A stretch of 64,000 nucleotides of DNA from positions 6,286-70,285 of the forward strand of contig JAKAZO010000002.1 of NCBI GenBank assembly GCA_021815825.1, given 5' to 3'. Under the pieces are notes generated by a model. It searched no databases. It saw only the letters and a list, made by a program, of their open reading frames with translations, and was not told the origin of the DNA. The stretch is from Pseudomonadota bacterium (lineage in GTDB: Bacteria > Pseudomonadota > Alphaproteobacteria > Acetobacterales > Acetobacteraceae). Position numbers and translations under genes: made by a program. The first letter of the stretch is position 1. The number at the start of each line of letters is the position of its first letter. This document shows, one piece after another, positions 1-64,000 of the stretch.

Positions 1-988
1 GATAGACGATGAGATGCATCATGTCGTCGAGGGTCCCGCCGCCCGAGCGCAGCAGCGCATCGACATTGGCGAGGGCGCGGTCGAGCTGGCGCATCACGTC
101 GCCCGGATGCACGATCTGTCCCGCGGCGTCGATGCTGGCGGTCCCGGAAATGAAGAACTGGGCGCGGTCGGCGTAGGCGACGCGGGTGCCGCGTTCGAAG
201 GTGACGTTATAGTCCTTGGTCAGGCACAGCCGATCGAGATCGTTGAGATAGGAAATCTGGGCGCCCGACAGATCCAGGCCCGAATACGCGTCCATGGAGA
301 CCAGGTCGTAACGGTCCGCGCAGGCACCCTCGATCCCGGTGCTGGCGATGAAATGGGTCTCGCCCGTCAGACCGTGCTCGGCGAACAGCTCCCGCCGGCT
401 GTCGACCATGTCCTGGTAGAACACGTCCACATCCTTGATGTAGAGCCAGGTCCGAACGCAGTGCTCGCGCAGGGTGGCGTTCTGGCCCGCCAGGGCGTCG
501 ATCAGATCGCCGAAGACGGCGCGCGTTTGCATGGTGGTCGCGGAGGGTGTGTCGCGGGCGCCGGCACACAGCCGCGTGCTCCAGAGATGCCGCAGCCCGT
601 TCCGCTCGATCAGCAGATGCCGGCGCGACAGGCGCCGCTTCACCATCGGCGCGCCGCCGGCCACGTGGTAGGCGAGCAGGGCGATCTTCGCCCCGGGCAA
701 TGGCGGCTGCTGCACGATCGACAGCGCCACCGGGCTTGCGTCATCGGCGAGCGAACTGGCGGTGACCGCGTCGGTCTGGTTCTGGGCGTCGGTGAGAAAG
801 ACGCGGCGGAACACGCCGGTCTCGGGGCCGAGGCCGAGCGCGACGCTGGCGGCGGCGTAGCGTTGCTCGAGCGCGCGGATCTGTTCGCTGAGCGGCAGCC
901 CCGCCGGCGCCTGGACGGTCAGGTAATGCTCGCTGCCGCCTCGCGCGCCCTGGAAACTCCGCGCCGTAACACCTTCGACGATGGGCAT
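1..988 (-). CDS. RidA/YjgF-family-like protein (3' end outside the window)
   Basis: An open frame begins with ATG at 988 on the minus strand and runs off the left edge, giving 329 visible residues without a stop. The C-terminal part, from about residue 150, reads like a RidA/YjgF/UK114 domain, with stretches such as FFISGTASID and HPGDVMRQLDRALANVDALL. The first 130 residues look like a second, diverged copy or a chorismatase-type (FkbO/Hyg5) N-terminal domain. RidA proteins deaminate reactive enamines or imines; two-domain relatives include chorismate hydrolases. The catalytic C-terminus is not visible, so the activity cannot be assigned. An FNR-type site lies 63 nt upstream of the start codon. 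Several overlapping open frames on the plus strand are shadows. Confidence 0.72.
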   Translation of the reverse strand, partial: MPIVEGVTARSFQGARGGSEHYLTVQAPAGLPLSEQIRALEQRYAAASVALGLGPETGVFRRVFLTDAQNQTDAVTASSLADDASPVALSIVQQPPLPGAKIALLAYHVAGGAPMVKRRLSRRHLLIERNGLRHLWSTRLCAGARDTPSATTMQTRAVFGDLIDALAGQNATLREHCVRTWLYIKDVDVFYQDMVDSRRELFAEHGLTGETHFIASTGIEGACADRYDLVSMDAYSGLDLSGAQISYLNDLDRLCLTKDYNVTFERGTRVAYADRAQFFISGTASIDAAGQIVHPGDVMRQLDRALANVDALLRSGGGTLDDMMHLIVY

Positions 989-1044
989 GAAATGGCCTCC
1001 CCCGTTGCCGGCCAACGGATGGGGCAAGCCGGGGCGGCGTGTCG

Positions 1045-1058
1045 TTGATCTGGATCAA
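1045..1058 (-). promoter_or_regulatory. Perfect FNR/FixK/Anr-type binding site
   Basis: The sequence TTGATCTGGATCAA fits the FNR-family consensus TTGAT-N4-ATCAA at all ten defined positions. Its centre, 1051.5, lies 63.5 nt upstream of the ATG of the RidA-like gene on the minus strand. If it activates from the usual -41.5 position, transcription would start about 22 nt before that ATG. Anaerobic, redox or NO control of the RidA-like gene is inferred. The site is also downstream of the NHL gene stop, which is not expected to matter. Confidence 0.6.
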
Positions 1059-1101
1059 GCGGCCGGGCGTCAGGCGCGCGGCGAGCTGGATCAAGCGGCC
1101 G
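1050..1101. repeat. 16-bp direct repeat, two copies 36 bp apart
   Basis: CTGGATCAAGCGGCCG occurs at 1050-1065 and again, identically, at 1086-1101. The first copy contains the right half of the FNR-type box; the second carries only that half (GGATCAA). It could be a duplicated regulator half-site or a simple local duplication. Confidence 0.8.
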
Positions 1102-1112
1102 CGTGCGGGGGT

Positions 1113-2231
1113 TCAGCTCACTTTTGTCAGCTTCTGCAGCGAGCGCAATTCGTGGTCCGGCTTCTTGCCGAACAGAATCGGCCAGTAGGTGTTCGAAACC
1201 TCGGCAACATAGATGTCGCCGCGCGAATCGGTGGCGATGCCGTGCGGGGCGATGAACTGGCCCGGCTCCTCGCCGACCGGCTGCGTGCCGAGATGCGCCA
1301 GCACGTCGCCCTTGGCCGACAGGATCGAGACTCGCGGCCCGAGATTTCCCACCCCCTTGGTCAGCGTTGCCGCCGTCTCGGGGCCAAGCTCGCCGACGAT
1401 CGCCAGCGGCGCCTTGCCACGGCTGACGAACAGCCCGCAGGGACGCATCAGGCTGTGCCACTGTGTCTGGTATTTGCCATTGCCGTCGAAGACCTGGATG
1501 CGATGATTCTCCCGGTCCGCGACATAGACCCAGCCCTCGTCGTCGCAGGCGATGTTATGGACCAGGTTGAACTGGCCCGGGTCGGTCCCCGGCTCGCCCC
1601 AGGAGAGCAGCAGCTTGCCGTCCGGCGAGAATTTATGGACCCGGGCGTTCTGGTAGCCGTCGGAGACATAGATGTCGCCCTGCGGCGACAGCGCCGTGTG
1701 GGTGCACCGGTTGAACGGATCGCCGCTGAACCGCGGCGCCGGCTTGCCCGGGGTGCCGATGGTGAGAAGCAGCTTGCCCTCGGGGGTGAACTTGCGCACC
1801 GCGGCGCCGAAATCATCGGTGAGGTAGAGCATGTCGTCGGGCCCGACCGCCGCGCCGTGGGCGTTCACGAAGCCGACATCCTCGCCCCAGGAGCGCAGGA
1901 AGTTTCCCTCGCGGTCGAAGACGATGACCGGATGCTTGCCGCGGTTGAAGACGTAGACATGGTCCCGGCTATCGACACAAACGGCCGCGCCGTCCCGGTA
2001 GGTGTAATCCGGCGGCAGCGTCCCCCAGCCGGTTTCGACGCGATAGCGGTAGGCGCCTTGACCGAGGATCACCGGCTCTGCCGCCGCGGCCGGGGCCAGG
2101 CCGGCGGCCAGAACGGCAAGGCCGGTCGCGGGCGAGCGCCGCGGTGCCAGCGCGCCCGCCGCGCCGCCGGCCGCGAGGGCGGCGAGGCTGCGAAATGCGC
2201 CGCGCCGGGTGATCGAACAGAACTGGCACAT
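1113..2231 (-). CDS. Tat-exported NHL-repeat six-bladed beta-propeller protein
   Basis: The protein has 372 residues. The ATG at 2231 was chosen because GAGGAGGAAACC lies directly upstream and it places a twin-arginine signal (TRRGAFRSLAALAAGG) at the N-terminus. Before that signal comes an unusual MCQFC motif. After export the protein is a propeller of NHL-type repeats, each with an F.P.G/FDREG strand pattern, for example VHKFSPDGKLLLSWGEPGTD and IQVFDGNGKYQTQW. It resembles peptidyl-alpha-hydroxyglycine amidating lyase-like and other NHL proteins of the periplasm. Its ligand or enzymatic role cannot be told from the sequence. It is transcribed toward the RidA-like gene with a 124-nt gap that contains an FNR-type box. 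Confidence 0.85.
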   Translation of the reverse strand: MCQFCSITRRGAFRSLAALAAGGAAGALAPRRSPATGLAVLAAGLAPAAAAEPVILGQGAYRYRVETGWGTLPPDYTYRDGAAVCVDSRDHVYVFNRGKHPVIVFDREGNFLRSWGEDVGFVNAHGAAVGPDDMLYLTDDFGAAVRKFTPEGKLLLTIGTPGKPAPRFSGDPFNRCTHTALSPQGDIYVSDGYQNARVHKFSPDGKLLLSWGEPGTDPGQFNLVHNIACDDEGWVYVADRENHRIQVFDGNGKYQTQWHSLMRPCGLFVSRGKAPLAIVGELGPETAATLTKGVGNLGPRVSILSAKGDVLAHLGTQPVGEEPGQFIAPHGIATDSRGDIYVAEVSNTYWPILFGKKPDHELRSLQKLTKVS

Positions 2232-2428
2232 GGTTTCCTCCTCGCCGGCTGTTATGCGCCGCACCGGCTCCGACGCCTTTATCGGCCAGCAACCCGTGGT
2301 CGGGGAAGAGCCTCCGAGCGATCCGGCCACCGGCGCGGCGCAACGCTGCGCTGGTTTCCCCGAGGGATGATATAGATCGGGCGAACGGCCCAGCCCCAGG
2401 CAAGCTGGACGCCGGCATGCGAGGTCCG

Positions 2429-3202
2429 ATGACAAGACTCCTGGTCGTCAATCCCAACATCTCGGAGCGTGTGTCGCGGCTGATCGAGGACGAGGCCCGG
2501 CGCGCCGCCGCGCCGGGAACGGAGATCACCGTCGCCACCGCCCCGTTCGGGGTCGCCTATATCGAAACCCGGTTCGAGGCCCTGATCGGTGCCTACGCGG
2601 TGGCGAACGTGATCGCGGAGCAACGGAGCGGATATGACGCGGCGGTGGTGGCCGCGTTCGGCGATCCCGGCGTGCCGGCGCTGCGCGAGGCGTTCGACAT
2701 GCCGATCGTCGGCATCACCGAGGCCGCGCTGATGAGTGCGTGCCTGCTCGGCCAGCGCTTCGGCATCATCGCCATCTCGCGCCGGATCGTTGCCTGGTAT
2801 CGCGAGTGCGTCGAAGCCAACGGGCTCATCGGCCGGCTGGCCGGCATTCGCGCGCTCGATCAGCCGCTGGCCGATATCGGCAGCGTCCAGAGCGACCATG
2901 CCGAGCGGCTGCGGCATTTATGCGCCGAGGCCATCGAGCGCGACGGCGCGGACGTCCTCATCCTCGCCGGCGCGCCGCTCGCCGGGCTCGCGCGCAGCAT
3001 CCGGCAGGACATTCCGGTCCCGGTGGTCGATGGCGTCTCGAGCGCGATCCGGCACGCCGAGACTCTGGTCCATCTCGCTCCGGGCGCGGCGCGGGCCGGC
3101 AGCAGCGCGCCGCCGCCGCTCAAGCCCAACGCCGGGCTGCCGCAAGCCCTGCGGGACCTCCTCGACGGGGCCGGCCGGGATCAGAAATCCAGATCGGCGT
3201 AG
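2429..3202 (+). CDS. Asp/Glu/hydantoin racemase-fold protein lacking both catalytic cysteines
   Basis: The 257-residue protein starts MTRLLVVNPNISE, the usual N-terminus of hydantoin and allantoin racemases, so ATG 2429 is preferred over an in-frame ATG at 2417. The fold markers are intact: NPNxS near residue 8, FGDPG at 77-81 and VDGVSSAIRHAE near the C-terminus. In this family two cysteines flank the substrate and act as acid and base, at about positions 76 and 181 in the characterised rhizobial enzyme. Here position 76 is Ala (AAFGDPG) and position 181 is Gly (LAGAPLAG). Classical racemization therefore looks impossible, and a binding, decarboxylase or isomerase role is open. The gene converges on the GST gene with a 22-nt overlap of 3' ends. 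Confidence 0.8.
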   Translation: MTRLLVVNPNISERVSRLIEDEARRAAAPGTEITVATAPFGVAYIETRFEALIGAYAVANVIAEQRSGYDAAVVAAFGDPGVPALREAFDMPIVGITEAALMSACLLGQRFGIIAISRRIVAWYRECVEANGLIGRLAGIRALDQPLADIGSVQSDHAERLRHLCAEAIERDGADVLILAGAPLAGLARSIRQDIPVPVVDGVSSAIRHAETLVHLAPGAARAGSSAPPPLKPNAGLPQALRDLLDGAGRDQKSRSA

Positions 3203-3849
3203 TGGGCCGGCGGGGTGAAGCCGGGCATGCGGTCGGCGAGGATGGCGCGAAAGCTCGGCCGGCTCTTCATGCGCGCATACCATTCGCGCACCGAGGGCGT
3301 TGCGCTCCAATCGACATCGCCGGTGAAGTCGAGCACCGAGAGATGCGCCGCGGCAGCGAAATCGGCCAGCGATATGCTCGCCCCGGCCAGCCATTTCCGC
3401 GTCTCGGCGAGCCAGCCGATGTATTCGAGATGGTGGCGCAGATTGGCGTAGCCGGCGCGCAGCGCCCCCGCCTCCGGCTGGCCGCGGCCGGCGAGGCGCT
3501 TGAGATGCTTCTCGCCGAGCAGGTTCCGCGTCACCTCCTGGTCGAACTTGCCATCGAACCAGGCCGCCAGCCGACGCACTTCCACCCGCTCGGCCAGCGT
3601 GCGTCCGAGCAGCGGCAAATCGGGATAGGCCTCGTCGAGATACTCGCAGATTGCCCAGGAATCGGCGATGACCAGGCCATTGTCCTCGATCAGCGTCGGC
3701 ACGGTGCCGGCGGGGTTGAGGTCGAGATACTCGGGCTTTCGCTCCCAGGGCCGTTCGAGGCGGAGCTCGAAGGGCAGGCGCTTCTCGGTCAGCACGAGAC
3801 GCACCTTGCGTGAGAACGGGCAGATCGGGAGGTGGTGGAGGATACGCAT
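3181..3849 (-). CDS. fzlA: FzlA-like glutathione S-transferase-fold division protein
   Basis: The protein has 222 residues with a GST N-terminal thioredoxin fold (PICPFSRKVRLVL, NPAGTVPTLIEDNG) and an all-helical C-terminal domain. The signature WFDGKFDQEVTRNLLGEK, the invariant-looking Trp at residue 35 and the C-terminal tail HYADLDF match what is known of FzlA, the alphaproteobacterial GST homologue that binds FtsZ filaments and licenses constriction. FzlA is not thought to use glutathione. The gene ends a minus-strand run with the glycosyltransferase 9 nt upstream. A plain GST cannot be excluded, but the DLDF tail argues for FzlA. Confidence 0.68.
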   Translation of the reverse strand: MRILHHLPICPFSRKVRLVLTEKRLPFELRLERPWERKPEYLDLNPAGTVPTLIEDNGLVIADSWAICEYLDEAYPDLPLLGRTLAERVEVRRLAAWFDGKFDQEVTRNLLGEKHLKRLAGRGQPEAGALRAGYANLRHHLEYIGWLAETRKWLAGASISLADFAAAAHLSVLDFTGDVDWSATPSVREWYARMKSRPSFRAILADRMPGFTPPAHYADLDF

Positions 3850-3858
3850 GCCGGGCGG

Positions 3859-5037
3859 TTACTGCACCGGCGCCCTCCGGGGCAAGCCATGCGTGCCATG
3901 CGCGCACCGGCGGGCCCGATCTTCCTCGGCCATGGCGGCGACGCGCTCGGCATTGCCGCGCCAGGTGTAGTCGCGCGTGGCGATCTCTGCCCGAGCCGCC
4001 GCGCCGAGGCGGGCGCGCAGGGCCGAATCCGTGGCCAGACGCGTGATCGCCCGGGCCATCGAAGCCGGCTCGCCGGGGTCGAACAGCAGCGCGGTGCGTT
4101 CGTGTTCGAGGATTTCCCGCAGATTGGGCTGGTCCGGCGCGACGATGGCGCAGCCGGCGGCCATGTATTCGAACAGTTTCAGCGGCGAGGCATAGGCCAC
4201 CGCGCTCGGCTGCAGGGCGATGTCGAAGCCGGCGAGCAGTCCGGGCACGTCCTCGCGCGGCGCCAGCCCGGCGAATCGCACCCGCGCGCCGAGCCCCAGC
4301 GCCGCGGCCTGCGCCTCCAGCTCCGCCCGCGCCGGCCCGTCGCCGACCACGACGAGGTCGAGCGCCGCCGACGCCGGCTCGGCCAGGCTGGCGATGACCC
4401 GATCCAGCCCATGCCATGGGCGGACGAAGCCGATGAAGCCGAGCACCACGCGCCCGCGCGGATCGGCCTCCGACCGCGGCCCGAAGCGGGCCGGCACGAT
4501 GGCGTTCGGAATGACGGCGATACGCTCCCTTGCCACCCCTTCGCGCGCGATCATGTCGCGCAGCACGCCGGTGACGGCGTAAACCCGGTCCGCGGCGCGC
4601 CAGACGAAGCGTTCCGACCAGCGGGCCAGGGGCTTCAGACGCAGGCCGCCGAACCGGCTGCGCTCCTCGGCGAGCGGCGCGTTCACCTCGAGATGAAAGA
4701 CCACTCCGAGCCGCCGTGCCAGCACCGCGCCGGCGAGGTAGTAGAGATTGTAGCGCTCGTAGATCAGATCAGGCTGAAACGCGCGCGCGGCGGCGGCGAG
4801 GCGGCGATAGGCGGGACCGTTGTAGGCCAGCTCCGCCAGCTCGCCGAGCCAGCCGGGCAGCAGGCGGCGCAGCAGCGGCACCAGCCGGCTCTCGCCGCCG
4901 AACCCGGCGGCGGCATAGAAGCTAGGGCCGACCACGAGGACGTCGTGCCCCGCCTCGCGCAGGGCGGCGACGAGTTCCTCGACATGCACGCTCTGCCCGT
5001 CGCGCGACTGGATGCGGTGGCTGTAGAGGATGCGCAT
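3859..5037 (-). CDS. Glycosyltransferase family 4 (GT-B)
   Basis: The protein has 392 residues from the ATG at 5037; a GTG lies one codon further upstream. The N-terminal Rossmann domain holds GQSVHVEELVAALREAGH, and the C-terminal domain has VVGDGPARAELE and the E-x7-E-like donor site SPLKLFEYMAAGCAIVAPD, typical of GT4 retaining transferases that use nucleotide-sugar donors. It probably adds a sugar to a lipid-linked or exported polysaccharide in the cytoplasm. Its start overlaps the stop of the acyltransferase gene (TGATG), so the two are translationally coupled, and together with the DUF218 protein they suggest a small cell-surface glycan cassette. Confidence 0.9.
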   Translation of the reverse strand: MRILYSHRIQSRDGQSVHVEELVAALREAGHDVLVVGPSFYAAAGFGGESRLVPLLRRLLPGWLGELAELAYNGPAYRRLAAAARAFQPDLIYERYNLYYLAGAVLARRLGVVFHLEVNAPLAEERSRFGGLRLKPLARWSERFVWRAADRVYAVTGVLRDMIAREGVARERIAVIPNAIVPARFGPRSEADPRGRVVLGFIGFVRPWHGLDRVIASLAEPASAALDLVVVGDGPARAELEAQAAALGLGARVRFAGLAPREDVPGLLAGFDIALQPSAVAYASPLKLFEYMAAGCAIVAPDQPNLREILEHERTALLFDPGEPASMARAITRLATDSALRARLGAAARAEIATRDYTWRGNAERVAAMAEEDRARRCAHGTHGLPRRAPVQ

Positions 5038-6113
5038 CACCGTGGCTCCGCGATCGCGTGATTGGGTCGCACGGCGTGGCGCAGCCGGCCGAGCGCGTGC
5101 CGGGCGAGGGTCGCCAGTCCGGCCGGGCGCCGCGGATTGATCAGCAGCACGCCGACGCGCTGGCGCCGTGCGCCGACCCAGAGCTTCTTGTAGTCGTCGT
5201 CGCCGCGGCCGAAATCCAGCTCGCGCGCGCCGTCGGTCTCGATCAGGTGCCGGATCATCATCGCCGTCAGCACCGTGCCGGGCGACAGCGCCTGCTGCCC
5301 CTCGTCATGCGCGAGCTTGAGCACGCTCGCGCGCCCACCCGGCTCGCTCAGCCAGACCTGCGCCGCGATCGGCGTCGTGCCGAGGCGCAGCAGTCCCAGC
5401 CGCAGCACGCCGGCCGCGGCCGCCTCGCGCATCAGCGCGGCATTGAAGTCCGGAAATGGCTCGGGCTCCTTCCAGCTCCGCGCGTAGACCTGCTCGAAGG
5501 CGGCGATTCCCGCCTCCAGCGCCTCGCCACCGGCCGTCAGCGTGAAGCCGGCCTCCGGCAGCCGTTCCCAGCGGCGCAGCTTGCGCTGGATCGTGGTGCG
5601 CAGCATGGACGGGCGGGCATTGAGATAGTGTTGCCAGGAACCGACGGCCTCGTGCCAGTTGCCGAAATGGCGAAAGCGCACGAGGACGAGCCCCGCGGTT
5701 CCGGCGCCGGCCAGCAGGTCGGCGAGGTCGCCGCGTTCGGCATCGAGCGCGTCGAGCCGCACCACCGGCCAGCGCCGCGCGAACCGGCCGAAGGCGAAGC
5801 CGACCGCGCGCCGCGCCTCGGGGGAGAGGTCGGCCGCGAGCGCCGGGGTGTAGAGGCAGCTATAGGGGCTGGTCAGGCTGGCCAGCCGGCCGCCCACCCG
5901 CTGCAGCGCCAGCACGGCCACCGGCCGGGCGCCGTGCCAGGCGAGTACGAAGCAGGGGCGCGCGCCTTGCTCCAGCGCATGGCCGGCGACGGTCGCTAGG
6001 AAGGCGCGGCCGAAGAAAAAATTCGCGGCCCCGGCCGCGTCCAGCAGCGCCGCGGCGGCTGGGGGCAGCGCGCCGAGATCGGGCAGCGTCTCGATCCGGA
6101 CCGTGTCGGCCAT
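5037..6113 (-). CDS. FemAB/CelD (BioF2-like) GNAT-fold acyltransferase
   Basis: This 358-residue protein has a double GNAT fold of the Acetyltransf_6 (BioF2-like, CelD) type. Supporting stretches are NARPSMLRTTIQRKLRRWER, the acceptor-domain segment AQVWLSEPGGRASVLKLAHD and the end motif ELDFGRGDDDYKKLW. Relatives decorate exopolysaccharides or cellulose, or add amino acids to peptidoglycan from aminoacyl-tRNA. The neighbouring glycosyltransferase, overlapping by a single base, favours polysaccharide modification. Acyl donor and acceptor are unknown. It lies 4 nt downstream of the DUF218 gene. Confidence 0.75.
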   Translation of the reverse strand: MADTVRIETLPDLGALPPAAAALLDAAGAANFFFGRAFLATVAGHALEQGARPCFVLAWHGARPVAVLALQRVGGRLASLTSPYSCLYTPALAADLSPEARRAVGFAFGRFARRWPVVRLDALDAERGDLADLLAGAGTAGLVLVRFRHFGNWHEAVGSWQHYLNARPSMLRTTIQRKLRRWERLPEAGFTLTAGGEALEAGIAAFEQVYARSWKEPEPFPDFNAALMREAAAAGVLRLGLLRLGTTPIAAQVWLSEPGGRASVLKLAHDEGQQALSPGTVLTAMMIRHLIETDGARELDFGRGDDDYKKLWVGARRQRVGVLLINPRRPAGLATLARHALGRLRHAVRPNHAIAEPR

Positions 6114-6117
6114 CGCC

Positions 6118-6882
6118 TCAGCGGCTGAGCAGCAGGTAATAGAGGCAGCCGATCGCCTCGTGCAGCGCGTAATAGCTCATTTCCCAGCCGCTGATCCGCG
6201 GCACATAATCGGCGACGGCGCTGCCGGCGGCGCGGTCGAGGCGGACGGGCGCGGCCGTCGCGGTGATGCCGAAATGGGCGAAGGCGATCAGGGCCCGCCG
6301 TTCGTGCCAGGCATGGGTGACGACATAGACCGAGCTGATACCGGCCTGGCGCAGAATGGCCGCGGATTCCTCGGCATTCTGCCAGGTATCGAGCGAGCGG
6401 GTCTCGACCCAGCGCGGCTTGACCGCGAAATCGGTGGTGAGGCTCTCGGCCATCAGCGCCGCCACCGGCGTCGGCACGTCCTCCGGCGCGCCGCCGCTGA
6501 CCAGCACCGGCAGCCCGGTGCGCCGCGCCACGATGGCGGCGGTGCGGACCCGTTCGAGCGTCAGGGCACCGACATCCACCGCTGGCACGGTCCCGTCCGC
6601 CGCCCGGACCTCGTCCGCGCCGAGCACGACGATCGCCGCCGGTGGCGCGCCTGGCGGCGGCGTCAGCGGCAGGCCGCGCTCCAGCGCCACCAGCATGGTG
6701 CTGCCGACGATGGGAAGGGACAGGACGATCAGGCCCACCAGCGCGAAACTGCTGATCGCGCGTCCGAGCCCTCGCCACTTCCGCGCGATGACCAGGCCGG
6801 CGAGGCCAAGGGGCAACAGGTTGAGGGGGGGCACGACGATGGCCGTGGAAACGACGCTGAGCGACACACTTCCTCCGAACAA
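6118..6882 (-). CDS. DUF218 (YdcF/SanA/ElyC) membrane protein
   Basis: The protein has 254 residues with two hydrophobic N-terminal segments (about residues 5-28 and 40-62) followed by a DUF218 domain: AAIVVLGADEVRAADG, SLDTWQNAEESAAIL and VYVVTHAWHERRALIAF. DUF218 proteins act at the periplasmic face of the membrane and are linked to envelope integrity and undecaprenyl carrier use, although their chemistry is unsettled. Here it heads the acyltransferase-glycosyltransferase-GST run. A second DUF218 gene lies in the ftsEX operon at 34678. Confidence 0.82.
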   Translation of the reverse strand: MFGGSVSLSVVSTAIVVPPLNLLPLGLAGLVIARKWRGLGRAISSFALVGLIVLSLPIVGSTMLVALERGLPLTPPPGAPPAAIVVLGADEVRAADGTVPAVDVGALTLERVRTAAIVARRTGLPVLVSGGAPEDVPTPVAALMAESLTTDFAVKPRWVETRSLDTWQNAEESAAILRQAGISSVYVVTHAWHERRALIAFAHFGITATAAPVRLDRAAGSAVADYVPRISGWEMSYYALHEAIGCLYYLLLSR

Positions 6883-6955
6883 CCGGCCCCCGGCGGCTAC
6901 CCACTCTGCCCGAAGCGGGCTGCCGGCGCCAGTTCGGCCCCGCGTGGGGGGCGGG

Positions 6956-7573
6956 TCAGGCGCTCAGCGCGCCGTCGAGCCAGAGCTGGCGCGCGGTGGC
7001 CAGGCGCGCGGCGGCGAGAATGGCGCGCAGCTCGCCCGTCGCGCGGGTGAGGTCGTCATTGACCACGACATGATCGAACTCGCGGCAATGCGACATCTCC
7101 GCGCGCGCCTCGCGCATCCGCCGGGCGATCTCCGCCGGGTCGTCGCCACGCCCGGACAGCCGTTCGGCCAGCGCCTCCACCGAGGGCGGGAGGATGTAGA
7201 CGCCGACCACGTCGCCCTCCATCCCGTCGCGGAGCTGGCGGTGGCCTTGCCAGTCGATGTCGAACAGAAGGTCTCGCCCCGCCGCCAGTGCCGCCGCGAC
7301 CGGCGCGCGCGGGGTGCCGTAGCTGCGGCCGAAGACCTGCGCCCATTCGAGCAGCGCGCCCTCAGCGACCATGGCGTCGAACGCGCGCTGGTCGCGGAAG
7401 AAATAGTGCTCGCCCTCGCGCTCGCCCTCGCGCGGGGCGCGGGTGGTGACGCTGATGGAGAGGGCGAGACCGGGCTCCTCCGCGAGCAGGCGCCGCGACA
7501 AGGTCGTCTTGCCGGCACCGGAGGGCGCGGCCAGCACCAGGCACAGGCCTCGTCGCGGCCGGGAGCGCGTCAT
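6956..7573 (-). CDS. gmk: Guanylate kinase
   Basis: The enzyme phosphorylates GMP or dGMP to the diphosphate in the cytoplasm. The 205-residue length is normal. The P-loop APSGAGKTTLSRRLL is at residues 15-29, followed by the GMP-binding region (VTTRAPREGEREGEHYFF) and DIDWQG. ATG 7573 overlaps the stop of yicC by 4 nt (ATGA), the classical yicC-gmk arrangement, so the two should be translationally coupled. Confidence 0.97.
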   Translation of the reverse strand: MTRSRPRRGLCLVLAAPSGAGKTTLSRRLLAEEPGLALSISVTTRAPREGEREGEHYFFRDQRAFDAMVAEGALLEWAQVFGRSYGTPRAPVAAALAAGRDLLFDIDWQGHRQLRDGMEGDVVGVYILPPSVEALAERLSGRGDDPAEIARRMREARAEMSHCREFDHVVVNDDLTRATGELRAILAAARLATARQLWLDGALSA

Positions 7574-8460
7574 TCGATGTTCTGCACCTGCTCGCGCAGC
7601 TGCTCGATCGCAGCCTTCAGCGCCAGCCCGGTGGCGGTCAGCGCCGGAGATGCCGATTTGCTGCACAAGGTATTGGCCTCGCGGTTGAACTCCTGAAGCA
7701 GGAAGTCGAACCGCCGGCCGATCGCGGCGCCCTCGGCCAGCAGCGCGGCGGCCGCGTCGAGATGGCTGCGGAGCCGGTCCAGCTCCTCGCGCACATCGGC
7801 GCGGGTCGCCAGCAGGGCGACCTCCTGCGCCAGGCGTTCCTCCCCGAGCGCCGGCGTGCCGGCCTCGCGCAGCAGCGTCTGCAGCGCGGCGGCGAGGCGG
7901 GCGCGCTGCAGCGCCGGCTGCGCCGCCGCTTCCTCGCGCGCGGTCTCGACCAGGGCGGCGATCTCGGCGAGCAGGGCGGCGAGCACGGCGCCGATGCGCG
8001 CGCCCTCGGCGTGGCGGGCCGCGAGCAGCGCTTCCAGCGCGGTCTCGAAGCCGGACTCGAGCATACGCAGCTCGTCCTCGCTGGCGGCGTCGCCGCTGGC
8101 CGGACGGAGCACGCCGGGCAGCGCGAGCAGCGCCTCCGCGCGCGGCGGCGGCGCGCCGGGGATGCGGTCGGCGAGCGCCAAGGCTCCGGACAGCGCCTGC
8201 TCCAGCGCCGCCGCATCGACGACGAGCCGCGTCGCGGCCTCGCGCTGAACGGTGAGCGTGGCGTTGACATTGCCACGGCGCAGCTTCTTCCCCGCCAGCT
8301 CGCGCAGCCGGGGTTCGAGCGCGTCGGACCCCGGCGGCAGGCGGACATGCAGATCGAGCCCGCGGCTGTTGACGCTGCGCAGTTCCCATCCCCAGGCCAG
8401 CCCGGCGATTGACCCCGAGGCGCGGGCGAAGCCGGTCATGGAGGCGAGCGGCGCGGACAT
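7570..8460 (-). CDS. YicC family endoribonuclease
   Basis: The 296-residue protein begins MSAPLASMTGFARASG, the diagnostic N-terminus of the YicC/YloC family, with ELRSVNSRGLDLHVRLP following. It ends with the DUF1732 domain (RFDFLLQEFNREANTLCSKS). YicC-type proteins are metal-dependent endoribonucleases; in E. coli YicC promotes decay of the sRNA RyhB. ATG 8460 was chosen because it gives the conserved N-terminus. It is first in the yicC-gmk pair and diverges from the PhaE-like gene across 308 nt. Confidence 0.93.
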   Translation of the reverse strand: MSAPLASMTGFARASGSIAGLAWGWELRSVNSRGLDLHVRLPPGSDALEPRLRELAGKKLRRGNVNATLTVQREAATRLVVDAAALEQALSGALALADRIPGAPPPRAEALLALPGVLRPASGDAASEDELRMLESGFETALEALLAARHAEGARIGAVLAALLAEIAALVETAREEAAAQPALQRARLAAALQTLLREAGTPALGEERLAQEVALLATRADVREELDRLRSHLDAAAALLAEGAAIGRRFDFLLQEFNREANTLCSKSASPALTATGLALKAAIEQLREQVQNIE

Positions 8461-8768
8461 GGTCGTCCCTGGCTTTCCCTCGGGCTTGGCGGCGACAGGC
8501 GGCGCCGTTCTGGGTGAAAAGCGCACCCGCTGTCAAACGCCGTGTCGGTCCGGATGGCGCGATCCGACCCGATCCCACGCGCGAGGCTTCCCCGAGCGGC
8601 GCGAGCGGGCCTATGGTCCGCGCGAAACGGCGCCTTTTGCTGCGGTGCGCCCAGGGTCTGAAAAATGTTCGCAACGACGCCCGGCCTCTCCGAAGTCCGC
8701 CCGATCCGAGCCAGCGGGCCGGTCGCCGGCGGCTGGCCGTGCAAGGGCGCCTGGAGGGCGGATGCTCG
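8461..8768. other. Divergent intergenic region yicC / PhaE-like gene
   Basis: These 308 bp must hold promoters for yicC (minus) and for the PhaE-like operon (plus). I see a T- and A-enriched patch (GAAAAATGTTCGCAACG, about 8661-8677) but no convincing -35/-10 pair, terminator or riboswitch. GGAGGGCGG just before 8769 serves as ribosome binding site for the PhaE-like gene. Confidence 0.5.
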
Positions 8769-9248
8769 ATGACGGACGGCGAGGGGCCAACCCGGCCGCC
8801 GCCCGAGGCGAGCGGCGAGGCTGCCGATCTGCTCGATCTGGCGCGGGACTGGATCACCTTGTGGCAGAGCGAACTCAGCGCGCTCGCCGCCGACCGCGAA
8901 GCCCAGGAGACATGGCAGACGCTGCTCGGGCTCTGGGCCGGTGCCGCGGGCGCGATGCTGCGCAGCGCACCGCGCGGCCTCGATCAGGGGCTGGGCGCAG
9001 GTGGGTTGGGCGCGTTCGGCTTCGCCCCTCCGCGCGGCCGGGCCGACGATGACCGACGAGCGCCCCGAGGCGCCGAGCCCGCTGCGCCGGCGGGGGCCGC
9101 GCCCGCTGCTGCTGCACCTGACCCTCGCGATGCTGAGATCGAGCGCCTCCATAGCCGCATCCTCCGGCTGGAGCAGCGCCTGGCCGAGCTCGAGGGCAAA
9201 TCCGGGGCGGGCGGCCGAGGCGCTGGCCGAGGCGCTCGCCGCCGCTAG
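8769..9248 (+). CDS. PhaE-like / PHA-synthase-associated coiled-coil protein
   Basis: The 159-residue protein has three parts: a helical N-terminal region with repeated Trp (DLARDWITLWQSELSALAAD), an Ala/Pro-rich linker, and a C-terminal heptad coiled coil (IERLHSRILRLEQRLAELEG). This arrangement resembles the PhaE-type partner of class III polyhydroxyalkanoate synthases or a phasin-like granule protein, though the similarity is architectural rather than strong. The start follows GGAGGGCGG. Its last 200 nt are also read in another frame by the PhaC-like gene. Association with PhaC is inferred from overlap and order. Confidence 0.6.
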   Translation: MTDGEGPTRPPPEASGEAADLLDLARDWITLWQSELSALAADREAQETWQTLLGLWAGAAGAMLRSAPRGLDQGLGAGGLGAFGFAPPRGRADDDRRAPRGAEPAAPAGAAPAAAAPDPRDAEIERLHSRILRLEQRLAELEGKSGAGGRGAGRGARRR

Positions 9249-10389
9249 CGCCCACCCCATCGGAAGCGCCCACCCCTTCACTGGCGCCCATCCCTTCACT
9301 GGCGCCGAGTCGTTTTCCGCCGCGGTGCTGCAGGAGACGCTGCGCCAGGACCGGGCCCTGCTCGCCGGCATCGCCGCGTACCGCCGCCATCCCTACCAGC
9401 GCACCCTCGCCGATCCGCCGACGTGCTGGCAGGAGGGGGGGACCCGCCTGCTCGATTTCGGCGGCGAGGGTCCCCTCGTCCTGGTGGTGCCGAGCCTGGT
9501 CAACCGCGCCTATGTGCTCGACCTCGCGCCCGGCCATTCGCTGCTGCGCGATCTGGCCGCCAACGGCTTGCACCCGCTGCTGCTCGATTGGGGCTGGCCG
9601 GGCGAGGTCGAGCGCGATTTCACCCTGACCGATTACGTCGCCGGGCGGCTCGAGCGCGCGCTCGTCGCGGTCGAGGGTTTCGCCGCTGGCGGCGGCGCGA
9701 TCGGGGGCAAAATCAGCGTCGTCGGCTACTGCATGGGCGGGCTGCTCGCCCTGGCCGCGGCGCAGCGCCGGCCGGATCGCGTCCAGGCGCTCGCGCTGCT
9801 GGCGACGCCTTGGGATTTCCACGCGGCGGACCCGGCCCAGGCGGCCGCGTTCGCCAGGCTGCTGCCGCTGTTCGAGCCGGCTCTGGCCCTTGGCGGGACC
9901 CTGCCGATCGACCTGCTGCAGACCCTGTTCGCGCTGCTCGATCCGTTCGGCGTCAGCGACAAATATCGCGCTTTCGCGCGCCTGAACCCGGATACGCCGC
10001 GGGCGCACCTGTTCGTGGCGCTCGAGGACTGGCTCAATGACGGTGTGCCGCTGGCCGCGCCGGTTGCGCGTGAGACGCTCGAAGGCTGGTACGGGGCCAA
10101 CACGCCGGCGCACGGCGCCTGGCGCATCGCCGGGCTGCCCGTGCGCCCGGAGAGCCTGCGGCTGCCGGCATTCGTTGCCGTGCCGGCCCGCGATCGCATC
10201 GTGCCGCCGGAGAGCGCCCGCCCGCTCGCTGCGGCGCTGCCAGGCGCGGTCCTGCATCAGCCGCCGGCCGGCCATGTCGGCATGGTCGCCGGCCACACCG
10301 CCTCGGCGGTGCTGTGGCGGCCGCTCGCTGAATGGCTGCGGCAGGTGAGCGCGGCGCCGGCCGCGCCGCGGGCGCGCCGGCGACGTTAA
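9049..10389 (+). CDS. PhaC-like alpha/beta hydrolase (class III PHA synthase-type)
   Basis: The 446-residue protein carries a polyhydroxyalkanoate-synthase box GYCMGG with the nucleophile Cys at 228, in place of the Ser of lipases. It also has DWGWP at 180-184 and candidate Asp382 (PARDRIVPP) and His409 (PAGHVG), completing a Cys-Asp-His triad. PHA synthases polymerise (R)-3-hydroxyacyl-CoA on the surface of storage granules. The start MTDERPEAP at 9049 is inside the preceding gene; no later ATG precedes the conserved region except 9130. A linker at residues 67-85 is built of an 18-bp tandem repeat. It lies 23 nt before the EAL gene, suggesting one transcript. A depolymerase or other thiol hydrolase remains possible. 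Confidence 0.72.
   Translation: MTDERPEAPSPLRRRGPRPLLLHLTLAMLRSSASIAASSGWSSAWPSSRANPGRAAEALAEALAAASAHPIGSAHPFTGAHPFTGAESFSAAVLQETLRQDRALLAGIAAYRRHPYQRTLADPPTCWQEGGTRLLDFGGEGPLVLVVPSLVNRAYVLDLAPGHSLLRDLAANGLHPLLLDWGWPGEVERDFTLTDYVAGRLERALVAVEGFAAGGGAIGGKISVVGYCMGGLLALAAAQRRPDRVQALALLATPWDFHAADPAQAAAFARLLPLFEPALALGGTLPIDLLQTLFALLDPFGVSDKYRAFARLNPDTPRAHLFVALEDWLNDGVPLAAPVARETLEGWYGANTPAHGAWRIAGLPVRPESLRLPAFVAVPARDRIVPPESARPLAAALPGAVLHQPPAGHVGMVAGHTASAVLWRPLAEWLRQVSAAPAAPRARRRR
9247..9300 (+). repeat. 18-bp tandem repeat, three copies, in frame
   Basis: Units start at 9247, 9265 and 9283 and follow (A/G)GCGCCCA(C/T)CCC, with the last six bases varying between the first copy and the other two. 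They encode SAHPIG, SAHPFT and GAHPFT in the PhaC-like protein, between its N-terminal segment and the hydrolase domain. The array begins on the TAG stop of the PhaE-like gene. Confidence 0.9.
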
Positions 10390-10412
10390 GGCTTTCTTGG
10401 CGGCTCGCCTGG

Positions 10413-12209
10413 ATGATCAACCGTCCAAGCTTCTTCCTGGTCGGATTCAACGACATCATGGACGTCCAAGTCGAGACTCCCCCTCGCTCAGCCAAGCCGG
10501 CGCAGCCGCGCCGCGCCCCGACGCGCCAGCATGCCCGCAGCCTCGCCAGCGCCGCGCTGGACGTCGCCGCCGAGGGCGTGATCGTCTGCGACGACACCTT
10601 GCGTGTCTGGCTCTGCAATGCCGCCGCGTTCCGCCTCCTCGGGCTGGATGAGCCGTTGCAGTTGCGCGCGCGCCCCTCGCTGGGCCAGGTGCTGGCGGCC
10701 AGCGCCTGCCTCGACGAGACTGCCCGGCGAAGCGTGCTGGTCCACTGTGCCGAGACGGTCGCGAATGGCGAGCGGGCCGCAGGCGAGGTCGAATTGCCGG
10801 CTGACAACCGCGCCGGGACGGGTCTCGCCCTGCGCCTGCGCCGGATCGCGCCGCGCCGCTGGGCGCTGATGTTCGCCCCCGCCCGCGCCGTCACCGCGCC
10901 CGACCCGCTGGCGCATGATCCGCTGACCGGTCTGGCCAATCAGCGCCGGTTCGAGGCTGCGCTCACGGAGCGTCTGGCGGCGGCGGGTCCGGGTGGGCAG
11001 CAGGACTGGCCGGGGGTGCTCCTGGTCGACGTCGAGGGCCACGGCAGTCTGACCGAGGTCTCGGGGCGACCTGCGGGGGATGCGCTGCTGCGCCTGGTCG
11101 GCCAGCGCCTGCGCGCGGCGTTGCGCGAGTCCGACCTGCCGGCGCGCCTCGATGACGGCATATTCGCCGCACTGGTTCCCGCCGCCGCCGGGGTGGAGAC
11201 GCTGGCGCGGCGGCTCGTCGAGCGGCTGGCGCGGCCGTATGTGGTCCAGGGCCAGGTCGCGCACGTGCAGGCCAGCGTCGGCCTCGCCGTTGCTCCGCGC
11301 GACGGCCGCGAGACCGAGCAACTGCTGCACAGCGCCGATCTCGCCTTGCGGCAGGCGAAGGCCGAGGGCAGCGGCGTCTATCGCGCCTTCAATGTGCTGA
11401 TGCGTGAACAGGCGGAAGCGCGCCGCTCGCTCGAGGCCGACCTGCGCCGGGCGCTGGTGCTGGGGCAGTTCGAACTGTTCTATCAGCCGCAGTTCAACGT
11501 CGCCACGCGGCGGGTGCTGGCCTGCGAGGCCTTGCTGCGCTGGCGGCACCCGATCCGCGGCCTGGTCGCACCGGGCGATTTCATTTCCGTCACCGAGGAG
11601 ATCGGGCTGATCAACGCGATCGGCGAATGGGTGCTGCGCGCCGCCTGCCAGGAGGCGATGGACTGGCCGAGCGGCATCGGGGTCGCGGTCAATGTCTCGC
11701 CGCTGCAGCTCGCCGATCCGGACCGACTGCTGCGCGCCGTGGCCGGCGCGCTGGCCGCCAGCGGGCTGAGCCCCGAGCGGCTCGAGATCGAGATCACCGA
11801 GAGCGCCCTGTTCGGCCAGGAGGAGGCGACGCTGGATTGCCTGCGGACCTTGCAGGCGCGCGGCGTGCAGATCTCGCTCGATGATTTCGGCACCGGCTAT
11901 TCGTCGCTGAGCCGGCTCCGTTCCTTCCGCTTCGACCGCATCAAGATCGACCGCTCCTTCGTCAAGGACATGACCGAGGATGCGCAGGCGCGGGGTCTGG
12001 TGCGCGCGATCGCCGCCCTGGGTACCGGCCTCGCGATGGCCACCGTCGCCGAGGGCGTGGAGACCGACGAGCAGGCGCGCCAAGTGGAAGACGAGGGGTG
12101 TACCGACCTCCAGGGCTATTTGATTTCCCGCCCGCTGCCCGCCAGCGAAGTGCGCGCCTTGCTGCTCCGGCTCAACGAGCGCGCCCTGCTCGCTGGCGTC
12201 GCCGATTGA
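10413..12209 (+). CDS. PAS-like / degenerate GGDEF / EAL cyclic-di-GMP phosphodiesterase
   Basis: The protein has 598 residues from ATG 10413; ATG 10458 is an alternative 15 codons downstream, and neither has a clear ribosome binding site. A PAS-like domain spans about 42-155. A GGDEF fold spans 165-325, but its active loop reads LDDGIF at 246-251, so cyclase activity should be lost. The EAL domain (about 340-590) looks complete: CEALLRW at 371-377, NVSP at 427-430, EITES at 460-464, DDFGTGYSSL at 490-499 and KIDRSFVK at 511-518. It should hydrolyse c-di-GMP to pGpG, with the dead GGDEF perhaps sensing GTP. It lies between the PhaC-like gene and a BLUF gene 13 nt downstream. Confidence 0.9.
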   Translation: MINRPSFFLVGFNDIMDVQVETPPRSAKPAQPRRAPTRQHARSLASAALDVAAEGVIVCDDTLRVWLCNAAAFRLLGLDEPLQLRARPSLGQVLAASACLDETARRSVLVHCAETVANGERAAGEVELPADNRAGTGLALRLRRIAPRRWALMFAPARAVTAPDPLAHDPLTGLANQRRFEAALTERLAAAGPGGQQDWPGVLLVDVEGHGSLTEVSGRPAGDALLRLVGQRLRAALRESDLPARLDDGIFAALVPAAAGVETLARRLVERLARPYVVQGQVAHVQASVGLAVAPRDGRETEQLLHSADLALRQAKAEGSGVYRAFNVLMREQAEARRSLEADLRRALVLGQFELFYQPQFNVATRRVLACEALLRWRHPIRGLVAPGDFISVTEEIGLINAIGEWVLRAACQEAMDWPSGIGVAVNVSPLQLADPDRLLRAVAGALAASGLSPERLEIEITESALFGQEEATLDCLRTLQARGVQISLDDFGTGYSSLSRLRSFRFDRIKIDRSFVKDMTEDAQARGLVRAIAALGTGLAMATVAEGVETDEQARQVEDEGCTDLQGYLISRPLPASEVRALLLRLNERALLAGVAD

Positions 12210-12222
12210 AGAGGGCCGCGCC

Positions 12223-12675
12223 ATGCTCATGTCCCTGTATCGCATCATCTATGTCAGCCGCAGCCTGCTTCGCGGCGACGAGGACCAGGTCGCGTCGGAG
12301 TTGCGACGCATCCTGGCCGTCTCTCGCCGCAACAACGCCAGCGAGGGTCTCACCGGGGCGCTGCTGCTCGGCCAAGGCAGCTTCGCTCAGGTGCTGGAGG
12401 GCCCGATGGACGCCGTGGAGCGTGCGTTCGAGCGCATCCAGGACGACCCGCGCCATGCCGACCTGGTCGTTGTCGAGATCGGTCCCGTCGCGGCGCGGGC
12501 GTTCCCCGACTGGTCGATGGCTTTTGCCGGCCCCGCCGCGGCGGGCGCCGCTCCGCGCGTGCGCGCGGTGCTGGAGCAGGTCGGCGCTTCGCCCCGCGCG
12601 GCCGCCGCCGAAAATGTGGTCGGCCTGCTCGACGCGCTGATCCGCCGTGAGACCGAGTGGGCCGCGGCGCGCTGA
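12223..12675 (+). CDS. BLUF-domain blue-light sensor
   Basis: The protein has 150 residues. BLUF domains bind FAD and signal by rearrangement of a Tyr-Gln hydrogen-bond network. The key residues are visible: Tyr10 (RIIYVSRS), Asn38 (NASEGLTGALL), Gln56 (FAQVLEG) and the Trp97/Met99 pair (FPDWSM). About 50 helical residues follow, a typical short-BLUF output cap. A GAAGAGGG stretch precedes ATG 12223, with ATG 12229 an alternative. The stand-alone protein follows the EAL gene by 13 nt, so it probably controls that phosphodiesterase in trans, as BLUF does in fused BLUF-EAL proteins such as BlrP1 and YcgF. Confidence 0.94.
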   Translation: MLMSLYRIIYVSRSLLRGDEDQVASELRRILAVSRRNNASEGLTGALLLGQGSFAQVLEGPMDAVERAFERIQDDPRHADLVVVEIGPVAARAFPDWSMAFAGPAAAGAAPRVRAVLEQVGASPRAAAAENVVGLLDALIRRETEWAAAR

Positions 12676-12823
12676 GCCAGCCGCCACGGCCGCGCAGCAC
12701 CGCGCTGCTGCGCTGCGCAAGATTGCGCCGGCCAGCGCTTCGCGTACATGCTCCCATGGTCCGCTGCCGCCCTCGGTGGCGTGATGGCCGCCGGTCCGAC
12801 GCCGGCGCGAAAGGGGGAGCATC

Positions 12824-14167
12824 GTGCCCAATTCCCGCGTTCCTGCCCTGGTGGGGTTTGCCCTTGTGTTGCTCCTCGGCTCGGTGGGCGGGGGTTTGGC
12901 CGAGTCGAGCCCCGGCAACGGGCAGATCTGGGTCACGAGCTGGGCGGGGTCGGCACAGGGGCCCTATCCGGTCGGCTACCCGGTGGCGCAGCCGGATCTC
13001 GGCTACGCCTTTCCCGATCCGGAGAAGGGCGCCCGTGACCAGAGCTTCCGGCTCGAAATCCGTCCCTCGCTGTGGGGGCAGGCGACACGGCTGCGCTTCT
13101 CCAATGTCTTCGGTACGCAACCGCTGACGCTCGACGGCGTCTTCGTCGCCGTTCAGGCCAGCGGTGCGGTGCTCGTCCCCGGAACGACCCGCAGGGTGAC
13201 GTTCGCGCAGGGGGCGGAGCGGATCAGCATCGCGCCCGGACATGCGGCCTGGAGCGATGCCGTGGCGCTGCCCTACAGCACGGATCCGCTGCTCGCCGGC
13301 CGGCGTCTGGCGGTGAGCTTCCACGTCGTCGGGCAGAGCGGGCCGATGACCTGGCACGCCAAGGCGATGACGACGAGCTACCTCTCCCCGCCGCGAGCCG
13401 GCGCCCATGGCGGAGAGGACAGCGCGGCGGCGTTCCCCTTCTCGACCACGTCCTGGTACTTTCTCGATGCCGTCGACATGGCCGCCCCGGAGGGCACGGA
13501 AGCCATCGTCGCACTGGGTGATTCGCTGACCGACGGGACGAATTCGACGCTGAACGGGGACGACCGCTGGCCGGACGTGCTCGGCAACCGCCTGCACGCC
13601 GCCTGCGGCAACCGCTTCGCGGTCGTGAACGCGGGCATCGGCGGCAACGAACTGCTCGATCCCGACAGCTATTCGGCCGAGAAGCCCTATCCGGGCGGTC
13701 CTTCCGCGCTCACCCGGCTGCAACGCGACGTGCTGGAGCTCTCGGGCGTCGCCAGCGTCATCTGGCTCGAGGGCATCAACGACTACAGCGTCAATGCGGA
13801 TGCCACGCCGGAGGCGATGCGTCTGGGCATGGAAGATCTGGTGCGGCAGTTGCATGCGAAGCGACTGCGGGTGATCGCGGCGACGCTGCCTTCGGCCCTG
13901 CACAGCCCTGTCACCGGGCACGGCACGACCACCGTCGACGCCGCGCGCAAGGCGCAGAACGCCTTCATTCTGCACAATGGCGGGCTGTTCGACGGCGTGG
14001 TCGATTTCGACAAGGCGACGCTCGATCCCGCGTCGGGTGAGCTGAAGGCGGCCTATCAGCCGGGCTCCACCATCGGCGGGCCGGGGGACAAGCTGCATCC
14101 CAACCGGGCCGGCTATCAGGCCATGGGCTACGCCGTGGATCTGCGGCTATTCTGCAATCCAAAATGA
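12824..14167 (+). CDS. Secreted SGNH/GDSL hydrolase
   Basis: The 447-residue protein starts with GTG behind AAGGGGGAGC and carries a Sec signal peptide (residues 1-26, ending GGGLAES). The C-terminal SGNH hydrolase has all four blocks: GDSL at 232-235 with nucleophile Ser234, GIGGN at 271-275, GIND at 317-320 and DKLHPN at 422-427 supplying Asp422 and His425. A beta-rich domain of about 200 residues precedes it, as in secreted carbohydrate esterases and lysophospholipase-like enzymes. It acts in the periplasm or outside the cell; the substrate is unknown. The LVIVD-repeat gene starts 12 nt downstream in the same direction. Confidence 0.9.
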   Translation: MPNSRVPALVGFALVLLLGSVGGGLAESSPGNGQIWVTSWAGSAQGPYPVGYPVAQPDLGYAFPDPEKGARDQSFRLEIRPSLWGQATRLRFSNVFGTQPLTLDGVFVAVQASGAVLVPGTTRRVTFAQGAERISIAPGHAAWSDAVALPYSTDPLLAGRRLAVSFHVVGQSGPMTWHAKAMTTSYLSPPRAGAHGGEDSAAAFPFSTTSWYFLDAVDMAAPEGTEAIVALGDSLTDGTNSTLNGDDRWPDVLGNRLHAACGNRFAVVNAGIGGNELLDPDSYSAEKPYPGGPSALTRLQRDVLELSGVASVIWLEGINDYSVNADATPEAMRLGMEDLVRQLHAKRLRVIAATLPSALHSPVTGHGTTTVDAARKAQNAFILHNGGLFDGVVDFDKATLDPASGELKAAYQPGSTIGGPGDKLHPNRAGYQAMGYAVDLRLFCNPK

Positions 14168-14179
14168 GGGAGGGACGCC

Positions 14180-15466
14180 ATGAGCCCAGCGGATCTGCCG
14201 GTCGCCGATCACGCCCGCAATCTGCGCCTGATCGGCCATTCCGATCAGGGCGGACGCCCGGATGGCGTGCAGCTCATGGTCCATCGTGGCTATGCGTATG
14301 TCGGGCACATGTTCTCGCAGGGCTTCAGCGTCATCGACGTGCGCGATCCGCGCGCGCCGCGGCCGGTGCATTACGAGAAGGCGCCGCCGATGACGTGGAA
14401 CATCCATCTGCAGACGCATGACGACCTGCTGCTGGTGATCAACGCCAAGGACATGTTCGCGGATGCCGCCTTCGCCGACGAGCGCAACTACTACACCGGC
14501 GCACTCGGCAAAACGGTCGGCACCGCCGCGGCGGGCGACGCCAAGGGCGATACCACGGGCGATGCCACGGGGCGAAGCTGGACGGCCGGGCTTTCGGTGT
14601 TCGACATCAGTCACCCCGAAGCGCCGCGCTGCATCGGTTTCATGCCGGTGGACGGGGGTGGCATCCATCGCATCTGGTACACCGGCGGGCGCTGGGCCTA
14701 TGTCTCCGCCCTGCTGGACGGCTTCACCGACTACATCTTTCTCGTCGTGGACATGGCGGACCCGACGCGACCGCGCCCGGCGGGGCGCTTCTGGCTGCCG
14801 GGGATGAATCTCGCCGCCGGCGAGCAGCCGGACTGGCCGGCACAGCGCCGCTACGGGCTGCACCACGCCACGGTCAGCGGCACGACCGCCTATGGCGCCT
14901 GGCGCGACGCCGGACTGGTGATGATCGATGTCGCCGATCCCCACGCGCCCCGGCTGCTCACCCACCGCAACTGGTCGCCGCCCTTTGGCGGCGGCACCCA
15001 TAACTGCCTGCATCTGCCGGAGCGCGATCTGCTCGTGGTGCTGGACGAGGCGGTGCTCGACAACCAGGAGGACGGGCTGAAGCTGATCTGGCTGTTCGAT
15101 GTCCGCGAACCCACCAACCCGGTCAGCATCGCCACCTTCCCCACGCCGGCGGAGGCGGACTACGCCGCCAAGGGCGGGCATTTCGGTCCGCACAACATCC
15201 ACGAGAACCGGCCCGGCAGCTTCGTCAGTTCCGAGCTGATCTTCGCCACCTATCAGAACGCCGGGGTGCGCGTGTTCGACATCCGCAATCCGTACCAGCC
15301 GGTCGAAACCGCCGCCTTCGTGCCGGCTGCGCCGCCGCGCCTGGTGGATCATCGCCCCAACCGCCCGCTGGTCATCCAGAGCTGCGATGTCTTCGTCGAC
15401 GCCAGCGGGCTGGTGTTCAGCAACGACTACAATGGCGGGCTCTACATCATGGAGTATCTCGGCTGA
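14180..15466 (+). CDS. LVIVD-repeat beta-propeller protein
   Basis: The 428-residue protein contains repeated LVIVD-like strands: FSVIDVRDPRAPR, LSVFDISHPEAPR, LVMIDVADPHAPR and VRVFDIRNPYQPV. They form a probable propeller. No signal peptide is evident, unlike the preceding hydrolase. The start follows GAGGGAGGGACGCC. Residues near 118-130 are a three-copy GD-x-x repeat coded by a 12-bp tandem array. LVIVD proteins are usually surface-associated and of unknown function; co-transcription with the SGNH hydrolase is inferred from the 12-nt gap. Its 3' end overlaps that of rimI by 20 nt. Confidence 0.85.
   Translation: MSPADLPVADHARNLRLIGHSDQGGRPDGVQLMVHRGYAYVGHMFSQGFSVIDVRDPRAPRPVHYEKAPPMTWNIHLQTHDDLLLVINAKDMFADAAFADERNYYTGALGKTVGTAAAGDAKGDTTGDATGRSWTAGLSVFDISHPEAPRCIGFMPVDGGGIHRIWYTGGRWAYVSALLDGFTDYIFLVVDMADPTRPRPAGRFWLPGMNLAAGEQPDWPAQRRYGLHHATVSGTTAYGAWRDAGLVMIDVADPHAPRLLTHRNWSPPFGGGTHNCLHLPERDLLVVLDEAVLDNQEDGLKLIWLFDVREPTNPVSIATFPTPAEADYAAKGGHFGPHNIHENRPGSFVSSELIFATYQNAGVRVFDIRNPYQPVETAAFVPAAPPRLVDHRPNRPLVIQSCDVFVDASGLVFSNDYNGGLYIMEYLG
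14534..14569 (+). repeat. 12-bp tandem repeat, three copies, in frame
   Basis: Units GGCGACGCCAAG, GGCGATACCACG and GGCGATGCCACG encode GDAK, GDTT and GDAT in a loop of the LVIVD protein. Confidence 0.88.
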
Positions 15467-15929
15467 TCAGGTCGGCGCGCAGCACCAGGGCGTCGTCGCC
15501 GCCCGGGTAGTAGCGCCGGCGGCGTCCGACCTCGGTGAAGCCGGCGCGCTCATAGAGCATCCGGGCCGGCGCATTGCGGCTGGCGACTTCGAGAAACATC
15601 ATCCGCGCGCCGCGGCCCTCAGCGGTGTGCATCGCGGTGGCGAGCAGCGTACGGCCGAGGCCACACCGGCGCGCATCGGCCGCGACCGCGAGGGTCAGAA
15701 TTTCCGCCTCGTCCGCGGCGACGCGCGCCAGGATCATGCCCCCACGCGGGTCGATCCAGCCGAACCCGCCGGGCAGGCCGAGTTGCAGCGCCATCACCTG
15801 TGGACCCCAGGCGGCGTCGGGCGGGAAGGCCGCCGCGTGGATCGCGGCCAGTGCCTCCGCGTGGCCCAACCCGGCGGGGACGAGTCCAGCGGCGGCGGGG
15901 TCGGCGTCGGCGGGGCCGTCTCGGGTCAC
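15447..15929 (-). CDS. rimI: RimI-type GNAT N-acetyltransferase
   Basis: This 160-residue GNAT has the acetyl-CoA pyrophosphate-binding loop RRCGLGRTLL and the C-terminal SRNAPARMLYERAGFTEVGRR typical of RimI, which acetylates the N-terminal alanine of ribosomal protein S18. The GTG start overlaps the tsaB stop (GTGA), and tsaB-rimI is a conserved pair. Substrates other than S18 are possible, since GNATs next to tsaB can have broader N-terminal specificity. Confidence 0.85.
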   Translation of the reverse strand: MTRDGPADADPAAAGLVPAGLGHAEALAAIHAAAFPPDAAWGPQVMALQLGLPGGFGWIDPRGGMILARVAADEAEILTLAVAADARRCGLGRTLLATAMHTAEGRGARMMFLEVASRNAPARMLYERAGFTEVGRRRRYYPGGDDALVLRADLISRDTP

Positions 15930-16570
15930 GGCGGCGGACGCGGCGCGCTCGCCGGAGCGTGCGTTTGCGGCGGGTCGATATAGAGCGGCTGGGGCGCGAG
16001 CGGCGGCAGGACGCCGGCGACGCGCTGGCGGGCAGCGGCGGCGATCGCCATCGGGTCCGGCAGGCGGGCGTCGGTGAGCAGGGTGTCGGTCCCGCGCGCC
16101 GCCAGCCGTGCGGCGACGGCGATCGCGGCGTCGCCGGCGACGGCGAGCGGCCCGGCCGGGGCCGGCAGCGCCTCCAGCGCCCAGCTCGCAATGTCCCCGT
16201 TGCGGTCGAGAAAGACGGTGCCGCGCCGCGAATCGATGGCGACCCAGACGGCGCGGCCGCTGTCATCGGCAAGCGCGGCGCGCAGCGCCTCGCCGACGCT
16301 GACCGCGACGAGCTTGCATTCCGCTGCGGCGGCGTAGCCATGGGCGAGCGCGAGGGCGGCGCGCAGGCCGGTGAAGCTGCCCGGACCCACCGTCACCGCG
16401 ACCAGATCGACCGTGCCACCGGCCGCCTGGAGCGCGGCGCCGGCGAGCGCGGCCAGACCGGCGGCGGCGCCGCGCGGCCCGTCGCGGAAGCGCTCGGCCA
16501 GCACGCCGTGCTCATCCACCACCGCGGCCCCGCACCGTGCCAGCGCCGCGTCCAGTGTCAGGATCCGCAT
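15926..16570 (-). CDS. tsaB: tRNA threonylcarbamoyladenosine biosynthesis protein TsaB
   Basis: The 214-residue protein is an ASKHA-fold pseudo-peptidase that scaffolds TsaD and TsaE in making t6A37 of ANN-decoding tRNAs. The N-terminus MRILTLDAA and the motif TVGPGSFTGLRAALALAHGY are diagnostic. ATG 16570 is preferred over the adjacent upstream GTG. It is first in the tsaB-rimI pair; about 140 nt separate it from the DUF2934 gene upstream. Confidence 0.94.
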   Translation of the reverse strand: MRILTLDAALARCGAAVVDEHGVLAERFRDGPRGAAAGLAALAGAALQAAGGTVDLVAVTVGPGSFTGLRAALALAHGYAAAAECKLVAVSVGEALRAALADDSGRAVWVAIDSRRGTVFLDRNGDIASWALEALPAPAGPLAVAGDAAIAVAARLAARGTDTLLTDARLPDPMAIAAAARQRVAGVLPPLAPQPLYIDPPQTHAPASAPRPPP

Positions 16571-16710
16571 CACCCGTCGTTCCTATGGCAGGCCCGTCCC
16601 AAGCCTGGCTTCCGTCAGGCCGGGGCTCCCTTCACGCCCGGGGCCGCTTCCCACGAAGCCCGACGGTCTGCCGCGCGCCGCGCGCCGGCGCAAGTCGGGC
16701 CGTCTCCGGC

Positions 16711-17049
16711 TCAGGATTTGCGCAGCGCTTCGCGTGCCTTGCGCCGCGTCATCGGCGTCGGCGGCCGGTCCCCCTGGTCGCTCGTGCGGCCGGGAAATTC
16801 GCCCAGGTTTTCCTGCAGTTCCGCCTCCTCGACCCCCACCGGCACGGTCGGATCCGGATGGCGGATCATCGGGTTGGGCAACTGGCCGGCGGTTGGATTG
16901 TCGGTGATCGCCTGCAATTCCCGCGCGCGTTCGAGATATTCGTCCTCGCGGCCCGGCGGGCTGCCGTCGGCCTGCCAGAGCTTGCGGGCCCGCTGGCGGA
17001 TCTGCTCGTCGTGCTTTCGGGAGCCCCTGTTTGCCACATTACCCTCCAT
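16711..17049 (-). CDS. DUF2934 small protein
   Basis: The 112-residue charged protein contains a DUF2934 helix-turn-helix-like segment: DEQIRQRARKLWQADGSPPG followed by REDEYLERARELQ. The family is common in Rhodospirillales and rhizobia and has no established function. ATG 17049 is the most likely start, with ATG 17076 nine codons upstream; neither has a strong ribosome binding site. It diverges from phnC across 136 nt. Confidence 0.72.
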   Translation of the reverse strand: MEGNVANRGSRKHDEQIRQRARKLWQADGSPPGREDEYLERARELQAITDNPTAGQLPNPMIRHPDPTVPVGVEEAELQENLGEFPGRTSDQGDRPPTPMTRRKAREALRKS

Positions 17050-17115
17050 GCCGGCGTGGTCCGCCGTGTGTTCCATCCTTGGCGCAAAGCCAGCGCGGGA
17101 TCGGCGGGCGGTGCC

Positions 17116-17129
17116 ATGATCCAGGTCAA
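17116..17129 (+). promoter_or_regulatory. FNR-like site upstream of phnC
   Basis: ATGATCCAGGTCAA matches TTGAT-N4-ATCAA at eight of ten positions and shares the core TGATCCAG(A/G)TCAA with the site at 1045. Its centre is 63.5 nt before the phnC ATG, the same spacing as at the other site. No Pho box is apparent here. The assignment is weak for a site with two mismatches. Confidence 0.3.
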
Positions 17130-17185
17130 GCCAGGATCGTGTAGCATGATCCCGAGCGCTCAGGGGGGCGGAATCGGGGGCGGGG

Positions 17186-17962
17186 ATGCTGACACTGACC
17201 GGGCTGAGCTGCCGCTTCGGGCCGGTGACTGCCGTCGACGACGTGACGCTCTCCGTGCCCACGGGGCAGGTGCTGGGCATCATCGGCCCGTCGGGCGCGG
17301 GAAAATCCACGCTGCTGCGCCTGATCAACCGGCTCCAGGCGCCGAGCGCCGGGCGGATCGATTGCGACGGGCTCGATGTCACCGCCCTGCGCGGCCGCGC
17401 GCTGCGGCGCTGGCGTGGCGAGGCGGCGATGATCTTCCAGAGTTTCAACCTCATCCCGCGTCTGGACGTGCTCACGAACGTGCTGATCGGCCGGCTCGGG
17501 CATGTCAGCGCGCTGCGCGGGCTCGCCGGGCTGTTCTCCGCCGCGGAGCGGGCCATGGCGCTGGACCTGCTCGATCGCTACGGGCTCGCCGATCGGGCGC
17601 TGGAGCGGGCGGGACGCTTGTCCGGCGGCGAGCAGCAGCGCGTCGCCATCTGCCGCGCGATGATGCAGGCGCCGCGCCTCGTGCTCGCCGACGAGCCGGT
17701 GGCCAGTCTCGATCCGCGCAACAGCCGCGTGGTGATGGACGCGCTGCGGGCGATCGCGCGGGAGGCGGGGCTGACGGTGCTCGTCAACCTGCATGATCTC
17801 GCCCTCGCGCGCGCCTATTGCGATCGGCTGGTCGCCCTCGCCGCCGGGCGGGTGGTGTTCGACGGCGTGCCGGCGGCCCTGTCGGCGGCGCGCATCGTCG
17901 AGATCTATGGCATGGACGAGACCGCGCTGGCCGAGGCAGGCTTGGCGCCCGCGCATGCCTGA
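17186..17962 (+). CDS. phnC: Phosphonate ABC transporter ATP-binding protein
   Basis: This 258-residue ABC ATPase has Walker A GPSGAGKST, the signature LSGGEQQRVAICRAMMQ and Walker B LVLADEPVASLDP. The PhnC-specific features are FQSFNLIPRLDVLTNVLIGR and HVSALRGLAGLFS. It powers phosphonate, phosphite or related organophosphorus import with PhnD and the two PhnE permeases. A GGGGGCGGGG ribosome binding site precedes the ATG. The phnD start lies 21 nt downstream. Confidence 0.94.
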   Translation: MLTLTGLSCRFGPVTAVDDVTLSVPTGQVLGIIGPSGAGKSTLLRLINRLQAPSAGRIDCDGLDVTALRGRALRRWRGEAAMIFQSFNLIPRLDVLTNVLIGRLGHVSALRGLAGLFSAAERAMALDLLDRYGLADRALERAGRLSGGEQQRVAICRAMMQAPRLVLADEPVASLDPRNSRVVMDALRAIAREAGLTVLVNLHDLALARAYCDRLVALAAGRVVFDGVPAALSAARIVEIYGMDETALAEAGLAPAHA

Positions 17963-17983
17963 TCGAGAGGAGGGACGTCCGCC

Positions 17984-18952
17984 ATGCTGGCTCGCCGCGC
18001 GCTGATCGCTGGCCTGTCGCTGTTCGCCGCGACCCGAGCCCGTGCCGCGCCGGAGGCGACGGCGGTGGTGATGCCGGCCCCGGGGCGGCGGGCCTGGGCG
18101 AGGGAGGTGCCGCTCATTCGCGTCGGCCTGCTCGGCGGCGAGAACGATGCCGACCGGCTCGCGCGCTGGGACGGCTATATCAAGCTGCTGCAGGCGACGT
18201 TCGACGTCCCGGTGAAGCCGCTGATGGCGGCCGATTATGCCGGGGTGATCCAGGCCTTCGCCGCCCGCCAGGTGGAGCTCGCCTACATGAGCCCGGCCGC
18301 CTACGCCGCCGCCTGGCTCGAAAGCAGCGGCGACATCGAGCCGCTGGTGACCGCGGAGGAGGCCGATGGCTCCACGTCCTACGTCTCGGTGATGTATGTG
18401 CGCGCCGATTCCGCCATCACCGATCTGGTCGGAATGCGCGGGCATTCGCTGGCCTGGGCAGACCCCAACAGCGCCTCCGGCTATCTCATCCCGCGCGCCG
18501 AATTCCGCGGTCTCGGCATCGATCCCGAGACCTATTTCAGCCGCACCGGCTTCGCCGGCGGGCATGAGCAGGCAGTGATCGCCGTGCTCAACCACCAGTA
18601 CGATGCCGGCGTCACCTGGACCTCGGGCATTGGCGATCCCGCCCGCGGCTATACGCGCGGGGCGCTGCGCAGCATGGTGGACAAGTCGATGATCGCCATG
18701 AAGGACCTGCGCATCATCTGGCGCTCGCGCCCGATCCGGAACGGCCCGCTCGCCGTTCGGGCCTCGACGCCGGCTTCCTTCCGCGCCGACATGCTGGCCT
18801 TCCATCTCGCGCTGCCGGTGGAGCATCCGGACATCTACCACGCCGTGGACATGGGCACGAGCAAGGGCTGGGTGCCGGTGCGTCAGGAGGACTATGCCGT
18901 CTTCATCGACATGCTGAAGCAGGAGGCGGTGGAGCGTCGGCGGCGGCGATGA
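17984..18952 (+). CDS. phnD: Phosphonate/phosphite-type periplasmic binding protein
   Basis: The 322-residue PhnD-family binding protein has an N-terminal signal (MLARRALIAGLSLFAATRARA). Binding-site motifs are YIKLLQATFDVPVKPLMAAD, MSPAAYAAAW and DPNSASGYLIPRAEF. GAGGGACG precedes the start. Its stop overlaps the first phnE gene (ATGA). The exact ligand (phosphonate, phosphite or hypophosphite) cannot be read from the sequence, and no C-P lyase or phosphite dehydrogenase gene is present in the window. Confidence 0.92.
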   Translation: MLARRALIAGLSLFAATRARAAPEATAVVMPAPGRRAWAREVPLIRVGLLGGENDADRLARWDGYIKLLQATFDVPVKPLMAADYAGVIQAFAARQVELAYMSPAAYAAAWLESSGDIEPLVTAEEADGSTSYVSVMYVRADSAITDLVGMRGHSLAWADPNSASGYLIPRAEFRGLGIDPETYFSRTGFAGGHEQAVIAVLNHQYDAGVTWTSGIGDPARGYTRGALRSMVDKSMIAMKDLRIIWRSRPIRNGPLAVRASTPASFRADMLAFHLALPVEHPDIYHAVDMGTSKGWVPVRQEDYAVFIDMLKQEAVERRRRR

Positions 18953-19806
18953 GTGCGAGCCTCGAGGCGCGCTGGCGGGCGCGCCGGCGCCGGCGGCGCA
19001 TCGCCGTGCTGGCGTGGGGCGGGGCCCTGGCCGCGGCGGTTCTGGCCAGCGCCTGGTTCGTGGAACTCTCCCCCACGGTCCTGATCGCCGGTCTGCCCCG
19101 CATCGGCGTCTATTTCGCCAAGCTGGTCCCGACCCTGCATGCCGCCAGCCTGTTCGCTGGCCCGGCCACGGAGGGCTCGCTGGCCTACTGGTACTACCGG
19201 CTCGATCTCTGGCTGTTCCTGCTGCTGCAGACGAGCCAGATGGCGGCGCTGGCGACGCTGCTGGGCGGCCTCATCGGCCTGGCGCTGTGCTTCCCGGCCA
19301 GCGCCAACCTGGCGCCGTGGCGCGGCGTGTTCCTCCTCGCCAGGCGCCTCTTGGACCTGCTGCGCTCGGTGCCCGACCTGGTCTATGCGCTCATCCTGGT
19401 CTGGGCCTTCGGGGTCGGTCCGCTCGCCGGGGTGGCCGCGATCACGCTGCACAGCGCCGGGGCGCTGGGGAAACTGTTCGCCGAGGTGGTGGAGAACGCC
19501 GACATGCGCCCCTTCGAGGCGGTGCGCGCGGCGGGCGGCGGCGTGGCAGCGGCGATCCGCTACGCCATCGTGCCGCAGGTGGCGCCGAATTTCCTCAGCT
19601 ACGCGTTGCTGCGCTTCGAGATCAATGTGCGCGGGGCGAGCGTCATCGGCTTCGTCGGCGCCGGCGGCATCGGCCAGGAGCTCTATACCGTCATCAGCTT
19701 CAACTATTACCAGGAGATCAGTGCCATCCTGGTGCTGATCATGATCACCGTGAGCGTGATCGATCTGGTCTCGGAGCGGCTGCGCACCATGGCGATGGCG
19801 GCATGA
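18949..19806 (+). CDS. phnE: Phosphonate ABC transporter permease, first PhnE
   Basis: This 285-residue inner-membrane permease has the cytoplasmic EAA loop ENADMRPFEAVRAAGGG, which docks on PhnC, and the ending SVIGFVGAGGIGQEL. About five or six membrane segments are predicted by eye. The start overlaps phnD by 4 nt and the end overlaps the second phnE by 4 nt, so translation is coupled. Confidence 0.93.
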   Translation: MSASLEARWRARRRRRRIAVLAWGGALAAAVLASAWFVELSPTVLIAGLPRIGVYFAKLVPTLHAASLFAGPATEGSLAYWYYRLDLWLFLLLQTSQMAALATLLGGLIGLALCFPASANLAPWRGVFLLARRLLDLLRSVPDLVYALILVWAFGVGPLAGVAAITLHSAGALGKLFAEVVENADMRPFEAVRAAGGGVAAAIRYAIVPQVAPNFLSYALLRFEINVRGASVIGFVGAGGIGQELYTVISFNYYQEISAILVLIMITVSVIDLVSERLRTMAMAA

Positions 19807-20645
19807 TGCCGGCGCCCGAGCTGCCGGATGCCGCGTCCGTCGCGCGGGCGCGGGCGCGCTGGCCCGGGGCCTTCGGGCCGACGCGGGCGCGCCGGCTGGT
19901 GCGGATGGGCGCGGCGCTGACGGGTCTGCTCTGGCTCGGCGCGCTGTTCTGGTGGTTCGACATCACCCCGGCGCGGCTGGCACACGGGATCGCCGGCGTG
20001 GCGGTGATCCTGCGCCTGATGGTGCCGCCCGCGCCCGGCGCGCAACTCGGGGACATCCTGCGTGGGCTCGGGGAGAGCCTGGCGATGGCGCTGCTGGGCA
20101 CCCTGGCCGCCGCGCTGCTGGCGTTGCCGCTCGGTCTGCTCGGCGCCCGCTCGATCCTCGTCAACCGGCTCGCCCATTTCAGCGTCCGCCGGCTGTTCGA
20201 TGGGTTGCGCGGCATGGACCAGCTGATCTGGGCGCTGGCGTTCGTGCGTGCGGTGGGGCTTGGTCCGCTCGCCGGCGTGCTGGCGATCGCCGCGGCCGAG
20301 GTTGCGGTGCTGGCCAAGCTCTATGCCGAGGCGATCGAGAACGCCGATCCGCGTCAGACCGAGGCGGTGCGCGCCACCGGCGGCGGCCGGCTGGCGGTGA
20401 TCCGCTTCGGCCTGCTGCCCCAGGTTCTGCCGGTGATGCTGGCGCAGACGCTCTACGCCTTCGAGAGCAACACGCGCAGCGCGGCCGTTCTCGGCGTGGT
20501 CGGCGCCGGTGGCATCGGGCTGCAGATCGCCGAGCGGATCAAGGTCCGCTATTGGAACGAGGTCGCCTTCATCATCCTGCTGATCCTGGCGACCGTCGCG
20601 GTGATCGACACGCTCTCGGGCCGGCTGCGGCGCCGGCTGGGGTAG
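19803..20645 (+). CDS. phnE: Phosphonate ABC transporter permease, second PhnE
   Basis: The 280-residue permease is homologous to the first, with ENADPRQTEAVRATGGG and AAVLGVVGAGGIGLQI. Phosphonate importers often have two permeases forming a heterodimer. Adjacent in-frame ATGs at 19803 and 19806 are both possible. It is the last gene of phnCDEE; a hairpin follows at 20678. Confidence 0.93.
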   Translation: MMPAPELPDAASVARARARWPGAFGPTRARRLVRMGAALTGLLWLGALFWWFDITPARLAHGIAGVAVILRLMVPPAPGAQLGDILRGLGESLAMALLGTLAAALLALPLGLLGARSILVNRLAHFSVRRLFDGLRGMDQLIWALAFVRAVGLGPLAGVLAIAAAEVAVLAKLYAEAIENADPRQTEAVRATGGGRLAVIRFGLLPQVLPVMLAQTLYAFESNTRSAAVLGVVGAGGIGLQIAERIKVRYWNEVAFIILLILATVAVIDTLSGRLRRRLG

Positions 20646-20677
20646 CGGGATCGATCGGCCTGGAACACGCGAGATAG

Positions 20678-20705
20678 GCGCGGCCGGCGAGAGTTGCGGC
20701 CGCGC
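20678..20705. terminator. Possible bidirectional terminator hairpin
   Basis: GCGCGGCC at 20678-20685 pairs with GGCCGCGC at 20698-20705 across a 12-nt loop, between the convergent phnE and EthD genes. There is no T tract, so a Rho-independent role is uncertain. Confidence 0.4.
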
Positions 20706-20714
20706 CCGCCGCGG

Positions 20715-21026
20715 TCAGGTGCGGATCGTGCTGATCTGGATCACCGGCTGGATGTTCGTGTAGTTCGGAACGTCGGCCATGATCTCCTTGGCGTGGGGGC
20801 CGAAGGCGCCCTGGAACGCCTCGACATTGTCGAAATAGAGGTGGCCCATCGCGGCGTAGGTCGCGGGTGCCCCCGGCGCGCCACCGGCCAGGCCCTGATC
20901 GACCTCGCTCTTCTTCAGCGCCGCGCCGAGCTTGCTCGCCACCATCGGCATGTGGCTCTTGCAGTAATAGTCGATGTCGAACTTGCTGCCGTCGCTGTTC
21001 GGATAGAACACGCTGACCTTGATCAT
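20715..21026 (-). CDS. EthD-family protein
   Basis: The 103-residue protein is a dimeric alpha/beta barrel of the EthD type, beginning MIKVSVFYPNSDGSKFDIDY. It has the family motif YYCKSHMPMVAS and the C-terminal FGPHAKEIMADVPNYT. GAGAGGAAACCAG upstream is a good ribosome binding site. EthD was named from ether degradation; most members have no known reaction. It is monocistronic by position. Confidence 0.88.
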   Translation of the reverse strand: MIKVSVFYPNSDGSKFDIDYYCKSHMPMVASKLGAALKKSEVDQGLAGGAPGAPATYAAMGHLYFDNVEAFQGAFGPHAKEIMADVPNYTNIQPVIQISTIRT

Positions 21027-21153
21027 TCTGGTTTCCTCTCCGGAGCCGTTACTGTCTCACCTGGGCACGTCGCGTGAGCGCGCGGTCTGAGTGCGTCACC
21101 GGGGCGCGCCGCCAAGGCCGTCCTGCATAGCCGGGTTCGCCGTCGGTTTCTAT

Positions 21154-21183
21154 CTCTGCTGCGGCTGGCTCTGCTGCGGCTGG
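21154..21183. repeat. Perfect 15-bp tandem duplication (intergenic)
   Basis: CTCTGCTGCGGCTGG occurs twice without mismatch at 21154-21168 and 21169-21183, between the EthD and redoxin genes. Confidence 0.92.
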
Positions 21184-21205
21184 GGTCAGCCGCCGCCGGG
21201 TCCGC

Positions 21206-21784
21206 TCAGGCGAGCAGGCGGGCGAGACGCTCCGGCACGTCCGCCCCGGACCAGTCGATCGGACCCTCCCAGCGCGCCCGGGCCAGCCCCTTGGCATCGA
21301 GCAGGAACGTCGTCGGGATGCCGCGCAGCTTGAACGCCGTCAGAGCATCCCCCTCCGGATCGAGCCAGACCGGCAGATGCGTGAGGTGGTGGCTGTCATA
21401 AAAGGCCCGCACCACCGCGGCGCCGCCGCGATCCATCGCCACCGGCAGCACCGTGATCGGCGAAGCGCCGCCGGCGAGCCTGGCCGCCAGCGCATCCAGC
21501 GCCGGCATTTCAGCCACGCAGGGGGCGCACCAGGTTGCCCAGAGATTGAGCAGCACGCCGCGCCCGGCGAATTCGGCCAGCCGGCGCGCGGCGCCATCGG
21601 CGCCTTGCACGCTGAGCTCCGGCAGCGCTTCCGCCGGCACCAGCAGCGTCAGATTGTCGACGCCATGCAGCGGCTCGGCCCGCGCCGGCCGTTGCGCGAC
21701 CCCGTCGGCCCACACGGGCCGCTGCGCCACCCCGGCGGCGGACGCGGCGAGGATGAGCATGGTCCGGCGCGAGATTGGATGCAT
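21206..21784 (-). CDS. TlpA-like periplasmic thiol-disulfide redoxin
   Basis: The protein has 192 residues with an N-terminal signal that has a Tat-like SRRTML start, then a thioredoxin-fold domain. The active site WCAPC has Cys86 and Cys89, and the cis-Pro loop is RGIPTTFLLD. TlpA/ResA-like proteins reduce or isomerise periplasmic disulfides, often for cytochrome maturation. ATG 21784 was chosen to give the signal peptide. Residues 18-37 are a near-duplicate (GVAQRPVWAD/GVAQRPARAE) from a 30-bp tandem repeat. It follows livF by 41 nt on the same strand; a functional link to the transporter is not evident. Confidence 0.85.
   Translation of the reverse strand: MHPISRRTMLILAASAAGVAQRPVWADGVAQRPARAEPLHGVDNLTLLVPAEALPELSVQGADGAARRLAEFAGRGVLLNLWATWCAPCVAEMPALDALAARLAGGASPITVLPVAMDRGGAAVVRAFYDSHHLTHLPVWLDPEGDALTAFKLRGIPTTFLLDAKGLARARWEGPIDWSGADVPERLARLLA
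21681..21740 (-). repeat. 30-bp tandem duplication, two copies, in frame
   Basis: The halves 21681-21710 and 21711-21740 agree at 23 of 30 positions by eye and encode GVAQRPxxA(D/E) twice at the end of the redoxin signal region. Confidence 0.8.
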
Positions 21785-21825
21785 GCGCCAATGTCGCGCC
21801 GCGGCGGGCGGGTTGCAAGCCGGTC

Positions 21826-22542
21826 TCAGCGCTCCCACGCCTCCGCGCTGGCGCCGGCGAGAGAGCGGATGCGGTCCTCGTCGGCTGCGAGCTCGGCGGC
21901 CGGGCCGGCATGGGTGATGACGCCGTGGTCGAGGACATAGGCGAAATCCGCGATCTCGAGGCTCTGGCGGACATTCTGCTCCACCAGCAGCACCGTGATG
22001 CCCTCCGCGCGCATCTCGGCGATGATGCGGAAAACCTCGCGCACCACCAGCGGCGCCAGGCCCTGCGAGGGCTCGTCGAGGATCAGCACGCGCGGATTGA
22101 GCAGCAATGCGCGCGCGATGGCGAGCATCTCCTGCTCCCCGCCGGAAAGCTGCCGGCCGCGATTGTCACGCCGTTCGGCGAGGCGGGGAAAGACGCTGTA
22201 GACGCGCGCCATCGTCCACGGGCCCTTGCGCTCCAGCGGCACGCGTAGATTCTCGGCGACCGTGAGGTTGGGAAAGATCCGCCGCCCCTCGGGCACGAAG
22301 CCGACCCCGTGGGCGGCGATGCGGTAGCTCGGCCAGCGCGTGGTCTCGACCCCGAAGACCCGGACATGGCCGGAGCGGGGCACGACGAGATGCATCAGCG
22401 TGCGCAGCGTCGTCGATTTGCCGGCGCCGTTGCGCCCGAGCAAGGTGGTGACCTTGCCTTCGGCGACAGCGAGATCGACGCCGTGCAGGATATGGCTCTT
22501 GCCGTAATAGGTGTGCAGGCCTTCGGCCTCGATCGCGTTCAT
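21826..22542 (-). CDS. livF: HAAT-family ABC transporter ATPase, LivF type
   Basis: This 238-residue ATPase has Walker A GRNGAGKST, the signature LSGGEQEMLAIARALL and Walker B VLILDEPSQGLAP, the last diagnostic for LivF. It is the second ATPase of the importer at 21826-26425. The start overlaps the livG stop by 4 nt. Confidence 0.93.
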   Translation of the reverse strand: MNAIEAEGLHTYYGKSHILHGVDLAVAEGKVTTLLGRNGAGKSTTLRTLMHLVVPRSGHVRVFGVETTRWPSYRIAAHGVGFVPEGRRIFPNLTVAENLRVPLERKGPWTMARVYSVFPRLAERRDNRGRQLSGGEQEMLAIARALLLNPRVLILDEPSQGLAPLVVREVFRIIAEMRAEGITVLLVEQNVRQSLEIADFAYVLDHGVITHAGPAAELAADEDRIRSLAGASAEAWER

Positions 22543-23288
22543 GCCGACTGCCCGAGATAGGCCGCCTGCACCGCTTCGTTGGCGGCGATCTCCGCCGGCG
22601 TGCCCTCGGCCAGCAGGCAGCCCTGCTCGAGTACGGTGATGCGGTCAGCGAGGTGGAACACGACGCGCATGTCATGCTCGATGAGCACGATGGTGTAGCC
22701 GCTGTCGCGATGCAGGCGGCGGATCAGCGCGGCGATCTCGAAGGTCTCCTGCTCACCCATCCCCGCGGTCGGCTCGTCGAGCAGCAGCAGCCGCGGGCGC
22801 AGCGCCAGCGCCATGGCGATTTCGGCAGCGCGTTGATCGCCATGCGCGAGTTCGCCGACCTTGCGCTCGGCTCGATCCGTGAGCCCGGCAAGCGCGATCG
22901 CGCTGCCGATCTCGTACGCGATCGCCTCCTGGCGCGCGCGGCGCAGGAAGATGCCGAGCATCATGCCTGCCGCGGCCTCGGCGGCGATACGGACATTCTC
23001 GCGCACGCTGAGCTCGGGGAAGATCTCGGTGATCTGGAACGTGCGCGCCATGCCGAGCCGCACCCGCCCGGAGGCCGGCACGCGCGTGATGTCGGCACCG
23101 TCGAAGCGGATCTCACCCACGCTCGGCGGGAAGAAGCCGGTGATGAGATTGAAGAACGTCGTCTTGCCGGCGCCGTTCGGCCCGATGATCGCCCGCAACT
23201 CACCCGGGGCAACCATGAGCGAGACATCCTGCACCGCGTGCAGGCTGCCGAAATTCTTGCTGACATGGCGGACTTCGAGCAGGTTCAT
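22539..23288 (-). CDS. livG: HAAT-family ABC transporter ATPase, LivG type
   Basis: This 249-residue ATPase has Walker A GPNGAGKTT, the LivG-type segments TFQITEIFPELSVRENVRIA and AHGDQRAAEIAMALA, and Walker [16 protein letters not shown] 23288 overlaps livM by 4 nt. It pairs with LivF to energise the importer. Confidence 0.93.
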   Translation of the reverse strand: MNLLEVRHVSKNFGSLHAVQDVSLMVAPGELRAIIGPNGAGKTTFFNLITGFFPPSVGEIRFDGADITRVPASGRVRLGMARTFQITEIFPELSVRENVRIAAEAAAGMMLGIFLRRARQEAIAYEIGSAIALAGLTDRAERKVGELAHGDQRAAEIAMALALRPRLLLLDEPTAGMGEQETFEIAALIRRLHRDSGYTIVLIEHDMRVVFHLADRITVLEQGCLLAEGTPAEIAANEAVQAAYLGQSA

Positions 23289-24271
23289 CGCGGCGTCTCG
23301 CGCTGCAGCACGCCGAGCAGGCCGCGCGGGGCGAACAGCACGACGAGCACGAAGAGCAGACCGATGAAGCTCATCCAGTTCACCGTCATCGACGAGACAT
23401 AATCCTGCAGCACCACGAATACCGCGGCGCCGAGCAGCGGGCCCCAGAAGCTGCGCATGCCGCCCATCACCGCCATGATCACGATCTCGCCGGAGAGCGT
23501 ATAGTGCAGCGTCATCGGGTCGGCGAAATTGTTGAGCAGGGCGTAGAGCGCGCCGGCGGCGGAACAAAAGAAGCATGAGAGCGAGAAGGAGAGCCAGATC
23601 TGGCGCTCGACATCGATGCCGAGAAACCGCGCGCGGCGCTCGTTCTCGCGGATGGCGATGAGGGTGCGGCCGAAGGGGGAGCCGAGCAGCAGGCCCATCA
23701 GCCCGACGCAGATCGCGAAGACGAACAGGAGATAATAGTAGAGCGCGATGTCGTTGCCCTGGATATCGAGCAGGAGTCGGCCGAAGCCGATCGGCTGGCG
23801 CTGGAAGCCGCGCAGCCCGTCATCGCCGCCGGTGAGGCTGTTCCAGCGATAGGCGATGTAGAAGAATATCTGGCCGAAGGCGATGGTGATCATGGCGAAA
23901 TAGACACCGCGCCGGCGCACGAGCAGGCGGCCGAGCAGCGTGCCGAGAACGCCGCCGAGGAGCACGCCCGCCGCCGTCGCCAGCAGCGTGCTGGAGGTGA
24001 CGTAGCGCAGCATCAAGCCGGTACCGTAGGCGCCGAGCCCGAACCAGGCGGCGTGGCCGAAACTCATCACGCCGGTGAAGCCGAGCAGGAAATTCAGCGC
24101 CATGGCGGCAAGTCCGAGCACCAGCGCCCGCCCGGCGAGCTGGGTGTAGCCGCCGACGAAGGGCACCCAGAACGGCACCAGGATCAGCACCAGCCAGAGC
24201 GCCGCCAGCCCCAGCCGCTGGCGCGAGAGGACCGGCGTCGTGGCGGCGCCCAGCGCCGTCGCCTCGCTCAC
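23285..24271 (-). CDS. livM: HAAT-family permease, LivM type
   Basis: The 328-residue permease has eight to ten hydrophobic segments, the LivM motif GFTGVMSFGHAAWFGLGAY and the loop RTLIAIRENERRARFLG. The GTG start at 24271 overlaps the livH stop (GTGA), which decides the start in a frame that stays open further upstream. Confidence 0.92.
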   Translation of the reverse strand: MSEATALGAATTPVLSRQRLGLAALWLVLILVPFWVPFVGGYTQLAGRALVLGLAAMALNFLLGFTGVMSFGHAAWFGLGAYGTGLMLRYVTSSTLLATAAGVLLGGVLGTLLGRLLVRRRGVYFAMITIAFGQIFFYIAYRWNSLTGGDDGLRGFQRQPIGFGRLLLDIQGNDIALYYYLLFVFAICVGLMGLLLGSPFGRTLIAIRENERRARFLGIDVERQIWLSFSLSCFFCSAAGALYALLNNFADPMTLHYTLSGEIVIMAVMGGMRSFWGPLLGAAVFVVLQDYVSSMTVNWMSFIGLLFVLVVLFAPRGLLGVLQRETPR

Positions 24272-25137
24272 GACATCATCCCTTCCTCGCCGAACAGCCC
24301 GCGCGGCCGTGCCAGCAGCACCAGCGCCATGATCACGTAGATCACCGCGTCGGCCGCGGTCGGATAGAACACCGTCGTCACGGCGGCAGCGACCCCGATG
24401 AGCAGACCACCGAACAGCGTACCGGCAAGGCTGCCGACGCCGCCGACGATGATGGCGATGAAACTCGGCATCAGCAGACTGTCGCCCATGTTCGGGTTGA
24501 GGCCGATCTGCCCCGCGGCGAGCACGCCGGCAAGGCCGGCGAGGAAGATGCCGACCGCGAAGTTCAGCGAGCGCAGCAGTTGGACATTGACGCCGAGGGC
24601 AGCGACCGTCTCGAGATCGAGGATGCCCGCCCGGATGCGGATGCCGGCCCGCGAATAGCGCAGGAAGGCGAACAGCGCGCTCACCGCGACGAGAACGATC
24701 ACCACCATGAAGACGCGATATCCGGTGATGAAGAACAGATCGGCGCTGAGCGGCTGCGCAATGCTCGTCGGCACCGCCAGAGGCAGGCCCTGCGTGCCCC
24801 AGACATAGCGACACATATCCTGCAAGATGAACGCGAGCCCGAAGGTCAGCAACAGGCTGTAGACCGGATCCCGGCCATAGACGCGGCGGATCATGAGCCG
24901 CTCGACGATGATGCCGACGATGGCGGTGAGCAGCGGCGCCACCAGCAGCGCCGCCCAGAAGCCGATGAAGGGGATGAGCATATAGGCGAAATAGCCGCCC
25001 AGCGTGAGGAAGTTCGCGTGGGCGAAATTGATCACGTTGCTGAGGTTCAGAATCAGCGAGAGCCCCAGCGCCATCAGCACGTAGAAGGCGCCGACGATGA
25101 GGCCGTTGGTGACGTTGAACAGAACCAGCTGGGTCAT
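24268..25137 (-). CDS. livH: HAAT-family permease, LivH type
   Basis: The 289-residue permease begins MTQLVLFNVTNGLIVGAFYV and has the LivH motif LSLILNLSNVINFAHANFL plus IIVGGVGSLAGTLFGGLLIG. It forms the membrane channel with LivM. It is 34 nt downstream of the binding-protein gene. Confidence 0.93.
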   Translation of the reverse strand: MTQLVLFNVTNGLIVGAFYVLMALGLSLILNLSNVINFAHANFLTLGGYFAYMLIPFIGFWAALLVAPLLTAIVGIIVERLMIRRVYGRDPVYSLLLTFGLAFILQDMCRYVWGTQGLPLAVPTSIAQPLSADLFFITGYRVFMVVIVLVAVSALFAFLRYSRAGIRIRAGILDLETVAALGVNVQLLRSLNFAVGIFLAGLAGVLAAGQIGLNPNMGDSLLMPSFIAIIVGGVGSLAGTLFGGLLIGVAAAVTTVFYPTAADAVIYVIMALVLLARPRGLFGEEGMMS

Positions 25138-25171
25138 CGCACCGCTCGTTCGGCTGCCGCGTGCGGCGCGA

Positions 25172-26425
25172 TCACGCCGGATAGGCCATGTGGCAACCGG
25201 TATCGGCAACGGTGCCGGCGGCCGTCGGGCCCGGCACCATCTCATGCACGGTGAAGACATTGGCCGGATCGCCCTCCGGCGGGTGCGCCTCGCCAACGAA
25301 GACGTTGCTCATCAGCTGGTGGTCGCCGGCGCGGAAATAGATCTCGCCCGGCTGTAACGCGACCTCGGGCGGCAGGCGCAGATCCTCGAGCGCGCGCGCC
25401 ATCGCTGGCCCGGCGAGGGACTTCGCCCGCTCAGCAGCCAGCTTCACCGCGTGCACCGAGAGATAGCCGAACCAGTGTCGGGCCGCAGCGGGCTTGCCGG
25501 TGGCGGCGCGGATGGCAGCGACGAAGCGTGCCACCTCCGGAACATTGGGCTGGTTCCACCACCATTCCATGGTCCACCAGCCGATCTGCGCCTCCTTCGG
25601 CACCGCCTGGATGATCTGCAACTCGTAGAGCGAGCCGCCGACCGCCATGTTCTTCTGCAGGCCGAACTGGACGAACTGCTTCAGGCTGTTGACCTGGTCC
25701 AGTCCGCCCATGGTGTTGATCAGCACCTGCGGCCCATAGGCCTTGGCCTTGATGAGGGAGGCGGAATAGTCCGCCGTGCCCAGCGGCAGCAGATCGCCGG
25801 TATAGGTGCCGCCGTGCGCGGTCAGCCGCTTGACGAAGGCGGCCTGCACCGAATGGCCATAGGCGTAGTCCGGCGTGATGAAGAACCATTTCTTGCCGTA
25901 GGTCTGCACCAGCGTGTCGGTGATGGCGGCCGCGTCCATGGTTGTCGTGTTGCAGACGCGGAACACGTTCCACTTGCAGTCCTTGCCGGTGATCGGGTCG
26001 GTATGGCCGCCGCAAACGATGTGGAAGACCTTCTTCTCGTTCGTCACCTGCGAGATGGCGTAGGCGATGGCGGAATTCACGTCGGCGAAAATGACATCCA
26101 CCCGGTCGCGGTCGATGAGCTTGCGCGCCTTCTGCACGCCAGTGCCCACATCATTGGCAGAATCCTCGACCAGCAATTGCAGCTCGCGCCCGAGCACACC
26201 ACCGGATTTGTTGATTTCCGCCACCGCGAGTTTGGCGCCCTCGACCTCGCTGACCGCGAGGGTGGCGTAGACGCCGGTCAGCGGATCGATCATGCCGATG
26301 CGCACTGGCTGCTCGCCGCGCGCGCTGAGCAGATAGGGCGCGGTGACTTGCAGCGCACCGACCGCGGCGCCGGCACCGACCAAGCCGCGACGCGATAATC
26401 CCCGCGCGGAGCCGCCCTGTCTCAT
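25172..26425 (-). CDS. livK: LivK-type substrate-binding protein with Tat-like signal
   Basis: The 417-residue type I periplasmic binding protein begins with a twin-arginine leader (LSRRGLVGAGAAVGAL). The mature fold is typical: IGMIDPLTGVYATLAVSEVE, NKSGGVLGRELQLLVEDSAN and ITPDYAYGHSVQAAFVKRL. Such proteins deliver branched-chain amino acids, amides, urea or aromatic acids; the ligand cannot be assigned here. ATG 26425 is the natural start. The gene diverges from argH across 247 nt, which includes the 26611 palindrome. Confidence 0.92.
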   Translation of the reverse strand: MRQGGSARGLSRRGLVGAGAAVGALQVTAPYLLSARGEQPVRIGMIDPLTGVYATLAVSEVEGAKLAVAEINKSGGVLGRELQLLVEDSANDVGTGVQKARKLIDRDRVDVIFADVNSAIAYAISQVTNEKKVFHIVCGGHTDPITGKDCKWNVFRVCNTTTMDAAAITDTLVQTYGKKWFFITPDYAYGHSVQAAFVKRLTAHGGTYTGDLLPLGTADYSASLIKAKAYGPQVLINTMGGLDQVNSLKQFVQFGLQKNMAVGGSLYELQIIQAVPKEAQIGWWTMEWWWNQPNVPEVARFVAAIRAATGKPAAARHWFGYLSVHAVKLAAERAKSLAGPAMARALEDLRLPPEVALQPGEIYFRAGDHQLMSNVFVGEAHPPEGDPANVFTVHEMVPGPTAAGTVADTGCHMAYPA

Positions 26426-26610
26426 GGCTCGTCCCCCCTGTATGTCCGGCGGCCCGCGGGGGGAGAAACGACCCTCCGTGGGACGCTCATTCTGATTGAC
26501 GGGAATCCTACACGAAGCCGGAGCTGGCGCGCGACAGCATTCTTTCGTCCGAGGACGGGTTTCGCCCGCCCCGGCTTTCGTTCGTCCCGTTGGCGCGGTC
26601 CGGCATGGTT

Positions 26611-26657
26611 TGCGCGCCGGACGCGGCGCCGCTAGCGTGCGCCGCGTCCGGCGCGCA
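26611..26657 (+). other. Perfect 19-bp inverted repeat just upstream of argH
   Basis: TGCGCGCCGGACGCGGCGC (26611-26629) is the exact reverse complement of 26639-26657. The 9-nt spacer CGCTAGCGT is itself largely self-complementary, so the whole 47 bp is a near-perfect palindrome. It ends 15 nt before the argH ATG. As RNA it would form a very stable hairpin in the argH leader; as DNA it could be an operator or cruciform. No T tract follows, so an ordinary terminator is unlikely. Confidence 0.9.
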
Positions 26658-26672
26658 CGCCGGCGCCCGCTC

Positions 26673-28109
26673 ATGGCCGGAACTTCACACGTGACCGATC
26701 CAACCCCCGCCGAGACCCAGCCCGAACCGGCCGCCAACCTGCAATGGGGCGGGCGCTTTGCCGCCGGTCCGGCGGCGGTGATGCAGCGCATCAATGCCTC
26801 CATCGGCTTCGACCGAAGGCTGTGGCGCCAGGACATCACTGCCTCGCGCGCCCATGCCGCGATGCTGGCCGCGCGTGGCATCATCGGCGCCGAGGATGCC
26901 GCCGCCATCGCCGACGGGCTCGGCGCGATCGCAGCCGAAATCGAGTCCGGGACCTTCGTCTTCAGCGAGGCGCTCGAGGACATCCACATGAACGTCGAGG
27001 CGCGGCTGGCCGAGCGCATCGGCGAGGCCGGCAAGCGCCTGCATACCGCGCGCAGCCGCAACGACCAGGTGGCGACGGATTTCCGCCTCTGGGTGCGCGA
27101 GGCGATCGATGGGCTCGATGCCCAGCTCGCCGGGCTGATGCGCGCGCTCGCCGCCCGCGCCGCCGAGCACGCCGCCGACCCGATGCCCGGCTTCACCCAC
27201 CTGCAGACCGCCCAGCCGGTGACCTTCGGCCACCATCTGCTGGCCTATGTCGAGATGCTGTCGCGCGACCGTGGCCGGCTCGCCGATGCGCGGGGCCGGC
27301 TCAACGAATGCCCGCTCGGCGCCGCCGCGCTGGCCGGGACCTCGTTCCCGATCGACCGCGAGGCCACCGCCGCCGCCCTCGGCTTCGCCCGGCCGATGGC
27401 CAATTCGATCGACGCGGTCTCGGACCGGGACTTCGCCCTCGAATTCCTCGCCGCCGGCGCCATCTCGGCGATGCATCTCTCGCGCCTCGCCGAGGAGATC
27501 GTGATCTGGTGCAGCGCGCCCTACCGCTTCGTCACGCTGTCGGATGCCTTCACCACCGGCTCCTCGATCATGCCGCAGAAGCGCAATCCGGACGCGGCCG
27601 AGCTGGTGCGGGCCAAGACCGGACGCATGGCCGGGGCTCTGGTCGGGCTGCTCACGGTGATGAAGGGCCTGCCGCTGGCCTATGCCAAGGACATGCAGGA
27701 GGACAAGGAGCCGGTGTTCGACGCCGCCGATGCCTGGTCGCTCGCGCTCGCCGCCATGGCGGGGATGGTGCGCGATCTCCGTCCCGATGCCGCGCGCCTG
27801 GCGGCGTTCGCCGGCGCCGGCTTCGCCACCGCGACGGACCTGGCTGATTTCCTGGTGCGCGAGCTGAAACTGCCGTTCCGCACTGCGCACCACGTCACCG
27901 GCCGGCTGGTGGCGCGGGCGGAGGCGCGGGGGGTCGATCTCGCGGCGCTGAGCCTGGCCGAGATGCAGGCCGAGGAGCCGCGGCTCACCGAGGCGGTCTA
28001 TTCCGTGCTCTCGGTCGCGGCCTCGATCGCCTCGCGTACGAGCTTCGGCGGTACCGCCCCGGCGAATGTCGCGGCCCAGGCGGCGCGCTGGCTGGCGAGA
28101 CTGGCATGA
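26673..28109 (+). CDS. argH: Argininosuccinate lyase
   Basis: The enzyme splits argininosuccinate into arginine and fumarate, the last step of arginine biosynthesis, as a cytoplasmic tetramer. The 478-residue protein has the N-terminal [22 protein letters not shown], the histidine-bearing [20 protein letters not shown] and the fumarase/aspartase signature [11 protein letters not shown] with the catalytic Ser. ATG 26673 is chosen; GTG 26691 is possible. The stop overlaps lptM by 4 nt. Confidence 0.97.
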
Positions 28110-28234
28110 CGCGTCTGGTCGCCGCCGTGGCGCTCGCGGTGCTGGCGCTCGCCGCCTGCGGCAAGATCGGCAGCCCCCAGCCGCCCGGGCCGGCCGACAA
28201 GATCACCTACCCGAAGGCCTACCCGTCACAGTAA
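28106..28234 (+). CDS. lptM: LptM-like small lipoprotein
   Basis: This 42-residue lipoprotein sits between argH and lysA. It has a signal peptide and lipobox (LALAAC, Cys18) followed by [11 protein letters not shown] and [11 protein letters not shown]. LptM (YifL in E. coli) is a short lipoprotein encoded near dapF or lysA that assists LptD assembly for lipopolysaccharide export. The G-x-x-G-x-x-x-P pattern after the lipobox and the conserved position support the call. The start overlaps the argH stop (ATGA). Confidence 0.8.
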
Positions 28235-28294
28235 TCCGGCTCAAAAATCGGGGTGGGAATAGGCAGATCCGATGCGCGCGCCTACCTTCACGTG

Positions 28295-29650
28295 ATGGCC
28301 GCCTTCGCACCGCTCCCCGCCGACGCCGGGGACCCCAGCTTCGCCGACCTCATCGCCGCCCGCCCGCATCTGGCGCTGCACGCGCATGACGGGCTGGTGA
28401 TGGACGCAGTGCCGCTCGCCGCGATCGCCGATGCCGTGGGAACCCCCTGCTTCGTCTATTCCGCCGCCACCATCCGCCGCCGCTACGCGGCGCTGGCCGA
28501 CGCGCTGAACCGGGCCGGGCTGGATGCGCACATCCACTACGCAGTGAAGGCCAACGACCATCTCGCCGTGCTCGCTCTCATCGCGCGCGAGGGCGGCGGC
28601 GCCGACGTGGTCAGCCTCGGGGAGCTTGCCCGCGCCGTGGAAGGCGGCATTTCCCCCGCGCGCATCGTCTATTCCGGCGTCGGCAAGACGCAAGCCGAAC
28701 TCGCCGACGCGCTCGCCCGCGGCATCGGCCAGATCAATGTCGAAAGCGCCGAGGAGCTGGACATGATCTCGGCGCTGGCCGCCGCCGGCGGCTGGCGGGC
28801 GCGGGTGGCGCTGCGGGTCAACCCGGACGTCGATGCCGGCACGCATCCCAAGATCACCACCGGCCTGGCCGAGAACAAGTTCGGCATCCCATACGCCGCG
28901 GCGGCCGCGCTCTATGCCCGCGCCGCGCGTCTGCCCGCGATCGAGCCGGTCGGGGTCGCGGTGCATATCGGCAGTCAGATCACCGCCATGGCGCCGTTCC
29001 GCGCCGCATATGGCCGCATCGCCGAGCTGGTCCGCGCGCTGCGCGGCGCCGGCCTGCCGGTCGAGCGGGTGGATTGCGGCGGCGGGCTCGGCATCACCTA
29101 TCGCGACGAGATCGCGCCGCCGCCGGACGCCCTGGCCGGCGTTCTGCGCGCGACGCTGGGCGGGCTGGGCGTGCGCCTGATCGTCGAGCCGGGGCGCTGG
29201 CTGGTCGCGCCCGCGGGGGTACTGCTCGCCTCCGTGGTGCTGGTGAAACAGGCCGCACCGCGCCGCTTCGTGGTGCTGGACGCGGGCATGAACGACCTGC
29301 TTCGCCCCGCCCTCTACGACGCCTGGCACGGCATCGTGCCGCTCGCCGCCGCCGATGCGGTTGCGCCGCTTTCGCCCGCCGAGGTCGTCGGGCCGGTCTG
29401 CGAGAGCGCCGATGTCTTCGCCCGTGCCCGCGCCCTGCCGGCGTTGGCGCCGGGCGCGCGGGTGGCGATCCTCGATGCGGGGGCGTATGGTGCGGTGATG
29501 AGCTCCACCTACAACGCCCGTCCGCCGGCGGCGCAGGTGATGGTCGAGGGGTCGCGCTGGCACGTGATCCGACCGCGTCCGCCGCTCACGGCGCTGTGGC
29601 GCGACGAGATCGTGCCGCCGTTCCTCGCCGGTCGGACTGGCCGCGAATGA
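28295..29650 (+). CDS. lysA: Diaminopimelate decarboxylase
   Basis: This PLP enzyme converts meso-diaminopimelate to lysine. The 451-residue protein has the PLP lysine in HYAVKANDHLAVL, SLGELARAVEGG, the glycine loop DCGGGLGITY and the active-site cysteine in GPVCESADVFA. ATG 28295 is the most plausible start, as an upstream in-frame GTG at 28253 adds 14 unconserved residues. Neither has a clear ribosome binding site. Its stop overlaps the TIGR02302 gene. Confidence 0.96.
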   Translation: MAAFAPLPADAGDPSFADLIAARPHLALHAHDGLVMDAVPLAAIADAVGTPCFVYSAATIRRRYAALADALNRAGLDAHIHYAVKANDHLAVLALIAREGGGADVVSLGELARAVEGGISPARIVYSGVGKTQAELADALARGIGQINVESAEELDMISALAAAGGWRARVALRVNPDVDAGTHPKITTGLAENKFGIPYAAAAALYARAARLPAIEPVGVAVHIGSQITAMAPFRAAYGRIAELVRALRGAGLPVERVDCGGGLGITYRDEIAPPPDALAGVLRATLGGLGVRLIVEPGRWLVAPAGVLLASVVLVKQAAPRRFVVLDAGMNDLLRPALYDAWHGIVPLAAADAVAPLSPAEVVGPVCESADVFARARALPALAPGARVAILDAGAYGAVMSSTYNARPPAAQVMVEGSRWHVIRPRPPLTALWRDEIVPPFLAGRTGRE

Positions 29651-32355
29651 CGGAGGCCGTGCCGCCCCCGGTGTCCCTGCCGATGCCCCCCGGTCTGAGG
29701 CGCCGGCGGGCGATGACGCGGGCGGTGCTGATCTTCGAGCGGCTCTGGGTGTTGCTCTGGCCGGCGCTCGGCGCCGCCGGGCTCTATCTCTGCCTCGCCC
29801 TGCTCGGGGTGCCGCAGCGTCTGCCAGCGGTGTGGCATGCGGTGTCGCTGGCGGGCTTCACGCTCGCCATCGTCGTGGCCCTGGCGCGGGCGGCCTGGCG
29901 GCTGCGTCTGCCCAGTCCGGAGGAAGTGGACCGTCGCCTCGAGCGGACCTCCGGCCTCGCCCACCGACCGCTCGCCGTACTCGCCGACCGGCCGGCGCTG
30001 CCAGGGGGGGAGGCGCTGTGGCAGGCGCATCTGACGCGTGTCATCGCCGAGCTCGGTCGCCTGCGGGTCGGTGCGCCGCATCCCGGCCTCGCCGCACAGG
30101 ACCGGCGCGGGCTGCGTGGGGCGCTGGTCGTCGGCCTCGCCGCGGCGCTGGTCGTTGCCGGCGGCGAGGCGCCGCGCCGCGTCGCCGCTGCGCTGTGGCC
30201 GCACTTCCCGCCCGGTCCCGCGGCACCGCCGCCGCTGGTCCAGGCCTGGATCACGCCGCCGGCCTACACCCATCTGCCGCCGATGCTGCTCACGTCCGAG
30301 CAGACGGCGGTGACGGTGCCCGCCGGCTCGCATCTCGCCGTCAGCGTCAGCGGCGGCTCCGGGCTTGCGGGCTCGGGGGTGCCGGTCCTGGCGCTCGACC
30401 ACGAGACCGCCGCCTTCCGCGCCCTGGATGCCGCGAGCTTCATCGCCGAGCGCGATCTCGTCAGCGGCGGACGATTGCTGGTGCGCCGCCACGGCTGGCA
30501 GATCGCCGCCTGGGACCTCACGGTGCTGGCCCCGCGTCCGCCGGTGGCGTCCTGGAACGGGACGCCGGGCAAGGCGGCGCGTGGCAACGCCCTGCGTCTG
30601 CCCTGGCAGGTCAGCGATGTCTATGGGGTCACCGCGCTGGCCACCGAAATGCGCCTCGCCGAGCGGCCGGACGCACCGCCGCTGCGGCTTTCCATCCCGC
30701 TGCCCGGGCTGGAGCCGAAAGCCGCGCACGGCGTGGCGACGCAGGACCTGACCGCGCACCCATGGGCCGGGCTCGCCGTCACCGCGCGCTTGGCGGCGCA
30801 GAACGGCGCTGGGCTCGCGGGCAAGAGCGAACCCGCGCGCATCATCCTGCCGGCGCGCACGTTCCACAACCGGATGGCGCAGGCGCTGGTGCACGTACGC
30901 CAGATGCTGGCGCTGCAGCCCGATGACCGTCCTCCGGTGCTGGTGGAGCTGGACCGGCTTTCGTTCAGCCCGGAGGCGATCGCGCCGAGTGGGCCCTTTG
31001 CCGCCGATATCGGCGCCTTCCTCAACCTGCGCGCCGTCGCCGCCCTGCTGCAGCGCGACCTGAGCGATGCCGCGGTCGGCGAGGCGCAGACCCGCCTGTG
31101 GCAACTGGCGCTGCATTTCGAGGAAGGGTCCGCGACGCGCACCGCCAAGGCGCTCGATGCCGCCCTGCGCGCCGCCCGGGAGGGCCTCGACGCGGCGCAG
31201 AAGGCGCGCCCACCCACGCCTCCCGAGCCGGACAAGGCTCAGGCGGCACCGAAATCGACCCAAGGCCAGGAGCGTGACCAGGCGGAGCTCGACCGCAAGC
31301 TGGGCGAGCTGGAGCGCACGCTGGCGCAGCATCTGCAGGCGCTCACCGAGCAGGCGCGGCGCAACGCGGCCGACCCCAAGGCCCTGCAGCAGGACGCGCG
31401 CGCGCTCGAGCGCATGGCGCAGGCGCTGCGACAGGCGGCGCGGGAGAATAAGACGCAATCCGCGCGCGAGCAGCTCAAGGCGCTCGAACAGCGCCTGGCG
31501 CAGCTGCGCAAGCCGCAATCGGAGCGCCAGCGGCAAGCGGCGGAGCAGCGCCAACGCGCCGGGCAGCAGACCAGCGCGCTGCAGGATCTGGTCCAGCGCG
31601 AGGCCGGCTTGCTCGACCATGCCCAGAAGCGCGATCGGCCTGCCGAGCCGGATTCGCAGGAGCCGGAGCGCCGCGAACCCGACGCGGCGGAGCTCGGCAT
31701 GCCGGCCGCGCCCAGGCCGCCGGACGGTGGCATGGCCGGAGGCGGGCAGCCCGGCCGAAGCCCGTCGCCCGCCGACAGCGCGCGCCAGTCCGACGCCCGC
31801 ACGGAGCAGGCGCTGCGCCACGCCCTCGGCGAGCTGGTTCAGCAGCTCGGCGACCTTACCGGCGAGGTGCCGAAGAGCTTCGGCGAGGCCGATCAGGACA
31901 TGGAGCAGGCGTCGCAGGCGCTGGGCGAGGGGCGCGACGCCGTCGCGAGGGCCGCCGAGCAGCGCGCCATCGCCGCGCTGCAACAGGGCGGACGCGAAAT
32001 GGCGCAGGCCATGCAGCGCCGGGACGGCGGCCAGCAGCAGGGCCAGGAGGAGGGCGATCAATCGGACAGCGAGTCCGGCTTTGGACAGAATGGCTCGCAA
32101 TCGCAGGACGACGGCGGCTCCTCGGCGAGCGGTCAGGGTCTCGAGGGGCGTGAGCGTGCGCACCTGGATCCGCTCGGCCGGCGCGTCGAGGAAGGCACGT
32201 CCGGCGATGCCGAAAGCAGCGACGTCAAGGTGCCGGACGAGATGGAGCAGGTCCGCAGCCGCAGCATCGAGGAGGAGCTGCGCCGGCGCGCGGCCGAACG
32301 GGCCCGTCCGGTCGAGGAGCTGGACTACATCGAGCGATTGCTGCGCCAGTTCTGA
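29647..32355 (+). CDS. TIGR02302/DUF4175 large envelope protein
   Basis: The protein has 902 residues. Two N-terminal membrane segments (about 28-50 and 58-78) and a third near 155-170 precede a beta-rich periplasmic region with ITPPAYTHLPP. A long Gln/Arg/Glu-rich, low-complexity coiled-coil C-terminus follows and ends EELDYIERLLRQF. This matches the alphaproteobacterial TIGR02302 family, which follows lysA in many genomes and has no established function. ATG 29647 overlaps the lysA stop (ATGA). Long frames on the opposite strand, including one of 884 codons, are shadows. Confidence 0.88.
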   Translation: MTEAVPPPVSLPMPPGLRRRRAMTRAVLIFERLWVLLWPALGAAGLYLCLALLGVPQRLPAVWHAVSLAGFTLAIVVALARAAWRLRLPSPEEVDRRLERTSGLAHRPLAVLADRPALPGGEALWQAHLTRVIAELGRLRVGAPHPGLAAQDRRGLRGALVVGLAAALVVAGGEAPRRVAAALWPHFPPGPAAPPPLVQAWITPPAYTHLPPMLLTSEQTAVTVPAGSHLAVSVSGGSGLAGSGVPVLALDHETAAFRALDAASFIAERDLVSGGRLLVRRHGWQIAAWDLTVLAPRPPVASWNGTPGKAARGNALRLPWQVSDVYGVTALATEMRLAERPDAPPLRLSIPLPGLEPKAAHGVATQDLTAHPWAGLAVTARLAAQNGAGLAGKSEPARIILPARTFHNRMAQALVHVRQMLALQPDDRPPVLVELDRLSFSPEAIAPSGPFAADIGAFLNLRAVAALLQRDLSDAAVGEAQTRLWQLALHFEEGSATRTAKALDAALRAAREGLDAAQKARPPTPPEPDKAQAAPKSTQGQERDQAELDRKLGELERTLAQHLQALTEQARRNAADPKALQQDARALERMAQALRQAARENKTQSAREQLKALEQRLAQLRKPQSERQRQAAEQRQRAGQQTSALQDLVQREAGLLDHAQKRDRPAEPDSQEPERREPDAAELGMPAAPRPPDGGMAGGGQPGRSPSPADSARQSDARTEQALRHALGELVQQLGDLTGEVPKSFGEADQDMEQASQALGEGRDAVARAAEQRAIAALQQGGREMAQAMQRRDGGQQQGQEEGDQSDSESGFGQNGSQSQDDGGSSASGQGLEGRERAHLDPLGRRVEEGTSGDAESSDVKVPDEMEQVRSRSIEEELRRRAAERARPVEELDYIERLLRQF

Positions 32356-32371
32356 GCGGGTCTGGCGGAGA

Positions 32372-32806
32372 TTATGGGGAGCGAGAGTCGCCGGCGAGGC
32401 CGAACAGGGCGTACAGGCGTTCGGTCGGCGGCCAGACGTGCATCACCTGCGCGCGATAGGTCAGCCCGGCCCAGCCGAGTCCGGCGAGGATCAGCAGGCT
32501 CGCCGCCCACGCCGCCCACACCGCCTGGCCGGAACGCGCACCCGGGTCGTCGGTGCCATGATCGGCCAGGCCGCCGGTGCGGTTGAAGATATCGAACGAC
32601 GGTGGCCGTTCCCCCGCCGGTGCCGGAGGCGCCGTGATGTCGTCCGTCGCCGGCGGCTCGGGTGCCTCGGGCGACGGCGATCCTGGCTCGGCCGGGGCCG
32701 GCAGCCAGCGCCCGCCGCAGCGCGCGCAGCGCACCTCGCGGTCCGGGCGCAGCAGCTTCTCCGGCACATCGTAGGTCGCCTCACAGGTCGGGCAGGTGAT
32801 GCGCAT
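32372..32806 (-). CDS. MJ0042-type zinc-ribbon membrane protein
   Basis: The 144-residue protein starts with a zinc ribbon MRITCPTCEATYDVPE, with cysteine pairs at 5/8 and 27/30. A Pro/Ala/Glu-rich linker and one membrane helix (about residues 92-112) follow. The family (zinc_ribbon_5) is common in alphaproteobacteria upstream of ftsEX and is of unknown function. It converges on the TIGR02302 gene with a 16-nt gap and diverges from ftsE. Confidence 0.88.
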   Translation of the reverse strand: MRITCPTCEATYDVPEKLLRPDREVRCARCGGRWLPAPAEPGSPSPEAPEPPATDDITAPPAPAGERPPSFDIFNRTGGLADHGTDDPGARSGQAVWAAWAASLLILAGLGWAGLTYRAQVMHVWPPTERLYALFGLAGDSRSP

Positions 32807-33024
32807 GCGCGAATCCTCGTTCTCGGCGCCGATCCTGTGGGAAATCCGACACGGAACGCAATGGGCTGGCGCAACCGCTGATATATAGGCGGTGGGCGCG
32901 GCAGGACGCCGTAAGGGTTCCGCCTCTCGCCAAGGGGTGGCAGAAGAGTGGGAATCGCGGGGCTTGGCCGGCCGCGGGGAGACGAACGGGCTTTGACCAA
33001 CGGACTGCAACGAACGGACGAGCG

Positions 33025-33741
33025 ATGATTCGCATGCAGGGGGTGGGTCTGCGCTACCCTGGCCGCGATGGGCCGGAGGTGCTGCGCGATCTCGACACGT
33101 TCGTGCCGGCAGGGGGATTCCGCTGGCTGCTCGGGCCATCCGGCGCCGGCAAGACGAGCCTGCTGCGGCTGCTCTATCTCGCGGTGCGGCCGAGCCGGGG
33201 GCGGCTTGACCTGCTCGGCACCGACATCGGCGCCGCGGACCGCGCGACGCTTGCGCTCCTGCGCCGGCGAATCGGCGTCGTGTTTCAGGATTTTCGGCTG
33301 CTCGACCACCTCACCGCGTTCGATAACGTCGCCCTGCCGCTGCGCATCACCGGACGGCCGGAGGGCCAGATTCGCGCCGATGTGACCGAGATGCTCCGCT
33401 GGGTCGGGCTGCACTCGCGCCGGAACGTCCATCCACCTGCGCTCTCCGGCGGAGAGCAGCAGCGGGTGGCGATCGCGCGTGCGGTGATCAACCGCCCGTC
33501 GCTGTTGCTAGCCGACGAGCCTACCGGCAATCTCGACGACGCGCAGGCCGAGCGCCTGATGCAACTCCTCAAGGAGTTGAACCGGCTGGGAACGACGGTG
33601 ATGGTGGCAACGCACAATGCGGCGCTGGTGGCGCGCCACCCTGCGCCGGCCCTGGAACTCGAGGCCGGACAGCTGGTCGAGGATGGCCAACGGGTCGATC
33701 GTGGCCAACGGGTGGATCGTGGCCAGCCTGTCGATGGCTGA
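33025..33741 (+). CDS. ftsE: Cell-division ABC ATPase FtsE
   Basis: The 238-residue ATPase has Walker A GPSGAGKTS, the signature LSGGEQQRVAIARAV and Walker B LLLADEPTGNLD. With FtsX it converts ATP hydrolysis into activation of septal peptidoglycan hydrolases. The normal end near LELEAGQLVE is extended by a repeat-encoded tail (DGQRVDR/GQRVDR/GQPVDG). The start of ftsX lies inside the last codons. The region upstream contains TATATA (32882-32887) but no clear -35. Confidence 0.95.
   Translation: MIRMQGVGLRYPGRDGPEVLRDLDTFVPAGGFRWLLGPSGAGKTSLLRLLYLAVRPSRGRLDLLGTDIGAADRATLALLRRRIGVVFQDFRLLDHLTAFDNVALPLRITGRPEGQIRADVTEMLRWVGLHSRRNVHPPALSGGEQQRVAIARAVINRPSLLLADEPTGNLDDAQAERLMQLLKELNRLGTTVMVATHNAALVARHPAPALELEAGQLVEDGQRVDRGQRVDRGQPVDG
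33679..33732 (+). repeat. 18-bp tandem repeat, three copies, across the ftsE/ftsX junction
   Basis: Units begin at 33679, 33697 and 33715, with consensus GATCGTGGCCAACGGGTG. In the ftsE frame they encode the (D)GQRVDR tail; in the ftsX frame the same DNA reads MANGSIVANGWIVAS just before the presumed ftsX start. Confidence 0.9.
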
Positions 33742-34681
33742 GCCGCGCCGCCGCTGGCTGCGTCCGCGCGGGGCGGACGACCTCGGCCTGCGCCGCGCGC
33801 TGGCCGACCGCGCGCTGCCGCTGCTGGTCGCGGCGATGACCTTTCTCGCCGCGCTCTCGGCCGCCGGCTTCGTCGCCGCCTCGGCGATCGCGCGCCATTG
33901 GCAGGAGGGGGCGGCCGCGGCGCTGACGGTGCTGGTGCCGCGACCGGGCGAGCCGGCCGGCGAACCTGGCCGAACCCGGCGCGACGCGGCGCTCTCGGTG
34001 CTGAGCGGCAGCGCCGCCCTGGCCGAAGTCCGTGCCCTGGCCGACGCGGAACTGGCCGACCTTCTGCGTCCCTGGCTCGGCCCGGAGGCCGAGCGGCTGA
34101 GCCTGCCGCTGCCCGCGGTGATCGCGGTGCGGCTGGCGCCCGGGGCCGGCGAACACGGCGCCGAGCTCGACGCGCTCGCCGCGCGGCTCGAGGCGGTGGC
34201 GCCGGGAACCCTGCTGGAGCGGCAGGATGTCTGGGCCCGGCGGCTGGCGGTGCTGGCGCGCAGCCTGCAGGCCTGCGCCGGGGCGGTGCTGCTCCTGGTC
34301 GGCGCGGTGGCCGCGGCGCTGGTTGCGGTGGCGACCCGGGCCGGGCTGGCCGCCCGGCGCGAGGCGATCGAGATCGTCCATCTGCTCGGTGCCACGGACG
34401 CCTACATCGCCGCCGGCTTCGCCCGCCGGGTCACCTGGCTGGCCGGGCTCGGCGGCACCGCCGGCGCGGTCGCGGCGCTGCCGGTCCTGCTCGCACTCGG
34501 CCTCCTCGCCCTGCCATTCCTGCGCCGTGACATCGGCGCGGCCGCCGATCCGGCGTTGCTCGCCGCCGCGGTGCCGCCGCTGCTGTGGCTGGTCCTGCCC
34601 GCGCTCGCCGCCACTGCGGCAGCGATCGGCTGGCTCACCGCCCAGGCGACGGTGCGCGCCTGGCTGCGCGGGCTGCCATGA
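33734..34681 (+). CDS. ftsX: Cell-division permease-like protein FtsX
   Basis: The 315-residue protein has four hydrophobic segments (about residues 30-52, 182-206, 235-258 and 277-300). A periplasmic loop lies between the first two, and the FtsX motif AIEIVHLLGATDAYIAAGFA follows the second. ATG 33734 is preferred because it directly precedes the usual charged N-terminus. An upstream in-frame ATG at 33683 would read the tandem repeat. It overlaps ftsE by 8 nt and the DUF218 gene by 4 nt. Confidence 0.92.
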   Translation: MAEPRRRWLRPRGADDLGLRRALADRALPLLVAAMTFLAALSAAGFVAASAIARHWQEGAAAALTVLVPRPGEPAGEPGRTRRDAALSVLSGSAALAEVRALADAELADLLRPWLGPEAERLSLPLPAVIAVRLAPGAGEHGAELDALAARLEAVAPGTLLERQDVWARRLAVLARSLQACAGAVLLLVGAVAAALVAVATRAGLAARREAIEIVHLLGATDAYIAAGFARRVTWLAGLGGTAGAVAALPVLLALGLLALPFLRRDIGAAADPALLAAAVPPLLWLVLPALAATAAAIGWLTAQATVRAWLRGLP

Positions 34682-35343
34682 TCGGGCGGGCCCATGTCCG
34701 GCTGCTGCGGGGCGCGGCGTTGGCCGGGCTCGTCGCCGGCCTCGCCTGGGCCGGCGGTTTCGCGTGGTTCGTCCGCAGTGCCGCCGAGTTGCCGCACGAA
34801 ACCAGCGGCGCGGACGGCATCGTGGTGCTGACGGGCGGCGCCGAGCGGGTGGAGACGGGCCTGCGGCTGCTGGCGGCCGGCCGGGCGCGGCTGCTGCTCG
34901 TCTCCGGCGTGGACCGCGCGGTGGATCTGGGGCGCCTGGCGCGCCGCAGCGGGCTCGATCCGGCGCCGCTGGCACCCAGGGTGACGCTCGGACGGAGCGC
35001 CGCCTCGACCCGCGGCAACGCCCGCGAGGTTGCCGGCTGGGCCCGCGCAAACGGGTTGCGGTCGCTGATCGTGGTCACGGCGTTCTACCACATGCCGCGC
35101 GCGCTGGCCGAAATCGGCCATTCCGCGCCGGACCTGGTGCTCCATCCGGCGCCGGTCATGCCGTCCTCGCTCGGCGGACCGGAGAGCTGGCCGGCGCTGC
35201 GGCTGCTGGCAGGGGAGTACAGCAAATGGCTGGTGGTCGAAACCGGCCTCAGCCACCTTCTGCCGATGCGCGAGCGCGGTCCCGGATCCCGGGTCGAGAG
35301 TGAGCGGCTCGGCGGCGGCCGGAGCCGGGGAGCGCGGGCATGA
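34678..35343 (+). CDS. DUF218 (YdcF-like) membrane protein of the ftsEX operon
   Basis: The 221-residue protein has one N-terminal membrane helix (about 9-31) and a DUF218 domain: DGIVVLTGGAERVETGL, SAASTRGNAREVAGWARANG and VTAFYHMPRALAEI. It is embedded by ATGA overlaps between ftsX and plsC, a conserved alphaproteobacterial order that points to an envelope or division role. It is paralogous to the protein at 6118. Confidence 0.88.
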   Translation: MIGRAHVRLLRGAALAGLVAGLAWAGGFAWFVRSAAELPHETSGADGIVVLTGGAERVETGLRLLAAGRARLLLVSGVDRAVDLGRLARRSGLDPAPLAPRVTLGRSAASTRGNAREVAGWARANGLRSLIVVTAFYHMPRALAEIGHSAPDLVLHPAPVMPSSLGGPESWPALRLLAGEYSKWLVVETGLSHLLPMRERGPGSRVESERLGGGRSRGARA

Positions 35344-36101
35344 CGATGCTGCGCTCGACGGTTTTCAACGTGTATTTCTTCGGTCTCACCTTCGTGCTCG
35401 GACTCGGCGGGATGGTGTTGCGCCTGCTGGCGCCGGACCATGCGCTGGCGCTGGCCCAGCTCTGGGCCCGGCTGACGCTGGCCGGGCTGGCGCGGATCTG
35501 CCATGTCACGGTGACGCTCGAGGGCGCCGAGAACCTGCCCCGCGCCGGCCCGGCGCTGATCGCATCCCAGCACCAGTCCGCCTTCGACACGCTCGTCTGG
35601 CTGACGCTGCTGCCGCTTCCTGCCTATGTGATGAAGCAGGAGCTCACGCGCATTCCCTTGTTCGGGCCGCTGACCGTGCGGGCGGGGATGATCGTGGTCG
35701 ATCGCGCTGGCGGGGCCATGGCGCTGCGCGAGCTCATCCGCCGGACCCGGCGCGCGGTTGCCGAAGGCCGCCAGATGGTGATTTTCCCCGAGGGGACGCG
35801 CACGGCGCCGGGCCAGCGCGTGGCGCTGCAACCGGGGATCGCCGCGATGGCGGCGGCGACCGGCCTGCCGGTGTTCCCGGTGCTCACCAACTCGGGGCAG
35901 CACTGGGGCCGGCGCGCTTTTCGCAAATATCCGGGCGCCATTCGCGTGAGCATCCAGGCGCCGATCGCGGCGGGGCTGTCGCGGGCCGAATTGATCCTTC
36001 GGCTGGAAGAAATCTTCTACGGTGGTGCCGCCCCGCTTGTGGACAACCCTGTGGGGGGCGCGTCCGCCGGGCTGCCAAGCAGCGCCAACCTCGCCTCATA
36101 A
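35340..36101 (+). CDS. plsC: 1-acyl-sn-glycerol-3-phosphate acyltransferase
   Basis: This 253-residue membrane enzyme adds the second acyl chain to make phosphatidic acid. The catalytic H-x4-D is HQSAFD (His78, Asp83) and the glycerol-phosphate-binding motif FPEGTR is at 149-154. N-terminal hydrophobic segments anchor it. It is last in ftsE-ftsX-DUF218-plsC, linking division to phospholipid synthesis by position. Confidence 0.94.
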   Translation: MTMLRSTVFNVYFFGLTFVLGLGGMVLRLLAPDHALALAQLWARLTLAGLARICHVTVTLEGAENLPRAGPALIASQHQSAFDTLVWLTLLPLPAYVMKQELTRIPLFGPLTVRAGMIVVDRAGGAMALRELIRRTRRAVAEGRQMVIFPEGTRTAPGQRVALQPGIAAMAAATGLPVFPVLTNSGQHWGRRAFRKYPGAIRVSIQAPIAAGLSRAELILRLEEIFYGGAAPLVDNPVGGASAGLPSSANLAS

Positions 36102-36147
36102 TATATTGAAGGATATATGTTTATTTCAAAGATCAGGCGCCCTGATC
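36101..36147. other. AT-rich patch followed by a 7-bp-stem hairpin
   Basis: Directly after the plsC stop, 36101-36130 is strikingly AT-rich for this genome (ATATATTGAAGGATATATG). GATCAGG (36131-36137) then pairs with CCTGATC (36141-36147) over a 3-nt loop. It may end the plsC transcript or carry the promoter of the DUF2125 gene at 36215. A TTGAAG hexamer at 36106 has no good partner -10 box. Confidence 0.55.
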
Positions 36148-36214
36148 GCGGCATGGCGGGGCTGGGGATGAGGGGCAGTGGGGGCCTGGAGAGCGGGCGA
36201 CTGGAGGCTGGCCG

Positions 36215-37237
36215 ATGCCGCGCGGACTAAGGCTGATCCTGCGCGGGGTTCTGGGCGCCGTCGCGCTGGTCGTGGTGCTCGACGGTCTCGCCTGGTGGCT
36301 GGTGACGGGGCAGCTCGAGGGCGCCGAGGCCCGCATCGTTGCCGAGAGCGCGAAGAGCGGCTGGGCGATCCAGACCGGGGCCTCGCATCGCGCCGGCTGG
36401 CCGCTGGCGGCGCGGCTGGTGCTGGACGAGGTCACCGCCGCGGGCGCGGCGCGCGAGGTTCCCGGGGGCATCGCTTGGCGGGCGCGGCGGCTGGAGGTCG
36501 GGTTGGATGTTCGCCATCCCACCAAACTGGTGGTCCGCGCCGACGGCGAGCAGGCGCTGCGTCTCGGCGGGTTGCCCGAACTCGCCTACACGACGGACGT
36601 CCTGTTGCTGGACGTGGCACTCGCGCTCGGCCAGCCGCCGCAAGCGGCAGCGCTGCACGTTGCCGGACTGCGCGGGACCGGTGCAGCGGCGAAGGGGCTG
36701 GCGATCGAAACGCTCGATGCCCACGTCACGTGGCCGCCACCCGTCCTGGACGGCGCCTCGGCCGCAGGTGGTATCGCCGCGCGGATCGAGGCCCGAGCCA
36801 TCACCCTGCCGGCGAGCGGGCATTGGCCCTTCGGCGGGCGGATCGACCGTCTGCAGACGGACGCGGAGGCGGAGCGGGCAGGGGCCGCGGCGGCGCTGCC
36901 GGGCAGCGCCGTGCTGCTGCTGCGCCATGTCGCGCTGAGCGCCGGGGCGCTGGATCTGACCGGGCATTTCACCCTGGGCTTCGACGCGGCCAGGCAACCG
37001 GACGGCGTCGGCGAAATCCGCGTGGTCGATCCCGCGCGCGCCGTCGCGGAGCTGGTCCAGAACGGCACCTTGGACCGGCGTGCGGGTTTCGCCGTGGATG
37101 CGATGCTGCTGTTGCTCGCCCGCACGCCGGCCGGGGGCGGCAAGCCGGTGCTGGAGGCGCCCTTCAGCCTGCGCGACCGCGTGATATCGGTCGGCCAGGT
37201 GCCGCTGTTCCGGCTGCCGGCGGCCAACCCGCGTTGA
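36215..37237 (+). CDS. DUF2125 protein
   Basis: The 340-residue protein has a single N-terminal membrane helix (about 7-30) and a beta-rich remainder with the family markers AGWPLAARLVLDEV and QVPLFRLPAANPR at the C-terminus. DUF2125 proteins are alphaproteobacterial, AsmA-like in strand pattern, and of unknown role, presumably periplasmic. The start MPRGLRLILRG at 36215 follows a GGAGGCTGGCCG stretch. Confidence 0.85.
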   Translation: MPRGLRLILRGVLGAVALVVVLDGLAWWLVTGQLEGAEARIVAESAKSGWAIQTGASHRAGWPLAARLVLDEVTAAGAAREVPGGIAWRARRLEVGLDVRHPTKLVVRADGEQALRLGGLPELAYTTDVLLLDVALALGQPPQAAALHVAGLRGTGAAAKGLAIETLDAHVTWPPPVLDGASAAGGIAARIEARAITLPASGHWPFGGRIDRLQTDAEAERAGAAAALPGSAVLLLRHVALSAGALDLTGHFTLGFDAARQPDGVGEIRVVDPARAVAELVQNGTLDRRAGFAVDAMLLLLARTPAGGGKPVLEAPFSLRDRVISVGQVPLFRLPAANPR

Positions 37238-37372
37238 TCGGCTTGAATCCAGCCGCTGCCGGCGCTAGCCTATGCCTATGACGGTCTGGACGCTCCACGC
37301 GCGAATTACCGCCACGGCTGCCTGAGGCAGCCGTCGCCCGCGCCGTGCGTGCTTCACTCCGGAGCCCCCGTC

Positions 37373-37642
37373 ATGTCCGCCGAACCCACCGTTTTCATCC
37401 ATTTTTCCCTGCTCGCGGACGCTGAGCCCGGCCTGCTCGGTCGCGTCCTCGCGCCCTTCGCCCGCCGCGACCTCGTCGTGGACAGGCTGACAGCCGAGCG
37501 CATCGGCGACGCCATGCGCATCGAGATCGAGATGGCGGCGATGCCGTCCGAGATGGCCTCCTATGTCGAGGGCAATCTCCGCCAGATCGTCGGTCTGCGT
37601 TGCCTCGAGCGGGATCGGCTGCTGCGTAGCCGCGCCGCCTGA
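37373..37642 (+). CDS. Small ACT-like domain protein
   Basis: The 89-residue protein has a beta-alpha-beta-beta-alpha pattern: FIHFSLLADAEPGLLGRVLA, RDLVVDRLTAER and YVEGNLRQIVGLRCLE. It resembles the ACT domain of acetolactate synthase small subunits, though shortened and without an ilvB neighbour. ATG 37373 is chosen; ATG 37349 is eight codons upstream. A regulatory ligand is likely but unknown. Its 3' end converges on pgpA with a 27-nt gap. Confidence 0.7.
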   Translation: MSAEPTVFIHFSLLADAEPGLLGRVLAPFARRDLVVDRLTAERIGDAMRIEIEMAAMPSEMASYVEGNLRQIVGLRCLERDRLLRSRAA

Positions 37643-37669
37643 CCCAGGCAGCCCGATCGGGCCGGCGGT

Positions 37670-38128
37670 TCAGCCGCCGAGCGGGCCGGGCCAGACGCGC
37701 TGTGCCACCCACAGAATGGCTGCGGCGAGCAGCCCGGCCGCGACATCGTCGCCGACCACGCCAAACGCGCCGGCGCGGCGATCGAACCACCCGACTGGCC
37801 CCGGCTTGGCGATGTCGAACAGGCGGAAAAGCGCGAAGCCGGCGAGCAGACCGAGCGGAGCCGGTCGTGCCAGCACCGAGAGCGCCAGCCATTGTCCAGC
37901 GATTTCGTCGATCACCACCCAGCCCGGGTCGCCGATCGGACCCAGCGCGCCAAGCGCTCCCGCGCCGGCCAGCACGGCCAGCGCCGCTGCCAGCCAAAGC
38001 GCCGGTGGGCCGATCATGAGCAGCGCCGCGGCCAGCAGCGCCGCCGCGAGACTGGCCACCGTTCCCGGCGCCAGCGGCGCGTAGCCAATCCCGGCGCCGC
38101 TCGCCACGCCCCGCGCAAGCCGGTCCAT
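37670..38128 (-). CDS. pgpA: Phosphatidylglycerophosphatase A
   Basis: The 152-residue membrane enzyme removes phosphate from phosphatidylglycerophosphate. Family motifs are GYAPLAPGTVASLAA near the N-terminus, the acidic DPGWVVIDEIAGQW, RLFDIAKPGPVGWFD and GVVGDDVAAGL. It lies 17 nt downstream of slt on the same strand. Confidence 0.93.
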   Translation of the reverse strand: MDRLARGVASGAGIGYAPLAPGTVASLAAALLAAALLMIGPPALWLAAALAVLAGAGALGALGPIGDPGWVVIDEIAGQWLALSVLARPAPLGLLAGFALFRLFDIAKPGPVGWFDRRAGAFGVVGDDVAAGLLAAAILWVAQRVWPGPLGG

Positions 38129-38145
38129 GGTGCCGTGGCGCGGCG

Positions 38146-40116
38146 TCAGTGCGGCCGCCAGGCGGGGAGGGGATAGGCCAGCGCCTCGCCGCGCCGGGCC
38201 CGATAGATGGCGATGTTCTCGATCACGCGTTCGACGTAATTGCGGGTCTCGGCGAGCGGAATGCGCTCGATCCAGTCGATGGTATCGAGAGCACCGGCGC
38301 GCGGATCGCCGTTGGCGTCGAGCCAGCGATGGACGTTCGTCGGGCCCGCATTGTAGGCCGCCAGCGCGAGCGGCAGCGTGCCGCTGAAGCGGTCGATCAG
38401 CTCGGCCAGGTAGGCGCCGCCGAGGCGAAGATTGTAGCCGCTATCCGTCGTCAGCGCGACGGCGGAGACCGGCGCGCCGAGCTTGCGTGCCTGCTCGGCC
38501 GCAGTCGCGGGCAGGAGCTGCATCAGGCCGCGCGCGCCGGCCGGGCTCACCGCCTCGGGATCGAAGCCGCTCTCCTGGCGGATGACGCCAAGAGCCACCG
38601 CGGGCGCCACCAGCCCCGGCGGCGGGTCGGCGGCGAGCGGCCAGCCGCTCTCGGCCAGCACCAGCCCGGACCGGCCCGCGCGGCGGGCGATCATCACCGC
38701 CTGATCGGGCATGCCGAAGGCCAGGGACAGTTGTGCTGCGAGGGCGCGCTCCTCGGGCTCGGCGACCACGGCGGCGAGCGTGGTCAGGAACGGGCGAGCC
38801 CGCCGCGGCTCGCCCCAGGCGACCAGAAGCGCGGCCGCGCGCGCCACCTCGTGCCCGGCGAACGCGAGGCCCTGCGCGCGCGTTGCCACCGGGTCGCGCA
38901 GCGCGCGGATGCGCGCGTTCAGCCCCGCGGGGTCTGCGCCCTGCGCGAGGATCGCGAGCTGGCCATAGAAGGTCGTCGGCCAGGCTGCGGCCTGCGCCAG
39001 TTCCGCCGCGGCGCGCGCGGGGTCTCCGGCGGCGGCGCGGGCCAGCCAGTAGTGCCCGCGCGCCTGTGTGATCGCGGCGTGCGACTCGGTCGTGAGAACG
39101 GTGAACCGGGCGCTGGCGCGCACCGGATCGTGCAGCGCGGTCAGCGCGATGTAGCCGGAGAGAAAGGCCGCATCGAGCCGCGCCTCCTCGCCCGCCGGCC
39201 GGGCCGCGTCGACCAGGTCCGCCGCCGCCGCGGCATCGCCGCGCTGGAGCAGGGCACGGGCCAGCCGCTCCCGTTCGGACCAGAGCGCGGCGGAGTGCTC
39301 GCTTGCGGTCGCCTCCGTACCCGCGGCGCGGAAGAGCGCGAGCTCGGCGTCGATCTGCCCGGCGCGGCGGAGGAAGCGCGCGGCGTCCAGCAGCAGCCCC
39401 GGCTCCGCCCGTTCGGCCGGACCGAGCGCGGCGAGCAACGCGCCGGCTTCCGGCGCATCGCGTTCGAGCGCCAGGCGGGCATCGGCTACCCGGCGGGCGG
39501 AGGCGTCGAGACGCGCGACCTGCCGGCTCGCCGCCTCCGGGCTGTTCGGCAGCAGACGATCGAGCCGCCGGGATTGATCCTGCTGCGTCAGGAGCCGAGC
39601 CCAATGGACCAGGAAGTCCGCCTCGGCGGGCGCATCGCCGCGCCCGGACGCGATCCCGGCGCGCCAGGCGGCCCGCGCTGCCGTGGCTGCGGCGTCCGGC
39701 GCGCTCGCTGCCTCCGCGCTGGCGCAGCGCAGCATGGCCCCGGGGAGGGTTGGGGTGATGCGCGCGCACAGCCGCGCGGCCTCGGCGTCGTCCGCCGTCG
39801 CCGCCAGGGCCTCGTCCCGACGCCTGGCCAGCAGGTCCTGCTGTGGCCAGTCCGGGTTGGCAGCGATGAAATCCGCGATCTCGCCTGCACCGGCGGCGGC
39901 CGGCGTCAGGGCGCGGTAGAACACCACGAGCTTCGCGGCGACCGGGTCGGCAAATCGCGCCGCGGCGGCCGCGGCCTCATCCCAGCGCTGGGCGTGGACC
40001 GCGCTCATCACCGCGCTCGTCGGCGCCTCGCCCGCGAGGACGTCGCTGGCGGAAGCGGGTGCCAGCCACAGGAGCTGGCCGAGCAGCAGGGCCAGGACGG
40101 CCATTCGTCGATTCAT
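38146..40116 (-). CDS. slt: Soluble lytic murein transglycosylase
   Basis: The 656-residue periplasmic enzyme has a signal peptide (MNRRMAVLALLLGQLLWLAP), a long helical superhelix and a C-terminal SLT domain. The catalytic Glu515 lies in VIRQESGFDPEAVSP, followed by GARGLMQLLPATA and AAYNAGPTNVHRW. It cleaves glycan strands to 1,6-anhydromuropeptides. It is first in slt-pgpA and diverges from the tRNA-Arg gene. Confidence 0.94.
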   Translation of the reverse strand: MNRRMAVLALLLGQLLWLAPASASDVLAGEAPTSAVMSAVHAQRWDEAAAAAARFADPVAAKLVVFYRALTPAAAGAGEIADFIAANPDWPQQDLLARRRDEALAATADDAEAARLCARITPTLPGAMLRCASAEAASAPDAAATAARAAWRAGIASGRGDAPAEADFLVHWARLLTQQDQSRRLDRLLPNSPEAASRQVARLDASARRVADARLALERDAPEAGALLAALGPAERAEPGLLLDAARFLRRAGQIDAELALFRAAGTEATASEHSAALWSERERLARALLQRGDAAAAADLVDAARPAGEEARLDAAFLSGYIALTALHDPVRASARFTVLTTESHAAITQARGHYWLARAAAGDPARAAAELAQAAAWPTTFYGQLAILAQGADPAGLNARIRALRDPVATRAQGLAFAGHEVARAAALLVAWGEPRRARPFLTTLAAVVAEPEERALAAQLSLAFGMPDQAVMIARRAGRSGLVLAESGWPLAADPPPGLVAPAVALGVIRQESGFDPEAVSPAGARGLMQLLPATAAEQARKLGAPVSAVALTTDSGYNLRLGGAYLAELIDRFSGTLPLALAAYNAGPTNVHRWLDANGDPRAGALDTIDWIERIPLAETRNYVERVIENIAIYRARRGEALAYPLPAWRPH

Positions 40117-40240
40117 GGGCGATGATCTACCGCCGCGCGGGACGCCTCGGCAAGCGAGCGCTGCATCCGCCGGAGGGCGCGAGACCGGGGCTGACGGTGG
40201 CGCGCGATTCCCCTATGAGTAGGGCTTCCATGGCTTGGCT

Positions 40241-40317
40241 GTCCCCGTAGCTCAGCCGGATAGAGCACAGGATTCCTAATCCTGGGGCCGTGGGTTCGAA
40301 TCCCGCCGGGGACACCA
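40241..40317 (+). tRNA. tRNA-Arg (anticodon CCT)
   Basis: The 77-nt cloverleaf has acceptor GTCCCCG (40241-40247) paired with CGGGGAC (40307-40313), then A and an encoded CCA. The anticodon stem is CAGGA/TCCTG with loop TTCCTAA, giving anticodon CCT, which reads AGG. The T arm contains GGTTCGAATC. Confidence 0.97.
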
Positions 40318-40356
40318 GTCCGGTGCAAGGCCGCGAACGCCAGCACCCGCCGATTG

Positions 40357-40400
40357 CCGGCCCCCGATGCTCGCCCCCCCGATGCTGGCCCCCCGATGCC
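40357..40400. repeat. About 15-bp imperfect tandem repeat, three copies
   Basis: Units at 40357-40371, 40372-40386 and 40387-40400 share (G/C)GCCCCC(C)GATGC. The array is non-coding and lies between the two tRNA genes. Confidence 0.82.
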
Positions 40401-40424
40401 GGCAACAAGCCGATGCCGCGCGGC

Positions 40425-40465
40425 CACGCTCCGGCACGCTCGCTCCGGCACGCTCGCTCCGGCAC
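40425..40465. repeat. 14-bp tandem repeat, two perfect copies plus partial copies
   Basis: CACGCTCGCTCCGG occurs at 40435-40448 and 40449-40462, flanked by a shortened copy at 40425-40434 (CACGCTCCGG) and CAC at the right. It is a second, unrelated array between the tRNA genes. Confidence 0.88.
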
Positions 40466-40508
40466 GGCTTGCAGCCGGCGAGCTTCCCTCTATACTCCGC
40501 CCACCGCG

Positions 40509-40584
40509 GTCCCGTTCGTCTAGAGGCCCAGGACGCCGCCCTCTCACGGCGGCAACAGGGGTTCGAATCCCCTACGGGACGCCA
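40509..40584 (+). tRNA. tRNA-Glu (anticodon CTC)
   Basis: The 76-nt cloverleaf has acceptor GTCCCGT (40509-40515) paired with ACGGGAC (40574-40580), then G and an encoded CCA. The anticodon stem is CCGCC/GGCGG with loop CTCTCAC, giving anticodon CTC. The T arm contains GGTTCGAATC. Confidence 0.97.
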
Positions 40585-40951
40585 CTTCGGTATAAAATGC
40601 GAACGCCATAGCCGGCCGCCGCCGGCATCGCGTGTGATGGCGGCGCTGGGGTCGTCGGCGCCGATAGGCTCCGGTCAGTGGCTGATCCGCTGGCGTAAGA
40701 CGACATCGCTTCCGCTCAGCCTCCCCACTCCAGCTCTCTGTTTGATCGCGTGATTGAGAGCTGCGCCGATTCCACCTGCGGTCATCTCGCGCTAACCGTC
40801 CAGCGCGACGGCCGCCAATCTGGCGCGGCGATCCAGCACGGTCCGCGTGCCACGCCGTGGGCATGGCCCGGATGATCCCTGCCACGGAGTTCCCGTGCAT
40901 TGCCCCTCGAAGCGGTGGGGTCTGCGGGCCCCACCGCCCTCGGGCTGCGAC
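40585..40951. other. Intergenic region between tRNA-Glu and the amidase
   Basis: In 367 bp I find no convincing gene. The only clear element is the hairpin at 40912-40937 beside the amidase stop. Short open frames on both strands show no recognisable features. Confidence 0.6.
40912..40937 (-). terminator. Probable terminator hairpin of the amidase/urt operon
   Basis: GCGGTGGGG (40912-40920) pairs perfectly with CCCCACCGC (40929-40937) across an 8-nt loop, 14 nt beyond the amidase stop. No T tract follows on the minus strand, so termination efficiency is uncertain. Confidence 0.55.
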
Positions 40952-42481
40952 TCAGGCCGTCTGCTTCATCCATTCCACACCGGCTTCGAACGCAGCGGCG
41001 GCGCGGTAGATCGTCTCCTCGTCATACATCTTGCCGATGAGCATCATTCCCACCGGCAGCCCGTCGGCCAGGCCGCAGGGCAGGTTCATCGCTGGATGAT
41101 GCGTGCAGTCGAAGGGTGAGGTGTTCGGCAGCATTTCGAAGCCGCGATCCAGAATCTCACCCACCGGCGCGTCCGGCGCGGGCAGCTTCGTCGCCACCAT
41201 CGGCAGCGTCGGCATCAGCAGCAGGTCGAACCGTCCCAGCGCCTCGTCATAGGCGCGCCGCAGCCGCCGGACGAGGTTCTGCGCCTTCGCGTAGTAGTGG
41301 CCACGATAGCGGGTGGCCATGAAATGGCCGATCAGCATGGTGCTCTTCAGCGTGTCGGACAGTTCGTCGGCGCGCTCGCGCCAGCCGGCGTGCTTGTCCA
41401 TCAGCGAGGTGAGATAGAGACCCTGCCAGTTGAAGCCGAAGCCGTTGCCCTGCATCATCTGCACCATCGCGCCTTCCGCCGCGATCGGGAACCAGATGGC
41501 GTTGCCCATCCGGTGCATGGGGATCGAAACCGCCTCCACGCTCGCGCCGAGCCCCTTGAAGCGTTCGGCGCCGGCACGCACCAGCGCGTCCACCTTGGCC
41601 TGCGACTGCGGCAGGCCGAACCCTTCCTCGACGACGCCGATGCGCAGCCCGTTCGCGCCCTTTGTGAGCACGTCGCGATAGGGCTTCGCCATGCCGCCAT
41701 ATTGGCGCGGATCGAGCCCGTCCGGCCCGGCCAGCACTTCGAGCAGCAGCGCATTGTCCTCGACCGTGGCGGACATCGGGCCGGTGTGGTCGAGCGTCAA
41801 CTCGATCGGCATGATGCCGGTGTAGGGCACCAGCCCATGCGTCGGCTTCATCCCATAGATGCCACAATAGGAGGAGGGCATGCGGATGGAGCCGCCCTGG
41901 TCTCCGCCGAGGGCCATCGGCACCTCGCCGGCGGCGATCACCGCCGCCGAGCCGGAGGAGGACCCCCCCGCCGAGTAGCCCATGCGGCGCGGGTTGTGCA
42001 CCGGGCCGGTCGCGGAGGTGTGGCTGCCGCCGGAGAAGCAGAAATACTCGCACACGGTCTTGCCGACGATGGTGCCGCCGGCGTCGAGCACGCGCTGGGC
42101 GACGGTGGCGTCGACATCCGGGACGTAGCCCTCCAGCGTGGCGGCGCCGTTCATCATCGGCACGCCGGCGAGGCAGATATTGTCCTTCAGCGCGATCTTC
42201 TTGCCCTTCAGCTTGCCGGATGCCGCGCCCTGCACCTCGGTCTTGATGTACCAAGCACCGTAGCGATTGTCCTCCGGCGCGGGGCGGGCACCGGGCGTGC
42301 GCGGATACGTCACCCGCGGCAGTTCGTCCGGCATCTGGTCGATGAGGTTGTAGGCTGCCACGCCGCCGGCAAACGCGGCGTGATGGGCGGCGAGATCCAC
42401 GTCGCTGAAATTCATCCCGAGCTCGGCCGCGACGTCGCGCACCTGATCGAGTGTCGGCATCTTTACCGTCGGTAGCGTCAT
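40952..42481 (-). CDS. Amidase signature family hydrolase
   Basis: The 509-residue cytoplasmic amidase has a complete Ser-cisSer-Lys triad: Lys99 (IALKDN), Ser174 (YSAGGSSSGSA) and Ser198 (GGDQGGSIRMP). The spacings of 75 and 24 residues equal those of fatty acid amide hydrolase. The sequence is of the aliphatic/nitrile-pathway amidase type (PFDCTHHPAMNLPCGLADGL near the end). ATG 42481 follows GGGAGA; a GTG lies one codon upstream. It is the last gene after urtABCDE-like transport genes (32-nt gap), so the importer probably supplies an amide or urea derivative that this enzyme converts to acid and ammonia. Confidence 0.92.
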   Translation of the reverse strand: MTLPTVKMPTLDQVRDVAAELGMNFSDVDLAAHHAAFAGGVAAYNLIDQMPDELPRVTYPRTPGARPAPEDNRYGAWYIKTEVQGAASGKLKGKKIALKDNICLAGVPMMNGAATLEGYVPDVDATVAQRVLDAGGTIVGKTVCEYFCFSGGSHTSATGPVHNPRRMGYSAGGSSSGSAAVIAAGEVPMALGGDQGGSIRMPSSYCGIYGMKPTHGLVPYTGIMPIELTLDHTGPMSATVEDNALLLEVLAGPDGLDPRQYGGMAKPYRDVLTKGANGLRIGVVEEGFGLPQSQAKVDALVRAGAERFKGLGASVEAVSIPMHRMGNAIWFPIAAEGAMVQMMQGNGFGFNWQGLYLTSLMDKHAGWRERADELSDTLKSTMLIGHFMATRYRGHYYAKAQNLVRRLRRAYDEALGRFDLLLMPTLPMVATKLPAPDAPVGEILDRGFEMLPNTSPFDCTHHPAMNLPCGLADGLPVGMMLIGKMYDEETIYRAAAAFEAGVEWMKQTA

Positions 42482-42513
42482 CACCGTTCTCCCTGTTCAG
42501 TTGTTCGTCGTCG

Positions 42514-43218
42514 TCAGGCCGTGGTGCCGATGAACTCCTCCACCAGCGCCGGATCATCGAGCTCCTCGCGCGGAAACTCGCGCACGATGCGGCCGCGATG
42601 GATCAGCGCCACACGGTCGGCGAGGCCACGGATGAAGTCCAGATTCTGTTCGACCAGGAGCACGCTCAGCCCATGCGAGCGCCGCAGGGCGCCGATCCGG
42701 TCGACCATCGCCTGCACGATGGAGGGCTGGATGCCTTCGGTCGGCTCGTCGAGCAGCAGCAGCCGTGGCGCGCCCACCAGAGCGCGGGCGAGCGCGAGCA
42801 ATTGCTGCTCGCCGCCCGAAAGCGCCCCGCCCGGCCGGTCGAGCAGCCGCGTCAACTCAGGAAAATCCGCCAGCACGGTCTCGATGCGCGCTGCGTCGCT
42901 GCCGGGCTTGGCAACGAGGGCAAAGCGCAAATTCTCACGCACCGACAGCGAAGGAAAGATCATCCGGCCCTGCGGCACGTAGCCGAGCCCGGCCCGCACC
43001 CTCGCATGCGGCGCGAGGCGTTCGATGTTCCTGCCATCGAAACGGATCTGCCCGCCCTCGCAGGGCAGCAGACCGAGGATCGCCTTCAGCAGCGTACTCT
43101 TGCCCATGCCGTTATGGCCGAGAATGCCGACGCACGCGCCCTCCGGAACGGTGAGCGACACGCCGCCGAGAACGCGGATGCGCCCGTAGCCCGCGACGAG
43201 ATCCCGCACCTCCAGCAT
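42514..43218 (-). CDS. urtE: Urea/amide-type ABC ATPase, UrtE-like
   Basis: This 234-residue ATPase has Walker A GHNGMGKST, the signature LSGGEQQLLALARALV and the UrtE-type Walker B stretch LLLLDEPTEGIQPSIV. That last sequence separates urea/amide transporters from LivF. The ATG overlaps the urtD stop (TGATG). Confidence 0.85.
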   Translation of the reverse strand: MLEVRDLVAGYGRIRVLGGVSLTVPEGACVGILGHNGMGKSTLLKAILGLLPCEGGQIRFDGRNIERLAPHARVRAGLGYVPQGRMIFPSLSVRENLRFALVAKPGSDAARIETVLADFPELTRLLDRPGGALSGGEQQLLALARALVGAPRLLLLDEPTEGIQPSIVQAMVDRIGALRRSHGLSVLLVEQNLDFIRGLADRVALIHRGRIVREFPREELDDPALVEEFIGTTA

Positions 43219-43937
43219 CACGCAGCCACCTGACGGCCGAGATACACATCGCGCACGCGCGGGTCCGACAGCACGCGTGAGACCTCATCCTCGACCAGCA
43301 CGCGGCCTTGATGCAGCACGGTGACGGTGCGCGCGATCGAGCGGATGAATTGCATGTCGTGCTCGACCACGACGATGGTGTGGTGGCGATTGAGATCGCG
43401 GATCACCTCCGCGGCACGGCGCGTCTCCTCCAGGCTCATCCCCGCGGTCGGCTCATCGAGCAGGATCAGGTCGGGTTCCGGCGCGACCACCATCGCGAGC
43501 TCCACGAGCTGGCGCTGCCCGTGTGCGAGCAGTCCCACCATGCGATCGGCGAGATCCGCGATGCCGAGCCGCTCCAGCGCTGCGCCGGCCAGCCCGCGGG
43601 CCGCGCGCTCGCCATGCTGGCGCCGCAGCGCGATCATGATTCCCTCGCGCACGCTCAGCCCATCGAATAATGACGGTACCTGTGTCTTGATGCCGACACC
43701 GAGCCGCGCGATGGCGAAGCTCGGCAGCCCGGTGATGTCCTGCCCGCGCAGCAGGATGCGCCCGGCGGTCGGCCGCAACTGTCCGGTGAGACACTTGAAC
43801 AGCGTGCTCTTGCCGGCGCCGTTCGGCCCGATCAGCCCACGCAACTCGCCCTGATCGACGGCGAATTGGACGCCATCCACCGCGGCGACGCCCCCGAAGC
43901 GCATGACGACATCGCGCGCTTCGAGCAGCGCGGTCAT
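43218..43937 (-). CDS. urtD: Urea/amide-type ABC ATPase, UrtD-like
   Basis: This 239-residue ATPase has Walker [10 protein letters not shown], the UrtD-like segments [20 protein letters not shown] and [20 protein letters not shown], and Walker [20 protein letters not shown] 43937 overlaps urtC by 4 nt. Confidence 0.85.
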
Positions 43938-44926
43938 GGCGCGGTCCGTCGGCGCAGTCTGCCGAGCAGTGCCGTCGCGCCCGGCAGCAGCCCTGTTGGC
44001 AGCAGCAGCACAGCCAGCATCAGGATCACTCCCAGGATCGCATTCGGGTTGATGCCCGGCAGCGTGCCGGCCCAGGTCGTCAGCCCCTGCAACAGCATGG
44101 CGCCGAGGATCGGGCCGAACAGCGTACCGACACCGCCGACCATCACCCAGATGATCACCTGGCCGGAATAAAACAGAGAGAACATGGTCGGGCTGACGAA
44201 GACGCAATTTGCGAACAGAATGCCGGCAAGCCCGCCGATCAGGCCGCCAAGCGTGAAGATGCCGAGCTTGTAGCGGCGCGCGTCATGGCCAAGCAGCTCG
44301 GCGCGGACCTCGTTCTCCCGAATGGCGACGACGATGCGACCAAAACGGCTCGCCAGCACGAGTTTCGCCAGCACGTAGCAGGCCGCAAGGCACAATACCG
44401 CGACCACGAAGATCGCTTGCGGGCTCAGCGTCGCATCCGGGTCGCCCGGAACATTCAGCTGTGGCGTCGACGGGATGCCGTTGAATCCGCCGAGCGGCGC
44501 CTCGCCGATATGCCATTGATCGCCGGCCGTTGAGTTCGCGAAATTGAACAGGATGAGCGAGACGGTCAGGGTGATGGCCCCGATATAGACATCGCTGATG
44601 CGGCCATAGAACATGAAATAGCCAAGCGCCAGCGCGGCCAGCGCCGGCACCGCGAGCGCGATCGGCACGGCATAGGCGGAATCGCCGAGGTTGAGCGCGG
44701 CGACGGCATAGGCGTAGCCGCCGAGGCCGAAGAAGGCCGTCTGGCCAAAGCAGAGAATGCCGCCGAACCCCCAGATCAGCGCCAGACTCAGCGCCAGGAT
44801 CGCCATCGAGACGAACACGGTCGCATTGATCAGCACGAACAATTCGGCCACGCGCGGCAGGACGAGCGCCGCGAGCACCGCGAGCAGCGCGGCCGCCGCG
44901 ATCTCCATGGCGCTCCGCCAGCTCAC
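43934..44926 (-). CDS. urtC: Urea/amide-type ABC permease, UrtC-like
   Basis: The 330-residue permease has ALIWGFGGILCFGQTAFFGLGGYAY-type signature residues (positions about 49-73), the urea-family region NSTAGDQWHIGEAPLGGFNG and the loop RIVVAIRENEVRAELLGHD. The GTG start at 44926 overlaps the urtB stop (GTGA); ATG 44908 is an alternative. Confidence 0.85.
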   Translation of the reverse strand: MSWRSAMEIAAAALLAVLAALVLPRVAELFVLINATVFVSMAILALSLALIWGFGGILCFGQTAFFGLGGYAYAVAALNLGDSAYAVPIALAVPALAALALGYFMFYGRISDVYIGAITLTVSLILFNFANSTAGDQWHIGEAPLGGFNGIPSTPQLNVPGDPDATLSPQAIFVVAVLCLAACYVLAKLVLASRFGRIVVAIRENEVRAELLGHDARRYKLGIFTLGGLIGGLAGILFANCVFVSPTMFSLFYSGQVIIWVMVGGVGTLFGPILGAMLLQGLTTWAGTLPGINPNAILGVILMLAVLLLPTGLLPGATALLGRLRRRTAP

Positions 44927-45789
44927 AGCGCCCGCCGGAAAAAGCGCCCGGTGATGCCGTGCGGCAGCAGACGCACAAGAATGATCGCAACCGCCAGCAG
45001 AACCACTTCGCCAAGCACCGGCGTGGTCAGGAACGTCGCCAGCACGCCGACCGCGCCGAGCAGCACCGAGGCCGAGAGCGTACCGGCGAGCATCGCGGCG
45101 CCGCCGGTGATGACGGTGATGAAGGCCTTGGCGATATAGGCGGTGCCCATGGTCGGAACCACACCGGACAGCGGCGCGATGAGACCGCCGGCGAGGCCGC
45201 TGAGCGCGGCGCCGGCGGCGAAGGTCACCGCATACACGCGTTCGGTGGCGACCCCGAGCGCGCTCGCCATCTCGGGATTCTGCATCGTCCCCCGCGCCAG
45301 CAGGCCGAACGGCGTGTGACGGAGCACCAGCCAGACCGCTCCGACCATCACCGCTGCGGCGAAGACGAGGAACAGCGAGTAGGCGGATGTATAGAAGCCA
45401 CCGATATCGACGCTGCCCAGCGGGGCGGAGAACCCGCCCACGGTGTTACCGAAGATCATGCTGACGAAGCCGATCAGTGCAAGGGACAGCCCCCAGGTCG
45501 CCAGCATCGTATCGACCATGCGGCCGTACAGCCGCCGGATGACCAGGCGTTCGACAATGGCGCCGAGCAGCCCCACCACCAATGGTGCCACCACCAGCAT
45601 CGCCACCCAGATGTTCGCGCCGTGCCGCACCGCCAGGATCGCGCTGTAGCCGCCGAGCATGAGGAACTCGCCGTGCGCCAGGTTGATGACGCGCATCATT
45701 CCGAAGATCACGGCGAGTCCGAGGCTGATGATCAGCAGCATGGCAACGCCGGTCAGCGCCTGCAGGCCGACCGCCAGGGCAAGACTCAT
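44923..45789 (-). CDS. urtB: Urea/amide-type ABC permease, UrtB-like
   Basis: The 288-residue permease begins MSLALAVGLQALTGVAML and has MMRVINLAHGEFLMLGGYSA and FAAGAALSGLAGGLIAPLSG, typical of LivH/UrtB proteins. ATG 45789 is one codon inside a possible GTG. It lies 9 nt after urtA. Confidence 0.87.
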   Translation of the reverse strand: MSLALAVGLQALTGVAMLLIISLGLAVIFGMMRVINLAHGEFLMLGGYSAILAVRHGANIWVAMLVVAPLVVGLLGAIVERLVIRRLYGRMVDTMLATWGLSLALIGFVSMIFGNTVGGFSAPLGSVDIGGFYTSAYSLFLVFAAAVMVGAVWLVLRHTPFGLLARGTMQNPEMASALGVATERVYAVTFAAGAALSGLAGGLIAPLSGVVPTMGTAYIAKAFITVITGGAAMLAGTLSASVLLGAVGVLATFLTTPVLGEVVLLAVAIILVRLLPHGITGRFFRRAL

Positions 45790-45798
45790 CACCGGCCG

Positions 45799-47043
45799 TC
45801 AGATCTTCACATCGACGACGAATTGCTTGTCGGTGTTCGGGTGAGCGGCGAGGTCGCAGACGGAGGCCGTGTCGGCCGGCGGCCGGTCGGGGAAGTGCTC
45901 GAGGATCTTGAAGCCATGATTCTGAACCTCGGCGAAATACACATCCAGCGAGACGTGATTGGTCTTGCCGTCGAGCACGGTCCGTCCCGGCGGCCCATCG
46001 ACGCCAATCCCCGTTTCGAGTGCCTCGATCACCTTCATGCGATCGATCGAGCCCGCCTTGCGCACGCCCGCCGCCCAGAGATTGAAGCCGGTATAGGTGC
46101 GCATCGCCAGCTCGCCACCGAGATACGGGGCCTTGGCGCCGAGCTTGGCGTGGAACTTCTCGAGAAACGCCTTGTTCGCCGGGTTGTCGACCTCCTGGAA
46201 GTAGCTGAACGCAACGACGATGCCGTCGCCCTCTTCAGGGGAAAGCAAAAGACTTTCGTTGCCGCCACCAAACGTGGTCGAGGCCATCGGAATCCGCTTT
46301 TTCATCCCGGCGGCCGCCCACTGACGATAGAAGGAGACATGCGCGCCGCCGACCAATGCCGAAATAACCATGTCCGGCTTGGCCTGCTGGATCTTCTGGA
46401 TCGTTGGTCCGAAATCGGTGACGTTCAGCGGAAAGAAATCCACCGCGACGACCTCACCGCCGCCTTCACGGGTGTATTTGGTCAGCCATTTGCTCGTGAT
46501 CTGGCCATAATTATAGTCAGCAGCGACGATGTAGATCTTCTTGCCCCATTTCTTCATGATGTATGGGACCAGGGATTGGACATTCTGGGCTGGCGTGGAG
46601 CCGGTGCAGAAGCAGTTGCGGTCGCAGACGCCGCCTTCGTACTGGGTGTTGTAGAAATAAAGCGTCTTGTAGCGGCGCAGGATCGGGCGGATCGCCTCGC
46701 GTGAAGCCGATGTGATGCCGCCATGCACGACCGCGGCGTGATCGCTGGTCGCGGCTTGCGTGGCGAACTGGGTGTAGAGCTGGATGTTCGATTGCGGGTC
46801 GTAGTTGATCAGTTTGATCTCGCGCCCGAGCAAGCCACCGCTGGCATTCACTTCGTCGACCGCGAAGTCCAGGCAGGCGATCATTGGCTGGCCGTAGATA
46901 TCGAGGCCGCCCGAGGCGTCGTGGATGCCGACGACCGTGATCGGGTCCGCGCCGAGTGCGGCATGGCGGAAAATGGCAGGCGCGGCCAGCGTCGCGGACG
47001 CGGCAGCGACGCTCCGCAGAGCGTTGCGGCGGCTGAGTGGCAT
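45799..47043 (-). CDS. urtA: Urea/short-chain-amide-type binding protein, UrtA/FmdD-like, Tat-like signal
   Basis: The 414-residue protein starts with a twin-arginine leader (LSRRNALRSVAAASATLAAP). The mature fold has VGIHDASGGLDIYGQPMIAC, YDPQSNIQLYTQFATQ and an unusual YEGGVCDRNCFCTG cysteine cluster near residues 137-147. RTYTGFNLWAAGVRKAGSID and DGPPGRTVLDGKTNHVSLDV are typical of urea/amide rather than leucine binding proteins. ATG 47043 follows GGGAGCC; ATG 47061 is possible. It heads urtABCDE-amidase. TTGACG (about 47100 on the minus strand) may be part of its promoter. Confidence 0.87.
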   Translation of the reverse strand: MPLSRRNALRSVAAASATLAAPAIFRHAALGADPITVVGIHDASGGLDIYGQPMIACLDFAVDEVNASGGLLGREIKLINYDPQSNIQLYTQFATQAATSDHAAVVHGGITSASREAIRPILRRYKTLYFYNTQYEGGVCDRNCFCTGSTPAQNVQSLVPYIMKKWGKKIYIVAADYNYGQITSKWLTKYTREGGGEVVAVDFFPLNVTDFGPTIQKIQQAKPDMVISALVGGAHVSFYRQWAAAGMKKRIPMASTTFGGGNESLLLSPEEGDGIVVAFSYFQEVDNPANKAFLEKFHAKLGAKAPYLGGELAMRTYTGFNLWAAGVRKAGSIDRMKVIEALETGIGVDGPPGRTVLDGKTNHVSLDVYFAEVQNHGFKILEHFPDRPPADTASVCDLAAHPNTDKQFVVDVKI

Positions 47044-47312
47044 TGTGGGCTCCCTGTTCATTTTGTAGAGCACAGCCAAGTAAGCGGGGACGCGCGTCAA
47101 GGAACGCGTGTCGCCGGCGTCCTGTCTCCGAGACCGCGAATTTGTACGCCGTCCCCGGCTGCGCTGGCAAGCGCAAAGCGGCGGAAAACCGCTGCTGCGA
47201 CCGGCTTCTGGGTCGTGGTCATTTCGCCCAGGATCTGATCGAGGGCAGAAAATCTTAACCGTGAGCAGGGCAGCATCAGCCCGCATGACGGGTTGCCCTG
47301 GCGGAGTGCGAC

Positions 47313-47756
47313 ATGAGCAGAGCGCGGCGGCTGAGCGCCCTGAAGACCCTGCACCGGGTTCAGTACCTTGGCGTCGAGCAGGCGGGACGGGAACTCGCTG
47401 AGCGCGCCGAGCGGCACGATATCGCGCGCGCCGCCCACGCGGCGGCGGTGGCGCGGATCGAAAGCGAGGCCGGGTTCGCGGCCGCGACGCTGAGCACGGC
47501 GCCGGCGCCGCGCGAGGAGCTCAGTGACTTTGCGCTCTGGCTCCCCGCCGGGCGCAGCGCGGTGACGGCGGCCCAAGCGGCGGCGGCAGCGGCGGAAGCG
47601 GAAGCGTTGCAGGCGCGCGCGGCATTGCTGGCCGCCCGCACCGCCGTCCGTGCCACCGAATTGCTGCTCGATCGCCACCACGCCGAAACCCTCTCCGAGC
47701 AGGAACGGCGCGCGCAGGCAGTGATCGACGAGCTTGCGCTGCGAGCACGGCGATAG
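47313..47756 (+). CDS. FliJ/YscO-like coiled-coil protein (orphan)
   Basis: The 147-residue, almost wholly helical protein is rich in Ala, Arg and Glu. It begins SALKTLHRVQYLGVEQAGRE, has a break at FALWLPAGRS and ends with a second long helix (RRAQAVIDELALRARR). FliJ and YscO, stalk proteins of flagellar and type III export ATPases, have this antiparallel two-helix design and a similar C-terminal DELALRR. No other flagellar or secretion gene is in the window, so the call rests on shape. A structured leader (CAGGGCA 47266-47272 with TGCCCTG 47294-47300, enclosing CCCG/CGGG) precedes the ATG. Confidence 0.45.
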   Translation: MSRARRLSALKTLHRVQYLGVEQAGRELAERAERHDIARAAHAAAVARIESEAGFAAATLSTAPAPREELSDFALWLPAGRSAVTAAQAAAAAAEAEALQARAALLAARTAVRATELLLDRHHAETLSEQERRAQAVIDELALRARR

Positions 47757-47810
47757 AATCCGCTCCAGGCTGAAACGGCCCAAGCCCACCGGAGGCGGCT
47801 CTGGCGCCGG

Positions 47811-49019
47811 TCAGGGTTCGATCACGTCGCCGAACAGCACCCAGGATTTGCCGTCGAAGCGGGCCATCTGCAGCTGATGGATCGGCGTCACGTCGGTCGG
47901 GCTCGTGTTGATGTGGATACCGGGCAGCAGCATCGGCAGCGTGACGCCGGCGAGCGTGCTCGCCTGGCGCATCAGGTTGGCACGGCTGAGATCATCACCG
48001 CAGCGCGTCAGTACCAGCGCCATGAGCTGCGCGGCGGTGTAGCCATTGACGTTGAGCACATCGGCAGGGTCGCCATCGCCATAGTAGCGCCGCATCCAGG
48101 CGCGCCACTCGGCCATGCCGGGATCCGCGGCCCAGCGTGGATCGTTGGGATCCTTGAGATAGGCGCCGGTGACGATGCCAACCGCATGCGCCAGCCCGGC
48201 AGGTTTCAACACCGCCGCGACCGAGTTCGAGACCGTCGGCAGGATGATGAGCGGGGTCCAGCCGAGCGCGGCGGCCTTGCGGATCGCCTGGGCGGCGAAT
48301 TTCGGTGTCGCCTCGTCGAAGAAGACATCCGCGCCGGCGCTCTGGAAGGCGACGATCTGCTGATCGACGGTGGCATCCGTCGTCTCGTAGGTCGCTTCGG
48401 CGACGATCTGGTCGCGATGCTCGCCGAGCCCTTCCTTGAAGCCGCGCAGATAGTCGCGTCCAGCATCCTCGTTCGGCGTCAGCACGGCGATGCGCGCATC
48501 CGGCTTCGTGCGCAGGATGAACTGGGCGTAGACGCGCCCTTCCATCGCATAGGTCGGCAGATAGCCCACGGTCCAGGGAAAGTGTGCGGCATCGTTCCAG
48601 CGGCTGGCCCCGGAATTGACGAAGAGCTGCGGCACCTTGTGCAGGTTGAGGTATTTGTGGATGGCGATGTTGGGCGCCGTGCCCACCGGGCTGAAATCGG
48701 CGAAAATCTGCTCCTGCTCGACGAGTTTCCGGGTCTGCTCCACCGTCTTGGACGGCACGTAGCCGTCATCGAGCGAGAGGAATTCGATGCGCCGGCCGTT
48801 GATCCCGCCCTGTTCGTTGATCATGCGGAAATACGCCGCCTCGGCGCGCACCAGCGTCCCATAGGCCGAGGCGGGGCCGCTATAGGGCGCGGTGTTGCCC
48901 AGCTTGATGGCACTGGCGGTGATGCCGGGATCCTGCGCCCGCGCCGGCGTAGACACCGCGAGCAGCAGCGCTGCCAGGGCGGCGAGGCTCACACGGGCGC
49001 GGGGCCGGGCGCTACGCAC
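47811..49019 (-). CDS. Orphan LivK-type substrate-binding protein
   Basis: This 402-residue type I binding protein has a Sec signal peptide (ALAALLLAVSTPARAQ). IKLGNTAPYSGPASAYGTLV, EQGGINGRRIEFLSLDDGY and the C-terminal PTDVTPIHQLQMARFDGKSW resemble binding proteins for aromatic or acyl compounds. The GTG start at 49019 overlaps the end of the enoyl-CoA hydratase gene by 8 nt. No permease or ATPase genes follow, so it must share a transporter encoded elsewhere. Its operon partners are CoA-metabolising enzymes. Confidence 0.88.
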   Translation of the reverse strand: MRSARPRARVSLAALAALLLAVSTPARAQDPGITASAIKLGNTAPYSGPASAYGTLVRAEAAYFRMINEQGGINGRRIEFLSLDDGYVPSKTVEQTRKLVEQEQIFADFSPVGTAPNIAIHKYLNLHKVPQLFVNSGASRWNDAAHFPWTVGYLPTYAMEGRVYAQFILRTKPDARIAVLTPNEDAGRDYLRGFKEGLGEHRDQIVAEATYETTDATVDQQIVAFQSAGADVFFDEATPKFAAQAIRKAAALGWTPLIILPTVSNSVAAVLKPAGLAHAVGIVTGAYLKDPNDPRWAADPGMAEWRAWMRRYYGDGDPADVLNVNGYTAAQLMALVLTRCGDDLSRANLMRQASTLAGVTLPMLLPGIHINTSPTDVTPIHQLQMARFDGKSWVLFGDVIEP

Positions 49020-49803
49020 CGGAAAAGTCCGGCAGGCGCCGCTCCCGCATCGCCCTGACGCCCTCGGCGAAATCGGCCGTGCGGCGCTGCCAGTCCTGCT
49101 CGACCAGTTCGCGCTCCGTCGCCGCCTCGATGGCATCGACGAGGCCCCGGCGCAGGGTCTCGCGCATCGACACCACGGCGAGCGGGGCCGACTGCGCGAT
49201 CTCGACGGCGAGCCCGTGCGCCGCCTCGCGGATGCCGGCGAGCGGGGCGAGCATGTCCGCAAGACCCATCGCCACCGCGTCCTCACCCTTGATACGCCGG
49301 CCGGTATAGACCATCAGCGCGGCGCGCTGCGGGCCGACCAGGCGCGGCAAGGTCGCGGTCAGCCCAAAGCCGGGATGGAAGCCGAGGCGGGCGAAATTGG
49401 CCGAGAAGCGGGCCTCGGCGCAGGTGACGCGGAAATCGGCGACGAGCGCGAGACCGAGCCCGCCGCCCACGGCCGCGCCCTGGACTGCGGCGATCACCGG
49501 CTTGCGCGTGCGGAACAGACGGATCGCCTCCTTGTAGAGGTGCTTCTGCGCGCCGCCGCCTTCGTCCACCGTGCCGGTCGCCGGCCGGCGCGAGAAATCG
49601 GCCCCGGCGCAGAAATTCTTGCCTTGCGCGGCCAGCACGATGGCGCGGCATTCCGGGTCCGCGTCGAACGCCTCGAACGCGGCGCCGATCTCGGCGATCA
49701 GCGCGTTGTCGAAGAAATTGTCGGGCGGCCGCCGCATCTCGACGGTCCCGACGCGGTCGGCGAGGCTCACCGCGATGTCGGTGAAGCGGGCGGATCCGGT
49801 CAT
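49012..49803 (-). CDS. Enoyl-CoA hydratase/isomerase family protein
   Basis: The 263-residue crotonase-fold enzyme has the oxyanion-hole segments AAQGKNFCAGADFSRRP and VQGAAVGGGLGLALVADFRV. The helix FARLGFHPGFGLTATLPRLVG places the residue equivalent to the second catalytic Glu at Gly or Phe (LGFHPGFG), so hydratase chemistry is uncertain and an isomerase, hydrolase or dehalogenase role is possible. Its start overlaps the acyl-CoA synthetase gene by 4 nt. Confidence 0.9.
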   Translation of the reverse strand: MTGSARFTDIAVSLADRVGTVEMRRPPDNFFDNALIAEIGAAFEAFDADPECRAIVLAAQGKNFCAGADFSRRPATGTVDEGGGAQKHLYKEAIRLFRTRKPVIAAVQGAAVGGGLGLALVADFRVTCAEARFSANFARLGFHPGFGLTATLPRLVGPQRAALMVYTGRRIKGEDAVAMGLADMLAPLAGIREAAHGLAVEIAQSAPLAVVSMRETLRRGLVDAIEAATERELVEQDWQRRTADFAEGVRAMRERRLPDFSGA

Positions 49804-51911
49804 GCGGGGTTCTCCTGTGCAGTCGTCACGATCAGGGCATCGGCGATGGTGCAGCCCTTGCCGTCGGCATGCACGATGACCGGGTTCAACTCGATCTCGG
49901 CGATCGCCGGCAGGGCGGCGGCGAGGGCCGAGACGCGCGCGGCGAGGTCGGCGAGGGCGTCGGTGTCGGCCGCTGGGGCGCCGCGAAAGCCGCCGAGCAG
50001 CGCGGCGGATTTCAAGTCCGCGAGCATGGCGCGCGCGGCGGCTTCATCGACGGGCGCGAGCCGGCGGGCGACGTCGCGGAACAGTTCGGCGGTCACGCCG
50101 CCGGCGCCAAGCGTGAGCACCGGGCCGAAGACGGCATCGCGAACCACGCCGAGGATCATCTCCACCCCGGGCGCCGCCATCGGCTCGATCAGCACGCCGT
50201 CGATCGCACCGGGCGCGACGCGCTCGCCGATCTCCATGAGTTCGGCAAACGCCACGTGCAGCGCGGCGATATCGGGCAGCCCGAGCCGGACGCCGCCGAT
50301 CTCGGTCTTGTGCGCGATCGCGCGCGATTGCAGCTTGGCCGCCAGGGGAAAGCGGAGCGCGGCCGCCGCCGGGGCGAGCTCCGCCTCGCTGCGCACGAGT
50401 CGCGACGGCGCGAGCGGGATGCCCGCCGCGGCGAGCATGGATTTCGCCTCATGCTCGGCCAGCGCGCCGCCCGGCGTCCGCAAACGCGCCGCCAGCTCCT
50501 CTGGCAGCATGAGCGGCTGTGGCGGCGCGAACCGCTCGCGGCCGAGCAACGCGCGCGCGGCGGCGGCGAGCGGCGCCAGCCCGGTATGGATCGCCGCTCC
50601 GGCCTCCGCCATCGCCTTGCGCGCGAAGGGTGAGGCGAGGGTGTAGCTGTGGAACAGGATCGGCATGCACCGCGCGGCGAGAAGGGGCGCGAGCGCATCG
50701 GGCTGAATCGCCACCCGCGTCTCGCTGGCGAGCGAGGTGACGACAACGAGCAGGTCCACGTCCTCGCCCGAGCTCAGCAGCTCGATGCTGCGGTTGACGC
50801 CGCCCGTGGTCACGCCCTGGGCGGTGATGTCGACCGGGTTGGCGGGCGACCCGTAGCTCGGGATGAACGCGCGGATCGCCGCCTGCGTGGCGGGCGCGAG
50901 TTCGGGCAGCGCGAACCCGGCGCCGCTGAGCGCGTCGGCCACCCAGGCGCCGGCGCCGCCCGAGACGGTGATGACGGCAGCGCGGCGGCCACGCGCCGGG
51001 GGACAGGTCGTCAACGCGGCGAGCATGGCAACGGCCTCGTCCGGGTCGGCGGCGACGTGCATCCCCTCGCTGGCGAAGGCGGCGTCATAGGCGGCGTCCC
51101 AGCCCGCCAGGCTGGCCGTGTGGGAGGCGGCGGCGCGCACGCCGGCCGCCGAGCGGCCGACCTTGACGGCGACGACCGGCTTGCCGCGCAGGGCGGCGGC
51201 GGCCGCAGCGGCGCGGAAGCCCTCGGCATCGCGCACCGCCTCGAGAAACAGCAGGATCGCGCCGGTTTCGCTATCCTCGGCCAGATGGCGGAAGAAATCC
51301 GCTGCCGTGAGATCGGCCTCGTTGCCGGTGGTGACGATGCTGCTGAAGGCGAGGCCGAGCGCGCGGCCACGATTGTAGAACGAGAAACCGACACCGCCAG
51401 ACTGCGCGACGACGCCGATGCGCCCGGCGCCGGCGACGGCGAACGGCTCGGATCCGGGGCGGAGATCGACGGCAGGGCTGAAGGTGGCGGAAACGCGGGC
51501 GATCTCGTTGTGGAAACCCTCGCCGTTCGGCCCCGAAATGCGCATACCCGAGGCGCGCGCGATCGCCGTCAGGCGCGCCTGCAGCGCCGCGGCGGCCGCA
51601 CCTTCCTCGGCGAAGCCCGACGAGATGACCACGGCATAGCGCACCCCGGCGGCGGCGCACTCCTCCAGGACCGCCGGGACCCGCGCCGCAGGGATGACGA
51701 CGAGCGCGAGATCGACCGGGGCGTGGATGGCGCCGACCGAGGGATAGCAGGGAAGCCCATCGATCGCGGCGGTGCTCGGGTTGACCGGGTAGAGCCGCCC
51801 GGCGAAGCCGTTCTTGCGCAGCAGATGCAGCACGAGGCCGCGGATCCGCGTGCGATCGGCCGATGCGCCGATGACGGCGATGGAGGCAGGGGCAAGGAAG
51901 CGGTCGAGCAC
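49800..51911 (-). CDS. NDP-forming acyl-CoA synthetase
   Basis: The 703-residue protein fuses a CoA-binding Rossmann domain (ASIAVIGASADRTRIRG), a succinyl-CoA-ligase-like domain with phosphohistidine candidate His264 (AASHTASLAG), and a C-terminal ATP-grasp domain (EHEAKSMLAAAGIPLAPS, PLAAKLQSRAIAHKTEIGGV). It makes an acyl-CoA with release of ADP or GDP. The GTG start at 51911 follows TACAAT by 2 nt, which would suit a leaderless transcript. It is first in the operon with enoyl-CoA hydratase and the binding protein, suggesting uptake and activation of a carboxylic acid. Confidence 0.9.
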   Translation of the reverse strand: MLDRFLAPASIAVIGASADRTRIRGLVLHLLRKNGFAGRLYPVNPSTAAIDGLPCYPSVGAIHAPVDLALVVIPAARVPAVLEECAAAGVRYAVVISSGFAEEGAAAAALQARLTAIARASGMRISGPNGEGFHNEIARVSATFSPAVDLRPGSEPFAVAGAGRIGVVAQSGGVGFSFYNRGRALGLAFSSIVTTGNEADLTAADFFRHLAEDSETGAILLFLEAVRDAEGFRAAAAAAALRGKPVVAVKVGRSAAGVRAAASHTASLAGWDAAYDAAFASEGMHVAADPDEAVAMLAALTTCPPARGRRAAVITVSGGAGAWVADALSGAGFALPELAPATQAAIRAFIPSYGSPANPVDITAQGVTTGGVNRSIELLSSGEDVDLLVVVTSLASETRVAIQPDALAPLLAARCMPILFHSYTLASPFARKAMAEAGAAIHTGLAPLAAAARALLGRERFAPPQPLMLPEELAARLRTPGGALAEHEAKSMLAAAGIPLAPSRLVRSEAELAPAAAALRFPLAAKLQSRAIAHKTEIGGVRLGLPDIAALHVAFAELMEIGERVAPGAIDGVLIEPMAAPGVEMILGVVRDAVFGPVLTLGAGGVTAELFRDVARRLAPVDEAAARAMLADLKSAALLGGFRGAPAADTDALADLAARVSALAAALPAIAEIELNPVIVHADGKGCTIADALIVTTAQENPA

Positions 51912-52256
51912 GGATTGTAGACTTTATGTTGCGGACGTTTCCGGTTGGCGGACGCGCGGCAAGCTTGCCCGACCGGCCGCATTCCGCCAAGGGCCGCGCC
52001 TGTTGCGGATCTGTTCCCTATTGTGGCAGGGTGAACGGACAATCGCAGGGCGAAAACGGACGAGTCTCCAGCCCTGGATGGTTGCGCCTTCGCCGAATGG
52101 GGTGCGGCCATCGGGGGCGTCCATTGGGGCGTCCGTGGGGGCGGCCCCATTGGGGGCGATGGGGCGCCATCTGGGCGGGTGCCTTCGCCCGCGTGGCGGG
52201 CCGTGCGGTTTCATCGATGAGCCCGCACGCTGGCGGGACAAAAAGGACTGGACCGG
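51912..52256. other. Divergent region between acyl-CoA synthetase and recA
   Basis: These 345 bp carry promoters for both genes. TACAAT (minus, 51923-51918) is a plausible -10 for the synthetase gene. Toward recA I see a single GTTC half-site near 52011 but no complete GTTC-N7-GTTC SOS box, and then the G-rich array at 52099-52164. TGGCGGGAC precedes the recA ATG by about 24 nt. Confidence 0.55.
52099..52164 (+). repeat. G-run cluster / degenerate GGGGCG repeat upstream of recA
   Basis: Six runs of four or five G occur at 52099, 52113, 52126, 52137, 52152 and 52161, with loops of 4-10 nt. Around them is an imperfect unit of about 12 bp (GGGGCGTCCATT-like). The plus strand could fold as a G-quadruplex in the recA promoter or leader. 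Confidence 0.7.
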
Positions 52257-53288
<1,032 letters not shown>

Positions 53289-53744
53289 TCGCTCGGCAGG
53301 GCCCGCTTCCTCTGTATGGGAGTCGGGCGACGCGCTCGGTGAGCTGGACCACGAGCTGATCGCGGCGGCGCGCGCGACGCTGCGGCGCCATCAGCGTCCG
53401 GTCTGGCACATGGTCGCCGCCGCCTTGCGCGGCGCGGACGGGCGCATCTGGACCGGCCTGCATCTCGGCGCCACGGTCGGCCGGCTATCGGTCTGCGCCG
53501 AAGCGGTGGCGCTCGGCCGCGCCGTCCTCGAGGGCGGGGGCATCGTCGATACCGTCGTCGCGGTGCGTCAGCCGAAGCCGGAGGAGCAGACGGAGGAACT
53601 GGCGGTGGTCGCGCCGTGCGGCGCCTGCCGGGAGATGTTTCTCGATTTCAGCCCCGAGGCGCGGGTCATCCTGCCCAATGGGGCCGGCCTTCTGAAGCTG
53701 CCGGTGCGCGCCTTGCTCCCTGCGCCTTACCGGCGCTGAGCGCG

Positions 53745-54929
53745 ATGCCACCGATTCCGCGCTACCGGACCTATGCCGGCCCGGCTCTGTTCGCCGCCGG
53801 GTTCCGGCCGTTCTTTCTCGGTGGCGCATTGTGGGCGGCCGTCGCTGTGCCGCTCTGGCTGGCGATGCTGCGCGGCCTGCCGGCGCCTGGCGGTTGGCCG
53901 CCTTCCGTCTGGCACGCGCATGAGATGCTGTTCGGCTACGGCGCGGCCATCGTCGCCGGCTTCCTGCTCACCGCGATCCCGAACTGGACCGGACGGATGC
54001 CGCTGCAGGGCGCGCCGCTGGCCGGGCTGGCGGCGCTGTGGCTGGCGGGGCGGCTCGGCGTGCTGCTCAGCTTCTGGCTCGGGCCGGCGGTGACGGCGGC
54101 GGTGGATCTCGCCTTCCCCGTCGCTTTCCTCGCCGTGATCGCGCGCGAGATCATTGCCGGGCGGAACTGGCGCAACGCGCCGATGCTGGTCGCGATCGCC
54201 GCGCTGCTCGCGGGCAATGCGCTGATCCATCTCGAGGCGCTCGGTCTCCTCCCCAGCGCCGCGGCCGGCGAGCGGGTCGGGGTGGCGACGCTGGCGATGC
54301 TGATCGGCCTGATCGGCGGGCGGGTGGTGCCGAGCTTCACCCGCAACTGGCTCGTCAAGACCGCGCCGGGCACGGCACTGCCGGCCGGGTTCGGCCATCT
54401 CGACCGGGCCGCGCTCGGGGGCATGTTGCTTGCTCTCGCCGCGTTCGTGGTCGTGCCCGAGAGCCGCCTCACGGCGCTGGCCGAACTCGCCGCCGGCGTT
54501 CTGGTGCTGCTGCGCCTGGCGCGCTGGCGTGGCGCGGCGACCGCCCCGGAGCCGCTGCTCGGCGTCCTGCATCTCGGCTATTTCTGGCTGGGATCCGGCC
54601 TGATGCTGCTCGGCGCCAACGGAATGGTGACGCTCGTGCCCGGGAGCACGGCGCTTCACGCGCTGACCGTCGGTGCGATCGGCACCATGACGCTGGCGAT
54701 GATGACGCGGGCCACCCTTGGCCATAGCGGGCGCGCCCTGACGGCGACGCGGTCGACGAGCGCGATGTTCGCCCTGGTATCGCTGGCCGCGCTCCTTCGC
54801 CTCGCCGCGCCGTTCGCCGGGACCCTCTACCCGCATGGGCTCGACCTCGCCGGGCTGGCCTGGAGTGCGGCCTTCGTCCTGTTCGTTGTGCTGCACGCCG
54901 GCGCGCTGACCCGCCGGCGCGGGGCTTAG
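53745..54929 (+). CDS. nnrS: NnrS family heme/copper membrane protein
   Basis: The 394-residue protein has about twelve hydrophobic segments. NnrS markers are GFRPFFLGGALWA near the start, WHAHEMLFGYGAAIVAGFLLT, GGRVVPSFTRNWL, ALTVGAIGTMTLAMMTRATLGHSGR and a histidine-rich membrane core. NnrS reduces nitrosative stress and is usually controlled by NO-responsive FNR/Nnr regulators. It starts 5 nt after the deaminase-like gene, so it may be co-transcribed with recA. Confidence 0.92.
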   Translation: MPPIPRYRTYAGPALFAAGFRPFFLGGALWAAVAVPLWLAMLRGLPAPGGWPPSVWHAHEMLFGYGAAIVAGFLLTAIPNWTGRMPLQGAPLAGLAALWLAGRLGVLLSFWLGPAVTAAVDLAFPVAFLAVIAREIIAGRNWRNAPMLVAIAALLAGNALIHLEALGLLPSAAAGERVGVATLAMLIGLIGGRVVPSFTRNWLVKTAPGTALPAGFGHLDRAALGGMLLALAAFVVVPESRLTALAELAAGVLVLLRLARWRGAATAPEPLLGVLHLGYFWLGSGLMLLGANGMVTLVPGSTALHALTVGAIGTMTLAMMTRATLGHSGRALTATRSTSAMFALVSLAALLRLAAPFAGTLYPHGLDLAGLAWSAAFVLFVVLHAGALTRRRGA

Positions 54930-54949
54930 CCGTCCGCAAGATACAGCCG

Positions 54950-55300
54950 TCAGGGCTCTCGACGGAGCCCCTGGGCCGCCAGGGCCTGCAGATATTCCCG
55001 CCAGCGTCGCTCCTGCTCGCGGGCGAGCTGACGCAGATACGCCCAGGAGTAGATGCCGCTGTCATGGCCGTCGTCGAACAGGAGGCGCACGGCGTAATTG
55101 CCGACCGGTTCGACCGCGGCGATCCCCACCCCGCGGGCGCCCGCCACCCAGCGACGCTCGCCCGGACCATGTCCCTGCACCTCAGCGCTCGGGCTCTCCA
55201 CGCGCAGATATTCGGCCGGGAGGCTGAACCGCTCCTCGGCGAAGGCGATCTCCAGCCGGCGCTCGGCCCGGTGGAGGCGGATCTCGGTCGGGGGTTGCAT
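54950..55300 (-). CDS. DUF971 (gamma-butyrobetaine-hydroxylase-like N-terminal) protein
   Basis: The 116-residue protein has the DUF971 pattern TEIRLHRAERRLEIAFAEE, FSLPAEYLRVESPSAEVQGH and GNYAVRLLFDDGHDSGIYSW. The domain is often found in proteins linked to Fe-S or metal handling, and its role is unproven. It is last in the cnoX-LON-Trm112-DUF971 series. Confidence 0.88.
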   Translation of the reverse strand: MQPPTEIRLHRAERRLEIAFAEERFSLPAEYLRVESPSAEVQGHGPGERRWVAGARGVGIAAVEPVGNYAVRLLFDDGHDSGIYSWAYLRQLAREQERRWREYLQALAAQGLRREP

Positions 55301-55305
55301 CGTCG

Positions 55306-55506
55306 TCAGTCGAGCTTGCGTGCCTCGTCGGGGAGCATGATCGGAATGCCGTCGCGGATCGGGTAGGCGAGCCCGGCCTCGCGGCTGATCAGCTCGCCGG
55401 CCGCACGATCATATTCGAGCGGCGCCTTGGTCAGCGGGCAGACCAGGATTTCGAGCAGGCGCGGATCGACCGGGGGCGTCGTGGGGGCGGGCGTGGGTTC
55501 GGTCAT
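55306..55506 (-). CDS. Trm112 family protein
   Basis: The 66-residue protein matches the Trm112/YcaR pattern: [36 protein letters not shown] and [11 protein letters not shown]. Members activate methyltransferases or are of unknown function in bacteria. Only one Cys remains of the classical zinc pair (CPLTK instead of CPxC). It lies 14 nt after the LON-domain gene. Confidence 0.92.
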
Positions 55507-55520
55507 GATGGGTCTCCTCC

Positions 55521-56189
55521 TCAGCTCGGGCGGGGCGCGGGGGCGGCTGCCGCCGCATGGGTGTCGATCTCGAGCAGGGCGAGCAGGGCGGCAGCGCGCT
55601 CGGCCTCGGTCGGCGCTTCCAGCAGCGCCTGCTTCTCGGCTGGCGTGAACGGGCAGGCCATGGCCAGGGTCGCCACCAGCGCGGCATCGGCCATGCCTTC
55701 GATCGCTTCCCAGTTGGCGCTGTAGCCGCGGGTGCGGAAATAGCCGCGCAGCGCCTTCAGCAGCGATGCGCGCGGGATCGGCAGCGGCGAAGGCCCGGCG
55801 GCGTCGAGGTCGGCGGCGTAGGGAGCAAACTCCGCCCGCACCCGCCGATAGCCGCGCCGCATCTCCAGCTCCTCGGCGATGCGGAACCGCGAAACGCCGC
55901 TGAGCGTGATCAGATAGCGGCCGTCGTCGGTCTCGCTGAAGGAGGAGATGCGGCCCAGGCAGCCGACCCGGTGCAGGCCAGGCCCATGGGCGAGGGGGGG
56001 CGAAGCCGGATCCGGCTGGATCATGCCGAACAGCCGCCCCATCGCCAGCGCGTCCTCCGTCATCGCCAGATAGCGGGGCTCGAAAATGTTGAGCGGCAGC
56101 TTGCCTCTCGGCAGCAGCAGCGCGCCGCTCAGGGGAAACACCGCGAATGTGTCCGGCAAGGACCCCGGTCCCGGCGGGCCGTCCGCCAT
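55521..56189 (-). CDS. LON N-terminal-domain (peptidase S16-like) protein
   Basis: The 222-residue protein has only the substrate-binding N-terminal domain of Lon: [34 protein letters not shown] and a [20 protein letters not shown] segment. No ATPase or protease domain is present. Such stand-alone proteins are conserved in alphaproteobacteria next to cnoX and have no proven function. ATG 56189 lies 5 nt after cnoX. Confidence 0.9.
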
Positions 56190-56194
56190 CCCGC

Positions 56195-57166
56195 TCAGCT
56201 GAAGAGAAGCGTGGAGAGCTTGCGCCGAGCCGCCACCGTCGCCGCATCTTCCACGCCCCAGGCCTCGAAGAATTTCAGCAGCTGCAGCCGGGCGGCCTCC
56301 TCGTTCCAGCGCCGGTCGCGGCGCAGGATTTCGAGCAGGGATGCCGCCGCCTCGTCGCGCCGGCCGAGCGCGTTGAGCGCCGTGGCCAGCTCGTAGCGCG
56401 CGGCATGGTCGGCCGGATCGGCGGCGACCCTCGCCTCCAGAGCGGAGAGCTTGCCGCTCGCCTGCCGGCCTTCTTCGGCGAGCGCCAGCGCACTGCGCGC
56501 ACCGGCGATTTCCGCATGCTCGGCGAGCTTCGCTGGCACCCGCGCCAGCGCCTGCTTGGCCTGCTCTTCCTGCCCCAGGGCCAGCAGGGCGCGGATCAGC
56601 CCGCCCCAGGCGTCTGGGTTCTCGGGCTCCTGCTGCAGCAGAGCGCTGAAAATCTCGCCCGCCTGCTCGGCGTCGCCCGCCTCCAGCGCAGCGCGCGCCT
56701 CGGCCAGCAGATCGGCCGCCGGCATGCTGCCGCCCGTCAGCTTGAGCAGCCCCTCGACGAAGCGCTTGACCTCGGATTCCGGCAGCGCGCCCTGGAACAG
56801 GTCGGCGATCTGGCCCTGCCAGAAGGCGGCCACCGTTGGCACCGATTGCAGCGGCAGGCCGAGTTGCGTGAGCTGCTGCACCAGGCCGCGATTTTTGTCG
56901 ATGTCGATCTTCACCAGCTTCACCCGTCCGCCGGCGGCGCGGACGACTTTCTCCAGCGCCGGGGTGAGCTGCTTGCACGGGCCGCACCAGGTGGCCCAGA
57001 AATCCACCAGCACCGGCACCTGGCGCGAGGCGTCCACCACCTCGGCCATGAAGGTCTTCTGATCGCCGTCGACGATCATCCCGCCATCCGCTGGCGCCCC
57101 GACCCCGAGCGCTCCGGCCGCTGGTTTGGCGCCCGGCTGTTGGGTTTGCCCGATCATGAACTCCAT
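56195..57166 (-). CDS. cnoX: CnoX/YbbN-like thioredoxin-TPR co-chaperone
   Basis: The 323-residue protein has an N-terminal thioredoxin domain with active site WCGPC (Cys61, Cys64) and a C-terminal TPR region (about 150-323; [40 protein letters not shown]). CnoX (YbbN) holds unfolding proteins and passes them to GroEL and DnaK. Alphaproteobacterial members keep the redox-active CxxC that the E. coli one lacks. It heads the minus-strand cluster. Confidence 0.9.
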
Positions 57167-57372
57167 GCCTGAAAACTCCCTGGCCCGCCGACGGGCGCTC
57201 CTGTCGGATGCTTAGATGTTGCCTGGATGCGGAGAGACAAGCGGCAGGTCAAGCGCGCCCGCCACCGGCCGCCGGCATGGCTGCCGATTTCCCGCCCTGC
57301 TCTGGCAATCCAAGGCCATCTGCTACAGAGTCGTGTCAGGCGCGGCAATCGGAATGGCGCGGGAGAGAGAGC

Positions 57373-58626
57373 ATGTCCGTCAGCACGGGACCAGTGGTTG
57401 CAGACAAGCCGGCCGAAGCGGCCGAAGTCCGGCCGGCTACGGTGAGCGCGGCGCCCGCGGGTAAGGCGGCGAGGGCGCTGCGGCGCATCTATGCGCTCGA
57501 GGATTTCGAGGCCGCCGGACGGGCGCTGCTGCCGCGCAGCCTGTTCGGCTTCGTCGCGGGCGCCACCGAGACCAACACGTCCCTGCGCGAGAACCGCGCC
57601 GCCTTCGCCGATCACGCCTTCCTGCCGCGCGTGCTCGTGGATGCCTCCGTGCGCCACCAGGCCCGCACCCTGTTCGGCCGCGCCTACGCTGCGCCTTTCG
57701 GCATCGCGCCGATGGGGGCGACCGCGCTGATGGCCTATGACGGCGACGCTGCCTTGGCCCGCGCGGCGGCGGCGGCGAACATCCCGTTCATTCTCTCCGG
57801 CGCCTCCCTCACCCCGCTCGAGCGCGTCGCCCGCGAGGGCCGCACCGCCTGGTTCCAGGCCTACATCCCGTCGGACCGGCCGCTGATCGGCGCGCTGATC
57901 GAGCGCGTCGCGCGCGCCGGCTACGAGGTGCTGGTGGTGACGGTGGACGTTCAGGTCGCCGGCAACCGCGAGAACAACCAGCGCAACGGCTTCTCCCTGC
58001 CGCTCCGGCCGACGCCGCGCCTGCTCGCCGACGTGCTCTCCCATCCGCGCTGGCTGCTCGGCATCGCCGCGCGCAGTGTCCTCACCCATGGGCTGCTGCA
58101 CTTCGAGAATGCCGGCGCCGGTCGCGGCGTGCCCGCCTTCTCGGCGCGGGCGATGGACCGGTTCGCCGGGCGCGAGGCGCTGAACTGGGGCGATCTCGAA
58201 TGGATTCGCCGGCAATGGACCGGCAAGCTGGTGCTGAAGGGCGTTCTCGCCGCCGAGGATGCGCGGCGCGCGCGCGAGCTTGGCGTCGACGGCGTCATCG
58301 TCTCCAACCACGGCGGACGGCAGCTCGATGGCGCCGTCGCCTCGCTGCGCGCGCTCCCCGCGGTGGCGGCTGCGGCCGGCGGCATGACGGTGATGCTCGA
58401 CGGCGGCATCCGGCGCGGCACCGATGTGCTCAAGGCACTCGCGCTCGGCGCGCATTTCGTCTTCGTCGCCCGTCCGTTCCTCTACGCCGCGGCACTCGCT
58501 GGCGAGGCTGGGGCGGCGCATGGCATCCGCGTGCTGATGAGCGAGATCGACCGCAATCTCGCCCTCCTCGGATGCCCGGACATCGAGGGGCTCAATCCCG
58601 GCTGGCTGGTGCCGGCGAAAGCGTAG
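57373..58626 (+). CDS. FMN-dependent alpha-hydroxy-acid oxidase/dehydrogenase
   Basis: The 417-residue protein is of the LldD/glycolate oxidase family. It has WFQAYIPSDRP, the substrate-binding Lys289 (LVLKGV), the catalytic base His313 with Arg316 (SNHGGRQLDG) and the FMN phosphate site LDGGIRRGTDV. Where most members have a conserved active-site Tyr in the N-terminal FGYVSGG-like motif, this one has Phe60 (LFGFVAGAT). It oxidises an L-2-hydroxy acid to the 2-keto acid. The 40 N-terminal residues are a Pro/Ala-rich extension. GGGAGAGAGAGC precedes the ATG. Confidence 0.9.
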   Translation: MSVSTGPVVADKPAEAAEVRPATVSAAPAGKAARALRRIYALEDFEAAGRALLPRSLFGFVAGATETNTSLRENRAAFADHAFLPRVLVDASVRHQARTLFGRAYAAPFGIAPMGATALMAYDGDAALARAAAAANIPFILSGASLTPLERVAREGRTAWFQAYIPSDRPLIGALIERVARAGYEVLVVTVDVQVAGNRENNQRNGFSLPLRPTPRLLADVLSHPRWLLGIAARSVLTHGLLHFENAGAGRGVPAFSARAMDRFAGREALNWGDLEWIRRQWTGKLVLKGVLAAEDARRARELGVDGVIVSNHGGRQLDGAVASLRALPAVAAAAGGMTVMLDGGIRRGTDVLKALALGAHFVFVARPFLYAAALAGEAGAAHGIRVLMSEIDRNLALLGCPDIEGLNPGWLVPAKA

Positions 58627-58690
58627 CGTCCGGCGGCGCTGGGCGCTGACGGCGGGAGGGAGACGCAGGCGCGCAGCCCGGACCGGCGCT

Positions 58691-59377
58691 TCAGGCGGCC
58701 GCGTCCTGGCCGAATGCGGCAAGGTCGGGGGAGCCGAACGGAAACCGGTAGTCGTGCGGCGCCGGCAGAGGGGTGGCGATCGCCTTCCGTTCCTCGCACG
58801 CGAGCAGAATGGCGAACACCTGCTCGCAGGTCAGCTCGCCGGCGTCCAGCGCTTCGCTGTAGCGCGACAATCCGCCGTCGTCGGCCCAGCGATTGAGGAT
58901 GTAGCGGAACACCACGTCCACGAACCGCACCGTGCCCATGCGCTGGCGATGGCGCTCCAGCTCGAACTGGCCGAGATAGGCCAGCACCTCCTCGTCGCGC
59001 CAGGCGGGACGGGCGCTGGGGCGGACATAGACCGACGGCGCCGCGCCCGGACGCGGTGCCGGCACATCGACCAGGACCTCACGGCCGATCGGCCGGTCCA
59101 GCCGCGGCTCCACCAGGCGAAGCGCGCGGGGGCCGGGCGGCAGTTTGCGGCGCACACTGGCGAAGAAGCCGCAATGGCCCAGGCCCATGCCGGCGCGCAG
59201 CAGATCCGAGCGAAACACATCGGCCAGTGCCTCGCCGAGCACTGAGCCATCGGAGTCGAGGATGCGCACGTGGCACCGCTGCGTGCAGCCCGGCAGCCAA
59301 GCCCAGCCGGCGATGGTGCCGTCGGCAGCGATGCCGTCGATGCTGCCTCTCGGCACGAGGTCCGGGTTGGGGCGCAT
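58691..59377 (-). CDS. DUF4214-like protein with a GWAW-type N-terminal domain
   Basis: The 228-residue protein has an N-terminal beta domain (SIDGIAADGTIAGWAWLPGC, FRSDLLRAGMGLGHCGF) that is found in many bacterial glycan-related proteins. A C-terminal helical segment (VDVVFRYILNRWADDGGLSR) fits DUF4214, also seen with surface polysaccharide and secreted proteins. No signal peptide is visible. It diverges from the unknown gene at 59464 and the GT4 gene, so all three may belong to one sugar locus. Confidence 0.68.
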   Translation of the reverse strand: MRPNPDLVPRGSIDGIAADGTIAGWAWLPGCTQRCHVRILDSDGSVLGEALADVFRSDLLRAGMGLGHCGFFASVRRKLPPGPRALRLVEPRLDRPIGREVLVDVPAPRPGAAPSVYVRPSARPAWRDEEVLAYLGQFELERHRQRMGTVRFVDVVFRYILNRWADDGGLSRYSEALDAGELTCEQVFAILLACEERKAIATPLPAPHDYRFPFGSPDLAAFGQDAAA

Positions 59378-59463
59378 AACGGCCTTGCCTCCTTTCTGCG
59401 GAATGAAGAGAATGCCATGATCATCGTGGAACGGAAATCCGTGAGTGAAACCCGTCTTGCGTC

Positions 59464-60927
59464 ATGGCGTCGCAGTCCCGCGCGTTGAAGCCGGTACCGG
59501 ATGGAGCGGGTGGGGCCGCCGGCCGTCGGCGTGACCGCGGCGCGCTGCAGTCGGCGCGCCTGGAGGCGGAGTTCTGGGCCCGGGATGCCGTCGTTGCCAG
59601 CGTGCCGCTGGTCGAACCCGGCGCGCGCGCCGCGGTCATCGCCGCGGTGCGCCATCCCTGCGCGCAGATCCTGTTCGGCTTCGAAGCCCAGTTGCGCGCG
59701 CTGGTACGGCTCGCGGAGGCGCGGGGCACGACCCTGTTGCTCGCGCCGGCGCCGGAGCTGTTCTCGGCCGCCGACAGCTTCGCGGCCTTTCGCCGTCTCG
59801 GCGTGAGCGTCGGCGCGGCGGAGAGGCTTCTGCATGTCCGTCTCGGCATGGCGCGGCACGCCCGGCTGCTTAAGCAGGCCAGCAACGTCATCCTCACCGG
59901 CGAGAGCCACACGCTGCTGCCCACGAGCCCGCCGCAGCACCCGTTCGGCAGCGGCGATCGCGTGCCGGCCGGGTTCATCCGGCAGTTGGTCTATTTCCCC
60001 GAGCAATCGCCGCTCTCGGGCCTGGATGGACACAGGATGCCCACCGCCATGCTCGACGACGGCGCCGCGGTGGCCGATCTGCTGGCCCCGGGGAGCAGCA
60101 TCGCGGGCACCACGCCGGGGGCGATTCCGAGGCTGGCGGCCGGCTGGGTCGGCGCGGATGATGCCGCCTTCTGCGCCGAGCTCGGCCTGGAGATCGGCTC
60201 CTTCGCCGAGTTCAATACGCCATCGTGGCGGGAGGCCTGGCGGGGGGGAGAGCGCGGCGGCGTGCCCGCCTCGCTGGACTGGCGGCGCGCGGTGACCCTG
60301 GCCGGCGCGGCGGGCGATGGGCCGGAGCGGTTGTCGCCGCTGCTGCTGCCATGGAACGTGGCCAACCCCGCCAGCATCGTGCCCTCCCTGATCGAGCGCC
60401 TGTGCCGCGCCGGCCGATGGGAGGATCGGGCGCTGCGGCTGGTTGTGTTCCCCTTCAATGAAAGCTGGGAGACGGCGGGGACCGTGGCCGGGCTGATCCA
60501 GCGGCTGCGCGCGGCCGGCTCCGAGCCGGCGACGCTGCGGACGATGTTCCTCGCCCGTCTGCGGGCGGACCGGGCGGCGGCGCTGATGCGTCATATCTTT
60601 CCTCTCGCCTGGGTCGAGGGCGGAGATCCGGAATGTGCCCTGACGCTGGCGCGGCTGGCGGCGCTCGGCGTGCCGGCGGTGCTCGTCGCGCCGCCGCCGA
60701 ACCTGACGTTGCCGCGGGCGCTCATGCCGCGCTTCAGCGTCCTGGCCGACGAGGAATCGCGCCACGACGTGCTCGACGCGTTCGGGGCGCGGCTGTTCAT
60801 GGTGCCGTCGCTGTCCGCGCGCGCCGTTGCCGCGCTGATCGGGCGCAGCCGCGAGGAGATCGCCCGGGCCGCTCCGCCCGCATTGCTGGGACGTGGCGGA
60901 GGCGCGCCGGATGCGGCACATGCCTGA
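59464..60927 (+). CDS. Unknown protein of a glycan locus
   Basis: I do not recognise this 487-residue protein. It has alpha/beta-type segments (TTLLLAPAPELFSAADSFAA, NVILTGESHTLLPTSP) and a late region LLLPWNVANPASIVPSLIER that could suit a Rossmann/GT-B-like fold. No catalytic motif, signal peptide or membrane helix is obvious. The first 30 residues are Arg/Gly-rich, so the true start may lie further in. It overlaps the downstream GT4 gene by 17 nt, which argues for a joint role in sugar transfer or in protein decoration. Confidence 0.7.
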   Translation: MASQSRALKPVPDGAGGAAGRRRDRGALQSARLEAEFWARDAVVASVPLVEPGARAAVIAAVRHPCAQILFGFEAQLRALVRLAEARGTTLLLAPAPELFSAADSFAAFRRLGVSVGAAERLLHVRLGMARHARLLKQASNVILTGESHTLLPTSPPQHPFGSGDRVPAGFIRQLVYFPEQSPLSGLDGHRMPTAMLDDGAAVADLLAPGSSIAGTTPGAIPRLAAGWVGADDAAFCAELGLEIGSFAEFNTPSWREAWRGGERGGVPASLDWRRAVTLAGAAGDGPERLSPLLLPWNVANPASIVPSLIERLCRAGRWEDRALRLVVFPFNESWETAGTVAGLIQRLRAAGSEPATLRTMFLARLRADRAAALMRHIFPLAWVEGGDPECALTLARLAALGVPAVLVAPPPNLTLPRALMPRFSVLADEESRHDVLDAFGARLFMVPSLSARAVAALIGRSREEIARAAPPALLGRGGGAPDAAHA

Positions 60928-62206
60928 GCGTCTGCCGGCGATTGCGCGCGGGGAAGCGCTGGCCGCGCTGGCACGCAACATCGCTGCCAGCGGCTGGCGC
61001 ATCTACTATGACGTCTCGCCGCTGTTCGAGGAGCATTGGACCGGCATCCCCGTGGTGGCCGCTGGTCTGGCGCAGGTGCTGCTGCGGATGCTGCCGGAGA
61101 CGACGCATTTCTTCTATGAGCATCACCTCGTCACCCGCGCCGCCGTCGAGGATGCGCTGGGGCGCGGCAGTGGTCTCTTCCTGCACCGGGACTTCTTCAA
61201 GGGACCGGCGCAGAACGGTGTGGTGCCGCTGTTCGACTGGGGCGCACACGCACTTGGCATCTATCCCTCGGTCAAGCGCGTGCGCCAGCTCTTCCCGCTC
61301 GAGTGCAGCATCGTCCATGATCTCTCGACATTGGTGACGCCGCAGTTCCACGAAATCGCCAACATCCGCTACCACGCCGAGAGCATGATGAGCGATCTGC
61401 GCAGCAACGCCGTCACCTTCGGCGTCTCGCGCGCCACCGTCGAGGATATCGCCGCCTATCTCGGCATCGATGAACGTCGGCTGGCGGTGGCCTATAACGG
61501 TGTCTCCTGGCCCTGGTGGTTCCCGATCCAGGTCGAGAACGAGCGCGAGCCGGCGGATGCGGATCCCTATTTCCTGGTGCTCGGCACGCGCGAACCCCGC
61601 AAGAACATCGTGCGCATCTTCGAGGTGCTGGCGCTGTTCCCCGAATTGCTGGACAGCGTGCGTATCGTCATCGCCGGGCGAATGGGCTGGCTGCGCGAGC
61701 AGCAGATGATCCCGCCCGAACTGGAGAAGGCGATCGCGACGGGCCGGCTCGTGCTGCCGGGATTTGTTTCCGAGTTCGAGAAATACTGCCTGCTCTCCGC
61801 CGCCGCCGCGACGATCTATCCTTCGTTCTTTGAAGGCTTCGGCCTGCCGGTCCTGGAGAGCCTTTCCGTCGGCACGCCGTGCATCGCTTCGTTCAGTTCG
61901 GCGATCCCCGAGGTCGGCGGTCCCTTATGCACCTATTTCGACCCGTTCTCCGCCGAGAGCCTCTATCGCGCCATCCGCGCCGTGCTGGCCGACCCGCCCA
62001 AGCAGCGCGTGGACTTCCGGGAGGCCTGCCGGGCGACCGCCGAGCGTTTCACCTGGGAGCAGATGCTGTTCCAGATCCTCACCCGCATGATGCCGGAAAT
62101 GGAGCGCCACGACTCGATCGCGATCGGTCAGCTCAAGCTGCTGGAGCACACGCCGTCGCCTTCCGTGCCGGAGCGCCGCCGGCGCGGCCGGCCGGCGCCG
62201 GTGTGA
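60911..62206 (+). CDS. Glycosyltransferase family 4 (GT-B)
   Basis: The 431-residue protein has IVHDLSTLVTPQFH in the N-terminal domain. Its GT4 C-terminal domain shows YFLVLGTREPRKNIVRIFEV, LPGFVSEFEKYCLLSAAAAT and the donor-binding SFFEGFGLPVLESLSVGTPC with the E-x7-E pair. ATG 60911 is chosen because GGAGG lies 8 nt upstream; GTG 60893 is possible. The resemblance is to mannosyl- or rhamnosyl-transferases of O-antigen or exopolysaccharide clusters. Confidence 0.92.
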   Translation: MRHMPERLPAIARGEALAALARNIAASGWRIYYDVSPLFEEHWTGIPVVAAGLAQVLLRMLPETTHFFYEHHLVTRAAVEDALGRGSGLFLHRDFFKGPAQNGVVPLFDWGAHALGIYPSVKRVRQLFPLECSIVHDLSTLVTPQFHEIANIRYHAESMMSDLRSNAVTFGVSRATVEDIAAYLGIDERRLAVAYNGVSWPWWFPIQVENEREPADADPYFLVLGTREPRKNIVRIFEVLALFPELLDSVRIVIAGRMGWLREQQMIPPELEKAIATGRLVLPGFVSEFEKYCLLSAAAATIYPSFFEGFGLPVLESLSVGTPCIASFSSAIPEVGGPLCTYFDPFSAESLYRAIRAVLADPPKQRVDFREACRATAERFTWEQMLFQILTRMMPEMERHDSIAIGQLKLLEHTPSPSVPERRRRGRPAPV

Positions 62207-62270
62207 CCGACGCGGATCGCGTGGACCGGCGCGGCTTGATCCGCCGCCGCGCGCGTGCTTGGACTGCGCC

Positions 62271-63110
62271 ATGCCGATTCTGACAGGCAAGGCGCGTGTG
62301 GCCGGTGTGCTGGGCTGGCCGGTCGGGCACTCCCGCTCGCCCCGGTTGCACGGGTTCTGGCTGGACCGGTATCGCATCGACGGCGCCTATGTGCCGCTGC
62401 CGGTGGCGCCGGAGCATTTTGCCGCCGCCGTGAAGGGGCTCGCGGCGGCGGGCTTCGCCGGGGCCAACGTCACCCTGCCGCACAAGCTGGCGGCGGCGGC
62501 GCTGTGCGACGCGCGTGACCCGTCCGCGGAGCGAGCCGGCGCGGTGAACACGCTCGTGTTTCGTGACGGCCGCATCCTCGGCAGCAACACCGACGGGTTC
62601 GGTTTCATCGCCAATCTGCGCGACCATGGCGTCGATCCCGGCGCCGGCCCGGCGCTGGTGCTGGGCGCGGGCGGCGCGGCGCGGGCCGTGGCCGCGGCGT
62701 TGGCCGAAGCCGGCGCCGCTGTGTTCGTCACCGCCCGCCGCGCCGAGGAGGCCACGCGTCTCGCGTCGGCGCTCCCCGGGCTCCATGCGCTGCCCTGGGC
62801 CGGGCGTGAGGCGGCGCTCGCGGACATGGCGCTGGTGGTCAACACCACCGCCGCGGGCATGGCGGGCCAGGCTCCGTTGGCGCTGGAACTCGATCGCGCC
62901 GCTGCCGGCCTCGCCGTCGCGGACGTGATCTATGTGCCGCGCGAGACCCCGCTTCTGGCGGCGGCGCGCGCGCGCGGCCTCATCGCCGTGGGCGGGCTGG
63001 GCATGCTCCTGCACCAGGCGCGCCCCGGCTTCGCCGCCTGGTTCGGGGTCGATCCCGAGGTCGATGAGGCGCTCCGCCGCTTCGTCGGCGACGATCTGCC
63101 CGCGGCCTGA
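62271..63110 (+). CDS. aroE: Shikimate dehydrogenase
   Basis: The enzyme reduces 3-dehydroshikimate to shikimate with NADPH. The 279-residue protein has WPVGHSRSPRLHGFW for substrate binding, the catalytic Lys in ANVTLPHK, the Asp in GSNTDGFGF, the NADP site LGAGGAARAV and NTTAAGM. ATG 62271 is chosen over TTG 62259. It is followed by coaE after 6 nt, the standard alphaproteobacterial aroE-coaE-dnaQ order. Confidence 0.96.
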   Translation: MPILTGKARVAGVLGWPVGHSRSPRLHGFWLDRYRIDGAYVPLPVAPEHFAAAVKGLAAAGFAGANVTLPHKLAAAALCDARDPSAERAGAVNTLVFRDGRILGSNTDGFGFIANLRDHGVDPGAGPALVLGAGGAARAVAAALAEAGAAVFVTARRAEEATRLASALPGLHALPWAGREAALADMALVVNTTAAGMAGQAPLALELDRAAAGLAVADVIYVPRETPLLAAARARGLIAVGGLGMLLHQARPGFAAWFGVDPEVDEALRRFVGDDLPAA

Positions 63111-63116
63111 GCCGGG

Positions 63117-63791
63117 ATGCGCGTGCTCGGCCTCACCGGCGGGATCGGCATGGGCAAATCCACCGCGGCCGCGTGCTTCCGCCGGGCCCGTATTCCGGTG
63201 TTCGATGCCGACGCCACGGTGCATGCGCTGCAGCGCCGCGGCGGGCGAGCGGTGCGACCGATCGCGGCCTCGTTTCCCGGCACGGTCCACGACGGCGTCA
63301 TCGATCGCGCCGCCCTGCGCGCGGTGGTGATGCGCGAACCGGGAGCACTCGAGCGCCTGGAGCGCATCGTGCACCCGCTGGTGCGGGCGGCCGAGCGCGG
63401 CTTTCTCGCCCGCGCCCGGCGCGCCGGCGCCCGGGCCGTGGTGCTGGATGTGCCGCTGCTGTTCGAAACCGGCGGCGAGCGGCGGACCGATTACGTCATC
63501 GTCGTCTCGGCGCCGCGCACGGTCCAGGCGGCGCGGCTGCGGCTGCGGCGGAAGTGGAACCAGGCCGAGATCGATGCCGTCATTGCACGGCAGATGTCCG
63601 ATTCCGAAAAGCGGCGGCGCGCGAATCTCGTGGTGCGGACGGGACTGTCCCGCTACCATGCCTTGCGCGCGCTGCGCCGATTAATTCTGGAGTTGCAGAC
63701 ATGTCCCGCGCCGTGCTGTTTGATACCGAAACGACGGGGCTCGATCCCGCCGCGGGCGACCGGGTCATCGAGATTGCCGCGCTCGAACTGA
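63117..63791 (+). CDS. coaE: Dephospho-CoA kinase
   Basis: The enzyme phosphorylates dephospho-CoA, the last step of CoA synthesis. P-loop GLTGGIGMGKST, VFDADATVHAL, DVPLLFETG and the lid RQMSDSEKRRRANLVV are present. The 224 residues exceed the usual length: from about residue 195 the frame runs through the dnaQ start and adds a Pro/Arg-rich tail (CPAPCCLIPKRR and on). The tail is read from the same DNA as the dnaQ N-terminus and is probably not functional. Confidence 0.95.
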   Translation: MRVLGLTGGIGMGKSTAAACFRRARIPVFDADATVHALQRRGGRAVRPIAASFPGTVHDGVIDRAALRAVVMREPGALERLERIVHPLVRAAERGFLARARRAGARAVVLDVPLLFETGGERRTDYVIVVSAPRTVQAARLRLRRKWNQAEIDAVIARQMSDSEKRRRANLVVRTGLSRYHALRALRRLILELQTCPAPCCLIPKRRGSIPPRATGSSRLPRSN

Positions 63792-64000
63792 TCAACGACC
63801 TCCCGACGGGACGGCATTTCCACACCCTGGTCGATCCGGAGCGCGATGTGCCGGAGGAAGCGGTGCGGGTGCACGGCATCAGCGCCGCGCGCCTCAGCGG
63901 CCAGCCGCGCTTCGCCGCGATCGCCGGGCGCCTGCTGGAGTTCTTCGGCGAGGACAAGCTGATCGCGCACAACGCGCCGTTCGATTTCGGCTTTCTCGAT
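63701..64000 (+). CDS. dnaQ: DNA polymerase III epsilon subunit (3' end outside the window)
   Basis: The first 100 residues of the proofreading exonuclease are visible. Exo I is FDTETTGLDP with Asp8 and Glu10, followed by VHGISAARLSGQPRF and the Exo II region IAHNAPFDFGF. ATG 63701 overlaps coaE by 91 nt. It is the third gene of aroE-coaE-dnaQ. Confidence 0.95.
   Translation, partial: MSRAVLFDTETTGLDPAAGDRVIEIAALELINDLPTGRHFHTLVDPERDVPEEAVRVHGISAARLSGQPRFAAIAGRLLEFFGEDKLIAHNAPFDFGFLD

Follow-up and report, generated by a model that had tools for sequence, protein, structure and literature searches.

A probable two-gene blue-light phosphodiesterase switch beside a conserved hydrolase gene pair in a genus of the Acetobacteraceae

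The locus described here belongs to a window of 64,000 nucleotides, the whole stretch of DNA that was analyzed, which is part of contig C63 in a 3.2-Mb draft genome (G000) of the family Acetobacteraceae. Four genes follow one another on the plus strand (Table 1). All four open reading frames of the preliminary description are real, and the gaps of 23 and 13 nt that it gave are correct for the starts as chosen. The single overlap that it mentioned is also present, but is unusually long. The genus is represented by three genomes, and in the two besides the window's own all four genes are intact as well. Among these genomes, the PhaC-like, EAL and BLUF genes have pairwise dN/dS values of about 0.13-0.25, and the overlapped small coiled-coil gene has values of 0.30-0.54. 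The four open reading frames are conserved and under purifying selection within the genus. Further downstream, at 14180-15466 of the window, a gene with LVIVD repeats is situated between a GDSL hydrolase gene and a rimI-like gene; it was not found at the corresponding place in either congener (L002, L003).

Table 1. Position and assignment of the genes and junctions of the locus
Feature	Position	Strand	Basis or remark
Small coiled-coil gene, 159 aa, 'PhaE-like' by position alone	8769-9248	+	Family-wide alignment
Gene for a cysteine alpha/beta hydrolase related to PHA synthases, 446 aa	9049-10389	+	PF00561, E 8.8e-13
Out-of-frame overlap of the first two genes	9049-9248	+	Kept across the family
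PhaC-like/EAL junction	10390-10457	+	23 nt, or 68 nt if the start is 10458
PAS-GGDEF(degenerate)-EAL gene, predicted c-di-GMP phosphodiesterase	10413-12209	+	Pfam; start possibly 10458
Short stand-alone BLUF photoreceptor gene, 150 aa	12223-12675	+	PF04940

The third gene had been described as an EAL phosphodiesterase. The EAL domain is there (PF00563, E 3.5e-70, 236.5 bits), but the protein is no bare EAL protein, as a PAS domain (PF13188, E 1.4e-5) and a GGDEF domain (PF00990, E 3e-28) precede it. The catalytic and metal-binding set of the EAL domain is complete (E372, N427, E460, D490, D491, K511, E547 and Q567). The GGDEF motif is degenerate and reads DDGIF in all three congeners, and an intact GG[DE]EF is found in 25 of the 36 aligned proteins. 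Because a full EAL catalytic set is combined with a degenerate GGDEF motif, the protein is predicted to be a phosphodiesterase rather than a cyclase, with the residues for c-di-GMP hydrolysis in place. The part of the window that encodes the GGDEF domain is 10900-11400; DDGIF is restricted to the genus and most of the EAL-BLUF relatives retain GGDEF, which suggests that the genus has lost a role in cyclase activity or GTP sensing. The start of the gene may lie further downstream than first annotated. In 10416-10457, 13 of the 42 sites differ from those of a congener; in the 23 nt that precede the first ATG, which are also the first 23 nt of the junction, one site differs. Since the 42 nt past the first ATG diverge and the preceding 23 nt stay near-identical, a start at the second ATG, 10458, is plausible.

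The fourth gene encodes a stand-alone BLUF photoreceptor, as had been proposed. Its domain scores far above the curated cut-off (PF04940, E 3.8e-28, 97.9 bits versus 25), and the protein aligns with the PixD/Slr1694 structure 2hfn. Tyr10, Asn38, Gln56, Trp97 and Met99 are invariant in 36 of 36 EAL-linked BLUF copies, and the residues predicted to carry flavin photochemistry are in place in the window protein. The spacer downstream of the EAL stop contains a ribosome-binding-like sequence, AGAGGG, ahead of the BLUF gene. The C-terminal extension is predicted to be helical in a low-confidence single-sequence model (mean pLDDT 50), a fold that was discarded as evidence for its poor quality. In this C-terminal region, EAL-linked copies are 24% identical to the window protein versus 13% for unlinked copies, and in the BLUF core 54% versus 48%, the unlinked group being small, with eight members of which one (L144_0) is misfiled and actually EAL-linked. 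The difference is consistent with a role of the C-terminal region as the contact with the EAL protein.

The association of the two genes extends well beyond the genus. From among the best family matches to BLUF, 41 copies at 40 loci outside the genus were examined. Of these, 34 copies, which represent 21 other genera, have an EAL gene immediately upstream in the same orientation, and the upstream partner in all 34 pairs is a gene of the GGDEF-EAL type. The distance between the two genes is -11 to +29 nt in every pair but one (285 nt), the pair counts at L144 (first pair) and L151 (start) having been corrected by eye. The commonest distance, -4 nt, is an overlap of stop and start codons and suggests translational coupling of EAL and BLUF. 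In Aurantimonas (L007), an EAL gene is likewise followed by a BLUF gene, the two matches being about 30 nt apart. No phaC gene was found near the EAL-BLUF pairs within the stretches read at the 40 non-genus loci. This adjacency bears out the claim that BLUF and EAL form a unit, and the pair is an old, tight module. One locus (L144, G124:C37) has two EAL-BLUF pairs in tandem, at 2402-4113 and 4783-6498, a putative duplicated light switch.

Identifying the first two genes is less straightforward. The second protein had been called PhaC-like with a GYCMGG cysteine box. The box is present at residues 226-231, but the protein is just a distant relative of PHA synthases. Its catalytic triad, Cys228, Asp382 and His409, is kept in an alignment to the solved PhaC structure 5hz2, and the motifs GYCMGG, DRIVP and GHxGM are conserved in 21 PhaC-like loci. 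The protein may well perform acyl transfer. Its best NCBIfam relative is class III PhaC, with 133.7 bits for TIGR01836 versus a cut-off of 365.3, a strict threshold which a PhaC on contig C126 of the same genome (340.1 bits) also fails to reach. The score for class I is 75.4 bits versus 622.65 (TIGR01838), and the PhaC_N domain, PF07167, was not found in the protein by Pfam. The small partner has a conserved segment, DWITLWQSELxALAxDREAQE, and a C-terminal coiled coil in the family-wide alignment. Its description as PhaE-like could not be upheld: none of 12 family members matches PF09712 at E<=1, and Pfam and NCBIfam return chance hits only.

Better candidates for PHA synthesis are encoded elsewhere in the genome. 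Contig C126 (L174:1770-3601) carries a PF09712 phaE gene followed by the class III-type phaC gene just below the cut-off, contig C129 (L176:283-2139) a class I PHA synthase gene above the cut-off (TIGR01838, 773 bits), and contig C106 (L175:387-2177) a second gene of the class I type (522 bits). PHA synthesis in this organism, therefore, need not involve the window genes. Assignment of the pair as a class III PHA synthase was rejected on account of the scores below the family cut-offs and of the better class III-type pair on C126. The phaE/phaC-like genes, which are conserved in the family without EAL or BLUF, are probably not the plastic-storage genes of the cell, as judged from these comparisons.

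The overlap of these two genes has a character of its own. It is out of frame, about 200 nt long in the window and about 130-215 nt in most loci of some 20 genera (L002, L072-L090), the lengths being those for inferred starts; at one locus there is no overlap at the matched start. In the segment with GPRPLLLHL, variability is concentrated at codon position 3 of the PhaC frame (entropy 0.83 versus 0.16-0.26, 21 loci), and in the coiled-coil segment at codon position 3 of the partner frame (1.15 versus 0.46-0.57, 16 loci). Because codon-position variability switches frame inside the overlap, as would be the case with translation of both frames, the overlap is a candidate long dual-coding region in which both frames are apparently selected in turn. 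At a locus outside the family (L091), the PhaC N-terminus is present with GPRPLALHL and no match to the partner was found. A search of the literature, of partial coverage, returned nothing relevant on the phaE/phaC-like overlap, which is long and conserved and may merit its own study.

The preliminary description joined the four genes into one operon, in which blue light would control PHA granule synthesis by the phaE/phaC-like pair via local c-di-GMP turnover. This now seems very improbable. The genes are on the same strand, the junction is short and has no recognizable terminator, and the order is identical in three of three genomes of the genus. This order is uninformative, however, because the surrounding shared genes are collinear too, from a glycosyltransferase gene to phnD in one congener (L003) and from yicC to phnD in the other (L002). 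The preliminary description itself named a lack of order conservation in relatives as grounds for refutation, and at the phaC-like/EAL junction the order is not kept beyond the genus. For the PhaC-like protein, 20 loci were compared, which represent 19 genera of the family besides the window's own and a single genus outside it. The phaC-like gene has neither EAL nor BLUF as its neighbor at any of the 20; at one of them an EAL gene is found about 4 kb away on the opposite strand. Among the matches listed from 299 family genomes, no close co-localization of BLUF and PhaC occurs outside the genus, and the nearest distance is 32 kb (G254). Among the loci examined, the phaC-like/EAL junction is thus seen in the window's genus only, which leaves the coupling of phaC to EAL unsupported, and the four-gene operon was rejected as an evolutionary unit. 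The same reading is further weakened by the missing PhaE match, by the low score of the PhaC-like protein and by the better PHA synthases of the genome. A literature search of partial coverage yielded no paper that ties PHA to control by BLUF or EAL. The proposed coupling of EAL-BLUF to carbon storage is accordingly not supported; the PHA link derives from neighborhood in one genus. The case illustrates how a pathway link can be wrongly read from genes that are neighbors in a single genus.

Transcription is a separate matter. The chances are about even that the four genes are co-transcribed by position, from a shared promoter, and share no pathway, an arrangement compatible with a two-gene light switch. 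Nothing resembling a promoter or terminator turned up when the junctions were put through a crude consensus scan, the fold of the phaC-like/EAL junction is unremarkable (z -1.0), and the 23 nt after the phaC-like stop are conserved; both pairs may be co-transcribed in the genus. On the other hand, the divergent stretch 10416-10457 looks non-coding, and a promoter of a type outside the scan could fit in the 68-nt junction that results from a start at 10458. A genus-specific wiring, in which a module of the PapA/PapB type shares one transcript with the PHA-synthase-related pair, would be previously undescribed and is considered a long shot; if true, light, c-di-GMP and acyl-polymer (or acyl-transfer) activity would be co-regulated in this genus. 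It is also unlikely that the BLUF protein acts on another partner, for example a transcription factor as in the BluF-BluR system of E. coli. Seven of the 41 examined BLUF copies in the family have no EAL neighbor, as this proposal would allow. Against it stand the tight, conserved linkage of EAL and BLUF, whose genes overlap by 4 nt in many genera, and the catalytic residues of the window EAL domain, which are intact, unlike those of E. coli BluF.

The explanation that accounts best for these observations, with a probability of roughly 0.78, is that the two genes at 10413-12675 form a blue-light switch like PapA/PapB, and that the conserved hydrolase pair next to them is unrelated. The short BLUF protein would bind FAD and sense blue light through the flavin network of Tyr10 and Gln56. 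As a separate subunit it would, via its C-terminal helices, alter the activity of the PAS-GGDEF-EAL phosphodiesterase encoded upstream. The predicted outcome is a light-dependent lowering of c-di-GMP or, less likely, its protection. The change in c-di-GMP would be read by general effectors, for example the four PilZ-domain open reading frames that a profile search found in the genome together with seven EAL open reading frames, and the final effect would be on surface life or motility. Action through general c-di-GMP effectors, none of them specific, is possible. Cellulose synthase, the obvious guess for a c-di-GMP target in the Acetobacteraceae, was rejected, as the genome has no match to the family TIGR03030.

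Comparison with known systems places the two gene pairs in different contexts. The hydrolase pair resembles class III PhaE-PhaC in that two adjacent genes encode a cysteine alpha/beta hydrolase and a coiled-coil partner. It differs in that the partner does not match PF09712 and the enzyme is 232 bits under the TIGR01836 cut-off. BlrP1 of Klebsiella pneumoniae is similar to the proposed switch in that BLUF controls an EAL phosphodiesterase, but there the two are fused in one chain, whereas they are two genes in the window; the match of the window BLUF to 3gfx is weak (E 6.8e-7). In BluF/YcgF of Escherichia coli, BLUF also occurs together with EAL, again as a fusion. According to one report (PMC3509220), the EAL domain of this protein is degenerate and has no phosphodiesterase activity; the window genes are separate and the EAL residues intact.

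The closest likeness is to the PapB-PapA system of Rhodopseudomonas palustris, in which the short BLUF protein PapB and the EAL protein PapA assemble into a heterotetramer, with proposed signaling via the BLUF C-terminal helices and an effect on biofilm formation (reviewed in PMC8846402). The preliminary description drew attention to the separation of the BLUF and EAL genes. There are indeed two genes here, but such separation is not new, since PapB-PapA makes separate BLUF and EAL proteins a known kind (PMC8846402). Both systems are alphaproteobacterial and consist of an EAL protein with a short BLUF protein encoded apart from it, and C-terminal helix signaling is proposed (PMC8846402). PapA, however, is described as a solo EAL protein without other domains, whereas the window protein also contains PAS and degenerate GGDEF domains. 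Separate BLUF-EAL pairs, of which few cases have been characterized, are widespread in the family (at least 22 genera) and offer many natural variants for studying the transfer of a light signal between two proteins. Likened by description, with orthology not claimed, the window pair would work as PapA and PapB do.
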